From Actinomycetes bacterium (lineage in GTDB: Bacteria; Actinomycetota; Acidimicrobiia; Acidimicrobiales; Palsa-688), in assembly GCA_021850325.1 (NCBI GenBank), contig JAJZMF010000036.1, positions 1 through 64,000 on the forward strand: 64,000 bases of DNA. The letters run 5' to 3'. Positions within the stretch are counted from its first letter, which is position 1. Every line of letters begins with the position of its first letter. The translations under genes and the position numbers were made by a program. A model generated the notes under the pieces. The model saw nothing but the letters and a program-made list of their open reading frames with translations, was not told where the DNA came from and searched no databases. This document shows positions 1 to 64,000 of the stretch, in pieces.

Positions 1-2
1 TC

Positions 3-698
3 CCGGGCCCAATGCCCATCGTCATACCGACGGTACCCATCAAGGCAAATGGTGCTTTCTCGAGCACGGTGCCCGTGCCGGGCGTGTTCGACGGCGCCAA
101 GGCCGTCTTCAGGTACTCCTTCGCCGGAAGTTTCGAGGGTGCGACCCCTGCGGGGCCGCTCACCGTGGCGGGCACGCTTCGTGAGGACATATCGTTCCCG
201 GCAAACGGTGTGACCGAGGAGTGCACCTCGGGCCTCCGTCCCTGGGCCGCGACCCATGACCCGCGGGCGGCACCTGTGAAGACCGTCGCCGAGCCCGGTC
301 GTTACACCGCCCGTGGAGCCCCCTACGTCTACGGCGCTTTTTCGTTCTCCGTGGCCCCCGGCGGCTCGAAGCTGTTGAACGTGTCGGTCCCCGTGGCCGG
401 CCCCGCCCTCGGGTGCACGCCCTCTGGCTTGTTGCCGGCCCCCTCCTCCATTGTCGTCCCCCAGGTCGCTGTCCGGCCCGACGGGACGTTTGCCGTGTCT
501 TTGAGCGGTCACGCTCCCTACGACAACACCACCGCCAAGTTCACGTACGACTTCGCGGGCAGTTTCGAGGGCGTGGCTCCGCCCGGGGCGGAGACGGTGG
601 CAGGGTCGCTGCGTGAGGACATCAGCTTCACCGCCCACGGTGCGGCCGAGACGTGCACGACCAACCTGCGGCCGTGGTCAGCTGTGCGCACGTCGTAG
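3..698 (+). CDS. repeat-containing hypothetical protein, 5' partial
   Basis: I do not recognise this family. The reading frame is open to the window edge, so the ATG at 12 may be internal and the true start lies outside. Counting from that ATG, residues 3-79 and 147-224 are two copies of one unit. Each runs from a short strand through GSFEG, TVAG, LREDISF and a single-Cys C-T-x-x-LRPW element, with a linker of about 67 residues between them. The composition (rich in V, T, G, P, F) suggests extracytoplasmic beta-sandwich repeats. There is no visible enzyme motif, and any signal peptide would be upstream. The protein is probably secreted or cell-surface, by inference only. Confidence 0.6.
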   Translation, partial: PGPMPIVIPTVPIKANGAFSSTVPVPGVFDGAKAVFRYSFAGSFEGATPAGPLTVAGTLREDISFPANGVTEECTSGLRPWAATHDPRAAPVKTVAEPGRYTARGAPYVYGAFSFSVAPGGSKLLNVSVPVAGPALGCTPSGLLPAPSSIVVPQVAVRPDGTFAVSLSGHAPYDNTTAKFTYDFAGSFEGVAPPGAETVAGSLREDISFTAHGAAETCTTNLRPWSAVRTS

Positions 699-755
699 CC
701 GGAAGACCGCCACCGGTGAACCGTGCCGGTACGCACATCTTGCCGAGAGCTGAGG

Positions 756-784
756 CCTGCTGTCCCCCCCCAGGGGGCAGCAGG
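756..784. terminator. GC-rich hairpin between convergent genes
   Basis: A 7-bp stem (CCTGCTG/CAGCAGG) encloses a C-run facing a G-run that can extend the pairing. It lies between the end of the repeat protein and the 3' end of pstA, in a non-coding stretch (699-923). There is no clear T-tract, which is common for high-GC actinobacteria. It could serve either strand. Confidence 0.45.
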
Positions 785-860
785 AAGTGCCGAGCCCGGC
801 TGTGCAAAGTGCAGGGCACCGGGCCCGCAGCGCTGTTCCGAGGTTGCCCGGGGTGGCTGG

Positions 861-880
861 GCGGAGCGGTACTGCTCCGC
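861..880. terminator. hairpin downstream of pstA
   Basis: Perfect 7-bp stem (GCGGAGC/GCTCCGC) with a 6-nt loop, about 45 bp past the pstA stop. Probably the 3' end of the pst transcript. No T-tract. Confidence 0.45.
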
Positions 881-923
881 TACCGGGCCCTCTGTCCCGG
901 TGGGCGGTAGCCTCTGGTGGCGC

Positions 924-1838
924 TCAGCGGCTCTCGGCGTGCCTCTGGGTGAGGGCTACGAGGAGCCGGGCAGCCACGATGAGGAACAGGACCATGACCA
1001 CCAGGATGAGCGCCGCATCGTAGGACAGGTTCTGGAAGGCCTTGTTCGGGTAGTTGTAGAAGGTCCAGACGGCGTAGGTCAGGTAGCCGACCGGCGCATG
1101 GGTCAGGGCCAGCGAGGGCAGGTTGTCGCTGAAGCCCGCGGTGTAGAGCAGGGGCGCGGTCTCCCCCACAGATATGGCCATGGCCACCAGCCAGCCGGTC
1201 GTTATGCCTGGGAGGGCGGCCTTGAGGGTGATCGTGCCCAACGAGCGCAAGGGGGACATCCCCAGTGCGTCGGCCCCCTCCCGGTAGCTCGTGGGGACCT
1301 GGCGCAGGGCGGCCTCGGTCGACTTGGCGATGTAGGGCACGGTGAGCGCCGACAGGGTGATGAGCGCCGCAGCCAGCGAGAACTGCCAGTGGAGGGCGAT
1401 GACCAAGGCGATGTAGCCGACGTAGCCGAGCACGATCGAGGGGATGCCCGCCAGCACCTCCGAGGCCCCTCGCAGCACCGAGCCCGTCCGGCCCACCGCG
1501 TACTCCGAGAGGTAGACCCCCGACAGCACCCCCACTGTCCCGGCCACCACGGTGACGCCGAGCAGGACCACGAGCGTGCCGACGATCTCGTTCGCCAGCC
1601 CTCCTCCCTGGCCGGTGCCGGGCTGGGTCAGTACGCTCCAGCGCCACACGGGGAGGGCGCGTCCGAGCACACCCCACAGGACCGACGCCAAGGGCGCCGC
1701 GATGAGCAGGACCGCCAGCCCGCAGGCCCCCCAACCGGCGTAGTTGGCGGCCACCCGCTGCCACGAGGGGCGGCCGTAGAGGTCAACGGGGGTGTCGGCC
1801 AGGCCGGGCCGGGCCGCGCCGGGCCCCTCAGCGCTCAC
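924..1838 (-). CDS. pstA: phosphate ABC transporter permease PstA
   Basis: One of the two inner-membrane permeases of the high-affinity PstSCAB phosphate importer. It is 304 aa, the usual PstA length. A short cytoplasmic lead precedes six hydrophobic spans. The permease-family coupling region (EGADALGMSPLRS followed by the ITLKAALPGI stretch, around residues 188-213) contacts the PstB ATPase. The ATG lies 1 nt after the pstC stop on the same strand, so the two are co-transcribed. The gene is last in a regulator-pstB-pstC-pstA run. No pstS or phoU lies within the window. Confidence 0.95.
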   Translation of the reverse strand: MSAEGPGAARPGLADTPVDLYGRPSWQRVAANYAGWGACGLAVLLIAAPLASVLWGVLGRALPVWRWSVLTQPGTGQGGGLANEIVGTLVVLLGVTVVAGTVGVLSGVYLSEYAVGRTGSVLRGASEVLAGIPSIVLGYVGYIALVIALHWQFSLAAALITLSALTVPYIAKSTEAALRQVPTSYREGADALGMSPLRSLGTITLKAALPGITTGWLVAMAISVGETAPLLYTAGFSDNLPSLALTHAPVGYLTYAVWTFYNYPNKAFQNLSYDAALILVVMVLFLIVAARLLVALTQRHAESR

Positions 1839-1839
1839 T

Positions 1840-2907
1840 TCACACGCCCCTTCCGACCGGTAGGGCGGTACCGGCGACCCGGCGGACGAGCAGGCGGGCG
1901 GCGATGTTGGTGAGCAGGGTTATCACGGCGAGCAGCAGGGCGAACTCGGCCAGGGTCCTGATGGCGAACCCGGTGCCGTCCTGCAGGGCGCCGTCGAGCT
2001 GGGACACGATAGCGGCGGCTATGGTGCCCATGGGCAGGTAGAGGTTGGAGGGCACCGTCCCCAGTACCGCACCCGACACCATGGCCACGGCCATGGTCTC
2101 CCCCAGGGCACGCGCCAAGCCGAGCACCGACGCCCCGATGATGCCGGCCCTGGCCCAGGGCAGGCTGACCTTGCGCGCCACCTCCCAATCGCTCATCCCG
2201 AGCGCCATGGCGCCTTCTTTGGGCAGGCGGGGTACCTGGCGCAGGAGGTCGCGGCTAGTGGCGGCCACGATCGGGATGATCATCACGGCCAGTACCAGCC
2301 CACTGGTGAGAAGGCCCTCCCCGTAGCCGACATCACCCCGGAAGAAGTTGAGCACGGGCACATCGGGCATGTGCCTGGCTATCAAGGGGCTGATGTCGCG
2401 GGCGATGAAGGGGCCGAAGGTGAGGGCCCCCCACAGGCCGAACACGACGCTCGGTATGCCGGCCAGCACCTCGAGGAAGAGGCCTACAGCGTTGGAGATC
2501 CGCCGGGGGAGCTTCTCGACCACCAGCAGGGCCGCGCCGACCGACACGGGCACGGCGACGGCGACGGCGAGCACCGAGCTCTCCAGGGTCCCGGCCACCA
2601 GGGGCAGTGCCCCGTAGCTGGCGCCGACCGGGTGCAGCACACCGCCCGTGGTCACCGGGTTGGAGTACGCATTGCCCGGCGCCCACGTCGTGTGCCAGAG
2701 GAAGCCCAGGCCGTTGTACCCGATTGCCGGGTAGGCCTTCCAGGCCAGCACGCCCACGATGGCGACCAGCGCGGCCAGCGGGAGGAAGGCGGCCACGGCC
2801 GTCACCACCCTGGGGAGCAGTTCCCCAAGGACGGTGTAGCGCCGTCTTACGGTTACCGGGTTGGCGGGGCCGTCGCCGGACAGGTTGTCTGCCGTGGTCG
2901 AGGTCAT
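1840..2907 (-). CDS. pstC: phosphate ABC transporter permease PstC
   Basis: Partner permease of PstA in phosphate import. It is 355 aa with an N-terminal cytoplasmic segment, a first span around residues 32-55 and a periplasmic loop, then the five-span permease core. The coupling loop ([13 protein letters not shown]) matches the PstC family. The gene lies between pstB and pstA on the minus strand, 73 nt after the pstB stop. Within the gene I see no disruption. Confidence 0.95.
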
Positions 2908-2980
2908 CCGTTCGTCGCGGGCGTAGGAGCGGCACGACGGCCGCCTGGCTGGCTGTTCACTTTGTGCTACCGGAGGGCCT

Positions 2981-3802
2981 TCAGCCCATCCGGCCGCTGA
3001 CGTAGTTCGCTGTCTCGGGGTTCTGTGGGGACTCGAACAGCTCTTCGGTGCTCGTGAGCTCCACCAGCCGGCCCTGGTAGAAGAAGGCGGTCCGGTCGGA
3101 CACCCTGCGGGCCTGCGCCAGGTTGTGGGTGACTATCACGATGGTCAGAGCGGGCGTCAGGCTGCGCACGAGCGCCTCGACGTGCTCTGTCGTGACCGGG
3201 TCCAACGAGGAGGTGGGCTCGTCCAGGAGCAGGACCTCCGGGCCCGTGGCCAGGGCGCGGGCGAGGCACAGCAGCTGCTGCTGGCCGCCGGAGAGGTTGA
3301 AGGGGGAAGAGCCGAGGCGGCTGCTGACCGCGTCCCACAGGCCGACTTCCCTGAGCCGGCTCTCCACGATCCCCCGATGGTGCTCCTTGGTCGCGATGCG
3401 GTGGGCCTTGACGCCGGCCAGCACGTTGTCGGCGATCGACATGGGGAAGGGGTTGGGCCTCTGGAAGAGCATGCCCACCCGGCGCCGTAGCGCCATCAGC
3501 TGTACCCCCGGCGCGTAGATGCTGTGCCCGTCGAGGGTCACGTCGCCCCGGTGCCAGTGCTTCGAGACGTGGTCGTTCATCCGGTTCAGGGACCGCAGGA
3601 AGGTTGTCTTGCCTGAGCCGGTAGGGCCGATCAGGGCCGTGATGGTGCCCTTGACGACCGGCAGGTCCAGGTCGGCGAGGACGGTCGTGGGGCCGAAGCC
3701 GAGCGACAGGCCCCGGGCGTACATGCATGCGGTCGTCTCCGGGCCCTCGACCACGGCGGGTGACTGGACGTCACTGCTCCGGGGGGCTGAAAGAGACATC
3801 AC
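2981..3802 (-). CDS. pstB: phosphate ABC transporter ATP-binding protein PstB
   Basis: ATPase that energises PstCA. Walker [10 protein letters not shown] is at about residues 59-67, the signature is LSGGQQQ, and Walker [12 protein letters not shown] is followed by the switch His in VTHNL. It is 273 aa; the roughly 30 residues before the ABC domain are variable. Here pstB comes first in the pst run (B-C-A) instead of last, as in the common S-C-A-B order. A two-unit PHO-box-like repeat (3865-3882) and a TAGCCT -10 (3850-3855) lie 48-80 bp upstream, so this gene probably starts a phosphate-controlled transcript. Confidence 0.95.
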
Positions 3803-3849
3803 AGACCGCTGCCGTCTGAGCGGTTCCGGGCTCTTCTCACAGCAATTGG

Positions 3850-3855
3850 AGGCTA
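3850..3855 (-). promoter_or_regulatory. -10 element for pstBCA
   Basis: TAGCCT on the minus strand, 9 nt downstream of the PHO-box-like repeat at 3865-3882. This is the expected geometry when the repeat replaces a -35 element. It leaves a leader of about 40 nt before pstB. Confidence 0.55.
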
Positions 3856-3864
3856 CGAGGCAGA

Positions 3865-3882
3865 GTTGAACACAGGGTTAAC
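3865..3882 (-). promoter_or_regulatory. PHO-box-like direct repeat upstream of pstB
   Basis: On the minus strand GTTAACC, 4 nt, GTTCAAC: two 7-mers with 11-nt periodicity. That matches the layout of the actinobacterial PHO box built on GTTCACC units. It lies between the response-regulator gene and pstB. Confidence 0.65.
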
Positions 3883-3916
3883 GGAGAAAGACAAACAACC
3901 TCGCGCTAGGTGAACT

Positions 3917-4741
3917 TCACGATGCCGTTGACCGGGGGAGCTGTCCCGGCGGAGCCTGGTAGCGGTAACCGACCCCCCGCACGGTCACGATGCGCCGGGG
4001 GTCGGCCGGGTCGTCCTCCAGCTTGGCCCGCAGGCGCCTCACGTGGACCTCCAGGCTGGTGCTCTCGGGTGGCGCCGTGGGCCCCCACAGCTTCGCCAGG
4101 AGCGTGGCCCGGGACAGCACCAGGCCGGCGTTCTGCATGAGCAGTTTGAGCAGCTCGAACTCCTTCAGAGGCAGGTGTACCCGCTCGGAGCGCAGGGTGA
4201 CGACGTGGCTCTCGGAGTCCAGGCTGACGTCACCCACCCGGACGACGGGGCTGGCGGGGAGGGCGGGCCTGCCCCGCCTGGGCGCCCGGCGCAGTACCGC
4301 CCTCACCCGGGCGACGAGCTCCGCCGGGCGCAAGGGGAGCAGTAGGTAGTCGTCGGCACCCTCGGCCAGGGAGCGGGTGACCAGGTCCTCGTCATGGGGC
4401 CCGAGGACGAGGACCGGGAAGCCCGGTGAGCCCAACCAGAGCTGGCGGCAGAACCCGAGGCCGTCGCTCTCGAAACGGCAGTCGACTATGGCCACGTCCG
4501 CGTGACGCGAGGCGGCCAGCCCGTCCGCGGCATCACTGGCCACGACCACCTCGAAACCGGCGGCCTGCAGGTCCGGTGGGACGGCTTCGGCCCCCAGAGG
4601 ATGTGCCAGCAGCACGACGGTGCCGACCAGCGGCCTCCCGCTGGCGTCGACGCGCACCAGGGCCGGCCTCTGCCCGCCCCTGTCAACCGCACCTGCCAAG
4701 AGGTCGGCCCTGGTCCGAAGGTCGTCGACGACTATCCGCAC
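3917..4741 (-). CDS. OmpR/PhoB-family response regulator, probable phosphate regulator
   Basis: DNA-binding response regulator of 274 aa with a GTG start. An N-terminal lead of about 38 residues precedes a receiver domain (VVLLAHPLG, then AIVDCRF with the probable phospho-acceptor Asp, then LLLPLRP). A winged-helix effector domain follows (LKEFELLKLL, the SLEVHVRRLRAKLE recognition helix, TVRGVGYRY). Its position directly before pstBCA and the three PHO-box-like repeats in its own promoter suggest the phosphate regulator (PhoP/RegX3 role), acting on itself and on pst. No partner histidine kinase is adjacent. The long lead could mean a later start; the phosphate assignment is inference from context. 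Confidence 0.85.
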   Translation of the reverse strand: MRIVVDDLRTRADLLAGAVDRGGQRPALVRVDASGRPLVGTVVLLAHPLGAEAVPPDLQAAGFEVVVASDAADGLAASRHADVAIVDCRFESDGLGFCRQLWLGSPGFPVLVLGPHDEDLVTRSLAEGADDYLLLPLRPAELVARVRAVLRRAPRRGRPALPASPVVRVGDVSLDSESHVVTLRSERVHLPLKEFELLKLLMQNAGLVLSRATLLAKLWGPTAPPESTSLEVHVRRLRAKLEDDPADPRRIVTVRGVGYRYQAPPGQLPRSTAS

Positions 4742-4778
4742 AGTGTCGGCGGTCCACCTGACGGGGTCGCAACGCAGA

Positions 4779-4807
4779 GGTGAACACCAGGTGACCGGTC
4801 GGTGAAA
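4779..4807 (-). promoter_or_regulatory. three-unit PHO-box-like repeat upstream of the response regulator
   Basis: On the minus strand TTTCACC, GGTCACC and GTTCACC occur with exactly 4 nt between units (11-nt period). The last unit equals the published actinobacterial PHO-box core GTTCACC. It lies 38 bp before the regulator GTG, which suggests autoregulation. The rest of 4742-4911 holds no other feature I can support. Confidence 0.7.
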
Positions 4808-4911
4808 GCATGACCACGAGGGTCTCCTGAGCTGGGCGTCGTCGACGGGGCGGCACCGCCAGGGCGGGGAGAGGCCGCCGGGCGCCCTGTGTGGTGGCTG
4901 GCCGGCGGCCG

Positions 4912-5358
4912 TCAGGCCCGGACGAGCACGAAGAGCATCGATGCGGTGGCCGCCACCTTGCCCCCGACCCTGGCCGTGCCGTGGCCCTTGCCCGCATTGG
5001 AGCCCAGTTGGTCCAGCTCCACGACCATCTCCAAGGTCTCGCCCGGCACCACCTGTCGGCGGAAGCGGGCCTTGTCGATGCCCCCGAAGAGCGGGAGATA
5101 GCCCGAGAAGCGGGGGTCTGCGAGCACCGCTACGGCCCCGAGCTGGGCCATGGCCTCCACCATGAGCACGCCGGGGAGGGTCGGCCGGCCCGGGAAGTGG
5201 CCCCGGAAGAAGTCTTCGTCACCGGTGAGGTGCCAGGTGCCCGCCGCCAACCGTCCGGGCTCGAGCGAGGTGAGCGCATCGATGAGCAGGAAAGGCTCCC
5301 GGTGGGGCAGTACCTCAGCCGGCCTGGGCAGGCCCTCCCCGGCCGGGGCCCCGGTCAA
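4912..5358 (-). CDS. fabZ: 3-hydroxyacyl-ACP dehydratase FabZ-like
   Basis: Hot-dog-fold dehydratase of type II fatty-acid synthesis. It removes water from 3-hydroxyacyl-ACP to give trans-2-enoyl-ACP. The family motif HFPGRPTLPG with catalytic His (about residue 54) is followed by the catalytic Glu in VEAMAQ (about 68). It is 148 aa, normal for FabZ. No ATG or GTG suits the N-terminus. A TTG at 5358 overlaps the fabG stop as TTGA and gives the right length, so I chose it. It is last in the fabI-fabG-fabZ run. Confidence 0.88.
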   Translation of the reverse strand: MTGAPAGEGLPRPAEVLPHREPFLLIDALTSLEPGRLAAGTWHLTGDEDFFRGHFPGRPTLPGVLMVEAMAQLGAVAVLADPRFSGYLPLFGGIDKARFRRQVVPGETLEMVVELDQLGSNAGKGHGTARVGGKVAATASMLFVLVRA

Positions 5359-6095
5359 TGTCCCATTCCCAGGCCACCGTCGACCGGCACGACGGCGCCC
5401 GTCACGTATGACGCCCCCTCCGAAGCCAGCCACACGACCGTGGCTGCCACCTCGGCAGGGGAGGCGAAGCGCTTCAGCGGTACCTGGGAGAGCACCTCGG
5501 CTCGTCGGGCCTCGCCCAGGCCCGCCGTCATGTCCGTCTCGACGAAACCCGGCGCCACCACGTTGACCGTGATGCCGCGCCCGCCCACTTCCCGCGCCAG
5601 GCTGCGGGCAAAGCCGATCATGCCCGCCTTGGAGGCGGCGTAGTTGGTCTGCCCGGGCGAACCCGACAGGGCCGCCACCGAGGAGATGAGCACCACCCTG
5701 CCCCGGCGCGCCCGCAGCATCTTGGGCAGGGCACGACGGACCACCCGGAACGTACCTGTCAGGTTGGTGTCCAGTACCCGGTTGAAGCTGTCGGAGCCCA
5801 TCTGCAGGAGCAGCTTGTCGTCGGTGGCCCCGGCGTTCGCCACCAGCACCTCCACCGTGCCCAGGTCCGCTTCGACCCCCGCAACAGCCCGGTCGACTGC
5901 GTCGTCGTCGGTCACGTCGCACTGGTAGGTGGGCAGGCCCTCCACCTGGCCTTGACGGCTGGTGACGGCCACCCGGTCACCCGCCGCGGCGAAGGCCTGG
6001 GCGATGGCCAGGCCGATGCCCCGGTTGCCGCCCGTGACCAGCACGACCCGGGAGGTGCCGGCGTCCCCGGCGCCTTGGTCGGGAGCCATGCTCAC
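5355..6095 (-). CDS. fabG: 3-oxoacyl-ACP reductase FabG
   Basis: NAD(P)H-dependent short-chain dehydrogenase, 246 aa. It reduces 3-oxoacyl-ACP in type II fatty-acid synthesis. The Rossmann motif TGGNRGIG is at residues 21-28, NAG at 87-89, the catalytic Ser pair in LISS at 138-139 and YAASK at 152-156 (Tyr152, Lys156). The C-terminal VDGGLGMGH ending is typical of FabG. The ATG overlaps the end of fabI by 4 nt, and the stop overlaps the fabZ start by 3 nt, so the three genes form one transcript. Confidence 0.92.
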   Translation of the reverse strand: MSMAPDQGAGDAGTSRVVLVTGGNRGIGLAIAQAFAAAGDRVAVTSRQGQVEGLPTYQCDVTDDDAVDRAVAGVEADLGTVEVLVANAGATDDKLLLQMGSDSFNRVLDTNLTGTFRVVRRALPKMLRARRGRVVLISSVAALSGSPGQTNYAASKAGMIGFARSLAREVGGRGITVNVVAPGFVETDMTAGLGEARRAEVLSQVPLKRFASPAEVAATVVWLASEGASYVTGAVVPVDGGLGMGH

Positions 6096-6865
6096 GCCCC
6101 CGTCATGTGGTAGCCGCCGTCCACATGGACGATCTCACCGGTGGTCGCCGGGAAGAGGTCGGACAGGAGGGCGATGCAAGCCTTGGCCACGGCCGTGGCG
6201 TCGCTGACGTCCCACCCGAGCGGTGCCCTCTGGCCCCACACGTCCTCGAAGCGGTCGATGCCCGGGATGGCTTTGGCGGCGACGGTGCGGACCGGCCCTG
6301 CGGCGACCAGGTTCACCCGGACACCATCGGGGCCCACGTAGCGGGCCAGGTAGCGGGCGGTCGACTCGAGGGCGGCCTTGCAGACGCCCATCCAGTCGTA
6401 GCCCGGCCACGTGCAGCTGGCGTCGAAGTCCAAACCGACCACCGAGCCCCCTCCGGCGGCGCGCATCAGGGGGAGCACCGCCGTGGTCAGGGGCTTGAGC
6501 GAATAGGCACTGATCTCCATCGCCACCCGGACGTCCTCCCAGGGGGCGTCGAGGAACCCACCGCCCAGGCACGACTGGGGGGCGAACCCGATCGAGTGCA
6601 GTACGCCGTCCAGCTTGCCCCATTCCCGGCCCAGGTGGCCGGCCACGGCGGCGAAGTGCTCGGGCACGGTCACGTCGAGCTCCAGGACCTCCGGCGGGCT
6701 CGGGAGGTGCCTGGACACCCGCCTGGTCAGCGAGAGGCCCCGCCCGGCACCCGTGAGCAGCACCGTGGCACCCTCCTGCTGAGCGAGCTCGGCCACCTTG
6801 TAAGCGATCGAGTCGTCAGTCAGTACCCCGGTGACCAGCAGGTGCTTACCTTCGAGCAGCGGCAT
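6092..6865 (-). CDS. fabI: enoyl-ACP reductase, FabI/InhA-like
   Basis: NADH-dependent enoyl-ACP reductase, 257 aa, the last reduction step of the elongation cycle. The FabI/InhA-specific cofactor motif GVLTDDSIA starts near residue 13. The catalytic Tyr-x6-Lys is in YDWMGVCK, and the substrate-loop region follows VNLVAAGPVRT. The frame stays open upstream, but the family N-terminus (LLEGKHLLVTG) and a TAACGT element 8 nt before the ATG at 6865 fix the start. It heads fabI-fabG-fabZ and diverges from the acyl carrier protein gene 47 bp away. Confidence 0.92.
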   Translation of the reverse strand: MPLLEGKHLLVTGVLTDDSIAYKVAELAQQEGATVLLTGAGRGLSLTRRVSRHLPSPPEVLELDVTVPEHFAAVAGHLGREWGKLDGVLHSIGFAPQSCLGGGFLDAPWEDVRVAMEISAYSLKPLTTAVLPLMRAAGGGSVVGLDFDASCTWPGYDWMGVCKAALESTARYLARYVGPDGVRVNLVAAGPVRTVAAKAIPGIDRFEDVWGQRAPLGWDVSDATAVAKACIALLSDLFPATTGEIVHVDGGYHMTGA

Positions 6866-6873
6866 GACCGGCA

Positions 6874-6879
6874 ACGTTA
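6874..6879 (-). promoter_or_regulatory. -10 element of fabI, leaderless type
   Basis: TAACGT on the minus strand, 8 nt before the fabI ATG, so transcription would begin at or next to the start codon. Confidence 0.55.
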
Positions 6880-6898
6880 CACTGCCCCCCGCCTCGGC

Positions 6899-6904
6899 TA
6901 GCCT
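6899..6904 (+). promoter_or_regulatory. -10 element of the acyl carrier protein gene
   Basis: TAGCCT with 8 nt to the ATG at 6913 (leaderless option). A GGAGGG at 6915-6920 instead serves the ATG at 6928 in the same frame, so both starts remain possible. Confidence 0.5.
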
Positions 6905-6912
6905 CTCACGCG

Positions 6913-7173
6913 ATGGAGGGTGAGAAGATGAGCCGCGAGGAGGCCTTTGCCACGTTCCGGGGGTGCGTGGCCGAGGTATTGGACATAGATCCCGTCCAGG
7001 TCGTGCCCGAGGCACGCTGGTCCGAGGACCTCGATGCCGACAGCCTGGCGGTGGTGGAGATAACACTGGCACTCAACGACGCCTTCTCCATCCGCCTCCC
7101 GGACGTGGACCCGAGCAGGTTGAGCACGGTGGGCCAGGCCTTCGAGATCGTGGCCGACATGGTCGGCGTCTGA
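6913..7173 (+). CDS. acpP: acyl carrier protein
   Basis: Small acidic carrier, 86 aa. The phosphopantetheine attachment Ser lies in DADSLAVVE (Ser44 from this start), followed by the usual helix II. It carries growing acyl chains for the divergent fabI-fabG-fabZ cassette. Two starts are in frame. The ATG at 6913 fits a leaderless transcript; the ATG at 6928 has a good Shine-Dalgarno and would give 81 aa, closer to typical AcpP. It could be a dedicated carrier for a specialised pathway, since no fabD, fabF or fabH is near. Confidence 0.9.
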   Translation: MEGEKMSREEAFATFRGCVAEVLDIDPVQVVPEARWSEDLDADSLAVVEITLALNDAFSIRLPDVDPSRLSTVGQAFEIVADMVGV

Positions 7174-7198
7174 ACCTGGCCGGTCGCCGCCCCGTACC

Positions 7199-7705
7199 TC
7201 ATGGGTGGGCGCCGGACGCCGGGGCGTGGGCCTGGTAGCGCCCGTGGGCCTCGTCAACGATCCTCTCGGCTACTTCCCGGGGCCTCCAACCGCCGGGCGT
7301 CGTGCCCTTGCCCGGCTCTATGGACTTGTAGATGGCGAAGAAGTGGGCGATCTCGTCCAGGACGTGGGACGGTAGGTCGTCCAGCTCCTGGAAGGCCGCT
7401 TGGCGCGGGTCGCTCGCAGTCACGCACAGGACCTTGGCGTCGTCGCCGTTCTCGTCCCGGGTGAGGAACACGCCGACCGGTCTCGCCCTCACGTGGCACC
7501 CGGGGAACGTCGGCTCCTCGAGGAACACCAGGGCGTCGAGGGGGTCACCGTCGTCCGCCAGCGTCCCGGGTATGTACCCGTAGTCCTCGGGGTACCTGGT
7601 GGCGGTGAAGAGCATCCGGTCGAGCCAGATGTGACCTGTCTCGTGGTCGACCTCGTACTTGTTGCGGGTGCCCTTAGGGATCTCTACGACCACTTCTACG
7701 TCCAT
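7199..7705 (-). CDS. ppa: inorganic pyrophosphatase, family I
   Basis: Cytoplasmic Mg-dependent enzyme hydrolysing pyrophosphate to two phosphates, 168 aa. Family I motifs are present: EIPKGTRNKYE at the N-terminus, the YGYIPGTL strand, and the metal-binding DGDPLDALV. The length is standard for the prokaryotic enzyme. The ATG sits 6 nt downstream of TAGCAT (7712-7717), consistent with leaderless transcription. It converges on the acyl carrier gene and diverges from the ComF-like gene. Confidence 0.96.
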   Translation of the reverse strand: MDVEVVVEIPKGTRNKYEVDHETGHIWLDRMLFTATRYPEDYGYIPGTLADDGDPLDALVFLEEPTFPGCHVRARPVGVFLTRDENGDDAKVLCVTASDPRQAAFQELDDLPSHVLDEIAHFFAIYKSIEPGKGTTPGGWRPREVAERIVDEAHGRYQAHAPASGAHP

Positions 7706-7711
7706 CCGCCC

Positions 7712-7717
7712 ATGCTA
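7712..7717 (-). promoter_or_regulatory. -10 element of ppa, leaderless type
   Basis: TAGCAT on the minus strand, 6 nt before the ppa ATG. Confidence 0.55.
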
Positions 7718-7788
7718 TTGCCGCTCCAGGTGCGCCTCGGTGGCCTCGGCAGTTTGGCCGTCGCAGGAGGCTGCCATGGTCTTGAGGG

Positions 7789-8484
7789 ATGCCGGGAGAC
7801 AGTGCTGCCGCGTGCCCGGCCAAGAGGTCCGCAGCCCGGCCGGCCGGCCGGCGCTGCGCATGCTGCGGCCAGCTGGTGCTGCCTTCGGGTCGGTGCCCCA
7901 ACGCCTGGTGCGCAGCAGCGGACCGGGCCCTGGCCGCTCTCTACTGGTCCGGTCGCTACGAGGCGGGCCTGCGGCGGGCGCTCTTGGCCTACAAACGCCA
8001 CGGGGATCTCCGCTGGGGGCCGGTCCTGGCGGCCCAGCTGGCGCGCTTCGTGCTCCACCACCCGACCTGGTTCGAGGAGGACGCCGTCCTGTGCCCCGTG
8101 CCTGCCTTCACCGGTCCGGGAGCGCGCCGGACCTGGGCGCCGGTCCCGGGCCTGTGCGCCGCCCTGGGGAGGGCGCTGGGCGGAATGTGGCCGGTGGAGC
8201 ACCTCCTGGTGAAGCGGGCGGAGACGCCGCCCATGGGCGCCATGGGCGCCCGCCACCGACGCGCCTGCGCCCGCCTGGAGCTCTCCGGCGCGCTGGAGGT
8301 GGCACCGGGCGCTCTGGCCACGTTGGCCGGCGCCCGGGTCTTGCTCGTGGACGATGTGTGCGCCTCGGGCCACACCCTGCTCAGTGCGGCCGCCGTCCTG
8401 CGCCGGTGCGGGGCGTCCGAGGTGACGGGCCTGGTGGTGGCCCGGGCGTTCCTGCGTGCCGGGCCTTGGGCGGCTGGGCCGTAG
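7789..8484 (+). CDS. ComF-like phosphoribosyltransferase-fold protein
   Basis: Phosphoribosyltransferase-fold protein of 231 aa resembling ComFC/GntX. The N-terminus has a Cys-rich zinc-binding pattern (CACC then two more Cys). A middle segment with YKRHGD and CPVP is typical of the family. The C-terminal PRPP loop reads VLLVDDVCASGHT, with the two acidic residues and the T-loop intact. In naturally competent bacteria the family acts in DNA uptake; the reaction is not established. Other competence genes are not nearby. Start choice among nearby codons is uncertain. Confidence 0.82.
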   Translation: MPGDSAAACPAKRSAARPAGRRCACCGQLVLPSGRCPNAWCAAADRALAALYWSGRYEAGLRRALLAYKRHGDLRWGPVLAAQLARFVLHHPTWFEEDAVLCPVPAFTGPGARRTWAPVPGLCAALGRALGGMWPVEHLLVKRAETPPMGAMGARHRRACARLELSGALEVAPGALATLAGARVLLVDDVCASGHTLLSAAAVLRRCGASEVTGLVVARAFLRAGPWAAGP

Positions 8485-8487
8485 AGT
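8482..8487 (+). promoter_or_regulatory. -10 element upstream of the nuclease-domain gene
   Basis: TAGAGT lies 7 nt before an ATG at 8495. That ATG opens a frame which runs into the tandem repeat at 8639-8728 and there goes out of phase with the downstream domain. Confidence 0.5.
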
Positions 8488-8624
8488 CGAGGGCATGCCC
8501 GGACAGGACGAGGTTGTGGACGGCGGGGCCGACGCGTCGATGGCCGGCGGACCGGGCGTGGGGGAGACCGCCACCGTGGCCGGGGAGCCCACCAGCGTGA
8601 CGGAGCACGGCGGAGGCCCTGGCG

Positions 8625-9170
8625 ATGTCCCCGCCCGGCTCGCCCAGGACGTGCCGGCTCGCCCAGGACGTGCCGGCTGCCGAGGACGTGCCGGCTGCCG
8701 ATGACGTGCCGGCTGCCGAGGACGTGGGTAGCGGCCGGGGTGGCCAGGAGCTCATCGAGCTGGTCGTGAGCGAGGTGAGGGCGGCCGTGCCTCTGAGGCC
8801 CGGGCAGGAGGCCGGCCTGGCCGTGCTCGCCGAGGCCGGTGAGCCCTTCCGGTCGCTCCACATCTACATCGGCCAACCCGAGGCCCGGGCCATCCAGGCC
8901 GGCCAGCGTGGGGAGAGGCCGTCCCGCCCGGGCACCTGGGACCTGCTACTGGCGGCCGTGGAAGCGCTCGGGGGCTCCCTGGAGTACGCCGTTGTCGACT
9001 CGGCCGAGGAGGGCCGGCACTTCTACGCCTCGATATGGCTCCGCTCTGCGGGTGGGCTGCAAAGGGTGCCCTGCCGTCCCTCGGACGCGGTGGCCCTGGT
9101 GGTGAGGGCCTCCGGGGCAGCCCTTTACGCCACGGCCGAGGTGCTCGACAGTGCGGGCCGCTACCCCTGA
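8625..9170 (+). CDS. bifunctional nuclease (DUF151/BFN) domain protein, N-terminus disputed
   Basis: BFN-domain protein. The core runs from LIELVVSEVR through RSLHIYIGQPEARAI, then W-DLLLAAVEALGG, and ends in RPSDAVALVVR, as in the DUF151 family. Members have reported nuclease activity, but the cellular role is unclear. From the ATG at 8625 it is 181 aa. A better-placed ATG at 8495, 7 nt after TAGAGT, starts a frame that reads LAQDVPA in the first 19-nt repeat unit and then slips. The domain frame reads the same peptide in the second unit. One base less in the repeat would join the two into a protein of about 225 aa, so a frameshift (real or from sequencing) is likely. Confidence 0.8.
   Translation: MSPPGSPRTCRLAQDVPAAEDVPAADDVPAAEDVGSGRGGQELIELVVSEVRAAVPLRPGQEAGLAVLAEAGEPFRSLHIYIGQPEARAIQAGQRGERPSRPGTWDLLLAAVEALGGSLEYAVVDSAEEGRHFYASIWLRSAGGLQRVPCRPSDAVALVVRASGAALYATAEVLDSAGRYP
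8639..8728 (+). repeat. 18/19-nt tandem repeat inside a coding region
   Basis: About five units. Two identical 19-nt units (8639-8657, 8658-8676) are followed by two 18-nt units differing at one base (8677-8694, 8695-8712) and a partial unit. The in-frame product is an A-E-D-V-P-A type hexapeptide repeat. Because the first spacing is 19 nt, it changes the reading frame. Confidence 0.85.
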
Positions 9171-9231
9171 GCGGGACCAGGGCCCCGGCAAGGGCTACGG
9201 CCGGGTACCGGGACGCGCCCGGCCAGCCGCC

Positions 9232-11910
9232 TCAGGCCAGCCGGACCGCCACAGTGCGCGGGCTCCCCTCGGACATCCTCAGGTCCTGGACGTTCTGGGC
9301 GGCGCGCAGGTCCTCGACCACCAGGGCCAGCGCTGCAAGCTCCTCGACGGGAGCCTGCACCTCCACCAAGGCAACGGGCGCTTTCTGGCTGACACGGGCC
9401 TCCGACTTCGCCCGGCGAACGTCACCCAGCAGGTTGATGGCAGCCCCGTAGACGGCGGGGCCTGCGCCTTCGCCGGGCCCGGTCAGCGCTGTCGGCCAGG
9501 GGGCGACGTGGACGCTGCCCTCCTGCCACCAGGACCAGACTTCTTCGGTGACGAAGGGGAGAACGGGTGCGAAGAGCCTGAGCAGGTACGACAGGCTGGT
9601 GGAGAGGGCGGCACGCGCTGACCGCGCCCTGCCCGGGCCCAGCTCCCCGTAGGCCCGTGCCTTGACCAGCTCCAGGTAGTGGTCGCAGAAGTCCCAGAAC
9701 CAGGCCTCGGTGCGTTCCAGTGCCCGCGCATAGTCGTAGTCCTCGAACGCCTTGGTCGCGCTGCCTACGAGTTCGCTCAGGCTGGCCAGCAGGGCGGCGT
9801 CCACCGGCTCCGAGGCCTCCTCGGGGTGCAGGGCGGCCTCGGCAGCCCGGCTCGCCGCTTCTGCTGGTCCGGGTTCGTCCGATCCGGGCGCGGCCCACAA
9901 CCTGGGGCTGAGGACGAACTTGGAGGCGTTGAGGATCTTGGTGGCCAGCTTGCGGCCCACGTCCATCTGGCCCTCGACAAAAGCCGTGTCCGTGCCCGGG
10001 CGTCCCGACGCCGCCCAGTAGCGGACGGCGTCCGACCCGTGCTTGTCCAGCAGGGACTGGGGCGTGACCACATTGCCCACGGACTTGGACATCTTCTTGC
10101 GGTCGGGGTCGAGGATCCAGCCCGAGATGGCGGCATGGGCCCAGGGGAGCGTGCCGTGCTCCAGGTGGGAACGCACCACTGTGGAGAACAGCCACGTCCG
10201 TATGATGTCGTGGGCTTGGGGCCGCAGGTCCATTGGGAAGACCCGCTCCCAGCGGTCCCCGGCACCGGGGTCCTCCCACCCGCCGGCGATCTGGGGCGAC
10301 AGGGACGACGTGGCCCAGGTGTCCATGACGTCCACCTCGGCCACGAACCCGTTGGGCTCGCCCCTCTGGTCGGCTCGATAGCCGGCAGGGACGTCGGTGG
10401 TCGGGTCGACCGGCAGGTCCTCCTCGGAGGGCAGGAGCGGGAGCTCGTACTCCGGCTGGCCGTCGGGGCCCAACCTGTACCAGAGAGGGAACGGGACCCC
10501 GAAGAAGCGCTGGCGACTGACCAGCCAGTCACCGGTCAGCCCCGAGACCCAGTCCTCGTACCGGGCCCGCATGAAGGCGGGGTGCCAGTGCAGCTGCCGC
10601 CCCCGCTCGAGGAGCTCCTCCTTGTGGCTGAGGGTACGGATCCACCACTGGCGGCTGGTGACGATCTCGAGGGGCCGCTCACCCTTCTCGTAGAACTTGA
10701 CCGGGTGGGTGATGGGCCGGGCATCGCCCTGCATCTCGCCGCTCTCGCCCAGCATCTCGACCACCTGGCGTTGGGCAGCGGCGACCGTCTTACCGGCGAG
10801 CGCCCCGTAGGCGGTGGCACCGGCCCCGCTCAGGCCATCCGGCGGGGAGCCGACCAGGCGGCCGTCCCGGCCGATGACAGCTCTCACCGGCAGCGCCAGG
10901 TCCCGCCACCAGGTCACGTCGGTCACGTCACCGAACGTGCAGACCATGGCTGCCCCGGTCCCCTTGTCCGGCTGGGCGAGCTCGTGGGCCAGAACGGGGA
11001 CCTCGGCCCCGAACAGCGGTGTCGTCACGGTGGTGCCGACCACACCCCGGTAGCGCTCGTCGTCGGGGTGGACGACCACGGCCACGCAGGCGGGCAGGAG
11101 CTCGGGCCTGGTCGTGTCGACCAGCAGGTCGGTCCCGTCCCCCCGGTGGAACCTGAGGGTGTGGAAGGCCCCGGGCCGGTCCCGGTCCACAAGCTCGGCC
11201 TGGGCCACGGCGGTCCGGAAGTCGACGTCCCAGAGCGTGGGCGCCTCGGCGGCGTAAGCCTCACCCTTTGCCAGCAGGCGGAGGAAGGCCCGCTGGGAGG
11301 TGAGGCGCGCCCGGTGCCCGATCGTCGTGTACAGGGCACCCCAGTCCACGGAGAGGCCGAGGTGGCGCCAGACGTTCTCGAACGCCTTCTCGTCCTGGGC
11401 GGTGAGCTGTTCGCAGAGCTCAATGAAGTTGGGCCGGCTGACGGCGACAGGCTGAGCGCCCTTGGCCAGGCCACCCTCGACCGGGGGGACGAAGCCCGGC
11501 TGGTAGGGCAGGGCAGGGTCGCAGCGGACGCCGTAGTAGTTCTGCACCCGTCGTTCCGTGGGCAGGCCGTTGTCGTCCCAGCCCATCGGGTACCACACCG
11601 AATAGCCGCGCATGCGCTTGTAGCGGGCGACCGTGTCGGTGTGGGTGTACGAGAAGACGTGCCCGATGTGCAGCGACCCGCTCACCGTCGGCGGCGGCGT
11701 GTCGATGGAGAACACCCTCTCCCTGGGTGCGGACGCCTGGAAGCGGTAGGTCCCGGCCTCTGCCCAGCGCCCGGACCAGAGCTGCTCCAAGCCGTCGAGC
11801 GACGGTTTGTCGGGGGCACCGGGGCGGGCGGGCCGCACTGCCTGCGCGCCGGGGCCGCCGCTTGGGTGCCCGTCGGGGGCAGGGGCTTCGTGGGGCGAGC
11901 TGTCCGACAT
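9232..11910 (-). CDS. valS: valine--tRNA ligase
   Basis: Class I aminoacyl-tRNA synthetase charging tRNA-Val, 892 aa. HIGH is at residues 81-84 and KMSKS near 607, with the editing (CP1) domain between. The sequence around WDDNGLPTERRVQN is typical of the actinobacterial/archaeal-type ValS. It ends shortly after the anticodon-binding domain, without the C-terminal coiled-coil arm of the E. coli type. The frame remains open upstream, antisense to cysS, but the ATG at 11910 agrees with a TACCGT element 9 nt upstream. It diverges from cysS across only 21 bp. Confidence 0.96.
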   Translation of the reverse strand: MSDSSPHEAPAPDGHPSGGPGAQAVRPARPGAPDKPSLDGLEQLWSGRWAEAGTYRFQASAPRERVFSIDTPPPTVSGSLHIGHVFSYTHTDTVARYKRMRGYSVWYPMGWDDNGLPTERRVQNYYGVRCDPALPYQPGFVPPVEGGLAKGAQPVAVSRPNFIELCEQLTAQDEKAFENVWRHLGLSVDWGALYTTIGHRARLTSQRAFLRLLAKGEAYAAEAPTLWDVDFRTAVAQAELVDRDRPGAFHTLRFHRGDGTDLLVDTTRPELLPACVAVVVHPDDERYRGVVGTTVTTPLFGAEVPVLAHELAQPDKGTGAAMVCTFGDVTDVTWWRDLALPVRAVIGRDGRLVGSPPDGLSGAGATAYGALAGKTVAAAQRQVVEMLGESGEMQGDARPITHPVKFYEKGERPLEIVTSRQWWIRTLSHKEELLERGRQLHWHPAFMRARYEDWVSGLTGDWLVSRQRFFGVPFPLWYRLGPDGQPEYELPLLPSEEDLPVDPTTDVPAGYRADQRGEPNGFVAEVDVMDTWATSSLSPQIAGGWEDPGAGDRWERVFPMDLRPQAHDIIRTWLFSTVVRSHLEHGTLPWAHAAISGWILDPDRKKMSKSVGNVVTPQSLLDKHGSDAVRYWAASGRPGTDTAFVEGQMDVGRKLATKILNASKFVLSPRLWAAPGSDEPGPAEAASRAAEAALHPEEASEPVDAALLASLSELVGSATKAFEDYDYARALERTEAWFWDFCDHYLELVKARAYGELGPGRARSARAALSTSLSYLLRLFAPVLPFVTEEVWSWWQEGSVHVAPWPTALTGPGEGAGPAVYGAAINLLGDVRRAKSEARVSQKAPVALVEVQAPVEELAALALVVEDLRAAQNVQDLRMSEGSPRTVAVRLA

Positions 11911-11918
11911 GATCCAGC

Positions 11919-11925
11919 TACGGTA
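11919..11925. promoter_or_regulatory. overlapping divergent -10 elements for valS and cysS
   Basis: The 7-bp sequence TACGGTA reads as TACGGT on the plus strand (7 nt before the cysS ATG) and as TACCGT on the minus strand (9 nt before the valS ATG). The whole intergenic space is 21 bp, so the two promoters must share it. Confidence 0.6.
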
Positions 11926-11931
11926 CTTCTT

Positions 11932-13281
11932 ATGCTCGCGCTGTTGGACACGCTGACCGGGCAGGTCGCACCGTTGGAGCCCGCCGTCCCCGGGCACCTG
12001 GCCGTCTACCTGTGCGGCCCCACGGTGGCGGGCACGCCGCACCTGGGCCACGCGCGTGTGAACCTGGTCTGGGACACGGTCCGGCGTTACCTGACCTGGA
12101 CCGGCCTCGAGGTCCACTTCGTGTCCAACGTCACCGACATCGAGGACAAGATCATCGCCCGGGCTGCGGAGGAGGGCACCACCGTCGAGGACGTCGCCTC
12201 GCGTTACGAGGCGCTCTGGCGCCGGACCATGGAGCGCCTCGGGGTCGTTGCCCCCGACGACGCACCGCATGCCACCTCGTACGTGGACCGGATGGTCTCA
12301 CTGGTGGGGGAGCTGGTGGGCAGGGGCGCGGCCTACGAGGCCGGCGACGGGGTCTACTTCTCCGTCGAGTCGGTGCCGGGCTACGGGGCGCTGGCCCGCC
12401 AGGACCTGGCCACGCTGCGCAGCGGGGCCCGGGTGGAGGCCCAGGAGGCGGGGAAGCGCTCCCCCCTCGACTTCGTGCTGTGGAAGTTGGCCAAGCCGGG
12501 TGAGCCGTCATGGCCCTCGCCCTGGGGGCGGGGCCGTCCGGGCTGGCACACGGAGTGCGTCGTCATGTCCCTCGACCTGTTGGGGGAGGGCTTCGACCTG
12601 CACCTGGGCGGTCTCGACCTCTCGTTCCCCCACCACGAGAACGAGAGGGCGCAGGCACTTGCGGCCGGCCGCGTCTTCGCCCGGCGCTGGGCCCACAACG
12701 GGATGGTGGTGGACGAGCGGGGAGAGAAGATGAGCCGCTCGGTGGGCAACGGTATGTCGCTGCCCGAGCTCCTCGACCGCTACGAAGGCCGCGTGCTGCG
12801 TTACCTGGTGCTGCAGGCCCACTATCGGGCTCCCATGTCGGTGACCGAGGAGGCGCTCCAGGCCGCCACGGGCGCTCTGCGCCGTCTGGACAACTTCGCC
12901 TGGGAGACCAGGGAGCTGCCCAGGGTGGCGGCTGACCAGGTGGTGGTCGGGGACTTCAGGCGCCGCATGGACGACGACCTGGACACCCCGGGCGCTCTGG
13001 CCGTCCTCTTCGGCGCCGTCAGGAGCGCACGGGCGGAGCCGGAGCGGGCCCCGGCTCTGGCGGCCGCAGTCCGCGAGTGCTGTGAAAAGGGCCTGGGCCT
13101 GCCCCTACGGGGCGAGCCGACCAGCCTGGACCAGGAGGTGGCAGCACTGGTGGCGCAGAGGGACAGCGCCAGGGCGTCCAGGGACTGGGGACGTGCGGAC
13201 GCCATCCGGGCCGAACTGACGGAGATGGGCTACCTCGTCGAGGACGGGCCGACGGGAACGGTGGTCCGCCGGCCCTCCTGA
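11932..13281 (+). CDS. cysS: cysteine--tRNA ligase
   Basis: Class I synthetase charging tRNA-Cys, 449 aa. The zinc/substrate Cys is in YLCGPTV (Cys28), HLGH is at 37-40, the WHTECVVMS and FPHHENE zinc-ligand segments follow, and KMSRS is near 266-270. The C-terminal DALR-type region ends in AIRAELTEMGYLVED. The related mycothiol ligase MshC was considered, but the length and C-terminal domain favour CysS. The start follows the TACGGT element by 7 nt. Confidence 0.94.
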   Translation: MLALLDTLTGQVAPLEPAVPGHLAVYLCGPTVAGTPHLGHARVNLVWDTVRRYLTWTGLEVHFVSNVTDIEDKIIARAAEEGTTVEDVASRYEALWRRTMERLGVVAPDDAPHATSYVDRMVSLVGELVGRGAAYEAGDGVYFSVESVPGYGALARQDLATLRSGARVEAQEAGKRSPLDFVLWKLAKPGEPSWPSPWGRGRPGWHTECVVMSLDLLGEGFDLHLGGLDLSFPHHENERAQALAAGRVFARRWAHNGMVVDERGEKMSRSVGNGMSLPELLDRYEGRVLRYLVLQAHYRAPMSVTEEALQAATGALRRLDNFAWETRELPRVAADQVVVGDFRRRMDDDLDTPGALAVLFGAVRSARAEPERAPALAAAVRECCEKGLGLPLRGEPTSLDQEVAALVAQRDSARASRDWGRADAIRAELTEMGYLVEDGPTGTVVRRPS

Positions 13282-13290
13282 AGCGTGCGC

Positions 13291-13316
13291 CCGGTCCGGC
13301 CTCCACCGGGGACCGG
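13291..13316. terminator. hairpin between cysS and the SPFH gene
   Basis: Perfect 7-bp stem (CCGGTCC/GGACCGG) with a 12-nt loop in the 48-bp space between convergent stops. Likely bidirectional; no T-tract. Confidence 0.5.
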
Positions 13317-13329
13317 CCCCGTGAGGGTG

Positions 13330-14244
13330 CTAGGAGCGCCTGGGCTGCGCTGGTGGTGCGGTGGCCGGCCCGTTTGCCCTCTGCCCGGCGTTGTGGCTGG
13401 CCGCCACCACGCCCGAGAGCAGCGTCGTCAGCTCGGCCGGTACCACGAACTTGGTCGAGGGTGAGGCCCCGAGCTGCTTCAGCGTCTCCAGGTACTGCAG
13501 CGTCATGGTGTTGGCGTCCACGTCGCCTGCCACCTCGAGCACGCGGCGGAGGGCGGCGGCGAACCCCTGCGCCCGCAGTTCGGCGCTCTGGCGCTCGCCC
13601 TCGGCCTGGAGGATGGCCGACTGCTTCTGGCCCTCGGCAACCGTCACCGAAGCCTCGCGCTGGCCCTCGGCCTCGGTTACCAGGGCACGCCGGGCGCGTT
13701 CGGCGCCCATCTGGCGGGTCATGGCCTCCAGTACCGCCGGAGGGGGTTTGATCTCCCTCACCTCCACGTTGCCCACCTTCACCCCCCAGCGCTCGGTCAC
13801 GTCGTCCAGCTTCACCCTGAGGGCGTCGTTCATCTCCTCCCGCTTGGACAGCACGTCGTCCAGGGACATGTCCCCCACCACCGAACGCAGGGTGGTGGAC
13901 GCGATGTTTATCGCCGCGCCCCGGAAGTCCTTCACCGCGAGGACCGAGGTGAGCGGGTCCAGGACCTTGTAGAAGATGATGAAGTCGATGGCGATGGCGG
14001 CGTTGTCCCTGGTTATGGCGGTCTGGTGCGGTATCTCCAGGTACTGCTCGCGCAGGTCGACCCAGGAGATCCGGTCCGTGATGGGGTTGATGAAGGTCAG
14101 CCCGGGCCCCCGTGCTGCCTGGGCGCGGCCCAACCTGAACAGCACGACCCGCTGGTACTCGCGTACGACCTTCACGGACACGGCGGCCAGTGCCACCAGC
14201 CCGATGACGACCACCAGGACAACGGCCACAACGGCTGCGCTCAC
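13330..14244 (-). CDS. SPFH/band 7 (stomatin-like) membrane protein
   Basis: Membrane-anchored SPFH-domain protein of 304 aa. One N-terminal transmembrane span (about residues 3-27) is followed by the band 7 domain, beginning VKVVREYQRVVLFRLGR and GPGLTFINP. A charged helical region (EAEGQREA, AEGQKQ, AEGERQ) then probably forms a coiled coil for oligomerisation. Its ATG overlaps the stop of the NfeD-like gene by 4 nt, and the SPFH-NfeD pairing is a recurrent operon. Such pairs are thought to organise membrane microdomains; the exact role here is unknown. Confidence 0.9.
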   Translation of the reverse strand: MSAAVVAVVLVVVIGLVALAAVSVKVVREYQRVVLFRLGRAQAARGPGLTFINPITDRISWVDLREQYLEIPHQTAITRDNAAIAIDFIIFYKVLDPLTSVLAVKDFRGAAINIASTTLRSVVGDMSLDDVLSKREEMNDALRVKLDDVTERWGVKVGNVEVREIKPPPAVLEAMTRQMGAERARRALVTEAEGQREASVTVAEGQKQSAILQAEGERQSAELRAQGFAAALRRVLEVAGDVDANTMTLQYLETLKQLGASPSTKFVVPAELTTLLSGVVAASHNAGQRANGPATAPPAQPRRS

Positions 14245-14927
14245 GTGCCCTCCTTGCCTACAGGTTTGTGCTCCAGGTCCCGGCTGTGCTCCAGGGCCTC
14301 ACCGGTTGGCACGGTCCCCAGTTCCGACCACACCAGGAGGCGTGCCCCGCTCACCCGGGCTACGTGGACAGGCGCACCCGCTGGTAGCGGGCCGCTGATG
14401 GACTCGGCGGTCCATGTCTCGTTCTTGACCCGGGCCGTGCCCAGGGGTGCCAGGTCCGTCACCGCCGTGCCCGTCGCCCCGACGAGAGACTCAGCGCCCA
14501 CGACCGCCGGTCCCCGCCGCGTCCCGAGCGCCGCGGGGGCAATGAGCAGGGCCCCCGTAGCGGCGAGGACGAGGGCGAGCGCGGCCAGTACCCAGGCCAG
14601 GGGTGAGGCCCAGCGCCCGGCAGAGGCTGTGAGGGCCCAGGCCAGTGCCAGGGCCACGGCCGGAGCAGGCACCAGCCACCCGTGGCCTCCGGCATGGGCA
14701 CCGAGGGCTGTCACCGGGACCAGGGCGACGACGAGAAGGGCCAGCACCACCCAGGGCAGGGCCGAGGGCGCGAGGACGGCCAGCAGGGCGAAGACCAGCG
14801 CCACCAGCGCAAAGGCGGCACCGGTGGCGGCTGCGACAAGAGCCACGGCTCCCCGGCCCGACGCCTTGCCGGCGGGGTGCACGGTGTGCGTACTGCGTGC
14901 CAACACCTTCAACACGAACGGCACCAC
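14241..14927 (-). CDS. NfeD-like membrane protein
   Basis: Partner of the SPFH protein, 228 aa from a GTG start. Several hydrophobic spans in the first 130 residues are followed by a C-terminal OB-fold domain (LVGATGTAVTDLAPLG, then VKNETWTA, then V-V-SGARLLVW) as in NfeD. The frame is open to an ATG at 15035. However, a TAGGAT -10 (14942-14947) and AGGTGGGG five nt before the GTG at 14927 lie downstream of it, so I prefer 14927. The serine-protease domain of long NfeD proteins is absent. Confidence 0.8.
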   Translation of the reverse strand: MVPFVLKVLARSTHTVHPAGKASGRGAVALVAAATGAAFALVALVFALLAVLAPSALPWVVLALLVVALVPVTALGAHAGGHGWLVPAPAVALALAWALTASAGRWASPLAWVLAALALVLAATGALLIAPAALGTRRGPAVVGAESLVGATGTAVTDLAPLGTARVKNETWTAESISGPLPAGAPVHVARVSGARLLVWSELGTVPTGEALEHSRDLEHKPVGKEGT

Positions 14928-14941
14928 CTTTTCCCCACCTG

Positions 14942-14947
14942 ATCCTA
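14942..14947 (-). promoter_or_regulatory. -10 element of the NfeD-SPFH operon
   Basis: TAGGAT on the minus strand, 14 nt before the GTG and just before its purine-rich Shine-Dalgarno. Confidence 0.5.
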
Positions 14948-15020
14948 GGGCCCTCCGCGCCTGTTGGGGCACCCGAGGTCCGCAGGCGGGGCACGGGCTT
15001 GTCCGGGCAGCCCCCGCGGC

Positions 15021-15060
15021 CCAGACTGTCACCATGGCCGGACCAGACTGTCGCCATGGC
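15021..15060 (+). repeat. 22-nt-period direct repeat covering the GNAT gene start
   Basis: Two 18-bp copies (15021-15038 and 15043-15060, one mismatch) each carry CAGACT, 6 nt and an ATG. The first ATG (15033) opens a 9-codon ORF ending in a TGA at 15060-15062. That ORF overlaps the GNAT start codon at 15056 in another frame. Confidence 0.75.
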
Positions 15061-15520
15061 TGAACCGGTGGAGATCGTGCCCTACCGGGCGCGGTTCAGG
15101 GAGGGCTTCGCCGGCGTCGTCGCCACGGTGCTGGCGGAGCTGGGGTTCGCCGTCGACCCCGTGCTGGACGCGGACCTGGCGCAACCGGAAGCCCACTACG
15201 GAGGGATCTGGCTGGCCTTGGCCGACGGGCAGGTCGTGGGCTCGGTGGCGGTGCGTCGCTCGGCCCCGGGAGCCGCCGAGCTCAAACGCATGTACCTGTT
15301 GCCCGCCTTCCGGGGCATGGGGCTCGGGCGCAGGCTCCTGGGACTGGCCGTGGCGTGGGCGAGAGAGCAGGAGTGCAGCCGGTTGCACCTGGACACGGGC
15401 TCGGACATGGCGGCCGCCCAGGGTTTCTACGAGTCCTACGGCTTTGTGAGGACCGGTTCGCGCACCGAGGTGGGCGGCAATGAGCAGCGGTGCGAGGTGC
15501 TCTACGAGCTCGCCATCTGA
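15056..15520 (+). CDS. GNAT-family N-acetyltransferase
   Basis: Acetyl-CoA-dependent acyltransferase of 154 aa. Strand 4 reads LKRMYLLPAFRG and is followed by the pyrophosphate-binding loop RGMGLGRRLLG. The C-terminal half (RLHLDTG, AQGFYESYGFVRTG) is typical of small GNAT enzymes. The substrate is unknown. The ATG is the second of two near-identical start regions produced by a short duplication. The 3' end overlaps the convergent secreted-protein gene by 19 bp. Confidence 0.88.
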   Translation: MAEPVEIVPYRARFREGFAGVVATVLAELGFAVDPVLDADLAQPEAHYGGIWLALADGQVVGSVAVRRSAPGAAELKRMYLLPAFRGMGLGRRLLGLAVAWAREQECSRLHLDTGSDMAAAQGFYESYGFVRTGSRTEVGGNEQRCEVLYELAI

Positions 15521-16356
15521 GCACCGAAGAGGGCCTGCGCCGGCTGGGCCCGCCTGAGGGAGGCCTCGGTCGCCGCCAGGCTGGCGCCGCCGCGACGCAC
15601 AGCCAGCTCCACGAGCGCCAACCTCCTGCCCGGCCCGGTACTGGCTGCCAGGCCCATGGTGCCCGGCCAGTCCACGAGCATGTTGTCGCGGTGCGCCCAG
15701 CACTGTGGCCCGCCTGTGGCGGGGCAGCCGAGGTTGCCGCTCCCCGGGCCATCGTTGTAGAGCCAGTCGAAGTCCGCTTGGAGCACGCTCAGCACCCCGG
15801 CAGCCATGTTCGAGACCCAGGTGGCCCCCCTCGGCCCGACAGGGTCGGCCCGGGCCTGCAGGCCCCTGCGGGCGGCGGCAGCCAGGGCGGGGCTCGGCCC
15901 GCGCCATGCGGGCAGCCCCCGGGCCGACCGCTCGGCGTCGGTGACCACAGCCAGCTGACGGACCGGGCTGAGAGCGCCCCACCCTGAAGGCAGGCTGAGG
16001 GTGGGCAGCCCCTCGGCCCGGCGGGCGACGTCGATGGCCCTCAGGCTGGCTGAAGTGCACCGGGCGGCCGTAGCCAGGGCCGAGTTGCAGGCCACGGCGA
16101 CGCCGAGAGCGCCCGGCGAGGCGAGGAGGGCGGCATTGCCCTGCCCTGTTGCGCCATGGCTGGCGGCCCGGACGGGCGGCGGGCTGCCAACCGGGCCGAG
16201 CGCGAGCGTCGAGGCCAGGACAAGGGCTGTGCCCAGTACGGGAGCGGTGGCACGGGTGCCCCGTCTGCGGCTCGTCGGGGTGCCGCGCCGGGGGCGCAGG
16301 CGCGCCGGGAAGGCTGTGCCGGCTCTGCTGCCGGCTCCCGCCCGTTGGGTGGCCAA
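15502..16356 (-). CDS. secreted protein, possibly CAP-superfamily
   Basis: Predicted exported protein of 284 aa. An Arg-rich n-region of about 37 residues precedes one hydrophobic segment (about 38-56) and a small-residue region ending AAS near 66, which looks like a signal peptide. The mature part has WLYNDGPGSGN followed by CWAHRDNML. That recalls the HRxNIL-type signature of CAP/SCP extracellular proteins, but the match is short and the family call is tentative. Several Cys could form disulfides. Function unknown. Confidence 0.7.
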   Translation of the reverse strand: MATQRAGAGSRAGTAFPARLRPRRGTPTSRRRGTRATAPVLGTALVLASTLALGPVGSPPPVRAASHGATGQGNAALLASPGALGVAVACNSALATAARCTSASLRAIDVARRAEGLPTLSLPSGWGALSPVRQLAVVTDAERSARGLPAWRGPSPALAAAARRGLQARADPVGPRGATWVSNMAAGVLSVLQADFDWLYNDGPGSGNLGCPATGGPQCWAHRDNMLVDWPGTMGLAASTGPGRRLALVELAVRRGGASLAATEASLRRAQPAQALFGAQMASS

Positions 16357-16529
16357 GGCTCGGTAGCTCCTGTGTTACGGCGTGGGCACCGGTACCCGGT
16401 GCACCTGCGCTGGGCAGAGGACGACTTCGTTTGGCGTTCGGGCCGGCAGGCTACACCGCGCCACCTGGCCCTGCCAAGTGGCGCAGCGCTACGATCACGC
16501 CAGTCCGAGCGGATCGTGGAGGTGGGCCG

Positions 16530-17015
16530 ATGGCTGTTTCTGTGGGTGACCGTGTGCCCGATGTTCAGTTGAAGATGGTGGACGGGCACAAGACGGAGCA
16601 GGTGAGCACGGCGGACGTGCTGGGCAAGGGCAGGGTCGTGCTGTTCGGCGTGCCGGCGGCGTTCAGCCCTACATGCTCCGATGTCCACTTGCCGGGCTTT
16701 GTCGTCCGTGCCGACGAGCTGCGCGCCAAGGGCGTGGACCAGGTGTTCTGCACAGCGGTCAACGACGCCTTTGTCATGTCCGCCTGGGCCAGGTCCCAGG
16801 GCGTAGAAGGTTCCGTGTGGCTGCTGGCCGACGGTAACGGCGAGCTGGCCCGGGCCATGGGCCTGGAGCTCGACCTCACGGCCGGTGGGCTCGGTGTACG
16901 CAACCGGCGGTACGCGGCGGTGATCGAGGACGGTGTCGTCACCCACCTGATGGTCGAGCCCAACACGGGCCTCGACGTCAGCTCCGCCGACTCCGTGCTC
17001 AGCGTCCTGGGCTGA
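16530..17015 (+). CDS. peroxiredoxin, Prx5-like
   Basis: Thiol peroxidase of 161 aa. The Prx5-type active site reads PAAFSPTCSDVHLPGF, with the peroxidatic Cys in the TxxC context. A second Cys in FCTAVND could be the resolving or auxiliary residue. The ending VEPNTGLDVSSADSVL matches the family. It removes hydrogen peroxide or alkyl peroxides in the cytoplasm with a thioredoxin or glutaredoxin-type donor. A TACGAT element about 36 nt upstream may be its promoter, and GGAGG precedes the ATG. It overlaps the convergent glycosyltransferase gene by 17 bp. Confidence 0.92.
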   Translation: MAVSVGDRVPDVQLKMVDGHKTEQVSTADVLGKGRVVLFGVPAAFSPTCSDVHLPGFVVRADELRAKGVDQVFCTAVNDAFVMSAWARSQGVEGSVWLLADGNGELARAMGLELDLTAGGLGVRNRRYAAVIEDGVVTHLMVEPNTGLDVSSADSVLSVLG

Positions 17016-18183
17016 CCCCGGTACCCGGCCTTGGGGGGAGCCTGAGGCCGGTGTCCCGCAGGACGGCTCCCAGTCGCAGGGGCAGGTCGTCGGTCGACAG
17101 GTGCCGCCGGGCGGTCGCCGCATTGAGCTCGAGGTCGTGGCTGTGCCCGCCCGCCAGCCAGGCCCCCACCTCGGCCAGGTTGTAGGCGTCTGGCCAGCGG
17201 AAGCCCAGGGCCTCCAGCTCGGCCCGAGCCGGGTAGGGGCCGACGGCCACCGGGCGCAGGTGCAGGGACGCTTCCACGGGCGGGTTCCCGAAGCCCTCCT
17301 GGGTGGAGGGGAACAGCACGAGGTCGGCGGCTGCGTAGGCGTTCTCGATGCCCGTGGTGGTTGTCACCAGCCCTTCCGGCCGACCCCTCACGACCCTGGT
17401 CCGGGCGTTGGCGAGCAGTGCTGTGAGCTCTTCGCCGTAACCCTCTTCAGGGTCGCCCACGAGCCAGTAGGTAGCGCCGAAAGCCTCGGCGAGGGCCACG
17501 GCCCGGGCTATGCCCTTGCGCCTGATGGCCCGCGTGGGTTGCATGAAGAGGAGCTCCCCCTCCGCCACTCCGAGCGCGCGGCGAGTGACTTCACGCTCAC
17601 CGACCGGGGGGAAGGGGTCGAAGCAGTTGCGAACGGTCACCGCCCGCAAGCCCCTGACGGCGAGCTCGGAGCGCGCCTGGTCGGTGATGGTCACATGGCG
17701 CCAAGCGGGGTCATCCGGTGGTGGTGGGGAACCGGCGAACTGCGGCCTCTGCCATGGCAGGTCGTGGTGGTGGAGGACAGCTGGCCGGCCCCGAAGGGCC
17801 TTCGCCACCGCTGCCCCGGCAGAAGGGTTGAGGGGCAGTGAGCAGAGGTTTTCGACGACCACGAGGTCGGCCCCACTGATGGCACGGTGCAGGTGCGCTT
17901 CATCTACGGGCACGGCCGGGCCTCCCCTCAGGTGGGGTGCGGCGGCCAGTCCCGGCACGAGGTGGTCCGCCTCGCCCTCCCCGGCGACGGTCGAGACCCG
18001 GCACCCGAGCGAGCGCATGGCCCGGGCCCACTTGGCGCTTTCCTTCGATACACCGTCTGCACCACCAAGGCGGTACGAGATGACCACGATGCGTGGTGAT
18101 CTGCCCAGGTCAGGGCCCCCGTCCTGCGTGGGTTGGATATCGTTCGATGCCGAGGGGCCATCCGGCCCGGCCCATGTCGACAT
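16999..18183 (-). CDS. glycosyltransferase, GT-B fold (family 4-like)
   Basis: Probable GT-B glycosyltransferase, 394 aa. The N-terminal domain opens with IVVISYRLGGADGVSKES, the glycine-rich acceptor-side loop. The C-terminal donor domain has RRKGIARAVALAEAFGATYWLVGD and the family acidic motif region FPSTQEGFGNPPVEAS. The frame continues upstream to 18303, but the ATG at 18183 avoids overlap with the diguanylate cyclase gene. The nucleotide-sugar and acceptor are unknown, and no polysaccharide cluster surrounds it. Confidence 0.85.
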   Translation of the reverse strand: MSTWAGPDGPSASNDIQPTQDGGPDLGRSPRIVVISYRLGGADGVSKESAKWARAMRSLGCRVSTVAGEGEADHLVPGLAAAPHLRGGPAVPVDEAHLHRAISGADLVVVENLCSLPLNPSAGAAVAKALRGRPAVLHHHDLPWQRPQFAGSPPPPDDPAWRHVTITDQARSELAVRGLRAVTVRNCFDPFPPVGEREVTRRALGVAEGELLFMQPTRAIRRKGIARAVALAEAFGATYWLVGDPEEGYGEELTALLANARTRVVRGRPEGLVTTTTGIENAYAAADLVLFPSTQEGFGNPPVEASLHLRPVAVGPYPARAELEALGFRWPDAYNLAEVGAWLAGGHSHDLELNAATARRHLSTDDLPLRLGAVLRDTGLRLPPRPGTGVSPGR

Positions 18184-18242
18184 CCCTACAGGTTGCCCGA
18201 CCGAGCACCGAGCGAACGGCCCGAGGCCACGAGGTGCACAGC

Positions 18243-19304
18243 GTGAACCAATCCCACACCGAGAGCTCAGAAGGCCAGCGGCTGGCCCGAGCTGGAACGG
18301 CACACGGTGGGGACGTCGCGCTCATGCTCGGGGGGCAGGCCGCGGTCGCCCAGCCATCGGAGGTTGCGGCCGGAGGGCACTCGACGAGCCGGGCCCAGGC
18401 TCTGTCCGGCCTGCAACGGCCGTCACCGCCGGGGACCGAGCTCCCCCCACCCCCGCGGGTGGCGCCCGGCCTGTCCTCAGCGCTCCCAGCCCCCCCGCCG
18501 CCGCCGCCCCAGGACCTCGACGGCGGCCTCGGTGAGCTGCCGAGCCTCCTGGCTCGTGCCGGTACGGGTGTGAGCTTCATATACGAGGCGCTGGACCTGG
18601 TGGCCGCCCGTTACCGCCTGCGGGACCTGGTGGTCGTTGTCGACGTGGGCGAGGGACGGCAGCTCTTCCGGCTGGGCCGCTCACCACTGGGCACGGGGGA
18701 GGGCGGTGCCCCCTCCCACGTCCTGGCCGCCCTGGGCGGCCGGCCCGGGGTCTATGCCGACCCCCCGGTCGTCGGGCCGGTGGCGGCTGCGTCGCTCACC
18801 AGCCTGGTCGAGGTGGCCCTGCGCCTGGACCTGCTGGGCCACGACGCCAGCCACGACGCCCTGACCGGGCTTCTCAACCGCCGGAGCTACGAGCTGTTGC
18901 TGGACCAGGCCGTCAACCGCGCCCGGCGCTACGGGTGGCCCTTTGCCCTGGTGCTGTTGGACCTGGACAACTTCAAGGTGGTCAACGACCGCTACGGCCA
19001 CGCGGCGGGGGACGCCGCGCTGCGGGCCGTGGGCACCGAGCTGAGGGCGGTGCTGAGAGGTGGCGACGTGGCCGCCCGCCTCGGTGGGGACGAGTTCGCC
19101 CTCCTGGTGGTGGGAGTGGACAACGCTTCGGCGCTCTCACCCATCCTCGCCCGCCTGGGCCAGGCCCTGGAGCGGGCCGTGCCCGAGGCCACCGTGGGGT
19201 TCTCGGTCGGCGTCGCGTGCTTCCCGGCCGACACGGACGACCCGCTCACCCTCACCGACCTGGCGGACCAGCGCCTGTACGCGGCAAAGGCCGTGGACGC
19301 TTGA
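18243..19304 (+). CDS. diguanylate cyclase (GGDEF)
   Basis: Makes c-di-GMP from two GTP. It is 353 aa from a GTG start. A proline-rich low-complexity stretch (about residues 55-90) is followed by a region of about 100 residues resembling a small GAF-type sensor (YRLRDLVVVVDVGEGRQLF), then the GGDEF domain. The catalytic LGGDEF is intact near 281-285. RGGD sits five residues before it, matching the inhibitory I-site RxxD, so product feedback is expected. No transmembrane span is present, so it is cytoplasmic. Two PilZ proteins at 30-31.6 kb could be its receptors. Confidence 0.92.
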   Translation: MNQSHTESSEGQRLARAGTAHGGDVALMLGGQAAVAQPSEVAAGGHSTSRAQALSGLQRPSPPGTELPPPPRVAPGLSSALPAPPPPPPQDLDGGLGELPSLLARAGTGVSFIYEALDLVAARYRLRDLVVVVDVGEGRQLFRLGRSPLGTGEGGAPSHVLAALGGRPGVYADPPVVGPVAAASLTSLVEVALRLDLLGHDASHDALTGLLNRRSYELLLDQAVNRARRYGWPFALVLLDLDNFKVVNDRYGHAAGDAALRAVGTELRAVLRGGDVAARLGGDEFALLVVGVDNASALSPILARLGQALERAVPEATVGFSVGVACFPADTDDPLTLTDLADQRLYAAKAVDA

Positions 19305-19894
19305 GCGGGCCGGGCGGCCCCGGGGCCGCGGTGAGGGACGCGTTGGAGCTGGAGCTCAGGCAGCTGCCCGGGGTCTCCTTCGTCTCGTTCTCCGGTGAGG
19401 ACGAGCCCTGCCGGATAGAGCTCGTGGTGGCCGTCGGGACCGAGCACGGCCGGGTCCGGGAGGAGGCGAGCCGGTGCGCCGCCCACTACCTCGAGACGCC
19501 ACCCGAGGTCCAGCTCTACAACGCACCCGAGGAGGCCCCGAAGCAGGTGGCCCGGCACGGCCGGGTGAGGCTGGTCCTGCTGCTCCCGAGCGACGGGGGT
19601 GCCGCCATCGAGGTCCGGCTGTCACGGGGTTCGCAGAGCCGGTCGGCGCGGGCGGTTGCCGGCGACACGGGTGCCGTGGGCAGGGCCGTCCTGGAGGCGC
19701 TGGAGGGCCTGGGCGCTGAGGTGCCCTACGAGGTCGTGGGCTTCCACGCCCTGCCTTCCGACTGGGGTGCCGGCGTGCTCGCCGTCCTGCGCAACACCGT
19801 CACCGGGGAACTGCGCCGTGGGGTGGCCACGGGCCGCGCCCCGGCCGACGCGGCGGCACGGGCCGTGCTGGCCGCTGTCAACCGGTCCCTGTAG
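19301..19894 (+). CDS. conserved hypothetical protein downstream of the diguanylate cyclase
   Basis: I do not recognise this family. It is 197 aa from a TTG that overlaps the cyclase stop as TTGA; a GTG at 19331 is the alternative. Two similar-looking alpha/beta halves are visible: LELRQLPGVSFVSFSGEDEPCRIELVV near the start, and a later part (AVGRAVLEALEGLGAEVPYEVVGFHALP) resembling a small ACT-like or dodecin-like fold. There are no catalytic motifs or membrane spans. Tight coupling to the cyclase suggests shared expression. Confidence 0.72.
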   Translation: MSGPGGPGAAVRDALELELRQLPGVSFVSFSGEDEPCRIELVVAVGTEHGRVREEASRCAAHYLETPPEVQLYNAPEEAPKQVARHGRVRLVLLLPSDGGAAIEVRLSRGSQSRSARAVAGDTGAVGRAVLEALEGLGAEVPYEVVGFHALPSDWGAGVLAVLRNTVTGELRRGVATGRAPADAAARAVLAAVNRSL

Positions 19895-19927
19895 GCGCCG
19901 CTGGCCCGCCTCGTTGGGCCAGACTTG

Positions 19928-20776
19928 ATGCCCGTGCCCGCAGCCCCTGTACCGGTGGTGCACCTGGCGCACCTGGCCTGGTGGCACCCGGGCTCCCAGT
20001 TGCTGGCAGCCAGTGCTGCAGGCCTGGTCCAGCGGTCGCCGCTGGGGTTCGTCGTGGCCTTCGGCGCCGGGGTCGTCTCTTTCCTGTCCCCCTGCGTCCT
20101 GCCCCTGGTCCCCTCGTACCTGTCGATGATGTCGGGGATGGGCGCCCTCGGCGCGTCGGGCGGGACGGCCGAGCCCCCGGCGGCCCACCGGGCCAGGATG
20201 CTGTGGTCGACCCTGCTCTTCGTGGCCGGCTTCAGCCTGGTGTTCGCCCTCCTGGAGGCAACGGCGAGCGTGGTCTCGGAACCTCTGCGCACCCACAAGG
20301 CGGTACTGGGCTACGTGGCCGGGGGCCTGATCATCGTGATGGGCCTCTTCATGGCCGGTGCCCTGCAGCTGCCGCGCCTGCAGGCGGAGCGCCGGTTCTC
20401 GGTCCGCCCCTCACGTCTTGGCCCCTGGGCGGCCCCGGTCATGGGCATGACCTTCGCCTTCGGGTGGACCCCTTGCATCACCCCGGTCCTGGCCTCGGTG
20501 CTGGGGCTGGCCTCCAGTGGGGGGACCCTGCTCAGGGGGGAGGGGATGCTCCTGGCCTACTCGCTCGGCCTGGGCGTGCCGTTCGTGGTCACCGGCCTGG
20601 CGTTCAGCCGGGTGTCCGGGGCCCTGGTGGCCGCCAGGCGCCGGGCCCGGGGCATCAGTGCCGTCTCGGGGGCACTGTTGGCCGGCCTCGGCGTGCTCAT
20701 GGTCACCCAGCAGGTCGGCACGCTCTCGTCGTGGTCCCAGAGCGCCCTGCGGGCACTGGGCCTCGCCTCGCTGTAG
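19928..20776 (+). CDS. ccdA: cytochrome c biogenesis protein CcdA
   Basis: Polytopic membrane thiol transporter of the DsbD/CcdA family, 282 aa. It moves reducing equivalents across the membrane to keep the haem-binding Cys of apocytochrome c and CcmG/CcmH reduced. The two conserved Cys are in FLSPCVLPLVPSYLS and FGWTPCITPVL, and six spans are evident. Unusually for CcdA, about 40 residues precede the first conserved span. It lies 73 bp before ccmA on the same strand, and TAGAGT at 20832-20837 may give the ccm genes their own promoter. Confidence 0.93.
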   Translation: MPVPAAPVPVVHLAHLAWWHPGSQLLAASAAGLVQRSPLGFVVAFGAGVVSFLSPCVLPLVPSYLSMMSGMGALGASGGTAEPPAAHRARMLWSTLLFVAGFSLVFALLEATASVVSEPLRTHKAVLGYVAGGLIIVMGLFMAGALQLPRLQAERRFSVRPSRLGPWAAPVMGMTFAFGWTPCITPVLASVLGLASSGGTLLRGEGMLLAYSLGLGVPFVVTGLAFSRVSGALVAARRRARGISAVSGALLAGLGVLMVTQQVGTLSSWSQSALRALGLASL

Positions 20777-20849
20777 GCGGCCCGCCGCCCTGCCGGGCAG
20801 GCCCGCCTCGCTGTTTGGCCCTGCTCATCGCTAGAGTTGGGCGGCGGTC

Positions 20850-21575
20850 ATGCTCCCCGCCGTCCGCCTCCGCTCCGCAGTCGCCCTGGTGGGCCGTTAC
20901 CCGGTGCTGGCCGGTGCCGACCTGGACCTGGACCGGGGTGAGGTGGTGGTCCTGAGGGGGGCGAACGGTGCAGGCAAGACGAGCCTGCTGCGTGTCCTGG
21001 CCGGCCTGCTGCCGTTGGTGGCGGGTGAGGCCAGTGTCCTCGGCTTCGACCCGGGAGCCGAGCCCCGGCGGCTGCGCCCTCTGGTCGGGCTGCTCGGGCA
21101 CCGCAACGGGCTGTACGACGACCTTTCGGCCCGGGAGAACGTGCGCTTCGCGGTCAGAGCGGCTCGGCTCGGCCCCGGTGCGGTCGACGGCGCCCTGGAC
21201 CGCCTGGGACTGCTGGGGCGCCTGTCCGAGGTGCCAGCGGGACGGCTCTCCGCCGGGCAGCGCCGCCGGGTGGCCCTGGCCTGCCTGGTGGCCCGGGCGC
21301 CCAAGCTCTGGTTGCTCGACGAGCCTCACGCCGGCCTGGACGCAGAGCACCGCAGCCTTCTGGACGCCCTGCTCGACGAGGTGGCCGGGGCCGGCGCCAG
21401 CATCGTGCTGGCGTCACACGAGGAGCTGCCACCCGAGCTGGCCAGCCGTCGTACGGTGCACATGGCGGGGGGGACGGTGGTCGAGGGCCCGGCAGCCCCG
21501 GTCGCACCCGGGACGGGTCACCCGGCAGGGGTGCCTGTGGTGCCGGCCGGTGCGGAGGCGCCACGTGTGGCGTGA
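20850..21575 (+). CDS. ccmA: haem exporter ATP-binding protein CcmA
   Basis: ABC ATPase of the CcmABCD complex, which loads haem onto CcmE. It is 241 aa. Walker A GANGAGKTS is at residues 37-45, the signature is LSAGQRRR, Walker B is LWLLDEPHAGLD and the switch His is in ASHEE. The C-terminal extension of about 40 residues is A/P/G-rich. TAGAGT lies 12 nt before the ATG. Its 3' end overlaps the ccmB start by 11 nt. Confidence 0.93.
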   Translation: MLPAVRLRSAVALVGRYPVLAGADLDLDRGEVVVLRGANGAGKTSLLRVLAGLLPLVAGEASVLGFDPGAEPRRLRPLVGLLGHRNGLYDDLSARENVRFAVRAARLGPGAVDGALDRLGLLGRLSEVPAGRLSAGQRRRVALACLVARAPKLWLLDEPHAGLDAEHRSLLDALLDEVAGAGASIVLASHEELPPELASRRTVHMAGGTVVEGPAAPVAPGTGHPAGVPVVPAGAEAPRVA

Positions 21576-22233
21576 CGCCTTGGTCGTGGCGGGCAAGGAC
21601 CTGCGCATCGAAGCCCGCGCCAAGGTGGGGCTGAACCAGGTCGTCCCCTACTCCATGGTGGTGCTACTGCTCTTCGGCTTCGCCTTCGACCAGGACCGGC
21701 CCCTGCTGCAGCAGGCTGCTCCGGGGTTGTTCTGGATGGCGGTGCTCTTCGCCGGCCTGCTGGCCGTGCAGCGCAGCTTCTCGGTCGAGGCTGCCGACGG
21801 GGCCATGGACGGGCTGAGGATGTCGGGGCTCGACCCGGCCGGCGTCTTCCTGGGCAAGGCGGTCGCCGTGGCAGCTCAGCTGGTGGCCCTGGAGGCGCTG
21901 CTCACGGTGGGGGTGGTGGTCCTGTTCCACACCCAGTTGGCCGGCGCCGGGCTGCTGGCCGCCACCGCGGTGCTCGCCACGGCGTGCGTGGCCGGGGCCG
22001 GTACTGCTTACGGGGCGCTGTCGATGGGCCTGCGGGTGAGGGAGACGCTGTTGCCGATGCTGCTCGCCCCCGTCCTTGCCCCTGTCGTGCTGTCTGCCAC
22101 CGAGGCCTGGCGGGCTGCGCTCGGGTTGTCCACCGGGGGTGGTTGGCGCTGGCTGGGCCTGCTCGCAGCCTTCGCCGCCATCTACCTGGCTGGCGGTGCC
22201 GTGGGCTTTGGCGCTTTGATGGAGGAGACGTGA
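21565..22233 (+). CDS. ccmB: haem exporter permease CcmB
   Basis: Six-span membrane partner of CcmA, 222 aa from a GTG inside the end of ccmA. The N-terminus VVAGKDLRIEARAK is followed by LLFGFAF and LAVQRSFSVE, and the late segment VRETLLPMLLAPVLAPVVLSATEA matches CcmB. It ends with a TGA overlapping the ccmC GTG (GTGA). Confidence 0.92.
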   Translation: MWRDALVVAGKDLRIEARAKVGLNQVVPYSMVVLLLFGFAFDQDRPLLQQAAPGLFWMAVLFAGLLAVQRSFSVEAADGAMDGLRMSGLDPAGVFLGKAVAVAAQLVALEALLTVGVVVLFHTQLAGAGLLAATAVLATACVAGAGTAYGALSMGLRVRETLLPMLLAPVLAPVVLSATEAWRAALGLSTGGGWRWLGLLAAFAAIYLAGGAVGFGALMEET

Positions 22234-23096
22234 GGTTTGCCGAAGTGCCACCAGCCCCTTCCACCGGCGCCCGACTGCCGGCCCGCTCCAGCCTCCTGAC
22301 ACGCGCCCTGGGCCTGTCGGCCGTGGTCGGCCTGGGTATCACGACCTGGTGGGGCCTGTGGGTGAGCCCACCCGACGTCGTCCAGGGACAGTACGTGCGC
22401 ATGCTCTACGTGCACCCGGCGGTCGCCACCATGTGCTACGCCGCCTTCGGGCTGTGCGCGCTGGGCAGCATCGCCTGGTTGTGGCCCCGCCTGCGCAGCC
22501 CCCGCTGGGACCGCCTGGCCGTGGCCGGCGCCGAGGTGGGCTCGGTCTTCTGCCTCGCCACCCTTGTGACCGGGTCCATCTGGGGCCGGGCCACCTGGGG
22601 GGTCTGGTGGACCTGGGACGCCAGGCTGACCCTGACCGCGGTGCTCTTCGCCCTCTCGCTGGGCTACCTGGCCCTGCGCCGGGCGATAGACAACCCGAGC
22701 TCCCGCTCGTACGTCTCCTCGATGGTGGCGGTGCTCATGGTGCTCACAGTGGTGGTCGACCACTACGCCACCACCTGGTGGGTCACGCTGCACCAGAACA
22801 CGAGCCTTTTCAAGCCTGGTCCCAGCGTGCACGGCTGGCAGCTGGCGACAATGGGCATGTCGTTCGTGGCTTTCGGCCTGGTGCTGGCATGGCTGATGGT
22901 GCACCGTTACCGGCTGGAGGCGCTCGAGGAGCGTTACGAGAGAGAGGGCCTCAGTGCCGCCCTGGAGGCCCGGCGTTCCGAGGGGCCGGCGGCAACCGGC
23001 AGGCCGGGCCGCGGCGGTCCTCAGCCGGCGGTAGGCGTACCCGCACCGGTACCGGTGGCCGGCCAGGCGCGGGACCAGGAGGTGGTGGCCCGGTGA
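22230..23096 (+). CDS. ccmC: haem-handling protein CcmC
   Basis: Membrane protein that presents haem to CcmE, 288 aa. It has the Trp-rich WWD segment (GSIWGRATWGVWWTWDARLT) and the flanking His in YVHPAVA and VVDHYATTWW that hold haem. The C-terminal tail of about 50 residues after the last span is longer than usual and rich in G, P and A. The GTG start overlaps ccmB by 4 nt. Confidence 0.93.
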   Translation: MRFAEVPPAPSTGARLPARSSLLTRALGLSAVVGLGITTWWGLWVSPPDVVQGQYVRMLYVHPAVATMCYAAFGLCALGSIAWLWPRLRSPRWDRLAVAGAEVGSVFCLATLVTGSIWGRATWGVWWTWDARLTLTAVLFALSLGYLALRRAIDNPSSRSYVSSMVAVLMVLTVVVDHYATTWWVTLHQNTSLFKPGPSVHGWQLATMGMSFVAFGLVLAWLMVHRYRLEALEERYEREGLSAALEARRSEGPAATGRPGRGGPQPAVGVPAPVPVAGQARDQEVVAR

Positions 23097-23215
23097 ACTA
23101 CGTCCTGGCTGCCTGGGGCGCCTGTGCCGTCCTCCTGCTCGCCTACACGGGCTGGGTCCTGCGCCGGGCACGCTCGCTGCGGGCGGCGCTGGCCCCCCGG
23201 CAGGAGCGCCGGTGA
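23093..23215 (+). CDS. ccmD: small membrane protein CcmD
   Basis: 40-aa protein with one transmembrane span (AAWGACAVLLLAYTGWVL) followed by a basic tail (RRARSLRAAL). This is the classic CcmD layout. It sits exactly between ccmC and ccmE with GTGA overlaps on both sides. CcmD helps release haem-loaded CcmE from CcmABC. Confidence 0.88.
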   Translation: MNYVLAAWGACAVLLLAYTGWVLRRARSLRAALAPRQERR

Positions 23216-23733
23216 GCGTGGCCACCGGGGCCGAGCCCGACCTGGCCCCTGTCTCCCCGGTCACAACCGGGCCGGAGGGCGGCGCAGCAGCACTGCTCGG
23301 AGGCCCGAGGCGCCGGAGGGCCCTGGCCACCAGGCGCCAGAAGTTGGTGGCCGGCGTCATCGTGCTCAGCGCCCTCGGACTGCTCGTGTTCCGGGGCCTG
23401 ACCAGTGCCATGGACTACTACCTGACGGCCGCGCAGGCCGTGGCCCAGAAGGCCCAACTGGGGACGCGGGACTTCCGCATCCAGGGCACCGTCATGCGCG
23501 ATGTGCACCAGGTCGGGGCCACGCTCGACTTCACTATCACCTCTCACGGCGTCAGGGTCCCCGTGGTGAGCACGGGCTCTCCGTCCAGCCTGTTCAAGCC
23601 CGGGATCCCCGTGGTCCTGGACGGCCACTGGCAGGGCGACCACTTCTCCAGCTACCAGATCATGGTCCAGCACGGCTCGAACTACGTGGAGGCCCACCCC
23701 CGCACCGCAGCCGCGGGTGCCCCGGCGAGGTGA
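23212..23733 (+). CDS. ccmE: haem chaperone CcmE
   Basis: Periplasm-facing haem chaperone, 173 aa. A cytoplasmic N-terminus of about 45 residues and one span (about 46-64) precede a beta-barrel domain. The covalent haem-binding His is in the HxxxY motif HGSNY (His154, Tyr158), so this is the canonical His-type CcmE, not the Cys-type variant. The N-terminus is longer than in proteobacteria. Confidence 0.92.
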   Translation: MSVATGAEPDLAPVSPVTTGPEGGAAALLGGPRRRRALATRRQKLVAGVIVLSALGLLVFRGLTSAMDYYLTAAQAVAQKAQLGTRDFRIQGTVMRDVHQVGATLDFTITSHGVRVPVVSTGSPSSLFKPGIPVVLDGHWQGDHFSSYQIMVQHGSNYVEAHPRTAAAGAPAR

Positions 23734-23743
23734 GACCGCTCAG

Positions 23744-25741
23744 GTGAACATCGCACTCGGTGAGAGCGGCATCGTCCTCGGCCTCCTCGGTGCCCTGGCA
23801 GGCGCCACGACCCTGGCCCTGGGGCTGTGGAGGGGCCGTCCCTCGCTGCTCCGGGCCGGTCAGAGCTACATCTGGCTGGTCGCGGGCGGTGCCGTGGTGG
23901 CCACCTTCGCCATGCAGCGGGCCCTCATCACCCACGACTTCTCCCTCGCCTACGTGGCGAGCAACGACAGCACCTTCACCCCGCTGGTCTACCGGGTCAC
24001 CGCCATGTGGTCAGCGCTCGCCGGTTCGGTCCTGCTCTGGGCACTGGTGCTCTCGGGCTACCTCGTCGCCCTCTGGGCCCGTTACCGCAAGCGGCGGGAC
24101 GAGCCCTTCGTGCTGTGGGCGAAGCTCACCGGCTACTGCGTGGCCGCCTTCTTCTTCGCCCTGATGCTGTTGGCCTCCAACCCGTTCACACGGGTCCAGG
24201 GTGCCGTGCCCACTCAGGGCCCGGGCCCGGACCCCCTCCTCCAGGACCGCCTCCTGGTCGCCTTCCACCCACCGATGCTCTACATGGGACTGGTGGGGTT
24301 CACGGTCCCGTTCTGCCTGGCGGTGGCCAGCCTGGTGACAGGCCGAGCGAGCCAGGACTGGCTCCACGAGAGCCGCCGCTGGGCCCTGTGGGCCTGGGCC
24401 TGCTTGACGGCGGGGCTCGTCCTCGGTGCGTGGTGGAGCTACCAGGTGCTCGGGTGGGGCGGTTACTGGTCGTGGGACCCGGTCGAGAACTCGGCCCTAC
24501 TGCCGTGGATAACGGCCACCGCCTTCCTGCACTCGGCCATGGTCCAACAGCAACGGTCGATGCTCAGGGTGTGGAACCTCTCCCTGCTGACGTCCACCTT
24601 CAGCCTCACCATCCTGGGGACTTTCTTCACCCGGTCGGGCGTGCTCGAATCGGTGCACTCGTTCACCAACGACGGCGGAGTGGGGCCGGCGCTGCTGGCC
24701 TTCTTCGCCGTGACGGTGGCGGTCTCGGTGGGCCTGCTGGCCTGGCGGGGCGACGGGCTGCGCAGTAGGGGCGCAACCGCCCGGGCCGTGTCGCGCGAGG
24801 GTGCCTTCCTCGCCAACAACCTGCTCTTTGCCGCCTTCGCCGTGGTCGTGCTCATAGGTACCGTCTTCCCGCTGGTCGTCGAGGTGGCCAACGGGTCGGT
24901 CATAACAGTGGGTGGGCCGTTCTTCGACACGATGACCATGCCCATCGTGCTCTGCCTCCTGTTCCTGATGGCGGTGGCGCCTGTCCTGCCCTGGCGGCGG
25001 ACCTCTGCGGACCTCCTCCGCCGGCGCCTGCTGTGGCCGGCCGCGGGGGCTGCGGCGGTGCTCATGGGCGCCGTAGCGGCGGGGGCCTACGGTTTGTGGC
25101 CCCTGGTGGTGTTCGCCCTGGCCGGTTTTGCCGGCACCTCGGCCGCCCGCCAGCTCGTGCTGCTGGTGCGCCGGTCCGGTCTGCGGGCGCTGCCCGGGCG
25201 CTCGGGCGGGGGCATGGTCGTGCACATCGGCGTCGTCATGGTCGTGGTGGCCATCGCCGCCTCCCAGGCCTACCAGCACCAGGCACAGTTGGTCATGCGC
25301 CCGGGCCAGGCCTACACCTACCAGGGCCACACGCTGGTCTACCGGGGCTACCGAGAACTGCAGTCCCCCCTCGCCTCCTCCCTCGTCGCCACGGTCGAGC
25401 TCGACGGCCACGACTACTACCCGGGCATCAAGCAGTTCACGCTCAGCAACGTCGGGGTGCCCAACCCCGCTGTCAAGTCCACTCCGACGCAGGACGTGTA
25501 CCTGTCCCTTTCCAACGTCCCCTCCCGCCCGGGTGCCTCGCTCGGCTTGTCGGTGTACGTGAAGCCGCTCGTCATCTGGCTTTGGGTCGGCGGCATGGTA
25601 CTGGTCCTCGGTGCCGTGCTCAGCCTGGCCCCCCTGGCCCGCCGTCGCCGTCAGGGCGGTGGTCCACCGGCGGAGGCCGCCGATGCCGTGGTGGCCCTGG
25701 ACGAGCGCGAGGAGCAGCCCGCTGTGGGTGCCCGGGTGTGA
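23744..25741 (+). CDS. ccmF: cytochrome c haem lyase subunit CcmF
   Basis: Large polytopic membrane protein, 665 aa, that takes haem from CcmE and attaches it to apocytochrome c with CcmH. The WWD domain (GWGGYWSWDPVENSALLPW) is flanked by conserved His in LVAFHPPMLYMG and TAFLHSAM. A large outward-facing domain near the C-terminus precedes the last span. The GTG at 23744 gives the normal family length; an in-frame GTG at 23717 is an alternative. The stop overlaps the ccmG start. Confidence 0.94.
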   Translation: MNIALGESGIVLGLLGALAGATTLALGLWRGRPSLLRAGQSYIWLVAGGAVVATFAMQRALITHDFSLAYVASNDSTFTPLVYRVTAMWSALAGSVLLWALVLSGYLVALWARYRKRRDEPFVLWAKLTGYCVAAFFFALMLLASNPFTRVQGAVPTQGPGPDPLLQDRLLVAFHPPMLYMGLVGFTVPFCLAVASLVTGRASQDWLHESRRWALWAWACLTAGLVLGAWWSYQVLGWGGYWSWDPVENSALLPWITATAFLHSAMVQQQRSMLRVWNLSLLTSTFSLTILGTFFTRSGVLESVHSFTNDGGVGPALLAFFAVTVAVSVGLLAWRGDGLRSRGATARAVSREGAFLANNLLFAAFAVVVLIGTVFPLVVEVANGSVITVGGPFFDTMTMPIVLCLLFLMAVAPVLPWRRTSADLLRRRLLWPAAGAAAVLMGAVAAGAYGLWPLVVFALAGFAGTSAARQLVLLVRRSGLRALPGRSGGGMVVHIGVVMVVVAIAASQAYQHQAQLVMRPGQAYTYQGHTLVYRGYRELQSPLASSLVATVELDGHDYYPGIKQFTLSNVGVPNPAVKSTPTQDVYLSLSNVPSRPGASLGLSVYVKPLVIWLWVGGMVLVLGAVLSLAPLARRRRQGGGPPAEAADAVVALDEREEQPAVGARV

Positions 25742-26358
25742 GCGCCGCCACCGCGCCCTCCAGCGCCGAGGACCTCGCGCCGGCCCCCGGGGGTGGGGTG
25801 GCACCGCCGCGCAGGCGGCGCACGGTGCTCTGGGCGGCGCTGGCCATGGGGGTCGTGGCCGCCGTACTGGTGGCTGTCATCGCTTCCGCCCAGCCGTCCT
25901 CCGAGGTGAGCGGCCAGAGCCCTCTCCTGGGCAAGCCCGCTCCCCTGGTCGCCGGGCCGGGCCTCGATGGTGGGCGTTACTCATTGGCCCAGTTCCGGGG
26001 CAAGTGGGTGCTGGTGAACTTCATGGCGACCTGGTGCCAGCCCTGCCAGCAGGAGATGCCGCAACTGCTCGAGTTCGCGCGCCAGCACGCCAGGAGGGGT
26101 GATGCGACCATCCTGACCGTGGCCGACGACCCGTCCAACGTCGGCCAGCTGCGGTCCTTCCTCAGAGCGCAGGGCGCCCACTGGCCGGCGGTCAACGACC
26201 CCTCCGCCACGGTCTCCTACGGTTTGACCGGTCTGCCGTCGTCCTTCCTGGTCGCCCCGGACGGCACCGTGTTCGCCTACCTGCTGGGCGAGGTCAAGGC
26301 GAACGAGCTCGACGGGTGGTTGCGTCAAGGGGCGGCGAAGGGCTTTGGGCCGGCCTGA
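25738..26358 (+). CDS. ccmG: thioredoxin-like CcmG/DsbE
   Basis: Membrane-anchored thiol-disulfide reductase, 206 aa. A Pro/Arg-rich cytoplasmic lead and one span (about 30-50) precede the thioredoxin fold. The active site is WCQPC (Cys100, Cys103) and the cis-Pro loop reads TGLPSSF. It reduces apocytochrome c cysteines with electrons from CcdA. The GTG start overlaps ccmF by 4 nt. Confidence 0.92.
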   Translation: MSAATAPSSAEDLAPAPGGGVAPPRRRRTVLWAALAMGVVAAVLVAVIASAQPSSEVSGQSPLLGKPAPLVAGPGLDGGRYSLAQFRGKWVLVNFMATWCQPCQQEMPQLLEFARQHARRGDATILTVADDPSNVGQLRSFLRAQGAHWPAVNDPSATVSYGLTGLPSSFLVAPDGTVFAYLLGEVKANELDGWLRQGAAKGFGPA

Positions 26359-27406
26359 AGGGCGTTGGGCGCTGCGCGCCGCGTGGGCCCTGGTCGCCGT
26401 CGCCGTCGCCGTCGCCCTGGTCGTGGGCTCGTCCGGCAAGAGCCGGCCCCAGAGCCTCTACCAGCGGGCTGTGGCCATCGACGCCCAGTACAAGTGCCCG
26501 GTCTGCCAGGGCGAGTCCGTGGCCGCCTCCAATGCGCCCGAGGCGGTGGAGATCAGGTCGCTCATCACCAGGTGGCTGACCGAGGGGCGCAGCCCTTCGC
26601 AGATCCGCTCCTACCTTGTCGCCGACTACGGGACATCGATCCTGGAGCGTCCTCCGGCCACTGGTCTCGGCATCCTGCTCTGGGCCCTGCCCGTCGCCAT
26701 AAGCCTGCTCGGGGCCGTGGGCCTGGCCCTCGCCTTCTGGCGCTGGCGGTCACCTGCGCCCGGCGCCGCTGCGGCCCCGGCCCGGGACGGGTTGGCAGTT
26801 GCGGAGGTGCCGGCTGGCAGCCGTGACGACGACGCCCCCTCACCGCCTCCGGGGCCGGTACGGCGCCGGTGGGCCGGCCCGGCCCGCTCGCGAGGTGGGG
26901 TGCCGTCCTGGTACCAGCGGGCGACCCTGCTCGCCGGCCTGGTCCTCGTGGCCCTGGCCGGGGCCCTGTGGTACGCCGACCGCTCCAGCGCGCCCCGGCT
27001 GCCGGGTGGGACGGTCAGCGGTGGCCCGCCCGCGGTGGACGTCGGGGCCCAGCTGGCGCAGGCAGCCGCGCTGTCCGCCAAGAACCCGACCGCGGCGCTG
27101 TTGATCTACAGCCAGGTGCTGGCCGAACAGCCCCACCAACCGACGGCGCTCACGGAGGAGGGCTGGATCTACGCCGAGGCCGGGTTCAGCGCCAAGGGCA
27201 TGGCCCTGCTCGGCCAGGCCGAGAGCACCAATCCCCGTTTCGACCTGGCCCACCTGTACCGCGGGTTGGTGCTGCTCGACTACCGCCACGACCCGGCTGG
27301 TGCCGTGAGGGAGTTCAACTGGTACCTGGCCCACGGGCCCGATGCGTCGCTGGCCCCCTTGGCCCACCGGGCCCTGGCCGAGGCCCGGGCCCACCACCGG
27401 AGCTAG
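26345..27406 (+). CDS. ccmH: CcmH with C-terminal TPR (CcmI-like) domain
   Basis: Fusion of 353 aa. After a signal-anchor span (about 10-28) comes the CcmH domain with the redox motif CPVCQGESVA (Cys51, Cys54) and a second span near 110-130. A Pro-rich linker, a third span (about 195-215) and a TPR-like domain (about 230-350) follow. The last part resembles CcmI, which delivers apocytochrome c. The start is a TTG inside the end of ccmG. The stop shares a CTAG palindrome with the stop of the convergent methyltransferase gene. Confidence 0.9.
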   Translation: MGRPEGRWALRAAWALVAVAVAVALVVGSSGKSRPQSLYQRAVAIDAQYKCPVCQGESVAASNAPEAVEIRSLITRWLTEGRSPSQIRSYLVADYGTSILERPPATGLGILLWALPVAISLLGAVGLALAFWRWRSPAPGAAAAPARDGLAVAEVPAGSRDDDAPSPPPGPVRRRWAGPARSRGGVPSWYQRATLLAGLVLVALAGALWYADRSSAPRLPGGTVSGGPPAVDVGAQLAQAAALSAKNPTAALLIYSQVLAEQPHQPTALTEEGWIYAEAGFSAKGMALLGQAESTNPRFDLAHLYRGLVLLDYRHDPAGAVREFNWYLAHGPDASLAPLAHRALAEARAHHRS

Positions 27407-28386
27407 CGGGAGCGGTGCTCCAGGTGGGCCCTCAGGGCGCTCCCCACGGCGCGAGCCAGTGGAGGCGGGACGGCATTGCCCACCTGGCGGTACTGACTGG
27501 AACGGGGGCCGGCGAAGCTGCAGGAGGCAGGGAAGCCCTGCAGCAGTGCCGCCTCCTGGACGGTCAAGCGCCTTGCCCCGGGCACGCAGCCCTGGCGAGG
27601 GGCACCTCCCCGGGCCAGGTGGGCGTGGTAGGCGGGGACCAGGCCCAGGGTGTCCAGCCAGGGGGTCTTGTTGCCCCCCATGCTGGCGAGGAGAGTGGGT
27701 GAGGGACGGGCCAGGTCGATGGGGCGCCCCCCGCCGTTCCAGAGATGGCCGTGGTACGGGTCGGGGCGCAGGGACGGGTTGCGCGCGTAGGTGACCACCG
27801 CTGCGTTCGGAGGTCCCAGGGGGTGGGCCGGGTTGAGCACCCGGCCCGCAGGGACCGCTGTGGCGCTCCCCTCGGGGAAGCTGAAACCCAAGCGCCGGGT
27901 GCCCACGACGAACAGCCGCCGCCTCAGTTGCGGGACGCCGAAGCGGGCCGCTTCCAGCACCTGCCAGCTCACGTGGTAGCCGAGCCCCGCCAGCTCGGCC
28001 AGAACGGCCTCGAAGTAGGCCCGGCGCGCGCCGAGGCCGGCCACGTTCTCCATGAGGAAGGCGTCCGGCCTCACCTCGGCCACGGCGCGCACGAACTGGG
28101 GCAGGCCGTTGCGGGGGTCCTCGCCAGCCAGGCGCTTGCCCCCGACGGAGAAAGGTTGGCAGGGCGGCCCCCCGGCCACCACGGCGACGTGGCCCCGCAT
28201 GGAGCGCAGCTCCACCGTAGCCAGGTCCTGCTCGTAGACCTTGGCCTGCGGGTGCCGGGCACGAAAGGTCGAGCAGGCATCGGCGCTGGTCTCGACGGCG
28301 CCCACGATCTCGAAGCCGGCGCCGACCAGGCCCTGTGACAGGCCACCGGCACCGGAGAACAGGTCCAGCACCGGGAGCGGGGCCAT
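27403..28386 (-). CDS. DNA (cytosine-5-)-methyltransferase
   Basis: Transfers methyl from S-adenosylmethionine to cytosine C5 in DNA, 327 aa. Conserved motifs occur in order: I DLFSGAGGLSQG (8-19), IV GGPPCQPF with the catalytic Cys (about 76), VI MENV, VIII RRRLFVVG, a target-recognition region, then IX (LTVQEAALLQGFP) and X (QVGNAVPP). No restriction endonuclease or Vsr gene is adjacent, so it looks solitary. The frame is open for 110 codons upstream, but the motif I spacing fixes the ATG at 28386. Recognition sequence unknown. Confidence 0.93.
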   Translation of the reverse strand: MAPLPVLDLFSGAGGLSQGLVGAGFEIVGAVETSADACSTFRARHPQAKVYEQDLATVELRSMRGHVAVVAGGPPCQPFSVGGKRLAGEDPRNGLPQFVRAVAEVRPDAFLMENVAGLGARRAYFEAVLAELAGLGYHVSWQVLEAARFGVPQLRRRLFVVGTRRLGFSFPEGSATAVPAGRVLNPAHPLGPPNAAVVTYARNPSLRPDPYHGHLWNGGGRPIDLARPSPTLLASMGGNKTPWLDTLGLVPAYHAHLARGGAPRQGCVPGARRLTVQEAALLQGFPASCSFAGPRSSQYRQVGNAVPPPLARAVGSALRAHLEHRSR

Positions 28387-28467
28387 TCCTGCGATTCTGG
28401 CGCCGGAGGGGCGGTGCTGCAATGATCCCCTTGGCTGCCCGGGCGTGACCGGGCCCGGGAGGGAGGC

Positions 28468-29268
28468 ATGATGGAGAGGCTGGAGTGCCAATGGTGCCAC
28501 GCCCAGAACCCGGAGGGCTCCCGTTCGTGCGAGCACTGCGGCGCACCCCTCGCCACGGCGGCCCTGGTCTCCGATTCGGGTTGGCGAGAGGCGCCCCGGC
28601 TGCGGGACATGGTCAGGTTCCAGTTCTCCAACAGCACCTGCCAGGTGGAGGGGGAGCTGGTCCCCGTGGCCGAGGTCGACCTCAGTGCCGGGGACTCGGT
28701 GATCTTCGAGCACCACGCCATGCTGTGGAAGGACGAGAGCGTGCCCGTCGGCGTCTACCCTCTCGGCGGCGGCCTGAAGAGGTCACTGGCCGGGATGCCC
28801 TACGTGGTGACCCAGGCCAGTGGCCCGGGCCGGGTAGCCCTGTCCCGGGACGCCCCCGGGGAGGTCGTCACCCTGTTGCTGCACCCGAGCATGGAGGTCG
28901 ACGTGCGGGAGCACGCCTTCCTGGTGGCTTCGCACACGGTGCGCTACAGCTTCGAGCGGGTCAAGGGCCTGGCCAACGTGGTCCACGGTGGCAGTGGCAT
29001 GTACCTGGACCGCTTCGTCACCTCGGGTGAGCCCGGCATAGTCCTGCTCCACGGCTACGGCAACGTCTTCGAGCGCACGCTCGGCCCGGGCGAGAAGATC
29101 CTCGTGGAGCCCGGAGGTTACCTCTACAAGGACTCCAGCGTGACCATGACGGCCAGGCAGTTGAACCTGCGCACCGGGTTGCTGCACAGGGGCATGTACA
29201 TGGCCGAGATGACCGGGCCGGGGCGCGTGGGGATCCAGTCGATGTACCACCACCATGTCAGTGAGTAG
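28468..29268 (+). CDS. zinc-ribbon AIM24-family protein, copy 1
   Basis: 266 aa. An N-terminal zinc ribbon (CQWC, then CEHC, residues 8-24) is fused to an AIM24/TIGR00266-type beta-sandwich domain. Landmarks include VSDSGWREAP, FSNSTCQVEGELVPVAEVDL, FEHHAMLW, SGPGRVALSRD, the VREHAFLVAS segment and the ending MTGPGRVGIQS. AIM24 proteins are widespread but of unknown biochemical role in bacteria. A strong Shine-Dalgarno (GGAGGGAGG) precedes tandem ATGs at 28468 and 28471. It overlaps its paralogue by 14 nt. Confidence 0.85.
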   Translation: MMERLECQWCHAQNPEGSRSCEHCGAPLATAALVSDSGWREAPRLRDMVRFQFSNSTCQVEGELVPVAEVDLSAGDSVIFEHHAMLWKDESVPVGVYPLGGGLKRSLAGMPYVVTQASGPGRVALSRDAPGEVVTLLLHPSMEVDVREHAFLVASHTVRYSFERVKGLANVVHGGSGMYLDRFVTSGEPGIVLLHGYGNVFERTLGPGEKILVEPGGYLYKDSSVTMTARQLNLRTGLLHRGMYMAEMTGPGRVGIQSMYHHHVSE

Positions 29269-30175
29269 CGGTAGCACCGGCGCCAGCGGGACGGGCGGGG
29301 GCGCCTACATATGCCGCTACTGCCGGCTCCCATCTGACGCCCAGGCGGTGAACTGCCCCAACTGCGGTGCACCTGTGGACGTCAGCGCCGTGGTCTCGGG
29401 ATCGGGCTGGGTCGAGCAACCACCGGTGAGGGACATGGCCCGCATCCAGTTCGGCCGGTCCCGTTGCCAGGTGGCGGGCACCCTGGTCCCGTCGGTCGAC
29501 TTCGCCCTGGCCGCCGACGAAGGGGTCTATTTCTCGCACCACACGCTGTTGTGGACGGGAGCGGGCACCAACCTGGAGGCCTGGTCGAAGGGCTCGTTCT
29601 TCAACCGCATGTACGCGGGGATGCCGCTCGTGCTCATGCGGGCCAGCGGCCCGGGCCAGGTGGCGCTCTCCGGCGACCGCCCGGGTGAGGTGGTCGGCCT
29701 GCCCATCCCACCCGGCCGGGCGTTCCTGGTGCGTGAGCACGCGTTCCTGGCGGCCAGCGATGCCGTGGGCTACACCTGGCAGCCGGCACCGGTCTGGCTG
29801 CAGGTCCAGGACGGCGACAGCTCCGAGTACGAGTACCCGCTCGGGCAGTACGTCGACGTGTTCGTGGCCGAGGGGGACCGGCCCGGTCTGCTCCTGCTCC
29901 ACTGCCCCGGCAACCTGTTCGTGCGCGACCTCGCCCCGGGCCAGTCGGTCCTCGTCCAGCCGGGCGGGCTCGTCTACACCGATGCGAGCGTCGGTTACTC
30001 GCTGCACCTGGAGTACCCGGCCTCCCAGGGGCTCTCCTGGCGCAGCTACAACTACCGGACCATGTGGTTGCGCCTGGCCGGTCCGGGAAGAGTGGCGGTG
30101 CGCTCGGTCTTCGAGCGGCCGGAACGTTACGCGAACATCGTGGCCAGCAGCGGCGGCACGCAGCAACGCTGGTAG
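29255..30175 (+). CDS. zinc-ribbon AIM24-family protein, copy 2
   Basis: Paralogue of the gene before it, 306 aa, with the same architecture: zinc ribbon (CRYC, then CPNC, residues 20-37) plus AIM24 domain. Shared landmarks are SGSGWVEQP, RSRCQVAGTLVPSVDFAL, FSHHTLLW, SGPGQVALS, LVREHAFLAAS and LAGPGRVAVRS. It differs by an insertion around residues 180-195 and a longer C-terminus. Both ribbons are intact, so both copies are probably functional, perhaps as a hetero-oligomer (inference). Confidence 0.85.
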   Translation: MSVSSGSTGASGTGGGAYICRYCRLPSDAQAVNCPNCGAPVDVSAVVSGSGWVEQPPVRDMARIQFGRSRCQVAGTLVPSVDFALAADEGVYFSHHTLLWTGAGTNLEAWSKGSFFNRMYAGMPLVLMRASGPGQVALSGDRPGEVVGLPIPPGRAFLVREHAFLAASDAVGYTWQPAPVWLQVQDGDSSEYEYPLGQYVDVFVAEGDRPGLLLLHCPGNLFVRDLAPGQSVLVQPGGLVYTDASVGYSLHLEYPASQGLSWRSYNYRTMWLRLAGPGRVAVRSVFERPERYANIVASSGGTQQRW

Positions 30176-30200
30176 CGACCGGTGCCGCCGACCGGCGGGT

Positions 30201-30884
30201 TCAAGCCTCCCACCGGCACTTGAGCTGCTGCGCCACGAAACGGTCGACCACTGCAACCTCGTCGGCCTGGCCCTCCATGAAGGCCACGTGGGCGTCCGTG
30301 GCGCCCCCTCTGTCGCTGTTGGGGCTCGGGTAGGCCATCACGACGCGACCGCTGAGCGTGACCGCCCCGCTGGGTGCGACGAGGGTGGCCGTCAGCTCCA
30401 TGGTCACCTCCACCAGGTCGCCCGCCCGCAGCTGACGTGCCCCCTCCAGCTTGAGGCCGCCGTGGGACAGGTCGGCGACCACGGCCGGGTAGGGGGGGCT
30501 CGCCTGGCCGGCACGGACGGTACGCACCTCGGCCAGCACGCCCACTCCCACCCGGGGGTCCAGGCGGCGCTGGATGAACATGGGGGCGTCCAGCAACTGG
30601 ACCTCGGCCCGGCGCTCCTCCGGGGCCCGGCTCACTATGCAGATCCACTTGTACATGCCCCAGGACAGGGACAGGAACATGTCCAGGACCGAGCCTTCTT
30701 CGAGCGCCGCCGCCGGGACGTGCTGGTCCAGTTCCAGTACCAGGGACCGCCCGTCGCAGTCGGCGACCACGGCTGAGCACGTACTGTCCGCCGGCAACTG
30801 CAGGCCGACCCGCGCCCCTGGCTCGAGGGGCCCTGCGATTGCCGTCGCGCCTGTCATCGTCTCCTCACTGGCTGGTGCCTCCAT
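30201..30884 (-). CDS. PilZ-domain c-di-GMP receptor, copy 1
   Basis: YcgR-like layout, 227 aa from the ATG at 30884. An N-terminal beta domain (LEPGARVGLQL onward) precedes a C-terminal PilZ domain with both binding motifs: RRLDPR (RxxxR) and DLSHGG (D/N-x-S-x-x-G). It should therefore bind c-di-GMP. The start is uncertain. A GTG at 30962 would overlap the upstream PilZ gene by 17 nt with a Shine-Dalgarno that touches the codon. The ATG at 30884 aligns best with the paralogue. The output partner is unknown. Confidence 0.82.
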   Translation of the reverse strand: MEAPASEETMTGATAIAGPLEPGARVGLQLPADSTCSAVVADCDGRSLVLELDQHVPAAALEEGSVLDMFLSLSWGMYKWICIVSRAPEERRAEVQLLDAPMFIQRRLDPRVGVGVLAEVRTVRAGQASPPYPAVVADLSHGGLKLEGARQLRAGDLVEVTMELTATLVAPSGAVTLSGRVVMAYPSPNSDRGGATDAHVAFMEGQADEVAVVDRFVAQQLKCRWEA

Positions 30885-30945
30885 CACTATCGCCAATGGA
30901 GCCGCGACCTTGAGCAGCTTTCCCGCCTTGCTGCCGCCTTGGGGA

Positions 30946-31593
30946 TCAGAGGGAGCGGGCACCCTCCGGGGCCTGTGAACGCCGGTTTATGTAGGCCTGC
31001 ACCGTCCCCGCCAGCCCTTTCTGGCCCTCGAGGAACGACAGGTGGGCGGCCCAGCGCCCGTCACCGGTGGGGTAGGTCATGACAGCACGGCACGCGATCT
31101 GCACCAAGCGGTCCAGGTGGACCTCCACCTCCACCGTGTCGCCCGTGCTGAGCTGGAAAGGCCCCTCGACCTTCATGCCCCCACGGGACAGGTCGAGCAC
31201 CCTCGCCTGGTGCCGTGGCCCCCGCCTCGTGGCGTGCACCCGCCGGACCTGGGCCTCCAGGGCGGCGCTCAAGCGGTGGCTCGTCCGGCGCTGCACGAAG
31301 ACCGGCGCCCCCAGGAGCTCGACCTCGGCCCGGGTGGGCCCGGTCAGAGCGGCCAGGGTCGAGGGCCAGTAGTAGATGCCCTCCTCCCTGGGCATGAACA
31401 GCTCGAGCGACGAGCCCGCCTCGGCACCCCGCTCAGGCAGCGGGTCGAGCAGGTCGACGGCTATACGGGAGGGCTGACGGGCGTACACGAGGGCGACACA
31501 GGTACCGGCCTCGGGGAACTCGAGGCTGACGCGTGCGCCGGGCTCCAACGGCAGGCTGGGCTCGGCACTGGCACTCTCCACCCGCTCAGGCAC
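30946..31593 (-). CDS. PilZ-domain c-di-GMP receptor, copy 2
   Basis: Paralogue of the downstream gene, 215 aa. It has the N-terminal YcgR-like domain (LEPGARVSLEF) and the PilZ domain with RRTSHR and DLSRGG intact. The two receptors share only moderate similarity outside these motifs, so they may report to different targets. It lies just 18 bp downstream of the SufR-like regulator on the same strand, so read-through is possible. Confidence 0.85.
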   Translation of the reverse strand: MPERVESASAEPSLPLEPGARVSLEFPEAGTCVALVYARQPSRIAVDLLDPLPERGAEAGSSLELFMPREEGIYYWPSTLAALTGPTRAEVELLGAPVFVQRRTSHRLSAALEAQVRRVHATRRGPRHQARVLDLSRGGMKVEGPFQLSTGDTVEVEVHLDRLVQIACRAVMTYPTGDGRWAAHLSFLEGQKGLAGTVQAYINRRSQAPEGARSL

Positions 31594-31611
31594 GGAGGAA
31601 TAATGCCGGTT

Positions 31612-32331
31612 TCAGGCCCCGGTAGGCAAGCAGGTCATGCAAGCCTGCCCGCCCTGTGCCCGCGACGACCACTCCTCTGGCCCCACAGCCGGCCCGTAGA
31701 GGCTCTCGAGCATCCCCCTCACCATGCCGCGGTCGACGGCACAGATCACCGGGTTGCTCGACGCGGCGTCGAAGAAGGGGCACGAGTCGCGCACCAGAGC
31801 GACCAGGGCCCGGCCCCGTGTCTCGGCATGGGCCTCGAACCCGTGCGCCGTGAGGGCGTCGGCGACCACCTGGAGGGCGGAACGGAAGGAGCGGGGGCCG
31901 CCACCCGGCCCGACCTCGGCCGCCAGCTTGGCCCCGTACTCGTAACCGACCCTTTCGGCCATGAGCTCAGCGGTGGCAGGTGGCAGCATCGACAGCGCCC
32001 CCGCCAGCAGCGCCACGAGCAGGTCGTCGGTGCGCCGGGGAGCCTCCAGGAGCGGGGCAGGCCCGCTGGCCCGGTACCGCTTCGAGGGCCTCCCGGCCCC
32101 CGACGGCGCGCTCCGGGAGCTGAACACCTCGACGTAGCCTCCGGCAGCCAGCTTGTCCAGGTGGTGCCTGGCCACGTTGGGGTGGAGGGAGAAGCGCTCT
32201 GCCACCTGGGAGGCGGTAACCCCTGCCTCGGACTCCCGCACGTACAGGTAGACCCGACGACGTGTCGGGTCCCCGAAGGCGGACGTCACCGCCTCGACCA
32301 CGGCCGAGAACTCGGTGCCGCTGAGCGCCAT
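31612..32331 (-). CDS. SufR-like HTH transcriptional regulator with C-terminal cysteines
   Basis: Winged-helix regulator, 239 aa. The N-terminal HTH (FGDPTRRRVYLYVRE, then TASQVAERFSLHPNVARHHLDKLAAGGYV) is followed by a helical middle. A C-terminal Cys cluster (CPFF, 12 residues on a Cys in VICAVDRG, and CMTC near the end) recalls the Fe-S-binding SufR family. The ATG lies 7 nt after TACGAT. It diverges from mrp, an Fe-S carrier ATPase, over 117 bp, which supports a role in Fe-S homeostasis (inference). Confidence 0.85.
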   Translation of the reverse strand: MALSGTEFSAVVEAVTSAFGDPTRRRVYLYVRESEAGVTASQVAERFSLHPNVARHHLDKLAAGGYVEVFSSRSAPSGAGRPSKRYRASGPAPLLEAPRRTDDLLVALLAGALSMLPPATAELMAERVGYEYGAKLAAEVGPGGGPRSFRSALQVVADALTAHGFEAHAETRGRALVALVRDSCPFFDAASSNPVICAVDRGMVRGMLESLYGPAVGPEEWSSRAQGGQACMTCLPTGA

Positions 32332-32338
32332 CGTCCCA

Positions 32339-32344
32339 ATCGTA
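32339..32344 (-). promoter_or_regulatory. -10 element of the SufR-like regulator
   Basis: TACGAT on the minus strand, 7 nt before the ATG; leaderless geometry. Confidence 0.58.
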
Positions 32345-32434
32345 CCCTGGCCGACCTCCGGCTCCCCCCGCCTTCTGCCCGCCGTCCCGACCAGGGGGGC
32401 CTTCCGGCCCGGGCGGCAGCCGGCCCGGGGCCCG

Positions 32435-32440
32435 TAGCAT
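32435..32440 (+). promoter_or_regulatory. -10 element of mrp
   Basis: TAGCAT with 8 nt to the mrp ATG; leaderless geometry. Confidence 0.55.
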
Positions 32441-32448
32441 GGTCGCCG

Positions 32449-33300
32449 ATGAGCACACACGGTACGCCAGGTGGGCGTCTGGGCCACGAGGAAGGCCGGC
32501 CCAACCCCTTTGCTTCGGGTGAGTCCCGGGCGCGCGTGGTCGGCGTGAGCTCGGGCAAGGGCGGGGTCGGCAAGTCTTCTGTGACCGTCAACCTGGCCCT
32601 GGCCCTGGCGGCCGACGGGCACAAGGTGGGGGTCCTGGACGCCGATGTCTACGGCTTCTCCGTCCCGGCCATGCTGGGCGCCCAGGCGGGACCCGAGATG
32701 GCCGACGGCCGTGTGCTGCCTCCCGAGGCCCACGGGGTCAAGGTCATGTCCATGGGCTTCTTCGTGGAGGACGACCAGCCTGTCATCTGGAGGGGGCCGA
32801 TGCTGCACAAGGCCCTGGAGCAGTTCCTGGCCGACGTGGACTGGGGCGACATAGGGTTCCTGCTCATCGACATGCCCCCGGGGACGGGGGACATAGCACT
32901 GTCTATGTCCCAGTACCTCCCGGCGTCGGAGGTCTACGTGGTGACGACCCCTCAACCGGCTGCCCGCCGGGTCGCCCAGCGAAGCGCCTACATGGCCCGC
33001 AAGTTGAACCTGCCCGTGCGGGGCGTGATCGAGAACATGAGCTGGTTCACGACGCCGGACGGCACCCGGTACGAGATATTCGGCCAGGGTGGAGGCGCGC
33101 AGCTGGCGGAGGAGCTGAACGTGCCGCTGCTCGGGCAGGTGCCTCTCGTGCCCGCTCTACGGGAGGGCGGCGACCGGGGGCTGCCCGTCGTGGTGGGTGA
33201 GCCCGAGTCGGAGGCGGCCGAGGCGTTCCGGTCGCTGGCCCGGTCGCTGGTCGGCCTGGGGCGCGCCCGGGTGGTCCGTGAGGAACTGCGTATCCGCTGA
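32449..33300 (+). CDS. mrp: Mrp/ApbC-type P-loop ATPase, iron-sulfur carrier
   Basis: Mrp/NBP35-family ATPase, 283 aa, thought to carry Fe-S clusters to apo-proteins. The deviant Walker A SSGKGGVGKSS is near 35-44, with DADVYGFS, IDMPPGTGD and GVIENMSWF following. The N-terminal MIP18/DUF59 domain found in many Mrp proteins is absent. The CxxC usually present after ENMS is replaced by a TTPDGTR stretch, a variation I recall also in mycobacterial Mrp. The leaderless promoter supports the short start. Confidence 0.9.
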   Translation: MSTHGTPGGRLGHEEGRPNPFASGESRARVVGVSSGKGGVGKSSVTVNLALALAADGHKVGVLDADVYGFSVPAMLGAQAGPEMADGRVLPPEAHGVKVMSMGFFVEDDQPVIWRGPMLHKALEQFLADVDWGDIGFLLIDMPPGTGDIALSMSQYLPASEVYVVTTPQPAARRVAQRSAYMARKLNLPVRGVIENMSWFTTPDGTRYEIFGQGGGAQLAEELNVPLLGQVPLVPALREGGDRGLPVVVGEPESEAAEAFRSLARSLVGLGRARVVREELRIR

Positions 33301-33308
33301 GCTCCCCG

Positions 33309-33330
33309 GGGCGCCCCCCGACGGGTGCCC
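33309..33330. terminator. hairpin between mrp and the dGTPase-like gene
   Basis: A 7-bp stem (GGGCGCC with GGTGCCC, one G-U) fills the 33-bp space between convergent stops. No T-tract. Confidence 0.45.
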
Positions 33331-33333
33331 GTA

Positions 33334-34515
33334 TCAGCGGCGAGCGGACGGGAAGTCGATGCCGATGGGGAGGCGGTCGGTGTCCCAGCCCAGCACCTGC
33401 ACCGCCGTCGTGAAGGCAAAACGGTCCGTCATCCCGGCGACATAGCTGATGGCCCTGGCGACCTCGGCCCCGTCGCCGAGGGAACGAGCTGGTGACCGTC
33501 GTCCCGGCGCCGGCACCGGGATCCGCCCCGGGGCCTCGGCGAAGTGCTCGACGAGGGCGGACAGCACGGCCACGACGGCCCTACCCTGCGCCACCGACTC
33601 GGGCCTGGTGTAGATGCGCTCGTAGTTGAACGAGCGGAGACCGGCCAGGGCGCCGGCCACCGGCTCTGCCATGCCGACCTCTCCCGTGGTCACGATGCAG
33701 TCGACAAGAGCGTCGATGAAGGTGCGAAGCTGCTGGCTCCGACGGGTGCCGATCACCTCGGCCACCTGGCGGGGCAGCTCGTCGACCCTGACGATGCCCA
33801 CGCTGGCCGCGTCCTCCAGGTCGTGGGCGCAGTAGGCGCAACGGTCGGCCCAGCTGACCACTGCCCCCTCGGGCGTGACCGGGCTGGGCAGGGACCAGCT
33901 GTGGTGGCGGATCCCGTCCAGGGTCTGCATGCAGAGGTTGAGCGGGGCCAGGACGACGTCGGCTCCCCAGATGGCGTGGTCGTAGCCTCCCGGGAGATAG
34001 GGGGTGAACGCCTCTTCACTGGCGTGCCCACCCGGCCCGTGCCCGCAGTCGTGGCCCAGGGCGATGGCCTCGGTCAGCGCCACGTTCAGGCGGGTGGCCC
34101 GGGCCACCGCCGTCGCCACCTGGGCGACCTCCAGGGCGTGGGTGAGGCGGGTGCGCTGGTGGTCGGTGGGGAACACGAACACCTGGGTCTTGCCTGCCAG
34201 CCTGCGGAAGGCGCTCGAGTGCAGCAACCGGTCGCGGTCGCGCTCGAAGCAGGTGCGCAGTGGGTCGGGTGGCTCGGGCACCTCCCGCTCACCGGCGCCG
34301 CTTGCCCTCGTGGCCCCGGCTGCGAGGGTGACGTCCTCGGCCTCCTCCCGCTCACCTCGGGCCATTGCCAACGTGGACACGCGTGGCCGGGGGCCGTCCG
34401 AGTGCGCGAGCACGACACCCTCGGGGCCGGGCGCGCCGTCCATGGTGGCCGCCCAGGCCGCCTCCCGGCGGCTCAGCGGGCCGGGCACCGCCCCCCTGGC
34501 CTCGTCAGGCTGCAC
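33334..34515 (-). CDS. dgt: deoxyguanosinetriphosphate triphosphohydrolase-like HD protein
   Basis: HD-domain dNTP triphosphohydrolase, 393 aa. Metal-binding residues are in RLTHALEVA (His126) and GHDCGHGPGG (His155-Asp156), with RLAGKTQVF before them as in the dGTPase family. About 80 N-terminal residues are low-complexity and precede the family start (DPLRTCFERDRDRLLHS). The frame is open to 34758. A TACCGT element 7 nt before a GTG at 34515 makes that the best start, with the ATG at 34551 second. It could lower dNTP pools or release deoxynucleosides. Confidence 0.87.
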   Translation of the reverse strand: MQPDEARGAVPGPLSRREAAWAATMDGAPGPEGVVLAHSDGPRPRVSTLAMARGEREEAEDVTLAAGATRASGAGEREVPEPPDPLRTCFERDRDRLLHSSAFRRLAGKTQVFVFPTDHQRTRLTHALEVAQVATAVARATRLNVALTEAIALGHDCGHGPGGHASEEAFTPYLPGGYDHAIWGADVVLAPLNLCMQTLDGIRHHSWSLPSPVTPEGAVVSWADRCAYCAHDLEDAASVGIVRVDELPRQVAEVIGTRRSQQLRTFIDALVDCIVTTGEVGMAEPVAGALAGLRSFNYERIYTRPESVAQGRAVVAVLSALVEHFAEAPGRIPVPAPGRRSPARSLGDGAEVARAISYVAGMTDRFAFTTAVQVLGWDTDRLPIGIDFPSARR

Positions 34516-34522
34516 GCGGTCT

Positions 34523-34528
34523 ACGGTA
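34523..34528 (-). promoter_or_regulatory. -10 element of dgt, leaderless type
   Basis: TACCGT on the minus strand, 7 nt before the GTG at 34515; it decides that start over the upstream ATG. Confidence 0.55.
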
Positions 34529-34585
34529 GTGAACGTCGGTGACCGTAACATGGCCCCACCAAGGCCAGGATCAGGAGATGAGCGA

Positions 34586-34825
34586 GTGGACGTCCGTATA
34601 GGGATCTCGCAGGCGCCCCGGGAGATCGAAGTCGAGCTGGCTGACGGCGCCAGCCTCGACCAGCTCTCCGAGCAGGTCGAGGCCGCGGTGGTCAAGGGCA
34701 CGGGCATGTTGTGGCTCACCGACAAGCGGGGCCGCCGTGTGGGGGTGCCGGCTGCCAAGCTGGCCTATGTCGAGCTGGACGTAGGGGCCGAGACCCGCCG
34801 GGTCGGCTTCGGCGCGGCTGTCTGA
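34586..34825 (+). CDS. DUF3107 family protein
   Basis: Small actinobacterial protein, 79 aa from a GTG preceded by AGGAG at 8 nt. It starts VRIGISQAPREIEVEL and ends LAYVELDVG plus a short basic-hydrophobic tail, matching DUF3107. The beta-rich pattern suggests a small barrel. Function unknown. It lies 22 bp before the first ArsA-like ATPase on the same strand. Confidence 0.85.
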   Translation: MDVRIGISQAPREIEVELADGASLDQLSEQVEAAVVKGTGMLWLTDKRGRRVGVPAAKLAYVELDVGAETRRVGFGAAV

Positions 34826-34847
34826 GCACACTGGTCGCCCGTAGCCT

Positions 34848-35807
34848 GTGGCCGACCTGCTCGACCGCAAGCTCCTTTTCGTCACCGGGAAGGGGGGAGT
34901 GGGCAAGACGACCATAAGCGCCGGCTTGGCGCTTATGGCCGCCAGTCGGGGCAAGCGTGCGCTCGTCTGCGAGGTCGACGCCAAGGGAGACCTGGCGGCA
35001 AGCTTCGAGGCGCCGCCCACCAGGTTCCAGGAGAGCCAGGTGGCGCCCAACCTGTGGGCCATGTCCATGGACTCCGAAGCCTCGCTCCGGCAGTACCTGT
35101 CCCTCCAGCTGCGCTTACCCCGTGCGGCCGGCCTGGGCGTGGTGGCGAGGATGTTCGATTTCGTGGCCTCGGCTGCCCCCGGCGTGAGGGAGATCGTGAC
35201 CGTGGGCAAGCTCTGCTGGGAGGTGAGGGAGCGCCACTACGACATCGTCGTCGTCGACGCCGTGGCCAGCGGCCACATCGTCGGCCAGTTGGCAGCCCCC
35301 CAGGCCATCAACGGCCTGGTGCAGGTGGGCCTGGTGCGCCAGCAGACCGGCTGGATGCTCGACATCCTGTCCGACCCGGCCCAGACCGGGGCGCTGATCG
35401 TTTCGACCCCGGAGGAGATGCCGGTGACCGAGACCATCGAGCTGGTCGGCCGCCTGCGGGCGGAGACCACTGTCGACCTGGCAGGGGTCGTGGTCAACCG
35501 GGTCCTGCCGGAGCTCTTCGGGACCCGCGAGGAACAGGTTTTCGAGGCACTGGCCGACCCCGGCGTGGCCGATGTCCTGGACCGGGGGTTGGAAGGCGGT
35601 TCGGCGGCCCTGCTGGACGCGGCCCGGCTCATGGTCAGGACCCGCAGGGCCAGGGCGGAGCACATGGAGCACCTCCGCCGTGGTGTGGCCGAGGCAGCGG
35701 GTGGGCCGGTCCCCATGCTGTACGTGCCCTACCTGTTCCTCCGTTCGTACGGGATGCGTTCCACCAGGCAGGTGGCGGCCGCCCTCTCTGCGGAGCTGGA
35801 GAGTTGA
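34848..35807 (+). CDS. ArsA/Get3-like ATPase, subunit 1
   Basis: Deviant P-loop ATPase of the ArsA/Get3 superfamily, 319 aa. Walker A reads GKGGVGKTT (14-22), VVVDAVASGH takes the switch II place, and VVVNRVLPELF is typical of the family. It resembles the first member of the paired ATPases of mycobacteria (Rv3679/Rv3680 type). The pair probably works as a heterodimer; cargo is unknown and arsenite is unlikely, since no arsB or arsR is near. The GTG start lies directly after a TAGCCT element. Confidence 0.87.
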   Translation: MADLLDRKLLFVTGKGGVGKTTISAGLALMAASRGKRALVCEVDAKGDLAASFEAPPTRFQESQVAPNLWAMSMDSEASLRQYLSLQLRLPRAAGLGVVARMFDFVASAAPGVREIVTVGKLCWEVRERHYDIVVVDAVASGHIVGQLAAPQAINGLVQVGLVRQQTGWMLDILSDPAQTGALIVSTPEEMPVTETIELVGRLRAETTVDLAGVVVNRVLPELFGTREEQVFEALADPGVADVLDRGLEGGSAALLDAARLMVRTRRARAEHMEHLRRGVAEAAGGPVPMLYVPYLFLRSYGMRSTRQVAAALSAELES

Positions 35808-36997
35808 AGCAGGGCGCTGGCCAGGCGAGCAGCCTGGAGGAGCTGCTCGCCGCCAAGGAGATCGTTGTGGTCTGCGGCCCGGGCGGTGTCGGCAAGACGA
35901 GCATCGCCGCGGCGCTGGCCACCATGGCGAGCTGCCACATGGGAGGCCGGGTGCTGGTGCTCACCGTGGACCCGGCCCGTCGCCTCGCTCAGGCGCTCGG
36001 GCTCAGCTCGGCCCCGGGGAGGGCGCAGCGGGTACCGCCAGAGGCCTTTGCCGACGCCGGCGCCAACCCCCGGGGGGAGCTCTGGGCGGAGATGCTGAGC
36101 ACCAAGCAGAGCTGGGACCGCCTCGTCCTGCGTCATGCCCCTGACCAGCACACGGCCCAGCGCATCATCGACAACCCGCTCTACCAGAACATCTCGGGGC
36201 GCTTCGTGCAGAGCCACGACTACATAGCCGTGGAGCGGCTCTACGAGCTGCATTCGGAGGGCAACTACGACCTCGTCGTGGTCGACACGCCCCCCACCCG
36301 CAACGCGGTCGACTTCCTGCTCGCCCCACAACGTATGGCCGAGTTCTTCAGTTCCCGCCTGCTGCGCCTGCTCACCGTCCCTTACCGCAGCCGGCTCGTG
36401 GACGTGGCGGCAAGGCCCTTCTACTACGTGGCCGACCGGGTCCTGGGTTCCCAGTTCCTGGAGGACATCGCTGAGTTCTTCATACTCTTCCAGACTCTTT
36501 CCGACGGTTTCGTGGCGCGCGCCAGCGAGGTCGAGCGACTGCTGGCCGACCGGCGGACGAGCTTTGTCGTGGTGAGCACCCTGGAGACGGTGCCGGTGCG
36601 GGAGGCAGAGGCCTTCATGGCCATGCTGCCAGCCAAGCGGTTGCACCTGGGCGGGGTCGTCCTGAACAAGGTCCTGCCTGCCTACCTGACCGAGCAGCGC
36701 CTGGCTGACCGGGCGGAGCTGCTGTGCGCGTCCGCCGACGCTCTGGCCGAGGAGCTGTGCCGGCCCTCGGGGCCCCTGGCCGGCCAACCCGCCGAACTGG
36801 TGGGCCGGGTCCTGGGCGAGGTGGGCACGAACTTCAATAACATCGCCCTGGTGGCAAGACGGGAAGCCGGGCAGCGCACGGAACTGGCCAGCGGCACTCC
36901 TGTCCTGGCCAGCGTGCCCGAGCTCGACGACGACGTTCACGACCTGGCCGGCGTGCTGCACCTCGGTCACCACATCTGGCCGGGCGGAGAGGGCTGA
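35804..36997 (+). CDS. ArsA/Get3-like ATPase, subunit 2
   Basis: Second ArsA/Get3-like ATPase, 397 aa. Walker A is GPGGVGKTS (25-33), followed by LTVDPARRLAQALG, VVVDTPPTRNAVDFL (switch II) and VVLNKVLPAYL. The TTG start overlaps the previous stop as TTGA. Its length and the DPARRLA motif match the larger partner of the mycobacterial pair. The stop is followed after 3 nt by the kinase start, so all are probably in one transcript with DUF3107. Confidence 0.87.
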   Translation: MKQGAGQASSLEELLAAKEIVVVCGPGGVGKTSIAAALATMASCHMGGRVLVLTVDPARRLAQALGLSSAPGRAQRVPPEAFADAGANPRGELWAEMLSTKQSWDRLVLRHAPDQHTAQRIIDNPLYQNISGRFVQSHDYIAVERLYELHSEGNYDLVVVDTPPTRNAVDFLLAPQRMAEFFSSRLLRLLTVPYRSRLVDVAARPFYYVADRVLGSQFLEDIAEFFILFQTLSDGFVARASEVERLLADRRTSFVVVSTLETVPVREAEAFMAMLPAKRLHLGGVVLNKVLPAYLTEQRLADRAELLCASADALAEELCRPSGPLAGQPAELVGRVLGEVGTNFNNIALVARREAGQRTELASGTPVLASVPELDDDVHDLAGVLHLGHHIWPGGEG

Positions 36998-37000
36998 GCG

Positions 37001-38482
37001 TTGGCAACGCTCTCGGAGCTGCTGAGAGACCGGGCCCATGTCCCCGAAGCGGTGGTCGACCACCTGCAGCGCCTGGTGGGGTCATGGGGGATCCTCTCCG
37101 ACCTGTCGTTCTCCGACCTCCTGCTCTTCGTCCCCCTTGCCGACGAGGGGTGCCGGTTCCTGGTGGTGGGCCAGGTGCGCCCGACCACGAGCCAGACCCT
37201 GCACCTGGAGGACCTCCTGGGCCAGGAGGTGGGGGAGGACGACCGGCCCCTCCTCTCCCGGGCCTGGGGGCTGGGAAGCGTGGTCGAGGGTGAGATGGCG
37301 GTGGCCAGCCGTGGGGAGAGGGCCAGGGTCGTCTGCATCCCGGTCCGCTACGACGGGGAGGTCGTCGCGGTGATGACCCGGGAGGCGCCGCTCGTGGTGG
37401 GTCGCCGGCCGGGCGAGCTCGAGCGGGTCTACGTGAGCGTCTTCGACCGCATGGCGCGCATGGTCACCGCAGGTTCGTTCCCGTTCCCTGTCGACGAGCC
37501 CCTCTCCAGCGAGGCGCCTCGGGTCGGGGACGGGGTGATGACCCTGGACGCCGCGGGGCGGGTGGAGTTCGCGTCGCCCAATGCTGTCAACGCCATGCAC
37601 CGCCTCGGGGTGTACCGGGGCATCCTGGGGGCGAGCCTGGAGGAACTGGGCCTCGAGCGATCACCCGTGCCCGTTGCCCTGAAGGAGAAAGTGCCCCACT
37701 CCGAGGAGCTCGAGCTGGGCGACGTGGCGGTCTTCATCCGGTGCATCCCCTTGGTGGACCAGGCCCGGGCGGTCGGGGCGCTGGTGCTCGTGCGCGACGT
37801 CACCGACATCAGGCGCCTCGACAGGCTCCTGCTGGGCAAGGACGTAGCCATCCGGGAGGTCCACCACCGGGTCAAGAACAACCTCCAGACCATCTCCTCG
37901 CTGTTGCGCCTCCAGGCCCGGCGTCTGCCCCGGGGAGATGCCCGTCATGCCTTGGAGGAGGCTGAACGCAGGGTCCGCAGCATCGCCGTGGTCCACGAGA
38001 TCCTGTCACGGGACACCACGGACGAGGTCGACTTCAACGAGATACTGCCCTCGTTGGCCCGCATGGCGGAGGACCTCTCCACGACCTCCTCCCCGGTCCG
38101 GGTCAGCTGGTCCGGTGAGCCGGGAGAGATGGGGGCACAGGTGGCGACCCCGCTCGCCGTGGCCCTCAACGAGCTCCTCCAGAACGCAGTAGAGCATGCC
38201 TTCCTCGGCCCCGACTACCTCGAGGGCAGGCGGCGGGCAGAGGTGCACGTCTCGTTCGAGAGACGCGGGGACGAGCTCCACGTTGAGGTCCGTGACAACG
38301 GGACGGGGCTGCCGCCCGGGTTCTCGGTGGACGAGACGACCAGCCTCGGCCTCTCGATCGTGCGGGGCCTGGTGAACAGCCAGTTGGGAGGCAGTATCAA
38401 GATGCGCGTCGACGGGGGCACCGTGGTCGACATGGTGGTGACCGTGAGCGAATCGGACCGGGTGGACCTCGCCCACATCTGA
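37001..38482 (+). CDS. pdtaS: PdtaS-like sensor histidine kinase
   Basis: Cytoplasmic histidine kinase, 493 aa, TTG start. An N-terminal GAF-like domain (about 10-165) and a PAS domain (about 175-275) precede a HisKA_2 dimerisation helix (REVHHRVKNNLQ, phospho-His near 287) and a HATPase with ELLQNAVEHAF and DNGTGLPPGF. This is the architecture of mycobacterial PdtaS, which phosphorylates the RNA-binding antiterminator PdtaR. No PdtaR gene is in the window. Its convergent neighbour is a WhiB gene, the same neighbourhood as whiB1-pdtaS in mycobacteria, which supports orthology. Confidence 0.9.
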   Translation: MATLSELLRDRAHVPEAVVDHLQRLVGSWGILSDLSFSDLLLFVPLADEGCRFLVVGQVRPTTSQTLHLEDLLGQEVGEDDRPLLSRAWGLGSVVEGEMAVASRGERARVVCIPVRYDGEVVAVMTREAPLVVGRRPGELERVYVSVFDRMARMVTAGSFPFPVDEPLSSEAPRVGDGVMTLDAAGRVEFASPNAVNAMHRLGVYRGILGASLEELGLERSPVPVALKEKVPHSEELELGDVAVFIRCIPLVDQARAVGALVLVRDVTDIRRLDRLLLGKDVAIREVHHRVKNNLQTISSLLRLQARRLPRGDARHALEEAERRVRSIAVVHEILSRDTTDEVDFNEILPSLARMAEDLSTTSSPVRVSWSGEPGEMGAQVATPLAVALNELLQNAVEHAFLGPDYLEGRRRAEVHVSFERRGDELHVEVRDNGTGLPPGFSVDETTSLGLSIVRGLVNSQLGGSIKMRVDGGTVVDMVVTVSESDRVDLAHI

Positions 38483-38552
38483 CCAGGGCCGGGGCTTTGC
38501 GCCAGGCGGACGGCTCGTGGCCCTCCGGCCGAGGTTCAGCCCTCGGGGAGGC

Positions 38553-38843
38553 TCAGCCGGCCCGCCGTTGGCGGGCCAACCAGACCTTGCGCAGCTTGCG
38601 CCGCTCCTCCTCGGTCGTACCGCCCCATATTCCGGACTCCTGGTTGGTGGCCAGGGCGAACTCCAGGCAGCTGCTGCGGGCGTCACAGGTGTCGCAGACG
38701 GCTTTGGCGCTGACGATCTGCTCCACCGCAGGCCCGGTGCTCCCGACCGGGAAGAACAGGTCGGGGTCAGTGTCCCGGCACGCTGCCTTCTCTCGCCAGT
38801 CCTCGACGTCCCACTCGATGGTCCGGGTCCAAGTCAGGGCCAC
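38553..38843 (-). CDS. WhiB-family Fe-S transcription factor, WhiB1-like
   Basis: Redox-responsive [4Fe-4S] regulator, 96 aa, GTG start with AGGAGG 8 nt upstream. The four cluster Cys are at 22, 50, 53 and 59, the turn GIWGG at 71-75 and the basic C-terminal helix RRKLRKVWLARQRR binds DNA. Its position facing the PdtaS-like kinase suggests WhiB1, which in mycobacteria reacts with nitric oxide and is CRP-controlled. The upstream region carries a near-consensus promoter and two CRP-like palindromes. Confidence 0.94.
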   Translation of the reverse strand: MALTWTRTIEWDVEDWREKAACRDTDPDLFFPVGSTGPAVEQIVSAKAVCDTCDARSSCLEFALATNQESGIWGGTTEEERRKLRKVWLARQRRAG

Positions 38844-38909
38844 TAACTAATCCTCCTGGCGAGCCACAAGCACGACCGGGCCTCACGGCCCGAACAGGAA
38901 CCTGCTGCT

Positions 38910-38925
38910 TGTGAAAGTCTTCACG
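38910..38925. promoter_or_regulatory. CRP-like palindrome in the whiB leader
   Basis: TGTGA-N6-TCACG, 9 of 10 positions of the CRP-family consensus TGTGA-N6-TCACA. It is centred about 47 nt downstream of the predicted whiB transcription start, a position expected to repress. Confidence 0.55.
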
Positions 38926-38970
38926 TATCACGATTACGGGGAACCACTGACGTAAGTCGTGCGAACAGGC

Positions 38971-38998
38971 AGTATAGCCCCGGCCTTCTCGTGTGCAA
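38971..38998 (-). promoter_or_regulatory. whiB promoter
   Basis: TTGCAC (38993-38998), 16 nt, TATACT (38971-38976) on the minus strand, close to the housekeeping sigma consensus. Transcription would begin near 38964, leaving a leader of about 120 nt before the GTG. The rest of the 291-bp gap 38844-39134 holds only the two palindromes. Confidence 0.65.
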
Positions 38999-39059
38999 GG
39001 GTCTCTTGTCCCTGGCCACACCAGGTTTCTGTGGATTTACGCCTGCTCTTCCCCAGCCC

Positions 39060-39075
39060 TGTGCCATAGTTCACA
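39060..39075. promoter_or_regulatory. CRP-like palindrome upstream of the whiB promoter
   Basis: TGTGC-N6-TCACA, 9 of 10 consensus positions, centred about 103 nt upstream of the predicted whiB start, a usual activation distance. It also lies just past the diacylglycerol kinase stop. Confidence 0.5.
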
Positions 39076-39134
39076 CGGCGCCACTCCTGCAGACGCTCCG
39101 ACGGCGCGAGCCTCCGGGGCCTGATCGCCCGTGC

Positions 39135-40052
39135 CTACCCGCTCCGAGGCCTGATCAGGGTGAGCGCGTCGGGTGCCCACTCCAGGGCGATCCTGTCCGC
39201 CTCCCCCACGTAGTCACCATCGAGCTGGTAGGGCACCGGGTGGGTGCAGGTGATGTCCAGGCGGTGCAGCCTTCGGGCAACCCGGACGTGGGCGCTCGTG
39301 GTCGTGTCCACGCCCCGGCCTAGCGCTGCGGCCACGGTGGGGAGCATCGCCCCCGGGCCCAGCTCGTCCATCGCCATCAGGCTCAGGCCGTCGCCCAGGG
39401 CCGTTCCCGGCACGAGCTCGACGCGACGCCGGCCGAGGAACGTGTAGGGCGAGGTGTTCAGGCAGACGGCGAAACTGGCTTCGGACGGCCCGAGGCCCTC
39501 TGGGGCGACACTGAAGACGGGCCGGTTGCGCCGGTAGCCGCCGGCCCACGTGCCCAGGGAGGCAGCCAGGAAGACAACCGGGCCGGCATAGCGCTTGAGC
39601 CGTGGCACCCGTTCGACCTTGGCAACCACTGCGGCATCGAAACCGATGCCGGCATGGAAGAGGAAGTAGCGCGCGTTGGCCCTGCCCAGGCCCACCTTGT
39701 CCGGTGCGCCTTCGAGGCAGGCGAGCAGCTGGCCGGCCGCTTCCACCGGGTCGTCGGCCATGCCTATGGCCCGGGCGAAGACGTTGGTCGAGCCTCCGGG
39801 CACGACGGCGAGCGCGGTCGAGGTCCCGGCCAGGCCGTTGGCGGCTTCGTTGAGGGTGCCGTCACCGCCGAGGACCACCACCACGTCAGCGCCGTCGGCT
39901 GCTGCCCCCTGGGCCAGACGGGCGGCATGCCACCGGCGGTTGGTCTCCCTGAGCAGTACCTCGTGCCCAACCGAGAGCGTCTTGTGGACCACGACCCTCA
40001 CCCTCGGCGTCACCGAGGAGGCGGAGGTGTTGACCAGCAGCACCAGCCGCAT
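39135..40052 (-). CDS. diacylglycerol/lipid kinase family protein
   Basis: DAGK catalytic-domain protein, 305 aa. Nucleotide-binding GGDGTLNE is at 62-69, VVPGGSTNVFAR follows, and the C-terminal beta domain has YQLDGDYVGEADRI. It phosphorylates a lipid such as diacylglycerol; a sphingosine/YegS-like substrate is also possible. Its ATG overlaps the sigma factor stop (TGATG), so it is in the anti-sigma/sigma transcript. Confidence 0.88.
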   Translation of the reverse strand: MRLVLLVNTSASSVTPRVRVVVHKTLSVGHEVLLRETNRRWHAARLAQGAAADGADVVVVLGGDGTLNEAANGLAGTSTALAVVPGGSTNVFARAIGMADDPVEAAGQLLACLEGAPDKVGLGRANARYFLFHAGIGFDAAVVAKVERVPRLKRYAGPVVFLAASLGTWAGGYRRNRPVFSVAPEGLGPSEASFAVCLNTSPYTFLGRRRVELVPGTALGDGLSLMAMDELGPGAMLPTVAAALGRGVDTTTSAHVRVARRLHRLDITCTHPVPYQLDGDYVGEADRIALEWAPDALTLIRPRSG

Positions 40053-40807
40053 CAGCGGGCTGGCGTCTCCGCTGCGGCACGTAGCTGTGCCACGCTGCGG
40101 GCCAACAGGCGTGACACGTGCATCTGGGAGATACCGAGCCTGGTCGCGATCTCCGACTGGGTCAGGCCCTCGAAGAAGCGCATGTGCAGTATCAGCTGCT
40201 CGCGCGGGGGCAGCTGAGCCAGCATGGGCGACAGCGTCACCCTTCGTTCGGCGTCCTCGAGGGACGGGTCCTCCCCGCCCAGGCGGGCACCGAGCGTGTC
40301 GCCCTCGTCCGCTCCGGCGGGGGCGTCCAGGGACGTCGAGCGGTAGGCCTGGCCTGCTTCCAACGCCTCCAGGACCTCCTCCTCGGAGACGTTCACCTCG
40401 GTCGCCAGCTCGGCAATGGTAGGCGAGCGGCCCAGCTGCTGGCCGAGGGTGGCGACCACCTTGCCCAGTCGGAGGTAGAGCTCCTGCATGCGCCGGGGGG
40501 CCCGCACCGCCCAGCCCTTGTCCCGGAAGTGCCTCTTGAGCTCCCCCACGATCGTATGGGTGGCATAGGTGGAGAACTCCGCCCCCCGGGTGGGGTCGAA
40601 GCGGTCCACGGCCTTTATCAGGCCCAGTGAAGCCACCTGGACCAGGTCGTCGAGGGCCTCACCGCGGTTGGCAAAGCGGCGCGCCAGGTACTCGGCCAAG
40701 CCGAGGTGGGCCTCGACGAGCTCATCACGCAGGCCCGGGTCCCTGCTGGCGGCGTAGGCCACGAACTGCTCCCGTAGTTGCTGGCGCCTGCCCGGCTCCA
40801 GGGTCAT
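40052..40807 (-). CDS. SigF/SigB-type RNA polymerase sigma factor
   Basis: Group 3 sigma factor, 251 aa. Region 2 (LARRFANRGEALDDLVQVASLGLIKAVDRFD), region 2.4/3 (FSTYATHTIVGELKRHFRDKGW), region 3 and region 4 with the HTH SEIATRLGISQMHVSRLL are all present. It probably directs a general-stress or stationary-phase regulon. The anti-sigma gene directly upstream overlaps by 4 nt, so the two are translationally coupled. Confidence 0.93.
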   Translation of the reverse strand: MTLEPGRRQQLREQFVAYAASRDPGLRDELVEAHLGLAEYLARRFANRGEALDDLVQVASLGLIKAVDRFDPTRGAEFSTYATHTIVGELKRHFRDKGWAVRAPRRMQELYLRLGKVVATLGQQLGRSPTIAELATEVNVSEEEVLEALEAGQAYRSTSLDAPAGADEGDTLGARLGGEDPSLEDAERRVTLSPMLAQLPPREQLILHMRFFEGLTQSEIATRLGISQMHVSRLLARSVAQLRAAAETPAR

Positions 40808-41289
40808 GGGGTGCTCTCCGCCGCCTTGGTGCGCCCAGGGTCGTTGCCCCCTGTCTGCAGCCTCTTGACAAGCGTGAAGTTGGGCCCGGCGGCCCCATCG
40901 ACCAGGGAGTGCCCGTCGACCAGGGCGTCGAGGATCACCTCGGACAGCTCGGAGAGGTGCACCGGGCTGGGCACCGGGAAGCGACCTTCGCCTTTCACGG
41001 TGAGGCCCTCGGGGCCCAGCAGGAAGTGCACCTCGAGCATCCCGTCGCGCCCGGTGCTGCCCGTCATGCCGAAGCAGATCTCGTCGATCGCCAGGCGCAG
41101 GTCCTCGACCTGGTCGAAGGTGAACCCGAGGCGGCTGGCGAGCCCGGCTGCGGTCACCCTGACCAGGCCCAGGAACTCGGGCCTGGCCGGTACCGCCAAC
41201 CTCACCTGGTCTTCGCTGTGCACCGGAAGTGGCTCCTCTCGGGTTGTGACCGGCACCTGGAAGACCTTCCCCACCCCAGCGCCGGCCAT
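40804..41289 (-). CDS. anti-sigma factor, RsbW-like (GHKL)
   Basis: 161 aa with the HATPase_c_2 pattern of SigF/SigB antagonists. VRLAVPARPEFLGLVRVTAAGLASRLGF is followed by the helix LRLAIDEICFGM. The Asn of the kinase N-box is not visible at its usual place, so phosphorylation activity may be weak or lost. It should bind the downstream sigma factor. No anti-anti-sigma gene is adjacent. The ending after LVKRL is a variable charged tail. Confidence 0.85.
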   Translation of the reverse strand: MAGAGVGKVFQVPVTTREEPLPVHSEDQVRLAVPARPEFLGLVRVTAAGLASRLGFTFDQVEDLRLAIDEICFGMTGSTGRDGMLEVHFLLGPEGLTVKGEGRFPVPSPVHLSELSEVILDALVDGHSLVDGAAGPNFTLVKRLQTGGNDPGRTKAAESTP

Positions 41290-41370
41290 GGCAGCCCGGT
41301 TCGTAGCGCCACGATAGCCCGGGCAGCCCCGTGACGTGACCCGCCTGTACGGCGACGGCCACCGGGCGTC

Positions 41371-42105
41371 CTAGATCAGCGGCCAGGGGTACGGGAAGTC
41401 GGTGCTCGGCGCCGGGTAACGGCCCCGTCGGCGCAACCTGCGCGCTCGCGTCACGAGCGCGGCCAGCTCGTCTGCCTCGAGCAGCCGGTCCAGACCGGAT
41501 GGCAGCTCCCCCGTGCTGATCGGCCCCAGGTCGTCCAGGAGGGCGGCGTCCACCTTCTCGCCTGCGAAGTCCCACACCACAGTGCGCAGCTTGGGCTCGG
41601 CGTGGAAGCAGACGCCGTGGTCGATGGCCCAGACGTGGCCCCCGCCGTCCAACAGGAGGTGGCCGCCCTTGCGGTCGGCATTGTTGATGAGCACGTCGAA
41701 CACGGCTACCCGGCGCAGCGCCGGATGGTGTGCCCCGTCCTCGAGCAGGGTGAAGTAGTGCTGCTCGTAGTCGGCTTCTACCCACAGCTGAACCGAGCCG
41801 GGCCCGAGCGGGGCCTGTGCCCTGGCCACGGTGGGTGGGACGAGCGCCCAGCCCAGCGCCTCGGACACCAGGTACGCCGCCACCTCCCGCTTCCACAGGC
41901 CGGCCGGGAAGTCCCACAGAGGCCGCTCGCCGCTCTCGGGCTTGTAGATGGCCAGCACCGGGGCCGGGCCGGCGCCGACCAGCTCGGTCAGGAAGGTTGC
42001 GTTGGAGCTCCAGGGCAGGCGTCCCCGTAGTTCAACGGTGCCGCGTTCGAGCACGGCCGTCACCTCGTGACCGGCCCGTCCGCTCCTGCCGGTGGGTGCC
42101 CCCAT
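41371..42105 (-). CDS. SCO1664 family protein
   Basis: 244 aa, matching the actinobacterial SCO1664 family, which has a remote kinase-like (PI3K/HipA-type) fold. Landmarks are LAIYKPESGERPLWDFP (nucleotide Lys region), RRVAVFDVLINNADRKGGHLL (catalytic-loop-like, with NNADRK) and VWAIDHGVCFH (DxG-like). It is third in the phosphatase-DUF3090-SCO1664 cluster conserved in actinobacteria. In many of them mshC follows; here it does not. Substrate unknown. Confidence 0.88.
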   Translation of the reverse strand: MGAPTGRSGRAGHEVTAVLERGTVELRGRLPWSSNATFLTELVGAGPAPVLAIYKPESGERPLWDFPAGLWKREVAAYLVSEALGWALVPPTVARAQAPLGPGSVQLWVEADYEQHYFTLLEDGAHHPALRRVAVFDVLINNADRKGGHLLLDGGGHVWAIDHGVCFHAEPKLRTVVWDFAGEKVDAALLDDLGPISTGELPSGLDRLLEADELAALVTRARRLRRRGRYPAPSTDFPYPWPLI

Positions 42106-42136
42106 CAGGCCCCGGCGACGTCCCGAGCCCGGCTCC

Positions 42137-42706
42137 TCACAGGGACGGTGCCCGGTGGCCGTTCGTCTTGGGGCAGGAGTGGTCCTCCTCCAGTGGGTAG
42201 CCGCACAGAGGGCAGGGAGGCCTCCCGGCTGCCAGCAGCTCGCGGCCCCTCCGGACCATCGCCGCCGCCTGTTCCCGGGTGAGCATCACGCGCGCCGCTC
42301 CCGGGGCACCCGGTTCGGAGCCGGTCAGGAGGCGCTCGAGGTCCACGCCGAGAGGCTGGGTGCCGGGACCGGCCTCCCCCTCTTCCTCGGACAGCTCGCG
42401 CGCCACCAGGATGACCCGGTCGCGCTCGGGGTCGTAGGCCAGCTGCATGCTGCCCACCGCCCATTCTGCTTCCACCGGCTGCTCCAGCTCGAGATGGAGG
42501 TCGTCGGGCAGCTCCCCCGGGCTGGCCAGGTCGGCCAGCACCTCGCTAAGGCCGCCGGCCAGGAACAGGACCTGCGCCTTCTCGAGCTTGAAGGACACCA
42601 CCCGGCCCGGTTCGCCGGCCTGGAGGTAGAACACCCGTCGTCCCGGAGGGCCGACAGCGCCGACAGTCGCTCGGCTCGGGCTGGGCAGGTCGAAGAAGGT
42701 GCTCAG
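42137..42706 (-). CDS. DUF3090 family protein with probable CTG start
   Basis: 189 aa. RRVFYLQAGEPGRVVSFKLEKAQVLFLAGGL and the C-terminal zinc-binding-like CPLCGYPLEEDHSCP identify DUF3090. No ATG, GTG or TTG lies near the family start. A CTG at 42706 overlaps the upstream stop as CTGA and has AGGAG six nt upstream, and it gives the expected N-terminus (STFFDLPSPSR). The nearest alternative is a TTG at 42766, 20 codons earlier without family similarity. The function of the family is unknown. Confidence 0.86.
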   Translation of the reverse strand: MSTFFDLPSPSRATVGAVGPPGRRVFYLQAGEPGRVVSFKLEKAQVLFLAGGLSEVLADLASPGELPDDLHLELEQPVEAEWAVGSMQLAYDPERDRVILVARELSEEEGEAGPGTQPLGVDLERLLTGSEPGAPGAARVMLTREQAAAMVRRGRELLAAGRPPCPLCGYPLEEDHSCPKTNGHRAPSL

Positions 42707-43386
42707 CTCTGGCTCCTGGGTGCGCTCGGCCCGCGCTTGCCCGGAGGGGTGGGCGGGGGTGACCAATTGGCGAACATGACTGTCGGGCCCTCCGGCGTAT
42801 AGGACACGGCACTGACCGACGCCGGCGACACCACCACCCGCTGAAAAAGGTCGAGGTGCATGCCCAGGGCGTCGGCGAGGACGGCCTTGATCGGGTCGGC
42901 GTGCGATACCGCCACCACTGCCTGTCCGGCATGACGGGCGGCCAGGCCCCTCACGGCCCCGAGGACGCGCGAGCTCATCCCGGCCATGGTCTCGCCACCG
43001 GGGAAGCGGAACCCGCTGGGGTGGCGCACGACCTCCTGCCACTCGGGCTTGCGCGACAACTGCCTGAGATCCCCACCCGCCCACTCGCCCGTGTCGCAGT
43101 CAGCCAGGTCGCCTTCAGTGGTGACCGACAGGCCCAGTGCCCCCGCCACGATGCCTGCGGTCTCCGCCGCCCTCAGCATCGGGGAGGCGTAGACCGCTTC
43201 CAGGGCGGGCAGGGAGGGGCGCCAGGCGCAGATGTGCTCGGCGGCTGCCTGGGCCTGGGAGCGCCCGGTGCCGGTCAGCGCCGGCCCTGGCCCTGCCTCG
43301 GGCAGTTCGCGGCCTGTGGTCGGTGTCACTCCGTGCCTGACGAGCACGACCACGGTGGCCGGGGTTGGTTTGCGTCGAAGGGGCAT
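42703..43386 (-). CDS. histidine phosphatase, MSMEG_4193-like phosphoglycerate mutase family
   Basis: 227 aa. The catalytic RHG is in VVLVRHGVTP (His about 18), the second Arg/Glu set in YASPMLRAAETA, and the second His in VAVSHADPIKAVLAD. It is the first gene of the conserved phosphatase-DUF3090-SCO1664 set. TAGCTT lies 9 nt before the ATG. The physiological substrate is unknown, and a metabolic mutase role is unlikely in this context. Confidence 0.9.
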   Translation of the reverse strand: MPLRRKPTPATVVVLVRHGVTPTTGRELPEAGPGPALTGTGRSQAQAAAEHICAWRPSLPALEAVYASPMLRAAETAGIVAGALGLSVTTEGDLADCDTGEWAGGDLRQLSRKPEWQEVVRHPSGFRFPGGETMAGMSSRVLGAVRGLAARHAGQAVVAVSHADPIKAVLADALGMHLDLFQRVVVSPASVSAVSYTPEGPTVMFANWSPPPTPPGKRGPSAPRSQS

Positions 43387-43395
43387 TTGCCGCCA

Positions 43396-43401
43396 AAGCT
43401 A
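43396..43401 (-). promoter_or_regulatory. -10 element of the histidine phosphatase operon
   Basis: TAGCTT on the minus strand, 9 nt before the ATG. It diverges from the TAGCCT of the glycosylase gene 31 bp away. Confidence 0.45.
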
Positions 43402-43431
43402 GCGCCGCCGCCGCCGGTACGGCACCGACGC

Positions 43432-43437
43432 TAGCCT
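43432..43437 (+). promoter_or_regulatory. -10 element of the uracil-DNA glycosylase gene
   Basis: TAGCCT with 6 nt to the GTG at 43444; leaderless geometry. Confidence 0.55.
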
Positions 43438-43443
43438 CGCGCC

Positions 43444-44133
43444 GTGCCGTTGCCTTCGTCGGGGCTGGAGGGTCTGGCGCGCGAGATCGAGGACTGCCGG
43501 CTTTGCCCGCGGCTCGTGAGCTGGCGTGAGCAGGTGGCCGTCACCAAGAGGGCCTCCTATGCGGGGGAGGAGTACTGGGGCCGGCCTCTCCCCGGGTTCG
43601 GGGACCCGGGGGCCTCCCTGGTGGTGGTGGGGCTGGCACCTGCTGCTCACGGCGGCAACCGGACGGGGCGCATCTTCACCGGTGACCGTTCGGGGGACTG
43701 GCTGTGGGCCGCCCTCTACCGGACCGGGCTGGCGAGCCAAGCGAGGAGCGAGCACCGGGGGGACGGCCTGCGGGCCCGGGGGGCCTGGGTCACCGCTGCC
43801 GTGCGGTGCGCGCCTCCCGACAACCGGCCCACCCCCGCCGAGCGCGACACCTGTGCCCCTTACCTGGCCCGCGAGCTGGCCCTGCTCACCGGGGCGCGGG
43901 CCTTCCTGGCACTGGGGGGCTTCGCCTTCGGGGCTCTGTCCGCTTGGGCCGGGTTGCGACCCCGCCCCAGGTTCGCCCACGGCGCCGAGGTGGAGCTACC
44001 CGACGGCCGTTGGCTCGTGGCCTCGTACCACCCGAGCCAGCAGAACACCTTCACGGGGCGGCTCACCGAACGGATGCTGGACGAGGTGGTGGTGGCTGCG
44101 CTGAGGCATGCCCAACCGGCCGGGCCGGCCTGA
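43444..44133 (+). CDS. uracil-DNA glycosylase, family 5 (UdgB-like)
   Basis: Fe-S uracil-DNA glycosylase, 229 aa, that removes uracil and related deaminated bases from DNA. Four cluster Cys are at 18, 21, 122 and 137. The active-site motif GLAPAAHGGNRTGR (63-76) and the second motif YHPSQQNTFTGR match family 5, which lacks the polar catalytic residue of family 4. The start is a GTG in leaderless geometry. Confidence 0.92.
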   Translation: MPLPSSGLEGLAREIEDCRLCPRLVSWREQVAVTKRASYAGEEYWGRPLPGFGDPGASLVVVGLAPAAHGGNRTGRIFTGDRSGDWLWAALYRTGLASQARSEHRGDGLRARGAWVTAAVRCAPPDNRPTPAERDTCAPYLARELALLTGARAFLALGGFAFGALSAWAGLRPRPRFAHGAEVELPDGRWLVASYHPSQQNTFTGRLTERMLDEVVVAALRHAQPAGPA

Positions 44134-44177
44134 ACCTGCCCCGGGGAGACCGGCCTGCGCGAGGGGTGCCCTCCGGC

Positions 44178-44474
44178 TCAGGAGCGGTCGGCGAGGGCCC
44201 GGCACAGCGCCGACGTGCCGGCGGTCACGACAAGGACCGAGGGCCAGGCCCCGATCTTCTTGGCCAGGGGGTGCGACGCTCCCATGCCCCCCGCATAGGC
44301 GGCGACGAGGGCCAGGGCGCGGACCGGGCCCGTCGCCACCCAGCGCGGGAGGGCCAGGAGCCCTGCGGCAGCCCACACGGCCCCGCCCGCTCTTCGGTTG
44401 TGGGAGTAGCGGGCGACGGTGAAGCCGCCGACCAGACCTGCGGCGGCCAAGGCGGAGGTGGGAACGCGTACCAT
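44178..44474 (-). CDS. small membrane hypothetical protein
   Basis: 98 aa with three or so short hydrophobic stretches (ALAAAGLVGGFTVA, AVWAAAGLLAL, VRALALVAAYAGGMGAS). I do not recognise the family. The start is supported by TAGCCT exactly 7 nt before the ATG. It converges on the glycosylase gene and is followed on its 5' side by the tRNA gene. Confidence 0.7.
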   Translation of the reverse strand: MVRVPTSALAAAGLVGGFTVARYSHNRRAGGAVWAAAGLLALPRWVATGPVRALALVAAYAGGMGASHPLAKKIGAWPSVLVVTAGTSALCRALADRS

Positions 44475-44481
44475 GCCGCAG

Positions 44482-44487
44482 AGGCTA
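44482..44487 (-). promoter_or_regulatory. -10 element of the small membrane protein gene
   Basis: TAGCCT on the minus strand, 7 nt before the ATG. Confidence 0.55.
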
Positions 44488-44590
44488 ACGGCGCTGCCGG
44501 CCCCTCCCGGCCCACGCCCCCCGGGAGCCCGGCCCGAGCCGTCCCTCACATCCCTCGCAGATGTTCCCCGTAGGCCACGGGCCGCCGCGG

Positions 44591-44662
44591 TGCCCCCGGC
44601 AGGATTCGAACCTGCGCACCCGGCTCCGGAGGCCGGTGCTCTATCCCCTGAGCTACGAGGGC
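44591..44662 (-). tRNA. tRNA-Arg (anticodon CCG)
   Basis: Complete cloverleaf on the minus strand. The 7-bp acceptor stem includes one G-U pair. The D-arm has AGCTCAGGGGATAGAGC, the anticodon stem CCGGC/GCCGG carries loop CTCCGGA (anticodon CCG, codon CGG), and the T-arm contains GGTTCGAATCC. The discriminator is A. The 3' CCA is not encoded. The flanks hold no other tRNA. Confidence 0.97.
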
Positions 44663-44739
44663 GGCCCACCAAGCATACTGTCGGGGCCGCCCGGTGAGCG
44701 CACGGCGGTGGGTGCAGCCCGAGGGGTGGAGCTGACAGG

Positions 44740-46101
44740 ATGGGAGCCCACATGATCCCCGACCCGGCCAGCCAGCCCCTGAGCAGCCCGCCTCCCGGCA
44801 ACGGGGCGCCGTCGCCCGGCCCGGTCCCCATGTCGTTGCTTCCCGACAACTGCACGTTGGGCCCCTCGGGCAACCTGGTCATGGCCGGCGTGGACGTCCT
44901 GGAGCTCGTGGCCGAGGTGGGCACGCCCGTGTTCGTGTACGACGAGGACCACGTGCGGGCGCGCCTGGCCGAGGCCCGGTCGGCTTTTGGTGAGCGCGTG
45001 GCCTACGCGTCGAAGGCGTTCCTCTGCAAGGCCATGGCCCGCCTGGCCCACGAGGAGGGCTGCTGCATCGATGTCGCCACCGGCGGTGAGATGGCTGTGG
45101 CGCTGGCGGCCGGGGTACCGGCGGGCCGCCTGGTGCTGCACGGCAACAACAAGTCCATGTCAGAGCTCGCCACGGCGGTCGAGGCCGGGGTCGGACGGTT
45201 GGTGGTCGACTCGTTCGACGAGCTCGACCGTCTCGAGCACATCCACCGGGCGGGGGTAGCCGGGGGCGCAGTGCCCGAGGTCCTGTTACGTGTCACCCCG
45301 GGCGTGGAGGCCCACACGCACGAGTACGTGATGACCGGCCAGGACGACTCCAAGTTCGGCTTCGGCCTGGCATCGGGGGCGGCGGCGCAGGCCGTGGAGC
45401 GGGTGTCCCGGCCCGGCAGCGGGGCCCACCTGGTGGGGTTGCACGCCCACATCGGGTCGCAGATCTTCGCCCTCGAGAGCTACCGCCAGGAGCTTGCCGT
45501 GCTGGGCCCGTTCTTCTCCAGCCTGGGGTTGGCGGAGCTGTGCATCGGAGGAGGGCTGGGCGTGCCCTACGTCAGCGGGGAGAGCGCACCTTCGATCACC
45601 GAGTGGGCGCAGGTTGTCCGCCAGGCGGCCGGGGCAGCCGGCGTCCCGGCCGACGTGGTCATCTCGGCCGAGCCCGGTCGGGCCGTCGTGGCCTCGGGGG
45701 CGGTCACCTTCTACACCGTGGGCACGATCAAGGAACTGCCGGGCCTGCGCACGTATGTCAGCGTGGACGGTGGTATGAGCGACAACCCCCGTCCCGTGCT
45801 CTACGGTTCCGGGTACGAGGCCTTCCTGCCCCGTTGCGTGCCGGCACCCCGGCCTCGGGTGGTCACGGTGGTGGGCAAGCACTGTGAATCGGGGGACGTC
45901 CTGGTCAGGGATGCCGCCGTGCCTTCGGACCTGGCGGTGGGGGACGTCCTCGCCACACCGGTGACCGGTGCCTACGGCCACTCGATGGCCTCCAACTACA
46001 ACAAGGTGCCCCGGCCCCCGGTGGTGTTCGTGCGCGGGGGATCCTGGCGCACGGTCGTGCGCCGGGAGGCCTACGAGGACCTCATGGCCCTCGACCTCTG
46101 A
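44740..46101 (+). CDS. lysA: diaminopimelate decarboxylase
   Basis: PLP enzyme making L-lysine from meso-diaminopimelate, 453 aa. The PLP Lys is in VAYASKAF (Lys92). HGNNKS, GLHAHIGSQI, the phosphate-binding GGGLGVPY, and CESGDVL with active-site Cys all match LysA. An N-terminal lead of about 30 residues is Pro-rich, and ATGs at 44752 and 44830 are alternatives. It precedes hom and thrC, which makes an aspartate-family amino-acid cluster. Confidence 0.95.
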   Translation: MGAHMIPDPASQPLSSPPPGNGAPSPGPVPMSLLPDNCTLGPSGNLVMAGVDVLELVAEVGTPVFVYDEDHVRARLAEARSAFGERVAYASKAFLCKAMARLAHEEGCCIDVATGGEMAVALAAGVPAGRLVLHGNNKSMSELATAVEAGVGRLVVDSFDELDRLEHIHRAGVAGGAVPEVLLRVTPGVEAHTHEYVMTGQDDSKFGFGLASGAAAQAVERVSRPGSGAHLVGLHAHIGSQIFALESYRQELAVLGPFFSSLGLAELCIGGGLGVPYVSGESAPSITEWAQVVRQAAGAAGVPADVVISAEPGRAVVASGAVTFYTVGTIKELPGLRTYVSVDGGMSDNPRPVLYGSGYEAFLPRCVPAPRPRVVTVVGKHCESGDVLVRDAAVPSDLAVGDVLATPVTGAYGHSMASNYNKVPRPPVVFVRGGSWRTVVRREAYEDLMALDL

Positions 46102-46184
46102 GCGCCGAGGGCCGCCCTGCCACCCGTTCCTCCGGCCGTGGTGGCCCGGGGCGGGCGCGGCTGGCTAGCCTGCCTCGTGCGGAG

Positions 46185-47555
46185 ATGACAGAGGACCCCA
46201 CCATCAACCGACAGCCGGCACCGGGCGAAGGCGGTACCGCCCGGCCCACCGTGCGGGTAGGCCTGCTCGGGTGCGGGAACGTCGGTGCCGCGCTGGCCCG
46301 CCTGCTGCTCGGGGACGCGGAACGCATAAGCGAGCGCACCGGGATGCGCCTGGAGCTGGCCCGGGTGGCGGTGCGCTCGGTGGCCAAGGAGCGCGACGTC
46401 CCCGGCCTCGCCGGGCTCCTCACGACAGACCCCTGGCAGGTCGTCTCCGACCCGGCTGTCGACGTGGTCGTTGAGGTCATGGGCGGGGTGTCCCCGGCGA
46501 GGGACCTGCTGCTCCATGCCCTCCGGGCCGGCAAGCCGGTCGTGAGCGCCAACAAGGAGCTCCTGGCCAACCACGGTGGGGAGCTCTGGGCCACAGCCGC
46601 TGCGGCGGGCGTCGACCTCCTCTTCGAGGCCTCGGTGGCCGGCGGGGTACCCCTGATAAGGGCGCTGCGCGAGTCCCTCGCCGGTGAGCGCATCCACCGG
46701 GTCATGGGGGTGGTGAACGGCACCACCAACTACATCCTCTCCCGCATGAGCACGTCGGGCGCCACCTATCAGGAGGCCCTCGCCGAGGCCCAGAGCCTCG
46801 GCTACGCCGAGCGCGACCCCACGGCGGACGTGGAGGGCTTCGACGCCGCGGCGAAGGCGGCCATCCTGGCCAACGTCGCCTTCGGGGCCAAGGTCGTGGC
46901 CGGTGACGTGTACCGGGAGGGGATCTCGGGCATCGGTGCCCAGGACATCGTCGCTGCCCGGCGCCTCGGTTTCGCTATCAAGCTGCTGGCAGTGGTCGAG
47001 CTGGGCCAGGACGGGTCCCTGGGTGTGAGGGTGCACCCGGCAATGGTCCCCCACGACCATCCCCTCGCCTCGGTGCGGGACTCCTTCAACGCCGTCTTCA
47101 TCGAGGGGGACTCGGTGGGCCAGCTCATGCTCCTCGGCCGCGGCGCGGGTGGCCCGCCCACGGCCAGCGCTGTGCTCGGTGACCTGGTGGACGCGGCGCA
47201 CAACCTGGCGGTAAGCGGGACGGCGCGCCGGCTCGAGCTGCACGAGGTGCGCATCCGTCCCATCGACGACTTGCGTTGCGCCTACTACCTGAGCCTGTTC
47301 GTGGCCGACCGCCCCGGGGTGCTGTCCGCCATCGCCGGCGTGCTCGGGGCGCACAGCGTGTCGGTGCGCTCGATGGAGCAGGACGTCCCCCAGCCGGCCG
47401 GACAGGTGGACGGGCTGCAGTTCGAGGGCGAAGCCCACCTGGTCTTCGTCACCCACCCCGCCTACGAGCGGGACGTGCAGGCCTGCCTGCACGAGATCCA
47501 CCAGCTCGGTGCGGTGCGCCGGATCGCAAACCTGGTGAGGGTGGTGGGGGCATGA
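46185..47555 (+). CDS. hom: homoserine dehydrogenase
   Basis: Reduces aspartate semialdehyde to homoserine, the branch toward threonine and methionine. It is 456 aa. The Rossmann loop GLLGCGNVG is at 26-34, [11 protein letters not shown] and the catalytic region [11 protein letters not shown] follow, and the C-terminal ACT domain ([21 protein letters not shown]) is the threonine-feedback site. TAGCCT at 46166-46171 leaves a short leader of about 7 nt before the ATG. The stop overlaps the thrC ATG as ATGA. Confidence 0.95.
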
Positions 47556-48598
47556 GCGCGGTGGCCTGGAGGGGGTTGATCGAGGAGTACCGGGACCACC
47601 TCCCGGTCAGTGCCGCCACCCCTGTGGTGAGCCTCCACGAGGGCAATACCCCGCTCCTCCCCGCCCCGCGGCTCTCCGAGCGGGTAGGGGCCGACGTGTG
47701 GCTGAAGACCGAGGGCGCCAACCCGACGGGTTCGTTCAAGGACCGGGGCATGACGCTTGCCATCTCGAAGGCGCTCGAGGAGGGAGCCAAGGCGGTGGTC
47801 TGCGGCTCCACCGGCAACACCTCGGCCTCTGCTGCCGCCTACGCAGCGCGTGCCGGGATGACATGCGTCGTCCTCATACCCGACGGCTACATAGCGCTGG
47901 GCAAGTTGGCCCAGGCGCTCGTGCACGGGGCGCGTGTGGTGCAGGTGCGTGACAACTTCGACCGGGCGTTGGCGCTCGTGCGCCAGTTGGCGGAAGTCGA
48001 ACCGGTGACGGTGGTCAACTCGATAAACCCCTACCGGATCGAGGGCCAGAAGACAGGTGCCTTCGAGGTGGTGGACGTACTGGGCGACGCGCCGGACGTC
48101 CACTGCATGCCCGTGGGCAATGCCGGCAATATCACCGCCTACTGGAAGGGTTACCGGGAGTACCGTGACCGTGGCCGTACGACCGGGCTGCCCCGGATGT
48201 TCGGCTTCCAGGCCGCCGGTGCGGCCCCTATCGTGCTCGGTCACCCGGTGCAGAACCCGGAGACCGTCGCCACCGCCATCCGGATCGGCAACCCCGCTTC
48301 CTGGTACGGGGCTTCGGCTGCTGCCACCGAGTCCGGGGGCCTGATCGAGGCCGTGACCGACGAGGAGATCCTCTCGGCGTACCGCTTCCTCGCCCGCGAG
48401 GAGTCCGTCTTCTGCGAGCCGGCCTCGGCAGCCTCGGTGGCCGGCCTGCTCAAGTTCGGGGTGCCCCCCGGGTCCCGGGTGGTCTGCGTGCTCACGGGCC
48501 ACGGCCTGAAGGACCCGGACATCGCCATAGGCCAGATCGCGGTGCCCAAAGCGGTTGACGCCGACCTGGGCGCCGTGCGCGCCGAACTGGGGCTGTAG
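47552..48598 (+). CDS. thrC: threonine synthase
   Basis: PLP enzyme converting O-phosphohomoserine to threonine, 348 aa, the short actinobacterial class. The PLP Lys is in TGSFKDRGM (Lys63), [17 protein letters not shown] holds the phosphate and [14 protein letters not shown] binds the cofactor. Homoserine kinase (thrB), which usually follows, is absent: the next gene is rho after a 278-bp gap. Confidence 0.95.
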
Positions 48599-48677
48599 CT
48601 CCGCCGGCCCCAACCCCGCGCGCCCGTGGCTGGTGGGCCGGTTGGGGAGGTTGCTGGCACATAGCCCCTGGGCGCGC

Positions 48678-48683
48678 TATTAT
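48678..48683 (+). promoter_or_regulatory. probable rho promoter -10
   Basis: TATTAT, unusually AT-rich for this DNA, with TGGCAC 17 nt upstream as a weak -35. It would leave a leader of about 185 nt before rho. Confidence 0.5.
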
Positions 48684-48876
48684 GGGTTTCGCTCCCTCCC
48701 GCCTGATGGTGGAGCAGAGGAGCGCACCCGGAGCGGGACCTCACGGTTGGGACCAACCGCGGACCTGCGCCCGCTTGGCAGGTCTCAGGATCCGATGGTC
48801 CCCTGACGCGTCAAGCGCGCTCCGGTCCGTTTTTGGCAATTACTCGAAGCTCCCCTTATCACCACAGAGGTAGTCA
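48684..48876 (+). promoter_or_regulatory. structured rho leader
   Basis: Non-coding leader with two perfect adjacent hairpins: 48744-48759 (CGGTTG/CAACCG, 4-nt loop) and 48762-48784 (GACCTGC/GCAGGTC, 9-nt loop). A T5 run at 48830-48834 is preceded by GGTCCG, which can instead pair with CGGACC at 48760-48765, inside the second hairpin. That arrangement resembles an attenuator, but pairing by chance is easy in GC-rich DNA. No known riboswitch consensus was recognised. Confidence 0.4.
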
Positions 48877-50709
48877 ATGAGCGACCTGCAGCTCGAGCGC
48901 TCCGTGCTCGAGGCGAAGGAGCGGGAAGAGCTCTTCGCTATCGCCCTGGCCCTGGGTTCAGCACCGGCAGCCCGGACCAAGAAGGCGGACCTGGTGAGCA
49001 AGATCCTCCAGGTCACGGGCGTAGAGGAGGCTGCCCCGGCACCCGACAAGCCTCGGCGGACGCGCACGCGGCGCGGCGCGGCCCAGGCGGAGCCGCTGGC
49101 GGCTCCCGGGGACGAGGGCGAGCAGTTGGCCCTCGGTGGAGCCGAGACAGAGGCCGGTGCCGGCCCGCTCACCGGGCACGAGGGGGTGAACGGTAAGGCC
49201 GGTAACGGGACGGGCCCGGCCGTGGAGGCGCCGGGCAAGGGAGACCAGGTTGCGCGGTCGGGTGCCAACGGGACCGCTGCCGAGGCCGAGGCCGTCGGAG
49301 GCGGCGGTGCCGGACCAGGCACACCGGCTCCGGTGGGTGGGGCCCGGGATGCCCACGTGAACGAGGCCGGTGCCGAAGGCCACTCCCCGTCCCGCCCCGA
49401 GGGTGGCCGGTCCCGTGAACAGCGCCAGGACCTCGACCCGGGCCTGGGCAACAGCCGGCGCAGGAGGCGGCGCAACCGGGACAAGCCCGGACGTGGCCAG
49501 GGCCAGGGCCAGGAGCGGGACAGAGACCGGGAGTTCTCCGCGCCCGGGGCCGACGCACCCTACTCGGGCGAGCTAGTGCCCTGTTCAGGCTTTCTCGACC
49601 TGCGGGACGAGGGCTACGGGTTCCTGCGCACCAATGGCTACCTGTCCAGTGGCTCCGACGTGTACGTCTCCATCACCCAGGTGCGCCGTTACGGGCTGCG
49701 TAAGGGCGACCTGGTCGAAGGTGCCTACCGCCCGGCTGCGAACAACGAGAAGTACCCGGCCCTGGTGCGGGTCGACACCGTGGCCGGGGCCAGCCCGGAG
49801 GAGGCCCGCAACCGGCCCAAGTTCGAGGCCCTCACGCCTCTGTTCCCCGACGACAAGCTGGTGCTCGAGGTGCCGGGGGACCCGAGCAACGTCACCGCCC
49901 GCATCGTCGACCTGGTGTCGCCCATAGGCAAGGGACAGCGGGGGCTGATCGTGTCGCCTCCCAAGGCAGGCAAGACGACGGTCCTCAAGCAGATCGCCCA
50001 CTCGATCGAGGCCAACAACCCCCAGGTCCACCTGATGGTCCTGCTGGTGGACGAGCGCCCCGAGGAGGTCACCGACATGAGGCGGTCGGTGAAGGGAGAG
50101 GTGATCGCCTCGACCTTCGACCGTCCGGCGGACGAGCACACCCAGGTGGCCGAGCTGGCCATCGAACGGGCCAAGCGCATGGTGGAGGCGGGGCGGGACG
50201 TGGTGATCGTGCTGGACGGGATCACCCGTCTGGCCAGGGCCTACAACCTGGCTCAGCCGGCGACGGGCCGGATCATGTCCGGTGGTATCGACACCGGGGC
50301 CCTGTACCCGCCCAAGAAGTTCTTCGGCAGCGCGCGCAACATCGAGGAGGGTGGCTCGCTCACCATCCTGGCCACTGCTCTGGTCGAGACGGGCAGCCGC
50401 ATGGACGAGGTCATCTTCGAGGAGTTCAAGGGCACGGGCAACATGGAACTGCGCCTTGACCGGAAGCTGGCCGAGAGGCGGATCTACCCCGCCATCGACG
50501 TCAACGCCTCGTCCACCCGCCACGAGGAGCTGCTGTTCGACCGGGCACAGCTCCAGCAGGTCTGGAAGCTGCGCCGGGTGCTCAACGCCCTGGCCAGCGA
50601 CGGCAATGCCGCTGCCGGCCTGGAGCTGCTGGTGGACAAGATCCGTTCCACCCGCAGCAACGAGCAGTTCCTGGCTGAGATAGCGAAGACCCCCGCTCCT
50701 GCGATCTAA
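48877..50709 (+). CDS. rho: transcription termination factor Rho
   Basis: Hexameric RNA helicase/ATPase ending transcription, 610 aa. A Rho-N SAP-like helix bundle (about 8-48) is followed by an actinobacterial insertion of about 180 residues rich in E, G, A then R (about 50-228). The cold-shock RNA-binding domain has GYGFLR near 246, Walker [10 protein letters not shown] is near 359-367, Walker B is [16 protein letters not shown], and the R-loop follows. The insertion makes it much longer than E. coli Rho (419 aa), as in other actinobacteria. Confidence 0.97.
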
Positions 50710-50719
50710 TGGAAGGGCC

Positions 50720-50944
50720 ATGAAAGCCGACACGCACCCCGAGTACACGCAGGCCAAGGTTGTCTGTTCGTGTGGCAACACCTTCACCACCCGTTCGACC
50801 AAGGACGAGCTGCACACCGAACTGTGCAACGAGTGCCACCCGTTCTTCACCGGCAAGCAGAAGCTGGTGGACACCGGTGGGCGGGTCGAGCGCTTCGAGA
50901 GGCGCTACGGTCGGCGCGCTGCGAGGGCCGGCGCTGCCAACTAG
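50720..50944 (+). CDS. rpmE: 50S ribosomal protein L31
   Basis: 74 aa. The zinc-binding type carries CSC and CNEC (Cys16, 18, 36, 39), then HPFFTGKQK. The start follows GGAAGGG. It sits between rho and prfA, a conserved bacterial neighbourhood. Confidence 0.96.
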
Positions 50945-52015
50945 GTGTTCGAGCGTATAGACGAGCTCGTCACCGAGTACGGCAACGTCCTCGCCCAGCT
51001 CGCGGACCCGGCGGTCATAGCCGACCAGCGACGCCTACGTGAGGTTTCGCGCCGCCACCACGACCTCGAGCCGGTGGTGGCGGCCTACAAGTCCTACCGT
51101 GCCGTCGAGGCCGACCTGGCAGTTGCCCGGGAGCTCCTGGCTGCCGCCGAGGGCGACGACCGTGAGCTGTTGGCAGGCGAGGCCGACTCGCTCCAGAGCC
51201 GCATCACCGAGATGGAGGAGCAGCTCAAGTTGCTCCTCTTGCCACGCGACCCCAACGACGGGCGCAACGTCATCGTCGAGATCCGGGGCGCAGAGGGCGG
51301 TGAGGAGGCCAACCTGTTCGCCCGCGACCTTTTCGAGATGTACCAGCGCTATTCGGAGCGGGCAGGGCTGAAGGTCGAGGTCCTTTCATCCGACGTGTCC
51401 CCCATGGGCGGGTACAACGAGGTGACGATGCTGGTGAAGGGGCCCGAGGCTTGGGCCAGGCTCAAGCACGAAGGCGGGCCCCACCGGGTCCAGCGCGTAC
51501 CCGTGACCGAGTCCCAGGGCCGCGTGCACACCTCCTCGGCCACGGTCACGGTACTGCCCGAGGCCGAGGAGCTCGAGGTCCAGGTGGAGGACAAGGACCT
51601 CCGGGTCGACGTGTACCGGAGCACCGGCCCGGGTGGCCAGTCGGTGAACACAACCGACTCGGCGGTGCGCATAACCCACCTGCCGACGGGCATCGTCGTC
51701 TCCATGCAGGACGAGAAGAGCCAGATGCAGAACCGGGCCAAAGCCATGCAGGTGCTGAGGGCGAGGTTGCTCAAGGCCGAGCAGGACCGTCAGAGCGCCG
51801 AGCTCTCTGCGGCCCGACGCAGCCAGGTCGGCGGTGGAGGACGGTCGGAGAAGATCCGGACCTACAACTACAAGGAGAACCGGGTGACCGACCACCGGAT
51901 CGGCTTGACCCTCTACAAGCTCGACAAGGTGCTGATGGGTGAGCTCGACGAGGTGGTCGACGCCCTGATGGCAGACGAGCGTGCCCGCCAGCTGGCCGGT
52001 GCCGGCACGGTCTGA
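50945..52015 (+). CDS. prfA: peptide chain release factor 1
   Basis: Reads stop codons UAA and UAG, 356 aa, GTG start directly after the rpmE stop. The stop-codon-reading PxT tripeptide is in RVPVTES. The GGQ peptidyl-hydrolysis motif is near residues 230-232 (GPGGQSVNTTDSAVR), and the Gln is methylated by the downstream PrmC. All domains are present. Confidence 0.97.
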   Translation: MFERIDELVTEYGNVLAQLADPAVIADQRRLREVSRRHHDLEPVVAAYKSYRAVEADLAVARELLAAAEGDDRELLAGEADSLQSRITEMEEQLKLLLLPRDPNDGRNVIVEIRGAEGGEEANLFARDLFEMYQRYSERAGLKVEVLSSDVSPMGGYNEVTMLVKGPEAWARLKHEGGPHRVQRVPVTESQGRVHTSSATVTVLPEAEELEVQVEDKDLRVDVYRSTGPGGQSVNTTDSAVRITHLPTGIVVSMQDEKSQMQNRAKAMQVLRARLLKAEQDRQSAELSAARRSQVGGGGRSEKIRTYNYKENRVTDHRIGLTLYKLDKVLMGELDEVVDALMADERARQLAGAGTV

Positions 52016-52052
52016 GCCCGGGCTCTCCCCCGGAGCCGGGCGAGGGCCGGTC

Positions 52053-52943
52053 GTGGGGCGGGCGGGGACCGCCGCCGCCGCTGAACGGTGGTCGTCTCTG
52101 TACGACCTGGCCCGGGAACGCCTGGGCGACCGCTCGAGTGCCCGTTGGCTGGTCGAGGACGCCTCCGGCGGCACATGGCCGGGAGTGCTGGACGAGGTGG
52201 TCACGGCCCGCACGGGTGAGCACTTCATGGCCATGCTGGCCCGGCGGGAACGTGGTGAGCCCATCCAGTACGTGCTCGGGCACTGGTCGTTCCGGCGCCT
52301 CGACCTCATGGTGGACCGCCGCGTCCTGGTCCCTCGGCCCGAGACCGAGGTGGTGGTGGAGGTGGCGTTGGCCGAGCTGGCCCGCTCGGGTGTGGCGCAA
52401 CCGCTCGTGGTGGACCTCGGCACCGGTTCGGGTGCCATTGCCATCTCGGTGGCGGTAGAGGTCGCCGGGGCCCGGGTCTGGGCTACGGACCGGTCCCCTG
52501 GTGCCCTCGCCGTGGCGTCGGCCAACCTTTCCGGAGCCGGCAGCGGTGCAGCGGGCCGGGTCCAGCTGGCCCGGGGGGACTGGTGGGGGGCACTGCCCCC
52601 GGACCTGGCCGGGACCGTGGACATGGTGGTCAGCAACCCTCCCTACGTGGCGGAGGGCGAGGTGGCGGACCTGCCCCCCGAGGTCGCAGACTGGGAACCG
52701 GGCGAGGCTCTCGTCGCCGGGCCTGACGGTCTCGACGCCCTGCGGGTGGTGCTGGCAGGGGCACCCCGATGGTTGCGCCCGGGAGGGGCCGTGGTGTGCG
52801 AGATGGCTCCCCACCAGGCTGAGGCCGTGCGGGGACTGGCCCTGGCGGTGGGTTTCGAGAGGGCGGACGTCCACGCCGACCTGGCCGGCCGCGACCGGGT
52901 GCTCGTGGCCGTCCTGCCTGAAGGACGCCGGCAGCCGCACTAG
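52053..52943 (+). CDS. prmC: release factor glutamine methyltransferase PrmC
   Basis: SAM-dependent methyltransferase that modifies the GGQ glutamine of release factors, 296 aa. The SAM loop VVDLGTGSGAIAI and the catalytic SNPPY (near 194-198) are present, with the N-terminal helical domain before them. The GTG at 52053 has GAGGG 7 nt upstream and gives the family length; an in-frame GTG at 51981 inside prfA is the alternative. Its stop codon is part of the -10 element of ywlC. Confidence 0.93.
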   Translation: MGRAGTAAAAERWSSLYDLARERLGDRSSARWLVEDASGGTWPGVLDEVVTARTGEHFMAMLARRERGEPIQYVLGHWSFRRLDLMVDRRVLVPRPETEVVVEVALAELARSGVAQPLVVDLGTGSGAIAISVAVEVAGARVWATDRSPGALAVASANLSGAGSGAAGRVQLARGDWWGALPPDLAGTVDMVVSNPPYVAEGEVADLPPEVADWEPGEALVAGPDGLDALRVVLAGAPRWLRPGGAVVCEMAPHQAEAVRGLALAVGFERADVHADLAGRDRVLVAVLPEGRRQPH

Positions 52944-52946
52944 GTT
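52941..52946 (+). promoter_or_regulatory. -10 element of ywlC overlapping the prmC stop
   Basis: TAGGTT, whose TAG is the prmC stop codon, lies exactly 7 nt before the ywlC GTG; leaderless geometry. Confidence 0.5.
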
Positions 52947-52953
52947 GGCCAGC

Positions 52954-53577
52954 GTGCCTGTGCTGGACGCCTTCGGTGACCCTCCTCCCCGGGACGCCAT
53001 CGAGGCCGCAGCCGAGGCGCTGGCGGGCGGGGAGATCGTGGGCGTGCCCACGGACACCGTCTACGGCCTGGCGGCTGACCCGTTCCGTAAAGGTGCTGCC
53101 GACCGGCTGTTCCGGGTGAAGGGCCGTCCCCGTGCCGTGGAGCTCCCCGTGCTCGTGGCCGACCGTGACCAGGCGTTCGAGCTGTGCAGGGCCGTGCCCC
53201 CGGCCGCAGTTCGGCTCGTCGAGCGCTACTGGCCCGGCCCGTTGACCCTGGTGCTGCCCCGTCGGCCCGGCCTTGGGGCCGACCTGGGGGAGGACGAGGC
53301 GACCGTCGGAGTGCGTTGCCCGGCCCACCCGGTGCCGCTGGCCCTGTGCCGGTTGGCCGGGCCTATCGCCACCACGAGCGCCAACCGCCACGGCGAGCCC
53401 CCGATGGGCAGCGCCCAGGAGCTGCACGAGGCCCTGGGGGCGGAGGTGGCGGTGGTACTGGACGCCGGGCCGTGCCGGGGGGTGCCGTCGACGGTCGTGG
53501 ACTGCACCGGCCAGGAGCTCAGGATCCTGCGTCTCGGCGGCGTGCCGGAGGCCGACGTACTGGCCGCGGCAGGGTAG
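52954..53577 (+). CDS. ywlC: L-threonylcarbamoyladenylate synthase (YwlC/Sua5/TsaC family)
   Basis: Makes threonylcarbamoyl-AMP for the t6A modification of tRNA, 207 aa. The family signature is present: GVPTDTVYGLAADP, then VKGRPRAVELPVLV, RYWPGPLTLVL, VGVRCPAHP and TSANRHGEPP. Only the core domain is present, without the Sua5 C-terminal extension. The GTG start follows TAGGTT by 7 nt. Confidence 0.92.
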   Translation: MPVLDAFGDPPPRDAIEAAAEALAGGEIVGVPTDTVYGLAADPFRKGAADRLFRVKGRPRAVELPVLVADRDQAFELCRAVPPAAVRLVERYWPGPLTLVLPRRPGLGADLGEDEATVGVRCPAHPVPLALCRLAGPIATTSANRHGEPPMGSAQELHEALGAEVAVVLDAGPCRGVPSTVVDCTGQELRILRLGGVPEADVLAAAG

Positions 53578-53605
53578 TAGTGATGAGGGGCCTGGTGGCC
53601 GGGCT

Positions 53606-55027
53606 GTGATCGGTTACATCCACTTCCGCGAGTACATCATCGTCTTCGCAGTGGCAGCCGCCGTCACCTGGGGCAGCACGTTCGCTGTCAGGGTCATGGC
53701 CAAGCGGCACGCCATCGTCGTCATGCCCGACGCCCAGCGTGTCCACGAAAGGCCCACGGCGACGGTCGGGGGTACGGCGATGTACCTGGGGATGCTCGCC
53801 GCCATCGCGGTGGCGTCGCAGATGCCTGCCTTCTCGGCCGTGTTCCAGGGCAACTCGGCCCCTATGGGGGTGGTGCTGGCCGCCACCGTGATGTTCGCTG
53901 TCGGCTTCATGGACGACCTGCGCGAGATGTCCCCGCCGGCCAAGTTGGCCGGTCAGGTCCTCTCGGCCATGGTCCTCTACTTCTTCGGCGTGAGCATGCT
54001 CTTCTTCCACGTGCCCCTCGCCTCCACGACCCTGGTGCTGAGCCCGGACTGGGCGGTTCTGGCCACGGTCCTGTGGGTGGCCATCATGGCCAACTCGGTC
54101 AATTTCATCGACGGCCTCGACGGTCTGGCCGCCGGGATAGTGGCCATAGCGGCTGCCGCCTTCTTTGTGTACTCCCACCAGTTGGGTGCCGTGGGCAACA
54201 TCACCACCGCCAACGCCGGCCCCCTGATCGCGGTCGTGACCCTGGGGGTCTGTGCCGGGTTCCTGCCCCACAATTTCCACCCGGCCAAGATCTTCATGGG
54301 GGACACGGGTGCCCTCCTGCTGGGCCTCCTGCTCGCCGCCTCCACCCTGGCCGTGGTGGGCCAGGACCCCTACCAGTTCAGCGGCAAGACCTACTTCTTC
54401 TTCGCTCCCATCATCATCCCCTTCTTCATCCTCGGCATCCCCATCTTCGACACCGCCTTCGCCATCGTCCGCAGGGCGGGCAAGCGCACCAGCCCGGCGG
54501 TGCGCGACCTGAACCACATGCACCACCGGCTCATGCGCCTGGGGCACGGGCACCGGCCGGCCGTGGTGATCCTGTGGGCCTGGACCGCTTTGTTGTCCGG
54601 TCTCGTCCTCTGGCCCGGGGTGACCAATTCGCACAACGAGATACCGCCGATCGCCGTCGGTGCGCTCGCCATCCTCCTGTACACCCTCTTCGCTCCCCGG
54701 GGCCGCGCCGCCGGCCCGGGAGAGGCACCCGGCCTCCTGGCGGGCGGCCAGGGTGACAGCGTGGTGCCGGCCCGGTCGGCGCCGCAACAGGGCCCGTCCG
54801 CTGAGCGGGAGCCGGCCGGCCAGGGCGCCGGGCCCGCCAACGGACGCGGGCCTGGCTCCCCCCGGCCCGCTCGGGACAGGCCCAACGCCCACTACGGGCC
54901 CGACCGCGGCCCATCCGCTGAGTTGCAGCGTTACGGGCGTGTTCCGTACCCTGGTCAGCGTGCACATCCCCCTCACCGCGGGCCGGCGGGCGGCCCCGGG
55001 CCCAGCGGCCCCCACCGGCGGCCGTGA
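53606..55027 (+). CDS. undecaprenyl-phosphate sugar-1-phosphate transferase, WecA/TagO-like
   Basis: Polytopic membrane enzyme of the MraY/WecA family, 473 aa. It transfers a sugar-1-phosphate (often GlcNAc-1-P) to undecaprenyl phosphate and starts cell-wall polymer synthesis. Conserved loops are VGFMDDLRE, NSVNFIDGLDGLAAG, IFMGDTGALLLG and the His motif NHMHHRLMRLGHGH, which favour WecA over MraY. After the last span, about 120 residues form a Gly/Pro/Ala/Arg-rich tail with no visible domain. The GTG start is the best in frame. The 3' end overlaps the AtpZ-like gene by 4 nt. Confidence 0.9.
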   Translation: MIGYIHFREYIIVFAVAAAVTWGSTFAVRVMAKRHAIVVMPDAQRVHERPTATVGGTAMYLGMLAAIAVASQMPAFSAVFQGNSAPMGVVLAATVMFAVGFMDDLREMSPPAKLAGQVLSAMVLYFFGVSMLFFHVPLASTTLVLSPDWAVLATVLWVAIMANSVNFIDGLDGLAAGIVAIAAAAFFVYSHQLGAVGNITTANAGPLIAVVTLGVCAGFLPHNFHPAKIFMGDTGALLLGLLLAASTLAVVGQDPYQFSGKTYFFFAPIIIPFFILGIPIFDTAFAIVRRAGKRTSPAVRDLNHMHHRLMRLGHGHRPAVVILWAWTALLSGLVLWPGVTNSHNEIPPIAVGALAILLYTLFAPRGRAAGPGEAPGLLAGGQGDSVVPARSAPQQGPSAEREPAGQGAGPANGRGPGSPRPARDRPNAHYGPDRGPSAELQRYGRVPYPGQRAHPPHRGPAGGPGPSGPHRRP

Positions 55028-55269
55028 CCGGGCAAGGGGGCAGGGGCGAGCCCGGGGGGAGGCCGACCCGTCCCGCCTACCCGGGGCCGATGGCCTACGC
55101 CGGGATAGGCATGATGAACGCCGTGCTGCTGTTGGCCGGTGGGGCGCTGGGCTGGCTAGCGGACACGGCCCTGGGCACCCTGCCCGCCCTCCTGCTCGTG
55201 GGCATGTTGGCCGGTCTCACGCTCGGAGTCGTGGCGACCAGGGCGGAGCTCCGCCGTTACCGGCGCTGA
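55024..55269 (+). CDS. AtpZ/AtpI-like small membrane protein
   Basis: 81 aa, GTG start. Two transmembrane spans (AGIGMMNAVLLLAGGALGWLAD and ALLLVGMLAGLTLGVVAT) and a basic end fit the AtpZ/AtpI family that accompanies F-type ATP synthase genes, with roles proposed in c-ring assembly or Mg/Ca transport. A terminator-like hairpin follows, so it may be transcribed with the wecA-like gene and not with the atp operon. Confidence 0.78.
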   Translation: MTGQGGRGEPGGRPTRPAYPGPMAYAGIGMMNAVLLLAGGALGWLADTALGTLPALLLVGMLAGLTLGVVATRAELRRYRR

Positions 55270-55283
55270 GCTGGCCGGGACGT

Positions 55284-55311
55284 CCCGCTGAGCGGGAAGC
55301 GGCGGGTTTTT
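55284..55311 (+). terminator. intrinsic terminator-like hairpin before the atp operon
   Basis: Stem CCCGC/GCGGG (alternative partners 55292-55296 or 55302-55306) followed by T5 at 55307-55311. This is one of the few T-tracts in the window. Confidence 0.5.
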
Positions 55312-55329
55312 GCGCCGGTCCGGGACATG

Positions 55330-55335
55330 TAACAT
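55330..55335 (+). promoter_or_regulatory. probable atp operon -10 element
   Basis: TAACAT, 70 nt before the ATG at 55406 and just after the T-tract hairpin. No good -35 is visible. Confidence 0.4.
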
Positions 55336-55405
55336 GGGACAGCCTGAACGGCGGGTACGTCCTCCGTCCCGGCCGACCCACCCGCCCATAACTGAGTGGT
55401 CCCTA

Positions 55406-55879
55406 ATGCTCGCAGACTTCCCTGTCCTTTACGTCGACGTGATCGTGCGTCGGACGATCGTGTCCAGCGCCGTGCTGGGTATTGCCGCTCTTGCCGCCAC
55501 CGTAGCGCTCAACCAGCCGCTTGCGGGTGCGGGGGTCGTGCTCGGCCTGGCCGGGGCGTTGGGCAACCACCGGTTGTTCCAGATGTCCACGGCCCGCTAC
55601 AGCGACACCGAGGGCCACCTGGACCGTAAGCCCTACGCGGGCAGCGTGGCCGCCCGCCTGGGGGCGCTCACCCTGGTTGCCTTCGCCCTCCTGTTCCTTG
55701 TCCGGCCGATGGGTTTCGGCATGGTGGGTGGGCTGGTGGCGTTCCAGGTGCTCCTCATGCTGAACGCCCTAGGCACCCTGTGGAGGTACCAGAAGATGCA
55801 ACTGTCGGGTGCGGTACCGGCTCCGGGCCAGGCGGGCGGAGCGGAGCCCACCGAGGGGACGGGACGTGGCAATGCATAG
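55406..55879 (+). CDS. ATP synthase subunit I-like membrane protein
   Basis: 157 aa with four hydrophobic spans (IVSSAVLGIAALAATVAL, LAGAGVVLGLAGALG, LGALTLVAFALLFLV, FGMVGGLVAFQVLLMLNAL). It lies directly before atpB and overlaps it by 14 nt, the usual place of atpI. Sequence similarity to AtpI is weak, so the call rests on position and topology. The frame is open to an ATG at 55334, but the segment between looks non-coding. Confidence 0.72.
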   Translation: MLADFPVLYVDVIVRRTIVSSAVLGIAALAATVALNQPLAGAGVVLGLAGALGNHRLFQMSTARYSDTEGHLDRKPYAGSVAARLGALTLVAFALLFLVRPMGFGMVGGLVAFQVLLMLNALGTLWRYQKMQLSGAVPAPGQAGGAEPTEGTGRGNA

Positions 55880-56612
55880 CCCCCACCTGCCCGCCCTGCT
55901 GGGTGGGATAAACATCCCGGTTGGCGACCACGTAAAGTTCGCCGGTCTCAACATGGACACCATCTGGACGACGGTGATCGCAAGCCTCGCCGTCATTGCG
56001 CTCGGTCTCTATGTGCGCCGCAAGGTGACCTCGGGCGTCCCGAACAAGGTCCAGGTGATCTGGGAGCTGCTGGTCAACTGGGTCTCCGACCAGGTGGAGA
56101 CCGGCATGGGCCCGGGTTACCGCCACGTCGTGCCCCTCGGTGTAACCATCTTCGTGCTCGTGCTCTTCTGCAACTGGGTGGAGATCCTGCCCGGTCTGTG
56201 GCACAACACCGACTACCTCCCCTCGCCCAGTGCGGACGTCAACCTCACCTACGCCCTGGCGGTGCTGGTCTTCATCCTCACCAATGTGGCCAGCATCCGT
56301 GCTCGGGGTATCGGCGGTTACACTCGGGCGTTCTTCGCCCGCCCCCGTTGGTTGGCCCCGATCCGGATCCTCGAGGAGCTGATGAAGCCGATCACCCTCG
56401 CCCTGCGGCTCTTCGGGAACATCTTTTCCGGCGGGATCATGATCGCCCTGCTCCTCGCCCTGGCCTCGCCCATCTACTTCGCGCCGGCCAGCATCGTGTT
56501 CAGCGTGGCCTGGAAGATATTCGACATGGCGATCGGTGTGATCCAGGCCTTCATATTCGCCCTGCTGACCATCCTCTACTACCAGTTCGCGGTGGCAGAG
56601 GAAGCACACTGA
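55866..56612 (+). CDS. atpB: ATP synthase Fo subunit a
   Basis: Proton-channel subunit, 248 aa from a GTG with GAGGGG 8 nt upstream; an ATG at 55872 is the alternative. Five or six spans. The essential Arg lies in [12 protein letters not shown] (near residue 180). The ending with [11 protein letters not shown] is typical. Confidence 0.94.
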
Positions 56613-56655
56613 ACCTCCCACACCACAAACAGCAACCGAACAGGAGAACAAACAA

Positions 56656-56916
56656 ATGGCTGCAAGCATGACGAAGGCGGTGGAGCTCGCCGGCGCCTTC
56701 GTGGGCGGTGGTCTCGCCCTCGGTGGTGGCGCAGTCGGCGCCGCAGTCGGCGACGGTCTGGCGGGTAGCCAGACGATCGCCGGCATAGCCCGCCAACCCG
56801 AGGTGCAGGGCCGGCTGTACTCGACCATGTTCCTGATCGTGGGCCTGGTCGAAGCCATGTACTTCATCAACCTGGCCTTCACGGCCCTGTTCGTCTTCGT
56901 CCTGGCCACGGGCTAA
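56656..56916 (+). CDS. atpE: ATP synthase Fo subunit c
   Basis: 86 aa, two-span hairpin with polar loop ARQPE (45-49) and the proton-binding Glu66 in GLVEAMYF. The Gly-rich first helix ([16 protein letters not shown]) packs the ring. No Na-type ligand set (Q/S/T around the Glu) is evident, so proton coupling is likely. Confidence 0.96.
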
Positions 56917-56936
56917 ACGGACAGGGGCGTACGACA

Positions 56937-57488
56937 GTGCTAGTTGCCGCTTCCAACTTCCTGGTGCCCAATGCCACCTTCGTGGTGGAGCTGCTCATAT
57001 TCCTCGTCGTGCTCGGCGTCCTGGCCAAGTGGGTGCTGCCATATCTGAACAAGGCCATCGAGGGCCGTCAGGAGTCCATCGAGCGCAGCATCGGAGAGGC
57101 CGAGCAGGCCCGACAGAGGGCGCACGAGCTCGAGGAACAGCAGCGCAGAGCTCTGGAGCAGAGCCGCGAAGAGGCCCGGGCCCTCAAGGAGGAGGCGGGC
57201 CGGGTGGGCGAACAGCTGCGCCAGGAGCTGCAGAAGAAGGGCGAGGAGGAGTACCAGCGGCTGGTGGCCCGGGCGACCTCCGACATCGAAGCCTCCGCCC
57301 GCAAGGCGGCCGAGGAGCTCAAGGGCCAGGTCGCCGGCCTCGTTGCCACGGTTGTCGAGCGCGTGCTCGGTGAGGGCGTTTCCCTCGCCGACCACCACCG
57401 CATCATCGACGGTGCGATCGCCGACGTGGAGGCTCAGGCTGCCGGGGGGGCTCTTGCCGCACCTGGGGCGGGCAGGTCCGGGGCGTAG
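56937..57488 (+). CDS. atpF: ATP synthase Fo subunit b
   Basis: 183 aa, GTG start. One N-terminal span (about 12-33) is followed by a long charged coiled coil (about 40-150, rich in E, Q, R, A) that dimerises in the stator stalk. Subunit b is separate from delta here, unlike the b-delta fusion of mycobacteria. Only one b gene is present, so a homodimeric stalk is expected. Confidence 0.94.
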   Translation: MLVAASNFLVPNATFVVELLIFLVVLGVLAKWVLPYLNKAIEGRQESIERSIGEAEQARQRAHELEEQQRRALEQSREEARALKEEAGRVGEQLRQELQKKGEEEYQRLVARATSDIEASARKAAEELKGQVAGLVATVVERVLGEGVSLADHHRIIDGAIADVEAQAAGGALAAPGAGRSGA

Positions 57489-58412
57489 ATGCACGAACGG
57501 GCCCGAGGTTACGCCGACGCCGTCCTGGAGGACGTCGGCTCCGACATAGGCGTTGTGGCCGGAGAGCTGGAGGGTTTCGCTGCCCTGCTGGCATCCTCGG
57601 GCGACCTGAGGGGGGCTTTGGCCAACCCCGCCGTCTCGGTGCTGTCGAGGCGCACGATCGTGGACGAGCTCCTGAGCGGCCGGGTACCGGCGGCGGTCGT
57701 CGCCCTGGCCCGCTTCGCTGTCCAGGAGGGTGCCGCCGCCGACTACGAGGCAGACCTCGCCGGGATTGTGGCCGCGGCCGCAGCCAGGCGTGACGGCCTC
57801 GTTGCCCTGGAGGAGTGGCAGCTGGGACGGACAGCTGCCACCGAGCGTCTGGACGGGTACGCGACAGCCGTGCTGGCTGGGCTCGACCACCAGCGGCTGG
57901 GCGATGTCGAGGACGACCTGTTCCGCTTCATGCGCACGGTGGAGGGTGACGACGGGCTACGTACCGCCCTCACCACCAACGAGCTCTCGGCCCCGGTGCG
58001 CCAGGCCTTGGTCTCCGACCTCCTGAGGGACAGGACGAGCCCCCAGGTGGCCCGTCTGGCCTCCTACGCCGCCCGATGGGGCCGTCCCCGGGACTACCCG
58101 CTCCTGGTGCAGGGCCTGGTCGAGAGGGTGGCGCGTGAGACCGACCGGCGGGTGGCCGACGTGCGGGCAGCGGTCGAGATGTCGGAAGACGAACGTTCCC
58201 GGTTGGCGACGGCTCTGAGCCACTTCACCGGTTCGCAGGTGGAGGTGCGGGTCACAGCCCAGCCGGAGCTGTTGGGTGGTTTCGTGGCGTCTGTGGGCGA
58301 CATGGTGGTGGACGCCAGCTTGCGGCACCGCCTGGAAACAGCCCGGGAGCTCCTGCTCGCGCCGTCAACGCTGTCCGCCCAGGCGCCTCAGCGCCGGCCG
58401 GACGAGCACTGA
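57489..58412 (+). CDS. atpH: ATP synthase F1 subunit delta with duplicated N-terminal domain
   Basis: Stalk subunit linking b to the top of F1, 307 aa against about 180 for most bacteria. The extra length is an internal repeat. Residues 4-82 ([27 protein letters not shown]) align with 119-198 ([28 protein letters not shown]), both resembling the OSCP N-terminal helical bundle. A linker (about 83-118) joins them, and the usual C-terminal domain ([32 protein letters not shown]) follows. The gene abuts atpF. Confidence 0.92.
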
Positions 58413-58425
58413 AAGGACTGGTTGT

Positions 58426-60018
58426 ATGGCTGAACTCACTATCAACGCCGCGGACATCGCTGAGGTCCTGAAGCGCAACGTCGCAAACTTCGCCCCCGGG
58501 GTCACGGCTGAGGAAGTCGGCCGTCTACGCGAGGTCGGTGACGGCATCGCCCGGATCACGGGCCTCCCCAATGTGGCAGTCAACGAGCTGCTCGAGCTGG
58601 AAGGGGGCCTCACTGCACTGGCTCTCAACCTGGACGAGGACTCGATCGGCGCCGTGGTGCTGGGGGAGACCGGTGGGCTGCAGGAGGGCCAGCTGGCCCG
58701 GGCCACAGGCCGCATCCTCTCCGTGCCTGTCGGTGACGCGCTGCTGGGCCGGGTCGTGGACCCCATGGGCCGCCCCATCGACGGTCTGGGCCCTATTGCC
58801 GCCTCGGAGAACCGACGTCTGGAGATCCAGGCCCCGGGGATCGTGTCCCGCCAGCCGGTCAAGGAGCCGTTGCAGACCGGCATCAAGGCCATCGACTCGA
58901 TGACCCCGATAGGACGGGGTCAGCGTGAGCTGATCATCGGCGACCGCAAGACCGGCAAGACTTCCATCGCCATCGACACGATCATCAACCAGAAGGGCCA
59001 AGGGGTCAAGTGCATCTACGTCGCCATCGGCCAGAAGGGCTCGACGGTGGCGCAGACCGTGGACACTCTCAGGGCTCACGGGGCGATGGACTACACCGTG
59101 GTGGTGCACTCGCCCGCCTCCGACCCGGTGCCGTACAAGTACCTCGCCCCCTACGCCGGCTGTGCCATGGGCCAGCACTGGATGGAGAACGGCGAGCACG
59201 CGCTGGTGGTCTACGACGACCTGTCCAAGCAGGCCGAGGCCTATCGGGCACTGTCGCTGCTGCTCCGGCGCCCGCCAGGTCGTGAGGCCTACCCGGGCGA
59301 CGTCTTCTACCTCCACAGCCGCCTGCTCGAGAGGGCCGCCAAGTTGTCCACCGAGCTGGGTTCGGGGTCCCTCACCGCCCTGCCCATCGTGGAGACAAAG
59401 GCGGGCGACATCTCCGCCTACATCCCGACCAACGTCATCTCCATCACTGACGGCCAGATCTTCCTCGAGACGGACCTCTTCTACGCCGGCATCCGACCTG
59501 CCATCAATGTCGGCCAGTCGGTCTCCCGGGTGGGAGGGTCGGCCCAGATCAAGGCGATGAAGTCGGTGTCCGGGGCGTTGAAGATCAACCTCGCCCAGTA
59601 CCGGGAACTGCAGGCGTTCGCGACCTTCGGTTCCGAACTGGACCGCGTGTCGCGTGCCCAGCTCGAGCGGGGTGCCCGGCTCACGGAGCTGTTGAAGCAG
59701 CCTCAGAGCTCGCCCATGCCGGTCGAGGAGCAGGTCATCTCGATCTTCGCCGGCACGAACGGCTACATCGACGACCTCGCCGTGGAGGACGTGCGGTCGT
59801 TCGAGACCGCCCTTCTCCAGCACCTGCGGGCCAGCCGTGCCGACCTGTTGGACCACATCCGCAAGACGCGCGACCTGCCTCCGGTGGACCAACTGGAGGC
59901 CGTCATCAAGGAGGCCAAGCGCGGCTTCTCCACCAGCCGGCCCACGGTGGCCGCCGGTCAGGGTGGGAGCGGGAGCGAGCCCGCAGGCGCGCCGGCTTCC
60001 CAGGGCGGGGGAGCCTGA
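58426..60018 (+). CDS. atpA: ATP synthase F1 subunit alpha
   Basis: 530 aa. The nucleotide-binding P-loop is GDRKTGKTS near 172-180, VYDDLSKQA follows, and the alpha-specific Arg finger lies in the [10 protein letters not shown] region. It is a non-catalytic hexamer subunit. The C-terminal 20 residues are a G/S/A-rich tail. Shine-Dalgarno AAAGGA precedes the ATG. Confidence 0.97.
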
Positions 60019-60022
60019 GCCA

Positions 60023-62412
<2,390 letters not shown>

Positions 62413-62417
62413 GCGCG

Positions 62418-62687
62418 GTGGCGACCACACGGGTCGACGTCGTCACCCCCTCCGGCCTGCTCTACTCCGGGCAGGCCGAGATGGTCGTGTGCCGCGCCAC
62501 CAGCGGCGACATAGCCTTCCTGGCGAACCACATGCCTTACGTGGGCACTCTCGAAGCCCACCCGGTGCGAGTGGTGCACCCCGACGGTGGCCCGGACGAG
62601 CTCAGTTTCGACGTGGACGGGGGCTTCGTGGAGGTCAACGCCAACCACGTCGTGGTGCTCGCCAGCACGGCGGGCCGGCAGCCCTAG
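62418..62687 (+). CDS. atpC: ATP synthase F1 subunit epsilon, short form
   Basis: 89 aa, GTG start. Only the N-terminal beta-sandwich (VDVVTPSGLLYSGQAEMVV, LANHMPYVGTL, GGFVEVNANHVVVLA) is present. The C-terminal two-helix domain that regulates ATP hydrolysis in many bacteria (full length about 130-140 aa) is missing. The stop is followed by an unrelated gene in 24 bp, so this is a natural end and not an obvious frameshift. Confidence 0.93.
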   Translation: MATTRVDVVTPSGLLYSGQAEMVVCRATSGDIAFLANHMPYVGTLEAHPVRVVHPDGGPDELSFDVDGGFVEVNANHVVVLASTAGRQP

Positions 62688-62711
62688 CGGAGCCGGCCGG
62701 GCGGCGCGGCC

Positions 62712-63656
62712 GTGAGCTCCAGGCGACGGCTGGGCGTCGTCCTGCTGTTGGAGGGAGCGGCCGCTGTCGAGGTGGGCGGCCTGCGCCGGGCACTGGGCGC
62801 AGGTGCTCCCGAGGTGGTCGGGCCCCACGTCACCCTGGTGCCGCCGGTGAACGTCAGGCGTGAGGACATGGCGCCGGCCCTCGCCCTGCTCCGCTCGGCG
62901 GCCGCTGCCTGTCCCGGGCCGCTGACCTTGGACATCGGCCCCGTAGCCACCTTTGCCCCCCTCAGCCCCGTGGCCTACCTGGCCGTGGGCGGGGATGGGT
63001 TGGAGCCCCTGGTGTCGCTCCATGACCTGCTCTGGCGGGCCCCGTTCGAACGCCCGGGCCGGTGGCCCTACGTACCCCATGTGACCCTGTGCGAGGAGGC
63101 GCCACCCCCGCGCCTGGCTGCGGCTGTGGAGGCCATGGCCTCCTACCGCTCGAGCGTCACCTTCGAGCGCGTCGTGATGCTCGAGCAGGTGGGGCGCCAA
63201 TGGTCGGAGCTGGCCGACGCCTGGACCGGCCCACCCGTGGTGGCGGGGCGGGGCGGCCTGGAAGCAGAGATATGGCAGGGCCGGGTGTACGGGCCCGAGC
63301 TGGCTGCTGCGGTCGGGCCGGCGCCTGAAGGCCTCGTCCTGGCACCCGGGCACCAGCGCCTGGTCCTCACGGCCCTGTCGCGGGGCCGCTGCCTGGGTGG
63401 GGCCGCCGCATGGGTGGGCGGACAGGCTGGCGCGCCGGTGGAGGCCTGGGTGTGCGTGGCACCGGGTGAGCGGGGGCTGGGACTGGGACGTGCCCTCCTG
63501 GCCCGCCTGGAAGAGGCGGTCGGGCGCGCGGCATGGGACGGTGGGACTGCGGTGGCCCACGGGCCGACGGGCTTCTACGCCGCCTGCGGGCGGTGGGCGC
63601 AGGCAGGCCCGGAGGCTCTGGGCCCTGCCACCACCAGGGTCGGTAAGACCAGCTAG
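62712..63656 (+). CDS. 2H phosphoesterase (2'-5' RNA ligase-like) fused to a GNAT domain
   Basis: 314 aa, GTG start. The N-terminal half carries the two catalytic HxT motifs of 2H phosphoesterases: HVTLVPP (His39, Thr41) and HVTLCEE (His123, Thr125). The C-terminal half (about 185-314) is a GNAT acetyltransferase with the acetyl-CoA loop ERGLGLGRALLARL near 253 and a following FYAACG helix. Substrates are unknown. The 2H half could act on cyclic phosphodiesters such as RNA or ADP-ribose cyclic phosphates. It is last in the atp gene run. Confidence 0.83.
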   Translation: MSSRRRLGVVLLLEGAAAVEVGGLRRALGAGAPEVVGPHVTLVPPVNVRREDMAPALALLRSAAAACPGPLTLDIGPVATFAPLSPVAYLAVGGDGLEPLVSLHDLLWRAPFERPGRWPYVPHVTLCEEAPPPRLAAAVEAMASYRSSVTFERVVMLEQVGRQWSELADAWTGPPVVAGRGGLEAEIWQGRVYGPELAAAVGPAPEGLVLAPGHQRLVLTALSRGRCLGGAAAWVGGQAGAPVEAWVCVAPGERGLGLGRALLARLEEAVGRAAWDGGTAVAHGPTGFYAACGRWAQAGPEALGPATTRVGKTS

Positions 63657-63667
63657 GACGGTGCCCG

Positions 63668-63686
63668 CACCCCGGCAGCCGGGGTG
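63668..63686. terminator. hairpin after the 2H/GNAT gene
   Basis: Perfect 8-bp stem (CACCCCGG/CCGGGGTG) with a 3-nt loop, 12 bp past the stop; no T-tract. It probably ends the atp transcript. Confidence 0.55.
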
Positions 63687-63706
63687 GGCGATGTCGGCGG
63701 CGAAGC

Positions 63707-63712
63707 TACGAT
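63707..63712 (+). promoter_or_regulatory. -10 element of the final gene
   Basis: TACGAT with 6 nt to the GTG at 63719; leaderless geometry. Confidence 0.55.
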
Positions 63713-63718
63713 GGGGTC

Positions 63719-64000
63719 GTGGCGACCACTGTCACGCCGCCCCCCGCTCCTCCTGCCGGGCCTCGGCGGTTGCCCGTCTGGCGGAGCGTCCCGCGGCCTC
63801 TCCCCGTACGTCGCCTGTCGCGCCTCGGCCCCTTCCTCGCCCTGGGCGTGGTGGCGCTCGGGGTGGCGGCCCGCTTCGCGTCCCCCGGTGCCCTCTGGCT
63901 CGACGAGGCGCTCTCCGTCAACATCGCCAAGCTGCCGCTGTCGCAGTTGCCCGGGGCGCTGGTGTGGGACGGGTCACCTCCCCTGTACTACGCACTACTG
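63719..64000 (+). CDS. membrane glycosyltransferase (PMT/ArnT-like), 3' partial
   Basis: The first 94 codons only; the gene runs off the window. A Pro/Arg-rich cytoplasmic start precedes the first span (FLALGVVALGVAARF). An outward loop then has LWLDEALSVNIA and DGSPPLYYALL. The acidic DE and the D-x-S-P-P-L-Y-Y pattern match the GT-C superfamily of polyprenol-phosphate-sugar transferases. The sugar and acceptor cannot be told from this fragment. Confidence 0.8.
   Translation, partial: MATTVTPPPAPPAGPRRLPVWRSVPRPLPVRRLSRLGPFLALGVVALGVAARFASPGALWLDEALSVNIAKLPLSQLPGALVWDGSPPLYYALL

Follow-up and report, generated by a model that had tools for sequence, protein, structure and literature searches.

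WhiB1 is an Fe-S regulator that is essential in several actinobacteria. Control of its gene has been described in two systems close to the locus studied here. In Streptomyces avermitilis, Rex binds the orthologue wblE (=whiB1) at +108 to +135, downstream of the start site, represses wblE, and was proposed to do so by blocking the advance of RNA polymerase (PMC5355995). The Rex operator (ROP) consensus tested in that species is TTGTGAANNNNTTCACAA, from which the S. avermitilis sites reported deviate by one to three mismatches each (PMC5355995). In the open literature searched, that study alone gives a first-hand link between Rex and wblE/whiB1, and one other paper cites it. In M. tuberculosis, whiB1 is regulated by the cAMP receptor protein CRP (PMC3430963) through a site at -57.5, upstream of the start (PMC4117774), and no Rex homologue was found in mycobacteria (PMC2799521).

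The window analysed here is a stretch of 64,000 nucleotides from a member of the class Acidimicrobiia. The features of its whiB locus are as follows.

37001 to 38482, plus strand: pdtaS-type sensor histidine kinase (PF12282 GAF_PdtaS, 113.5 bits; HisKA_2; HATPase_c)

38553 to 38843, minus strand: whiB1/wblE orthologue, 96 amino acids, GTG start (PF02467 Whib, 87.8 bits)

38852 to 38857, minus strand: Shine-Dalgarno sequence AGGAGG of whiB1, read directly from the sequence

38909 to 38926, minus strand: candidate ROP within the 5' leader of whiB1 (whiB strand ACGTGAAGACTTTCACAA, plus strand TTGTGAAAGTCTTCACGT), centred at about +47

38971 to 38998, minus strand: predicted sigma-70 promoter TTGCAC-N16-TATACT, 8/12 consensus positions, with position and -10 element conserved in the family

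39060 to 39075, minus strand: palindrome upstream of the promoter, reading TGTGAACTATGGCACA on the whiB strand, possibly a site for CRP or else a second, weaker ROP, 9/10 CRP and 10/14 ROP positions

The protein carries a WhiB domain, and among the Wbl paralogues of mycobacterial-type genomes its top match is WhiB1-like. Database relatives of the locus are metagenome-assembled genomes of Acidimicrobiia together with Acidiferrimicrobium and Aciditerrimonas. The initial annotation placed whiB next to pdtaS, and the domain matches agree with this, the two genes being convergent, tail to tail. A pdtaS-type gene adjoins whiB1 in M. tuberculosis too.

The promoter elements lie on the minus strand at 38998-38993 (TTGCAC) and 38976-38971 (TATACT), with a predicted start at about 38964. 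Among the 29 readable leaders of the window's family the -35 element begins with TTG in 27 and the -10 element reads TAnnnT in all. The claim that this is the strongest promoter in the window does not hold by consensus: with 3/6 plus 5/6 matches it falls under the scan threshold, and the window has two further places with 9/12. The promoter is nevertheless a plausible one, and it is bracketed, as described earlier, by two palindromes centred at about -103 and +47. Each palindrome agrees with the CRP-site consensus TGTGA-N6-TCACA at 9/10 positions; no other site in the 64-kb window attains 9/10 or more, whereas 11 sites reach 8/10. On the plus strand the downstream palindrome reads TGTGA-AAGTCT-TCACG (38910-38925) and the upstream one TGTGC-CATAGT-TCACA (39060-39075). 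In the leaders of relatives, conservation was borne out for the downstream palindrome, kept in 29/29 family leaders, but not for the upstream one, found in 5/29.

The downstream palindrome has the form of an 18-bp inverted repeat near TTGTGAA-N4-TTCACAA, and at 38909 to 38926 it matches the S. avermitilis-tested consensus at 12/14 positions, the only site in the window with at least 11/14. In the family its GTGA/TCAC half-sites are invariant, its spacer varies, and its distance from the -10 element is always 42-53 nt. The left half-site of the window's family is ACGTGA rather than TTGTGA; outside the family, in the class and the phylum, the motif lengthens to TTGTGAAC-N3-TTCACAA and reaches up to 14/14, and 69 of 79 Acidimicrobiia loci in the database score at least 11/14. 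The same 18-bp motif, there ATGTGAACGCTTTCACGA, lies inside the transcribed leader of the orthologous S. avermitilis wblE, some 43 bp ahead of the start codon. The Streptomyces site differs in its position (+108 to +135 and accompanied by an extra half-site, versus about +47 in the window, which is from a different class), and binding to it was demonstrated both in vitro and in vivo, together with repression of the gene. We regard it as quite likely that the downstream palindrome, in the transcribed whiB1 leader, serves as a Rex operator.

A conserved core with a free spacer, next to which RNA pairs neither form nor covary, is what would be expected of a DNA site bound by a protein. The palindrome could instead act as an RNA hairpin, given its position in the predicted leader and the possible pairing of GTGA with TCAC. 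However, only four pairs are invariant, the flanking and inner positions are mostly unpaired and without compensation, no Rfam family matches, and the same motif is present in rex promoters. A hairpin is thus very improbable, and it was rejected on the pairing counts and the Rfam result. As a separate matter, the leaders of the window's genus can form a long pairing, CACAAGCA...TGCTTGTG, between the ROP and the Shine-Dalgarno sequence (38844-38925 in the window); the family's other genera did not show it. BldD, whose half-sites are AGTGA/TCAC, was also considered as the binder and set aside, the ROP fit and the co-occurrence with Rex having made it unnecessary.

Rex is encoded in the same genome as a protein of 242 amino acids (G000:C25:161535; NF003992, 304 bits against a cut-off of 226) with matches to Rex structures in the PDB, and its gene is followed by one for a siroheme-synthase N-terminal protein. 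In most sister-family genomes examined an ROP, e.g. TTGTGAACAAGTGCACAA, precedes rex. This sister-family site, TTGTGAAC-N3-TGCACAA, has the same form as the whiB1 leader sites of several families; it differs in standing before rex itself, an autoregulatory-type arrangement absent from rex in the window's family, where no operator was found in front of the gene (L189:1438-2166, L167, L170, L176, L177, L179, L188 and L191). A weight matrix built from 29 rex-promoter sites, none of them from whiB1 or from the window's family and all chosen for how well they fit the ROP consensus, ranked 38909-38926 top in the window with 17.5 bits (runner-up 10.7), and the leader site was its best hit in 29/29 family leaders. 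The recognition helix is GVNAAQVRKD, with Q, in all eight family Rex proteins compared, and has K in the other class members compared. Set beside the operator change from TTGTGA to ACGTGA, the replacement of K by Q in the helix may represent co-variation of repressor and site.

The initial annotation had instead interpreted both palindromes as CRP sites, and an orthologue of CRP is indeed present (L001, 219 amino acids, PF00027 and PF13545), its closest solved structures being those of M. tuberculosis CRP (3mzh nearest). A second, short protein with a cNMP-binding domain, apparently without an HTH, is encoded about 3 kb from crp (L003:1501-1683). On such a reading cAMP-CRP would activate whiB1 from -103 and repress it from +47, and the cAMP-WhiB1 link known from M. 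tuberculosis would be ancient. This reading draws on the 9/10 match of each site, on the close resemblance of the recognition helices (GASRERVNKA here, GASRETVNKA in M. tuberculosis) and on the control of whiB1 by CRP in M. tuberculosis (PMC4117774, PMC3430963). The window gene and M. tuberculosis whiB1 are orthologous and both have TGTGA-like palindromes, but the mycobacterial CRP site is located upstream of the start, whereas the conserved palindrome of the window lies in the leader. Further, the Thr-Asn of the CRP C-helix aligns with Ala-Asp in the window genome's CRP, and its response to cAMP is therefore uncertain. An exact search for GTGA-N6-TCAC in the window's own genome gave 63 places against 15 for the reversed control and no clear CRP regulon; most of the 49 places inspected were in coding frames with GG/CC flanks. 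Palindromes with 9/10 matches upstream of crp were found nowhere in the window's family and rarely in the class.

Since CRP and Rex recognition have the TGTGA core in common, presence and absence across genomes were used to tell the two apart. CRP was mapped with the window genome's own protein (plus a looser pass) and Rex with PF06971 in the same 198 genomes of the class. A readable whiB1 leader was available in 61 other class genomes, 54 with and seven without Rex. A leader ROP of at least 11/14, expected by chance in 0.46% of shuffled leaders, was observed in 22/54 genomes with Rex versus 0/7 without, and one of at least 10/14 in 27/54 versus 0/7, i.e. only where Rex is present, in a Rex-less set that is small and partly related (four of the seven from one family). 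The corresponding Fisher p values, 0.042 at 11/14 and 0.014 at 10/14, are indicative only, as the genomes are not phylogenetically independent. In about half of the genomes with Rex the leader score stays under 10/14; Rex is therefore not sufficient for the site.

In contrast, the leader site was independent of CRP, with at least 11/14 in 13/38 genomes with CRP and in 9/23 without. Sites of 13-14/14 occur in genomes that have Rex and lack CRP (G154, G178, G210, G041, G047 and G098), while genomes with CRP and without Rex have no leader site (G059, G075, G107, G119 and G125). One of the latter, G125 of family f40, has lost Rex, and its site has collapsed to TTGTGAACGGTACAAGCC, whereas the site is kept in its three sampled family mates with Rex. 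Within the window's own family Rex and CRP are inseparable by co-occurrence, because CRP is also present in 30/32 genomes (the two misses are 59-61% complete). Across the class the evidence makes it unlikely that both palindromes are CRP sites. The ancient link to whiB1 proposed in the initial annotation is supported, with a probably different partner: the conserved site ignores CRP and is absent without Rex, and because it tracks Rex and matches both the sister-family rex operators and the proven Streptomyces wblE site, the partner is likely to be Rex, responding to NADH/NAD+, and not cAMP-bound CRP.

The upstream palindrome has to be considered separately. A division of labour, with Rex at the leader site and CRP acting as a class I activator from about -103, would be compatible with a Rex operator downstream. 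The upstream site is closer to CRP (9/10) than to the ROP (10/14), both regulators are encoded in the genome, and the site recurs in the five family leaders mentioned above (L004, L005, L006, L021 and L024), three from the window's genus and two from genus g11. On the other hand, it is missing from most of the family, its distance to the promoter differs among species and follows helical turns only roughly, and by the Rex matrix it ranks third in the window, which makes a second, weak ROP just as possible. We hold this division to be somewhat doubtful. Either way, the upstream palindrome would be a genus-level addition, as CRP site or as second, weak Rex site.

With Rex as the likely partner at the leader site, a mechanism can be proposed along the lines of S. 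avermitilis wblE, in which Rex would serve as a roadblock in the leader that is relieved by NADH. Binding, repression and the response to NADH are here carried over from Streptomyces and from Rex biology to the present organism. When NADH is low, NAD+-bound Rex would sit on the site about 47 bp past the start and block RNA polymerase, which would hold whiB1 at a low level. A rise in NADH, upon shortage of oxygen or another electron acceptor, would release Rex, and whiB1 would be made. The Fe-S regulator WhiB1 would thereby be coupled to the respiratory redox state. The Rex-whiB1 circuit, described from one Streptomyces species, probably extends to Acidimicrobiia and to the phylum.

No intact leader ROP was found in the mycobacterial-type genomes compared, only a degenerate look-alike, the best being TTGTGCACGCGTTAACAG (L397), and mycobacterial leaders may still hold a decayed ROP. 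Considering that mycobacteria reportedly lack Rex, have whiB1 under an upstream CRP site and show this degenerate look-alike, a handover from Rex to CRP is reasonable though unproven. We tentatively suggest, as a possibility that falls short of an even chance, that whiB1 was under Rex control in the ancestor of Actinomycetota and that in lineages losing Rex, mycobacteria among them, CRP took the gene over, a change eased by the near-identical TGTGA half-sites. If Rex was the original controller, the respiratory NADH/NAD+ signal would feed directly into WhiB1 across the whole phylum, and the cAMP-CRP control of M. tuberculosis would have replaced that of Rex secondarily. Actinobacterial TGTGA-N6-TCACA palindromes should be checked for Rex before they are called CRP sites.

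A genome-wide search at no more than three mismatches gave 14 ROP places against four in the reversed control, and a second clear Rex target was not found in the window's genome. The sole match better than the leader site, with one mismatch, lies inside a tusA-like gene in an apparent sulfur-metabolism cluster (L210:1501-1518; G000:C15:96692-96709) and is probably due to chance.

Some individual leaders deserve mention. Mycobacterial-type whiB1 leaders (L397-L400) keep upstream AGTGAGATAGCCCACG-like sites and have the degenerate ROP look-alike about 75 nt before the start. In the leaders L121, L148 and L294 an ROP-like TTGTTCAC-N4-TTCACAA is found farther upstream, at -136 to -184, which suggests that the operator or the promoter has moved. 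In another family of the class, L372 carries near-perfect Rex operators in tandem, TTGTGAATGTCTTCACAA and ATGTGAACGTATTCACAA, which lie 81 and 59 nt ahead of the aligned WhiB1 match.
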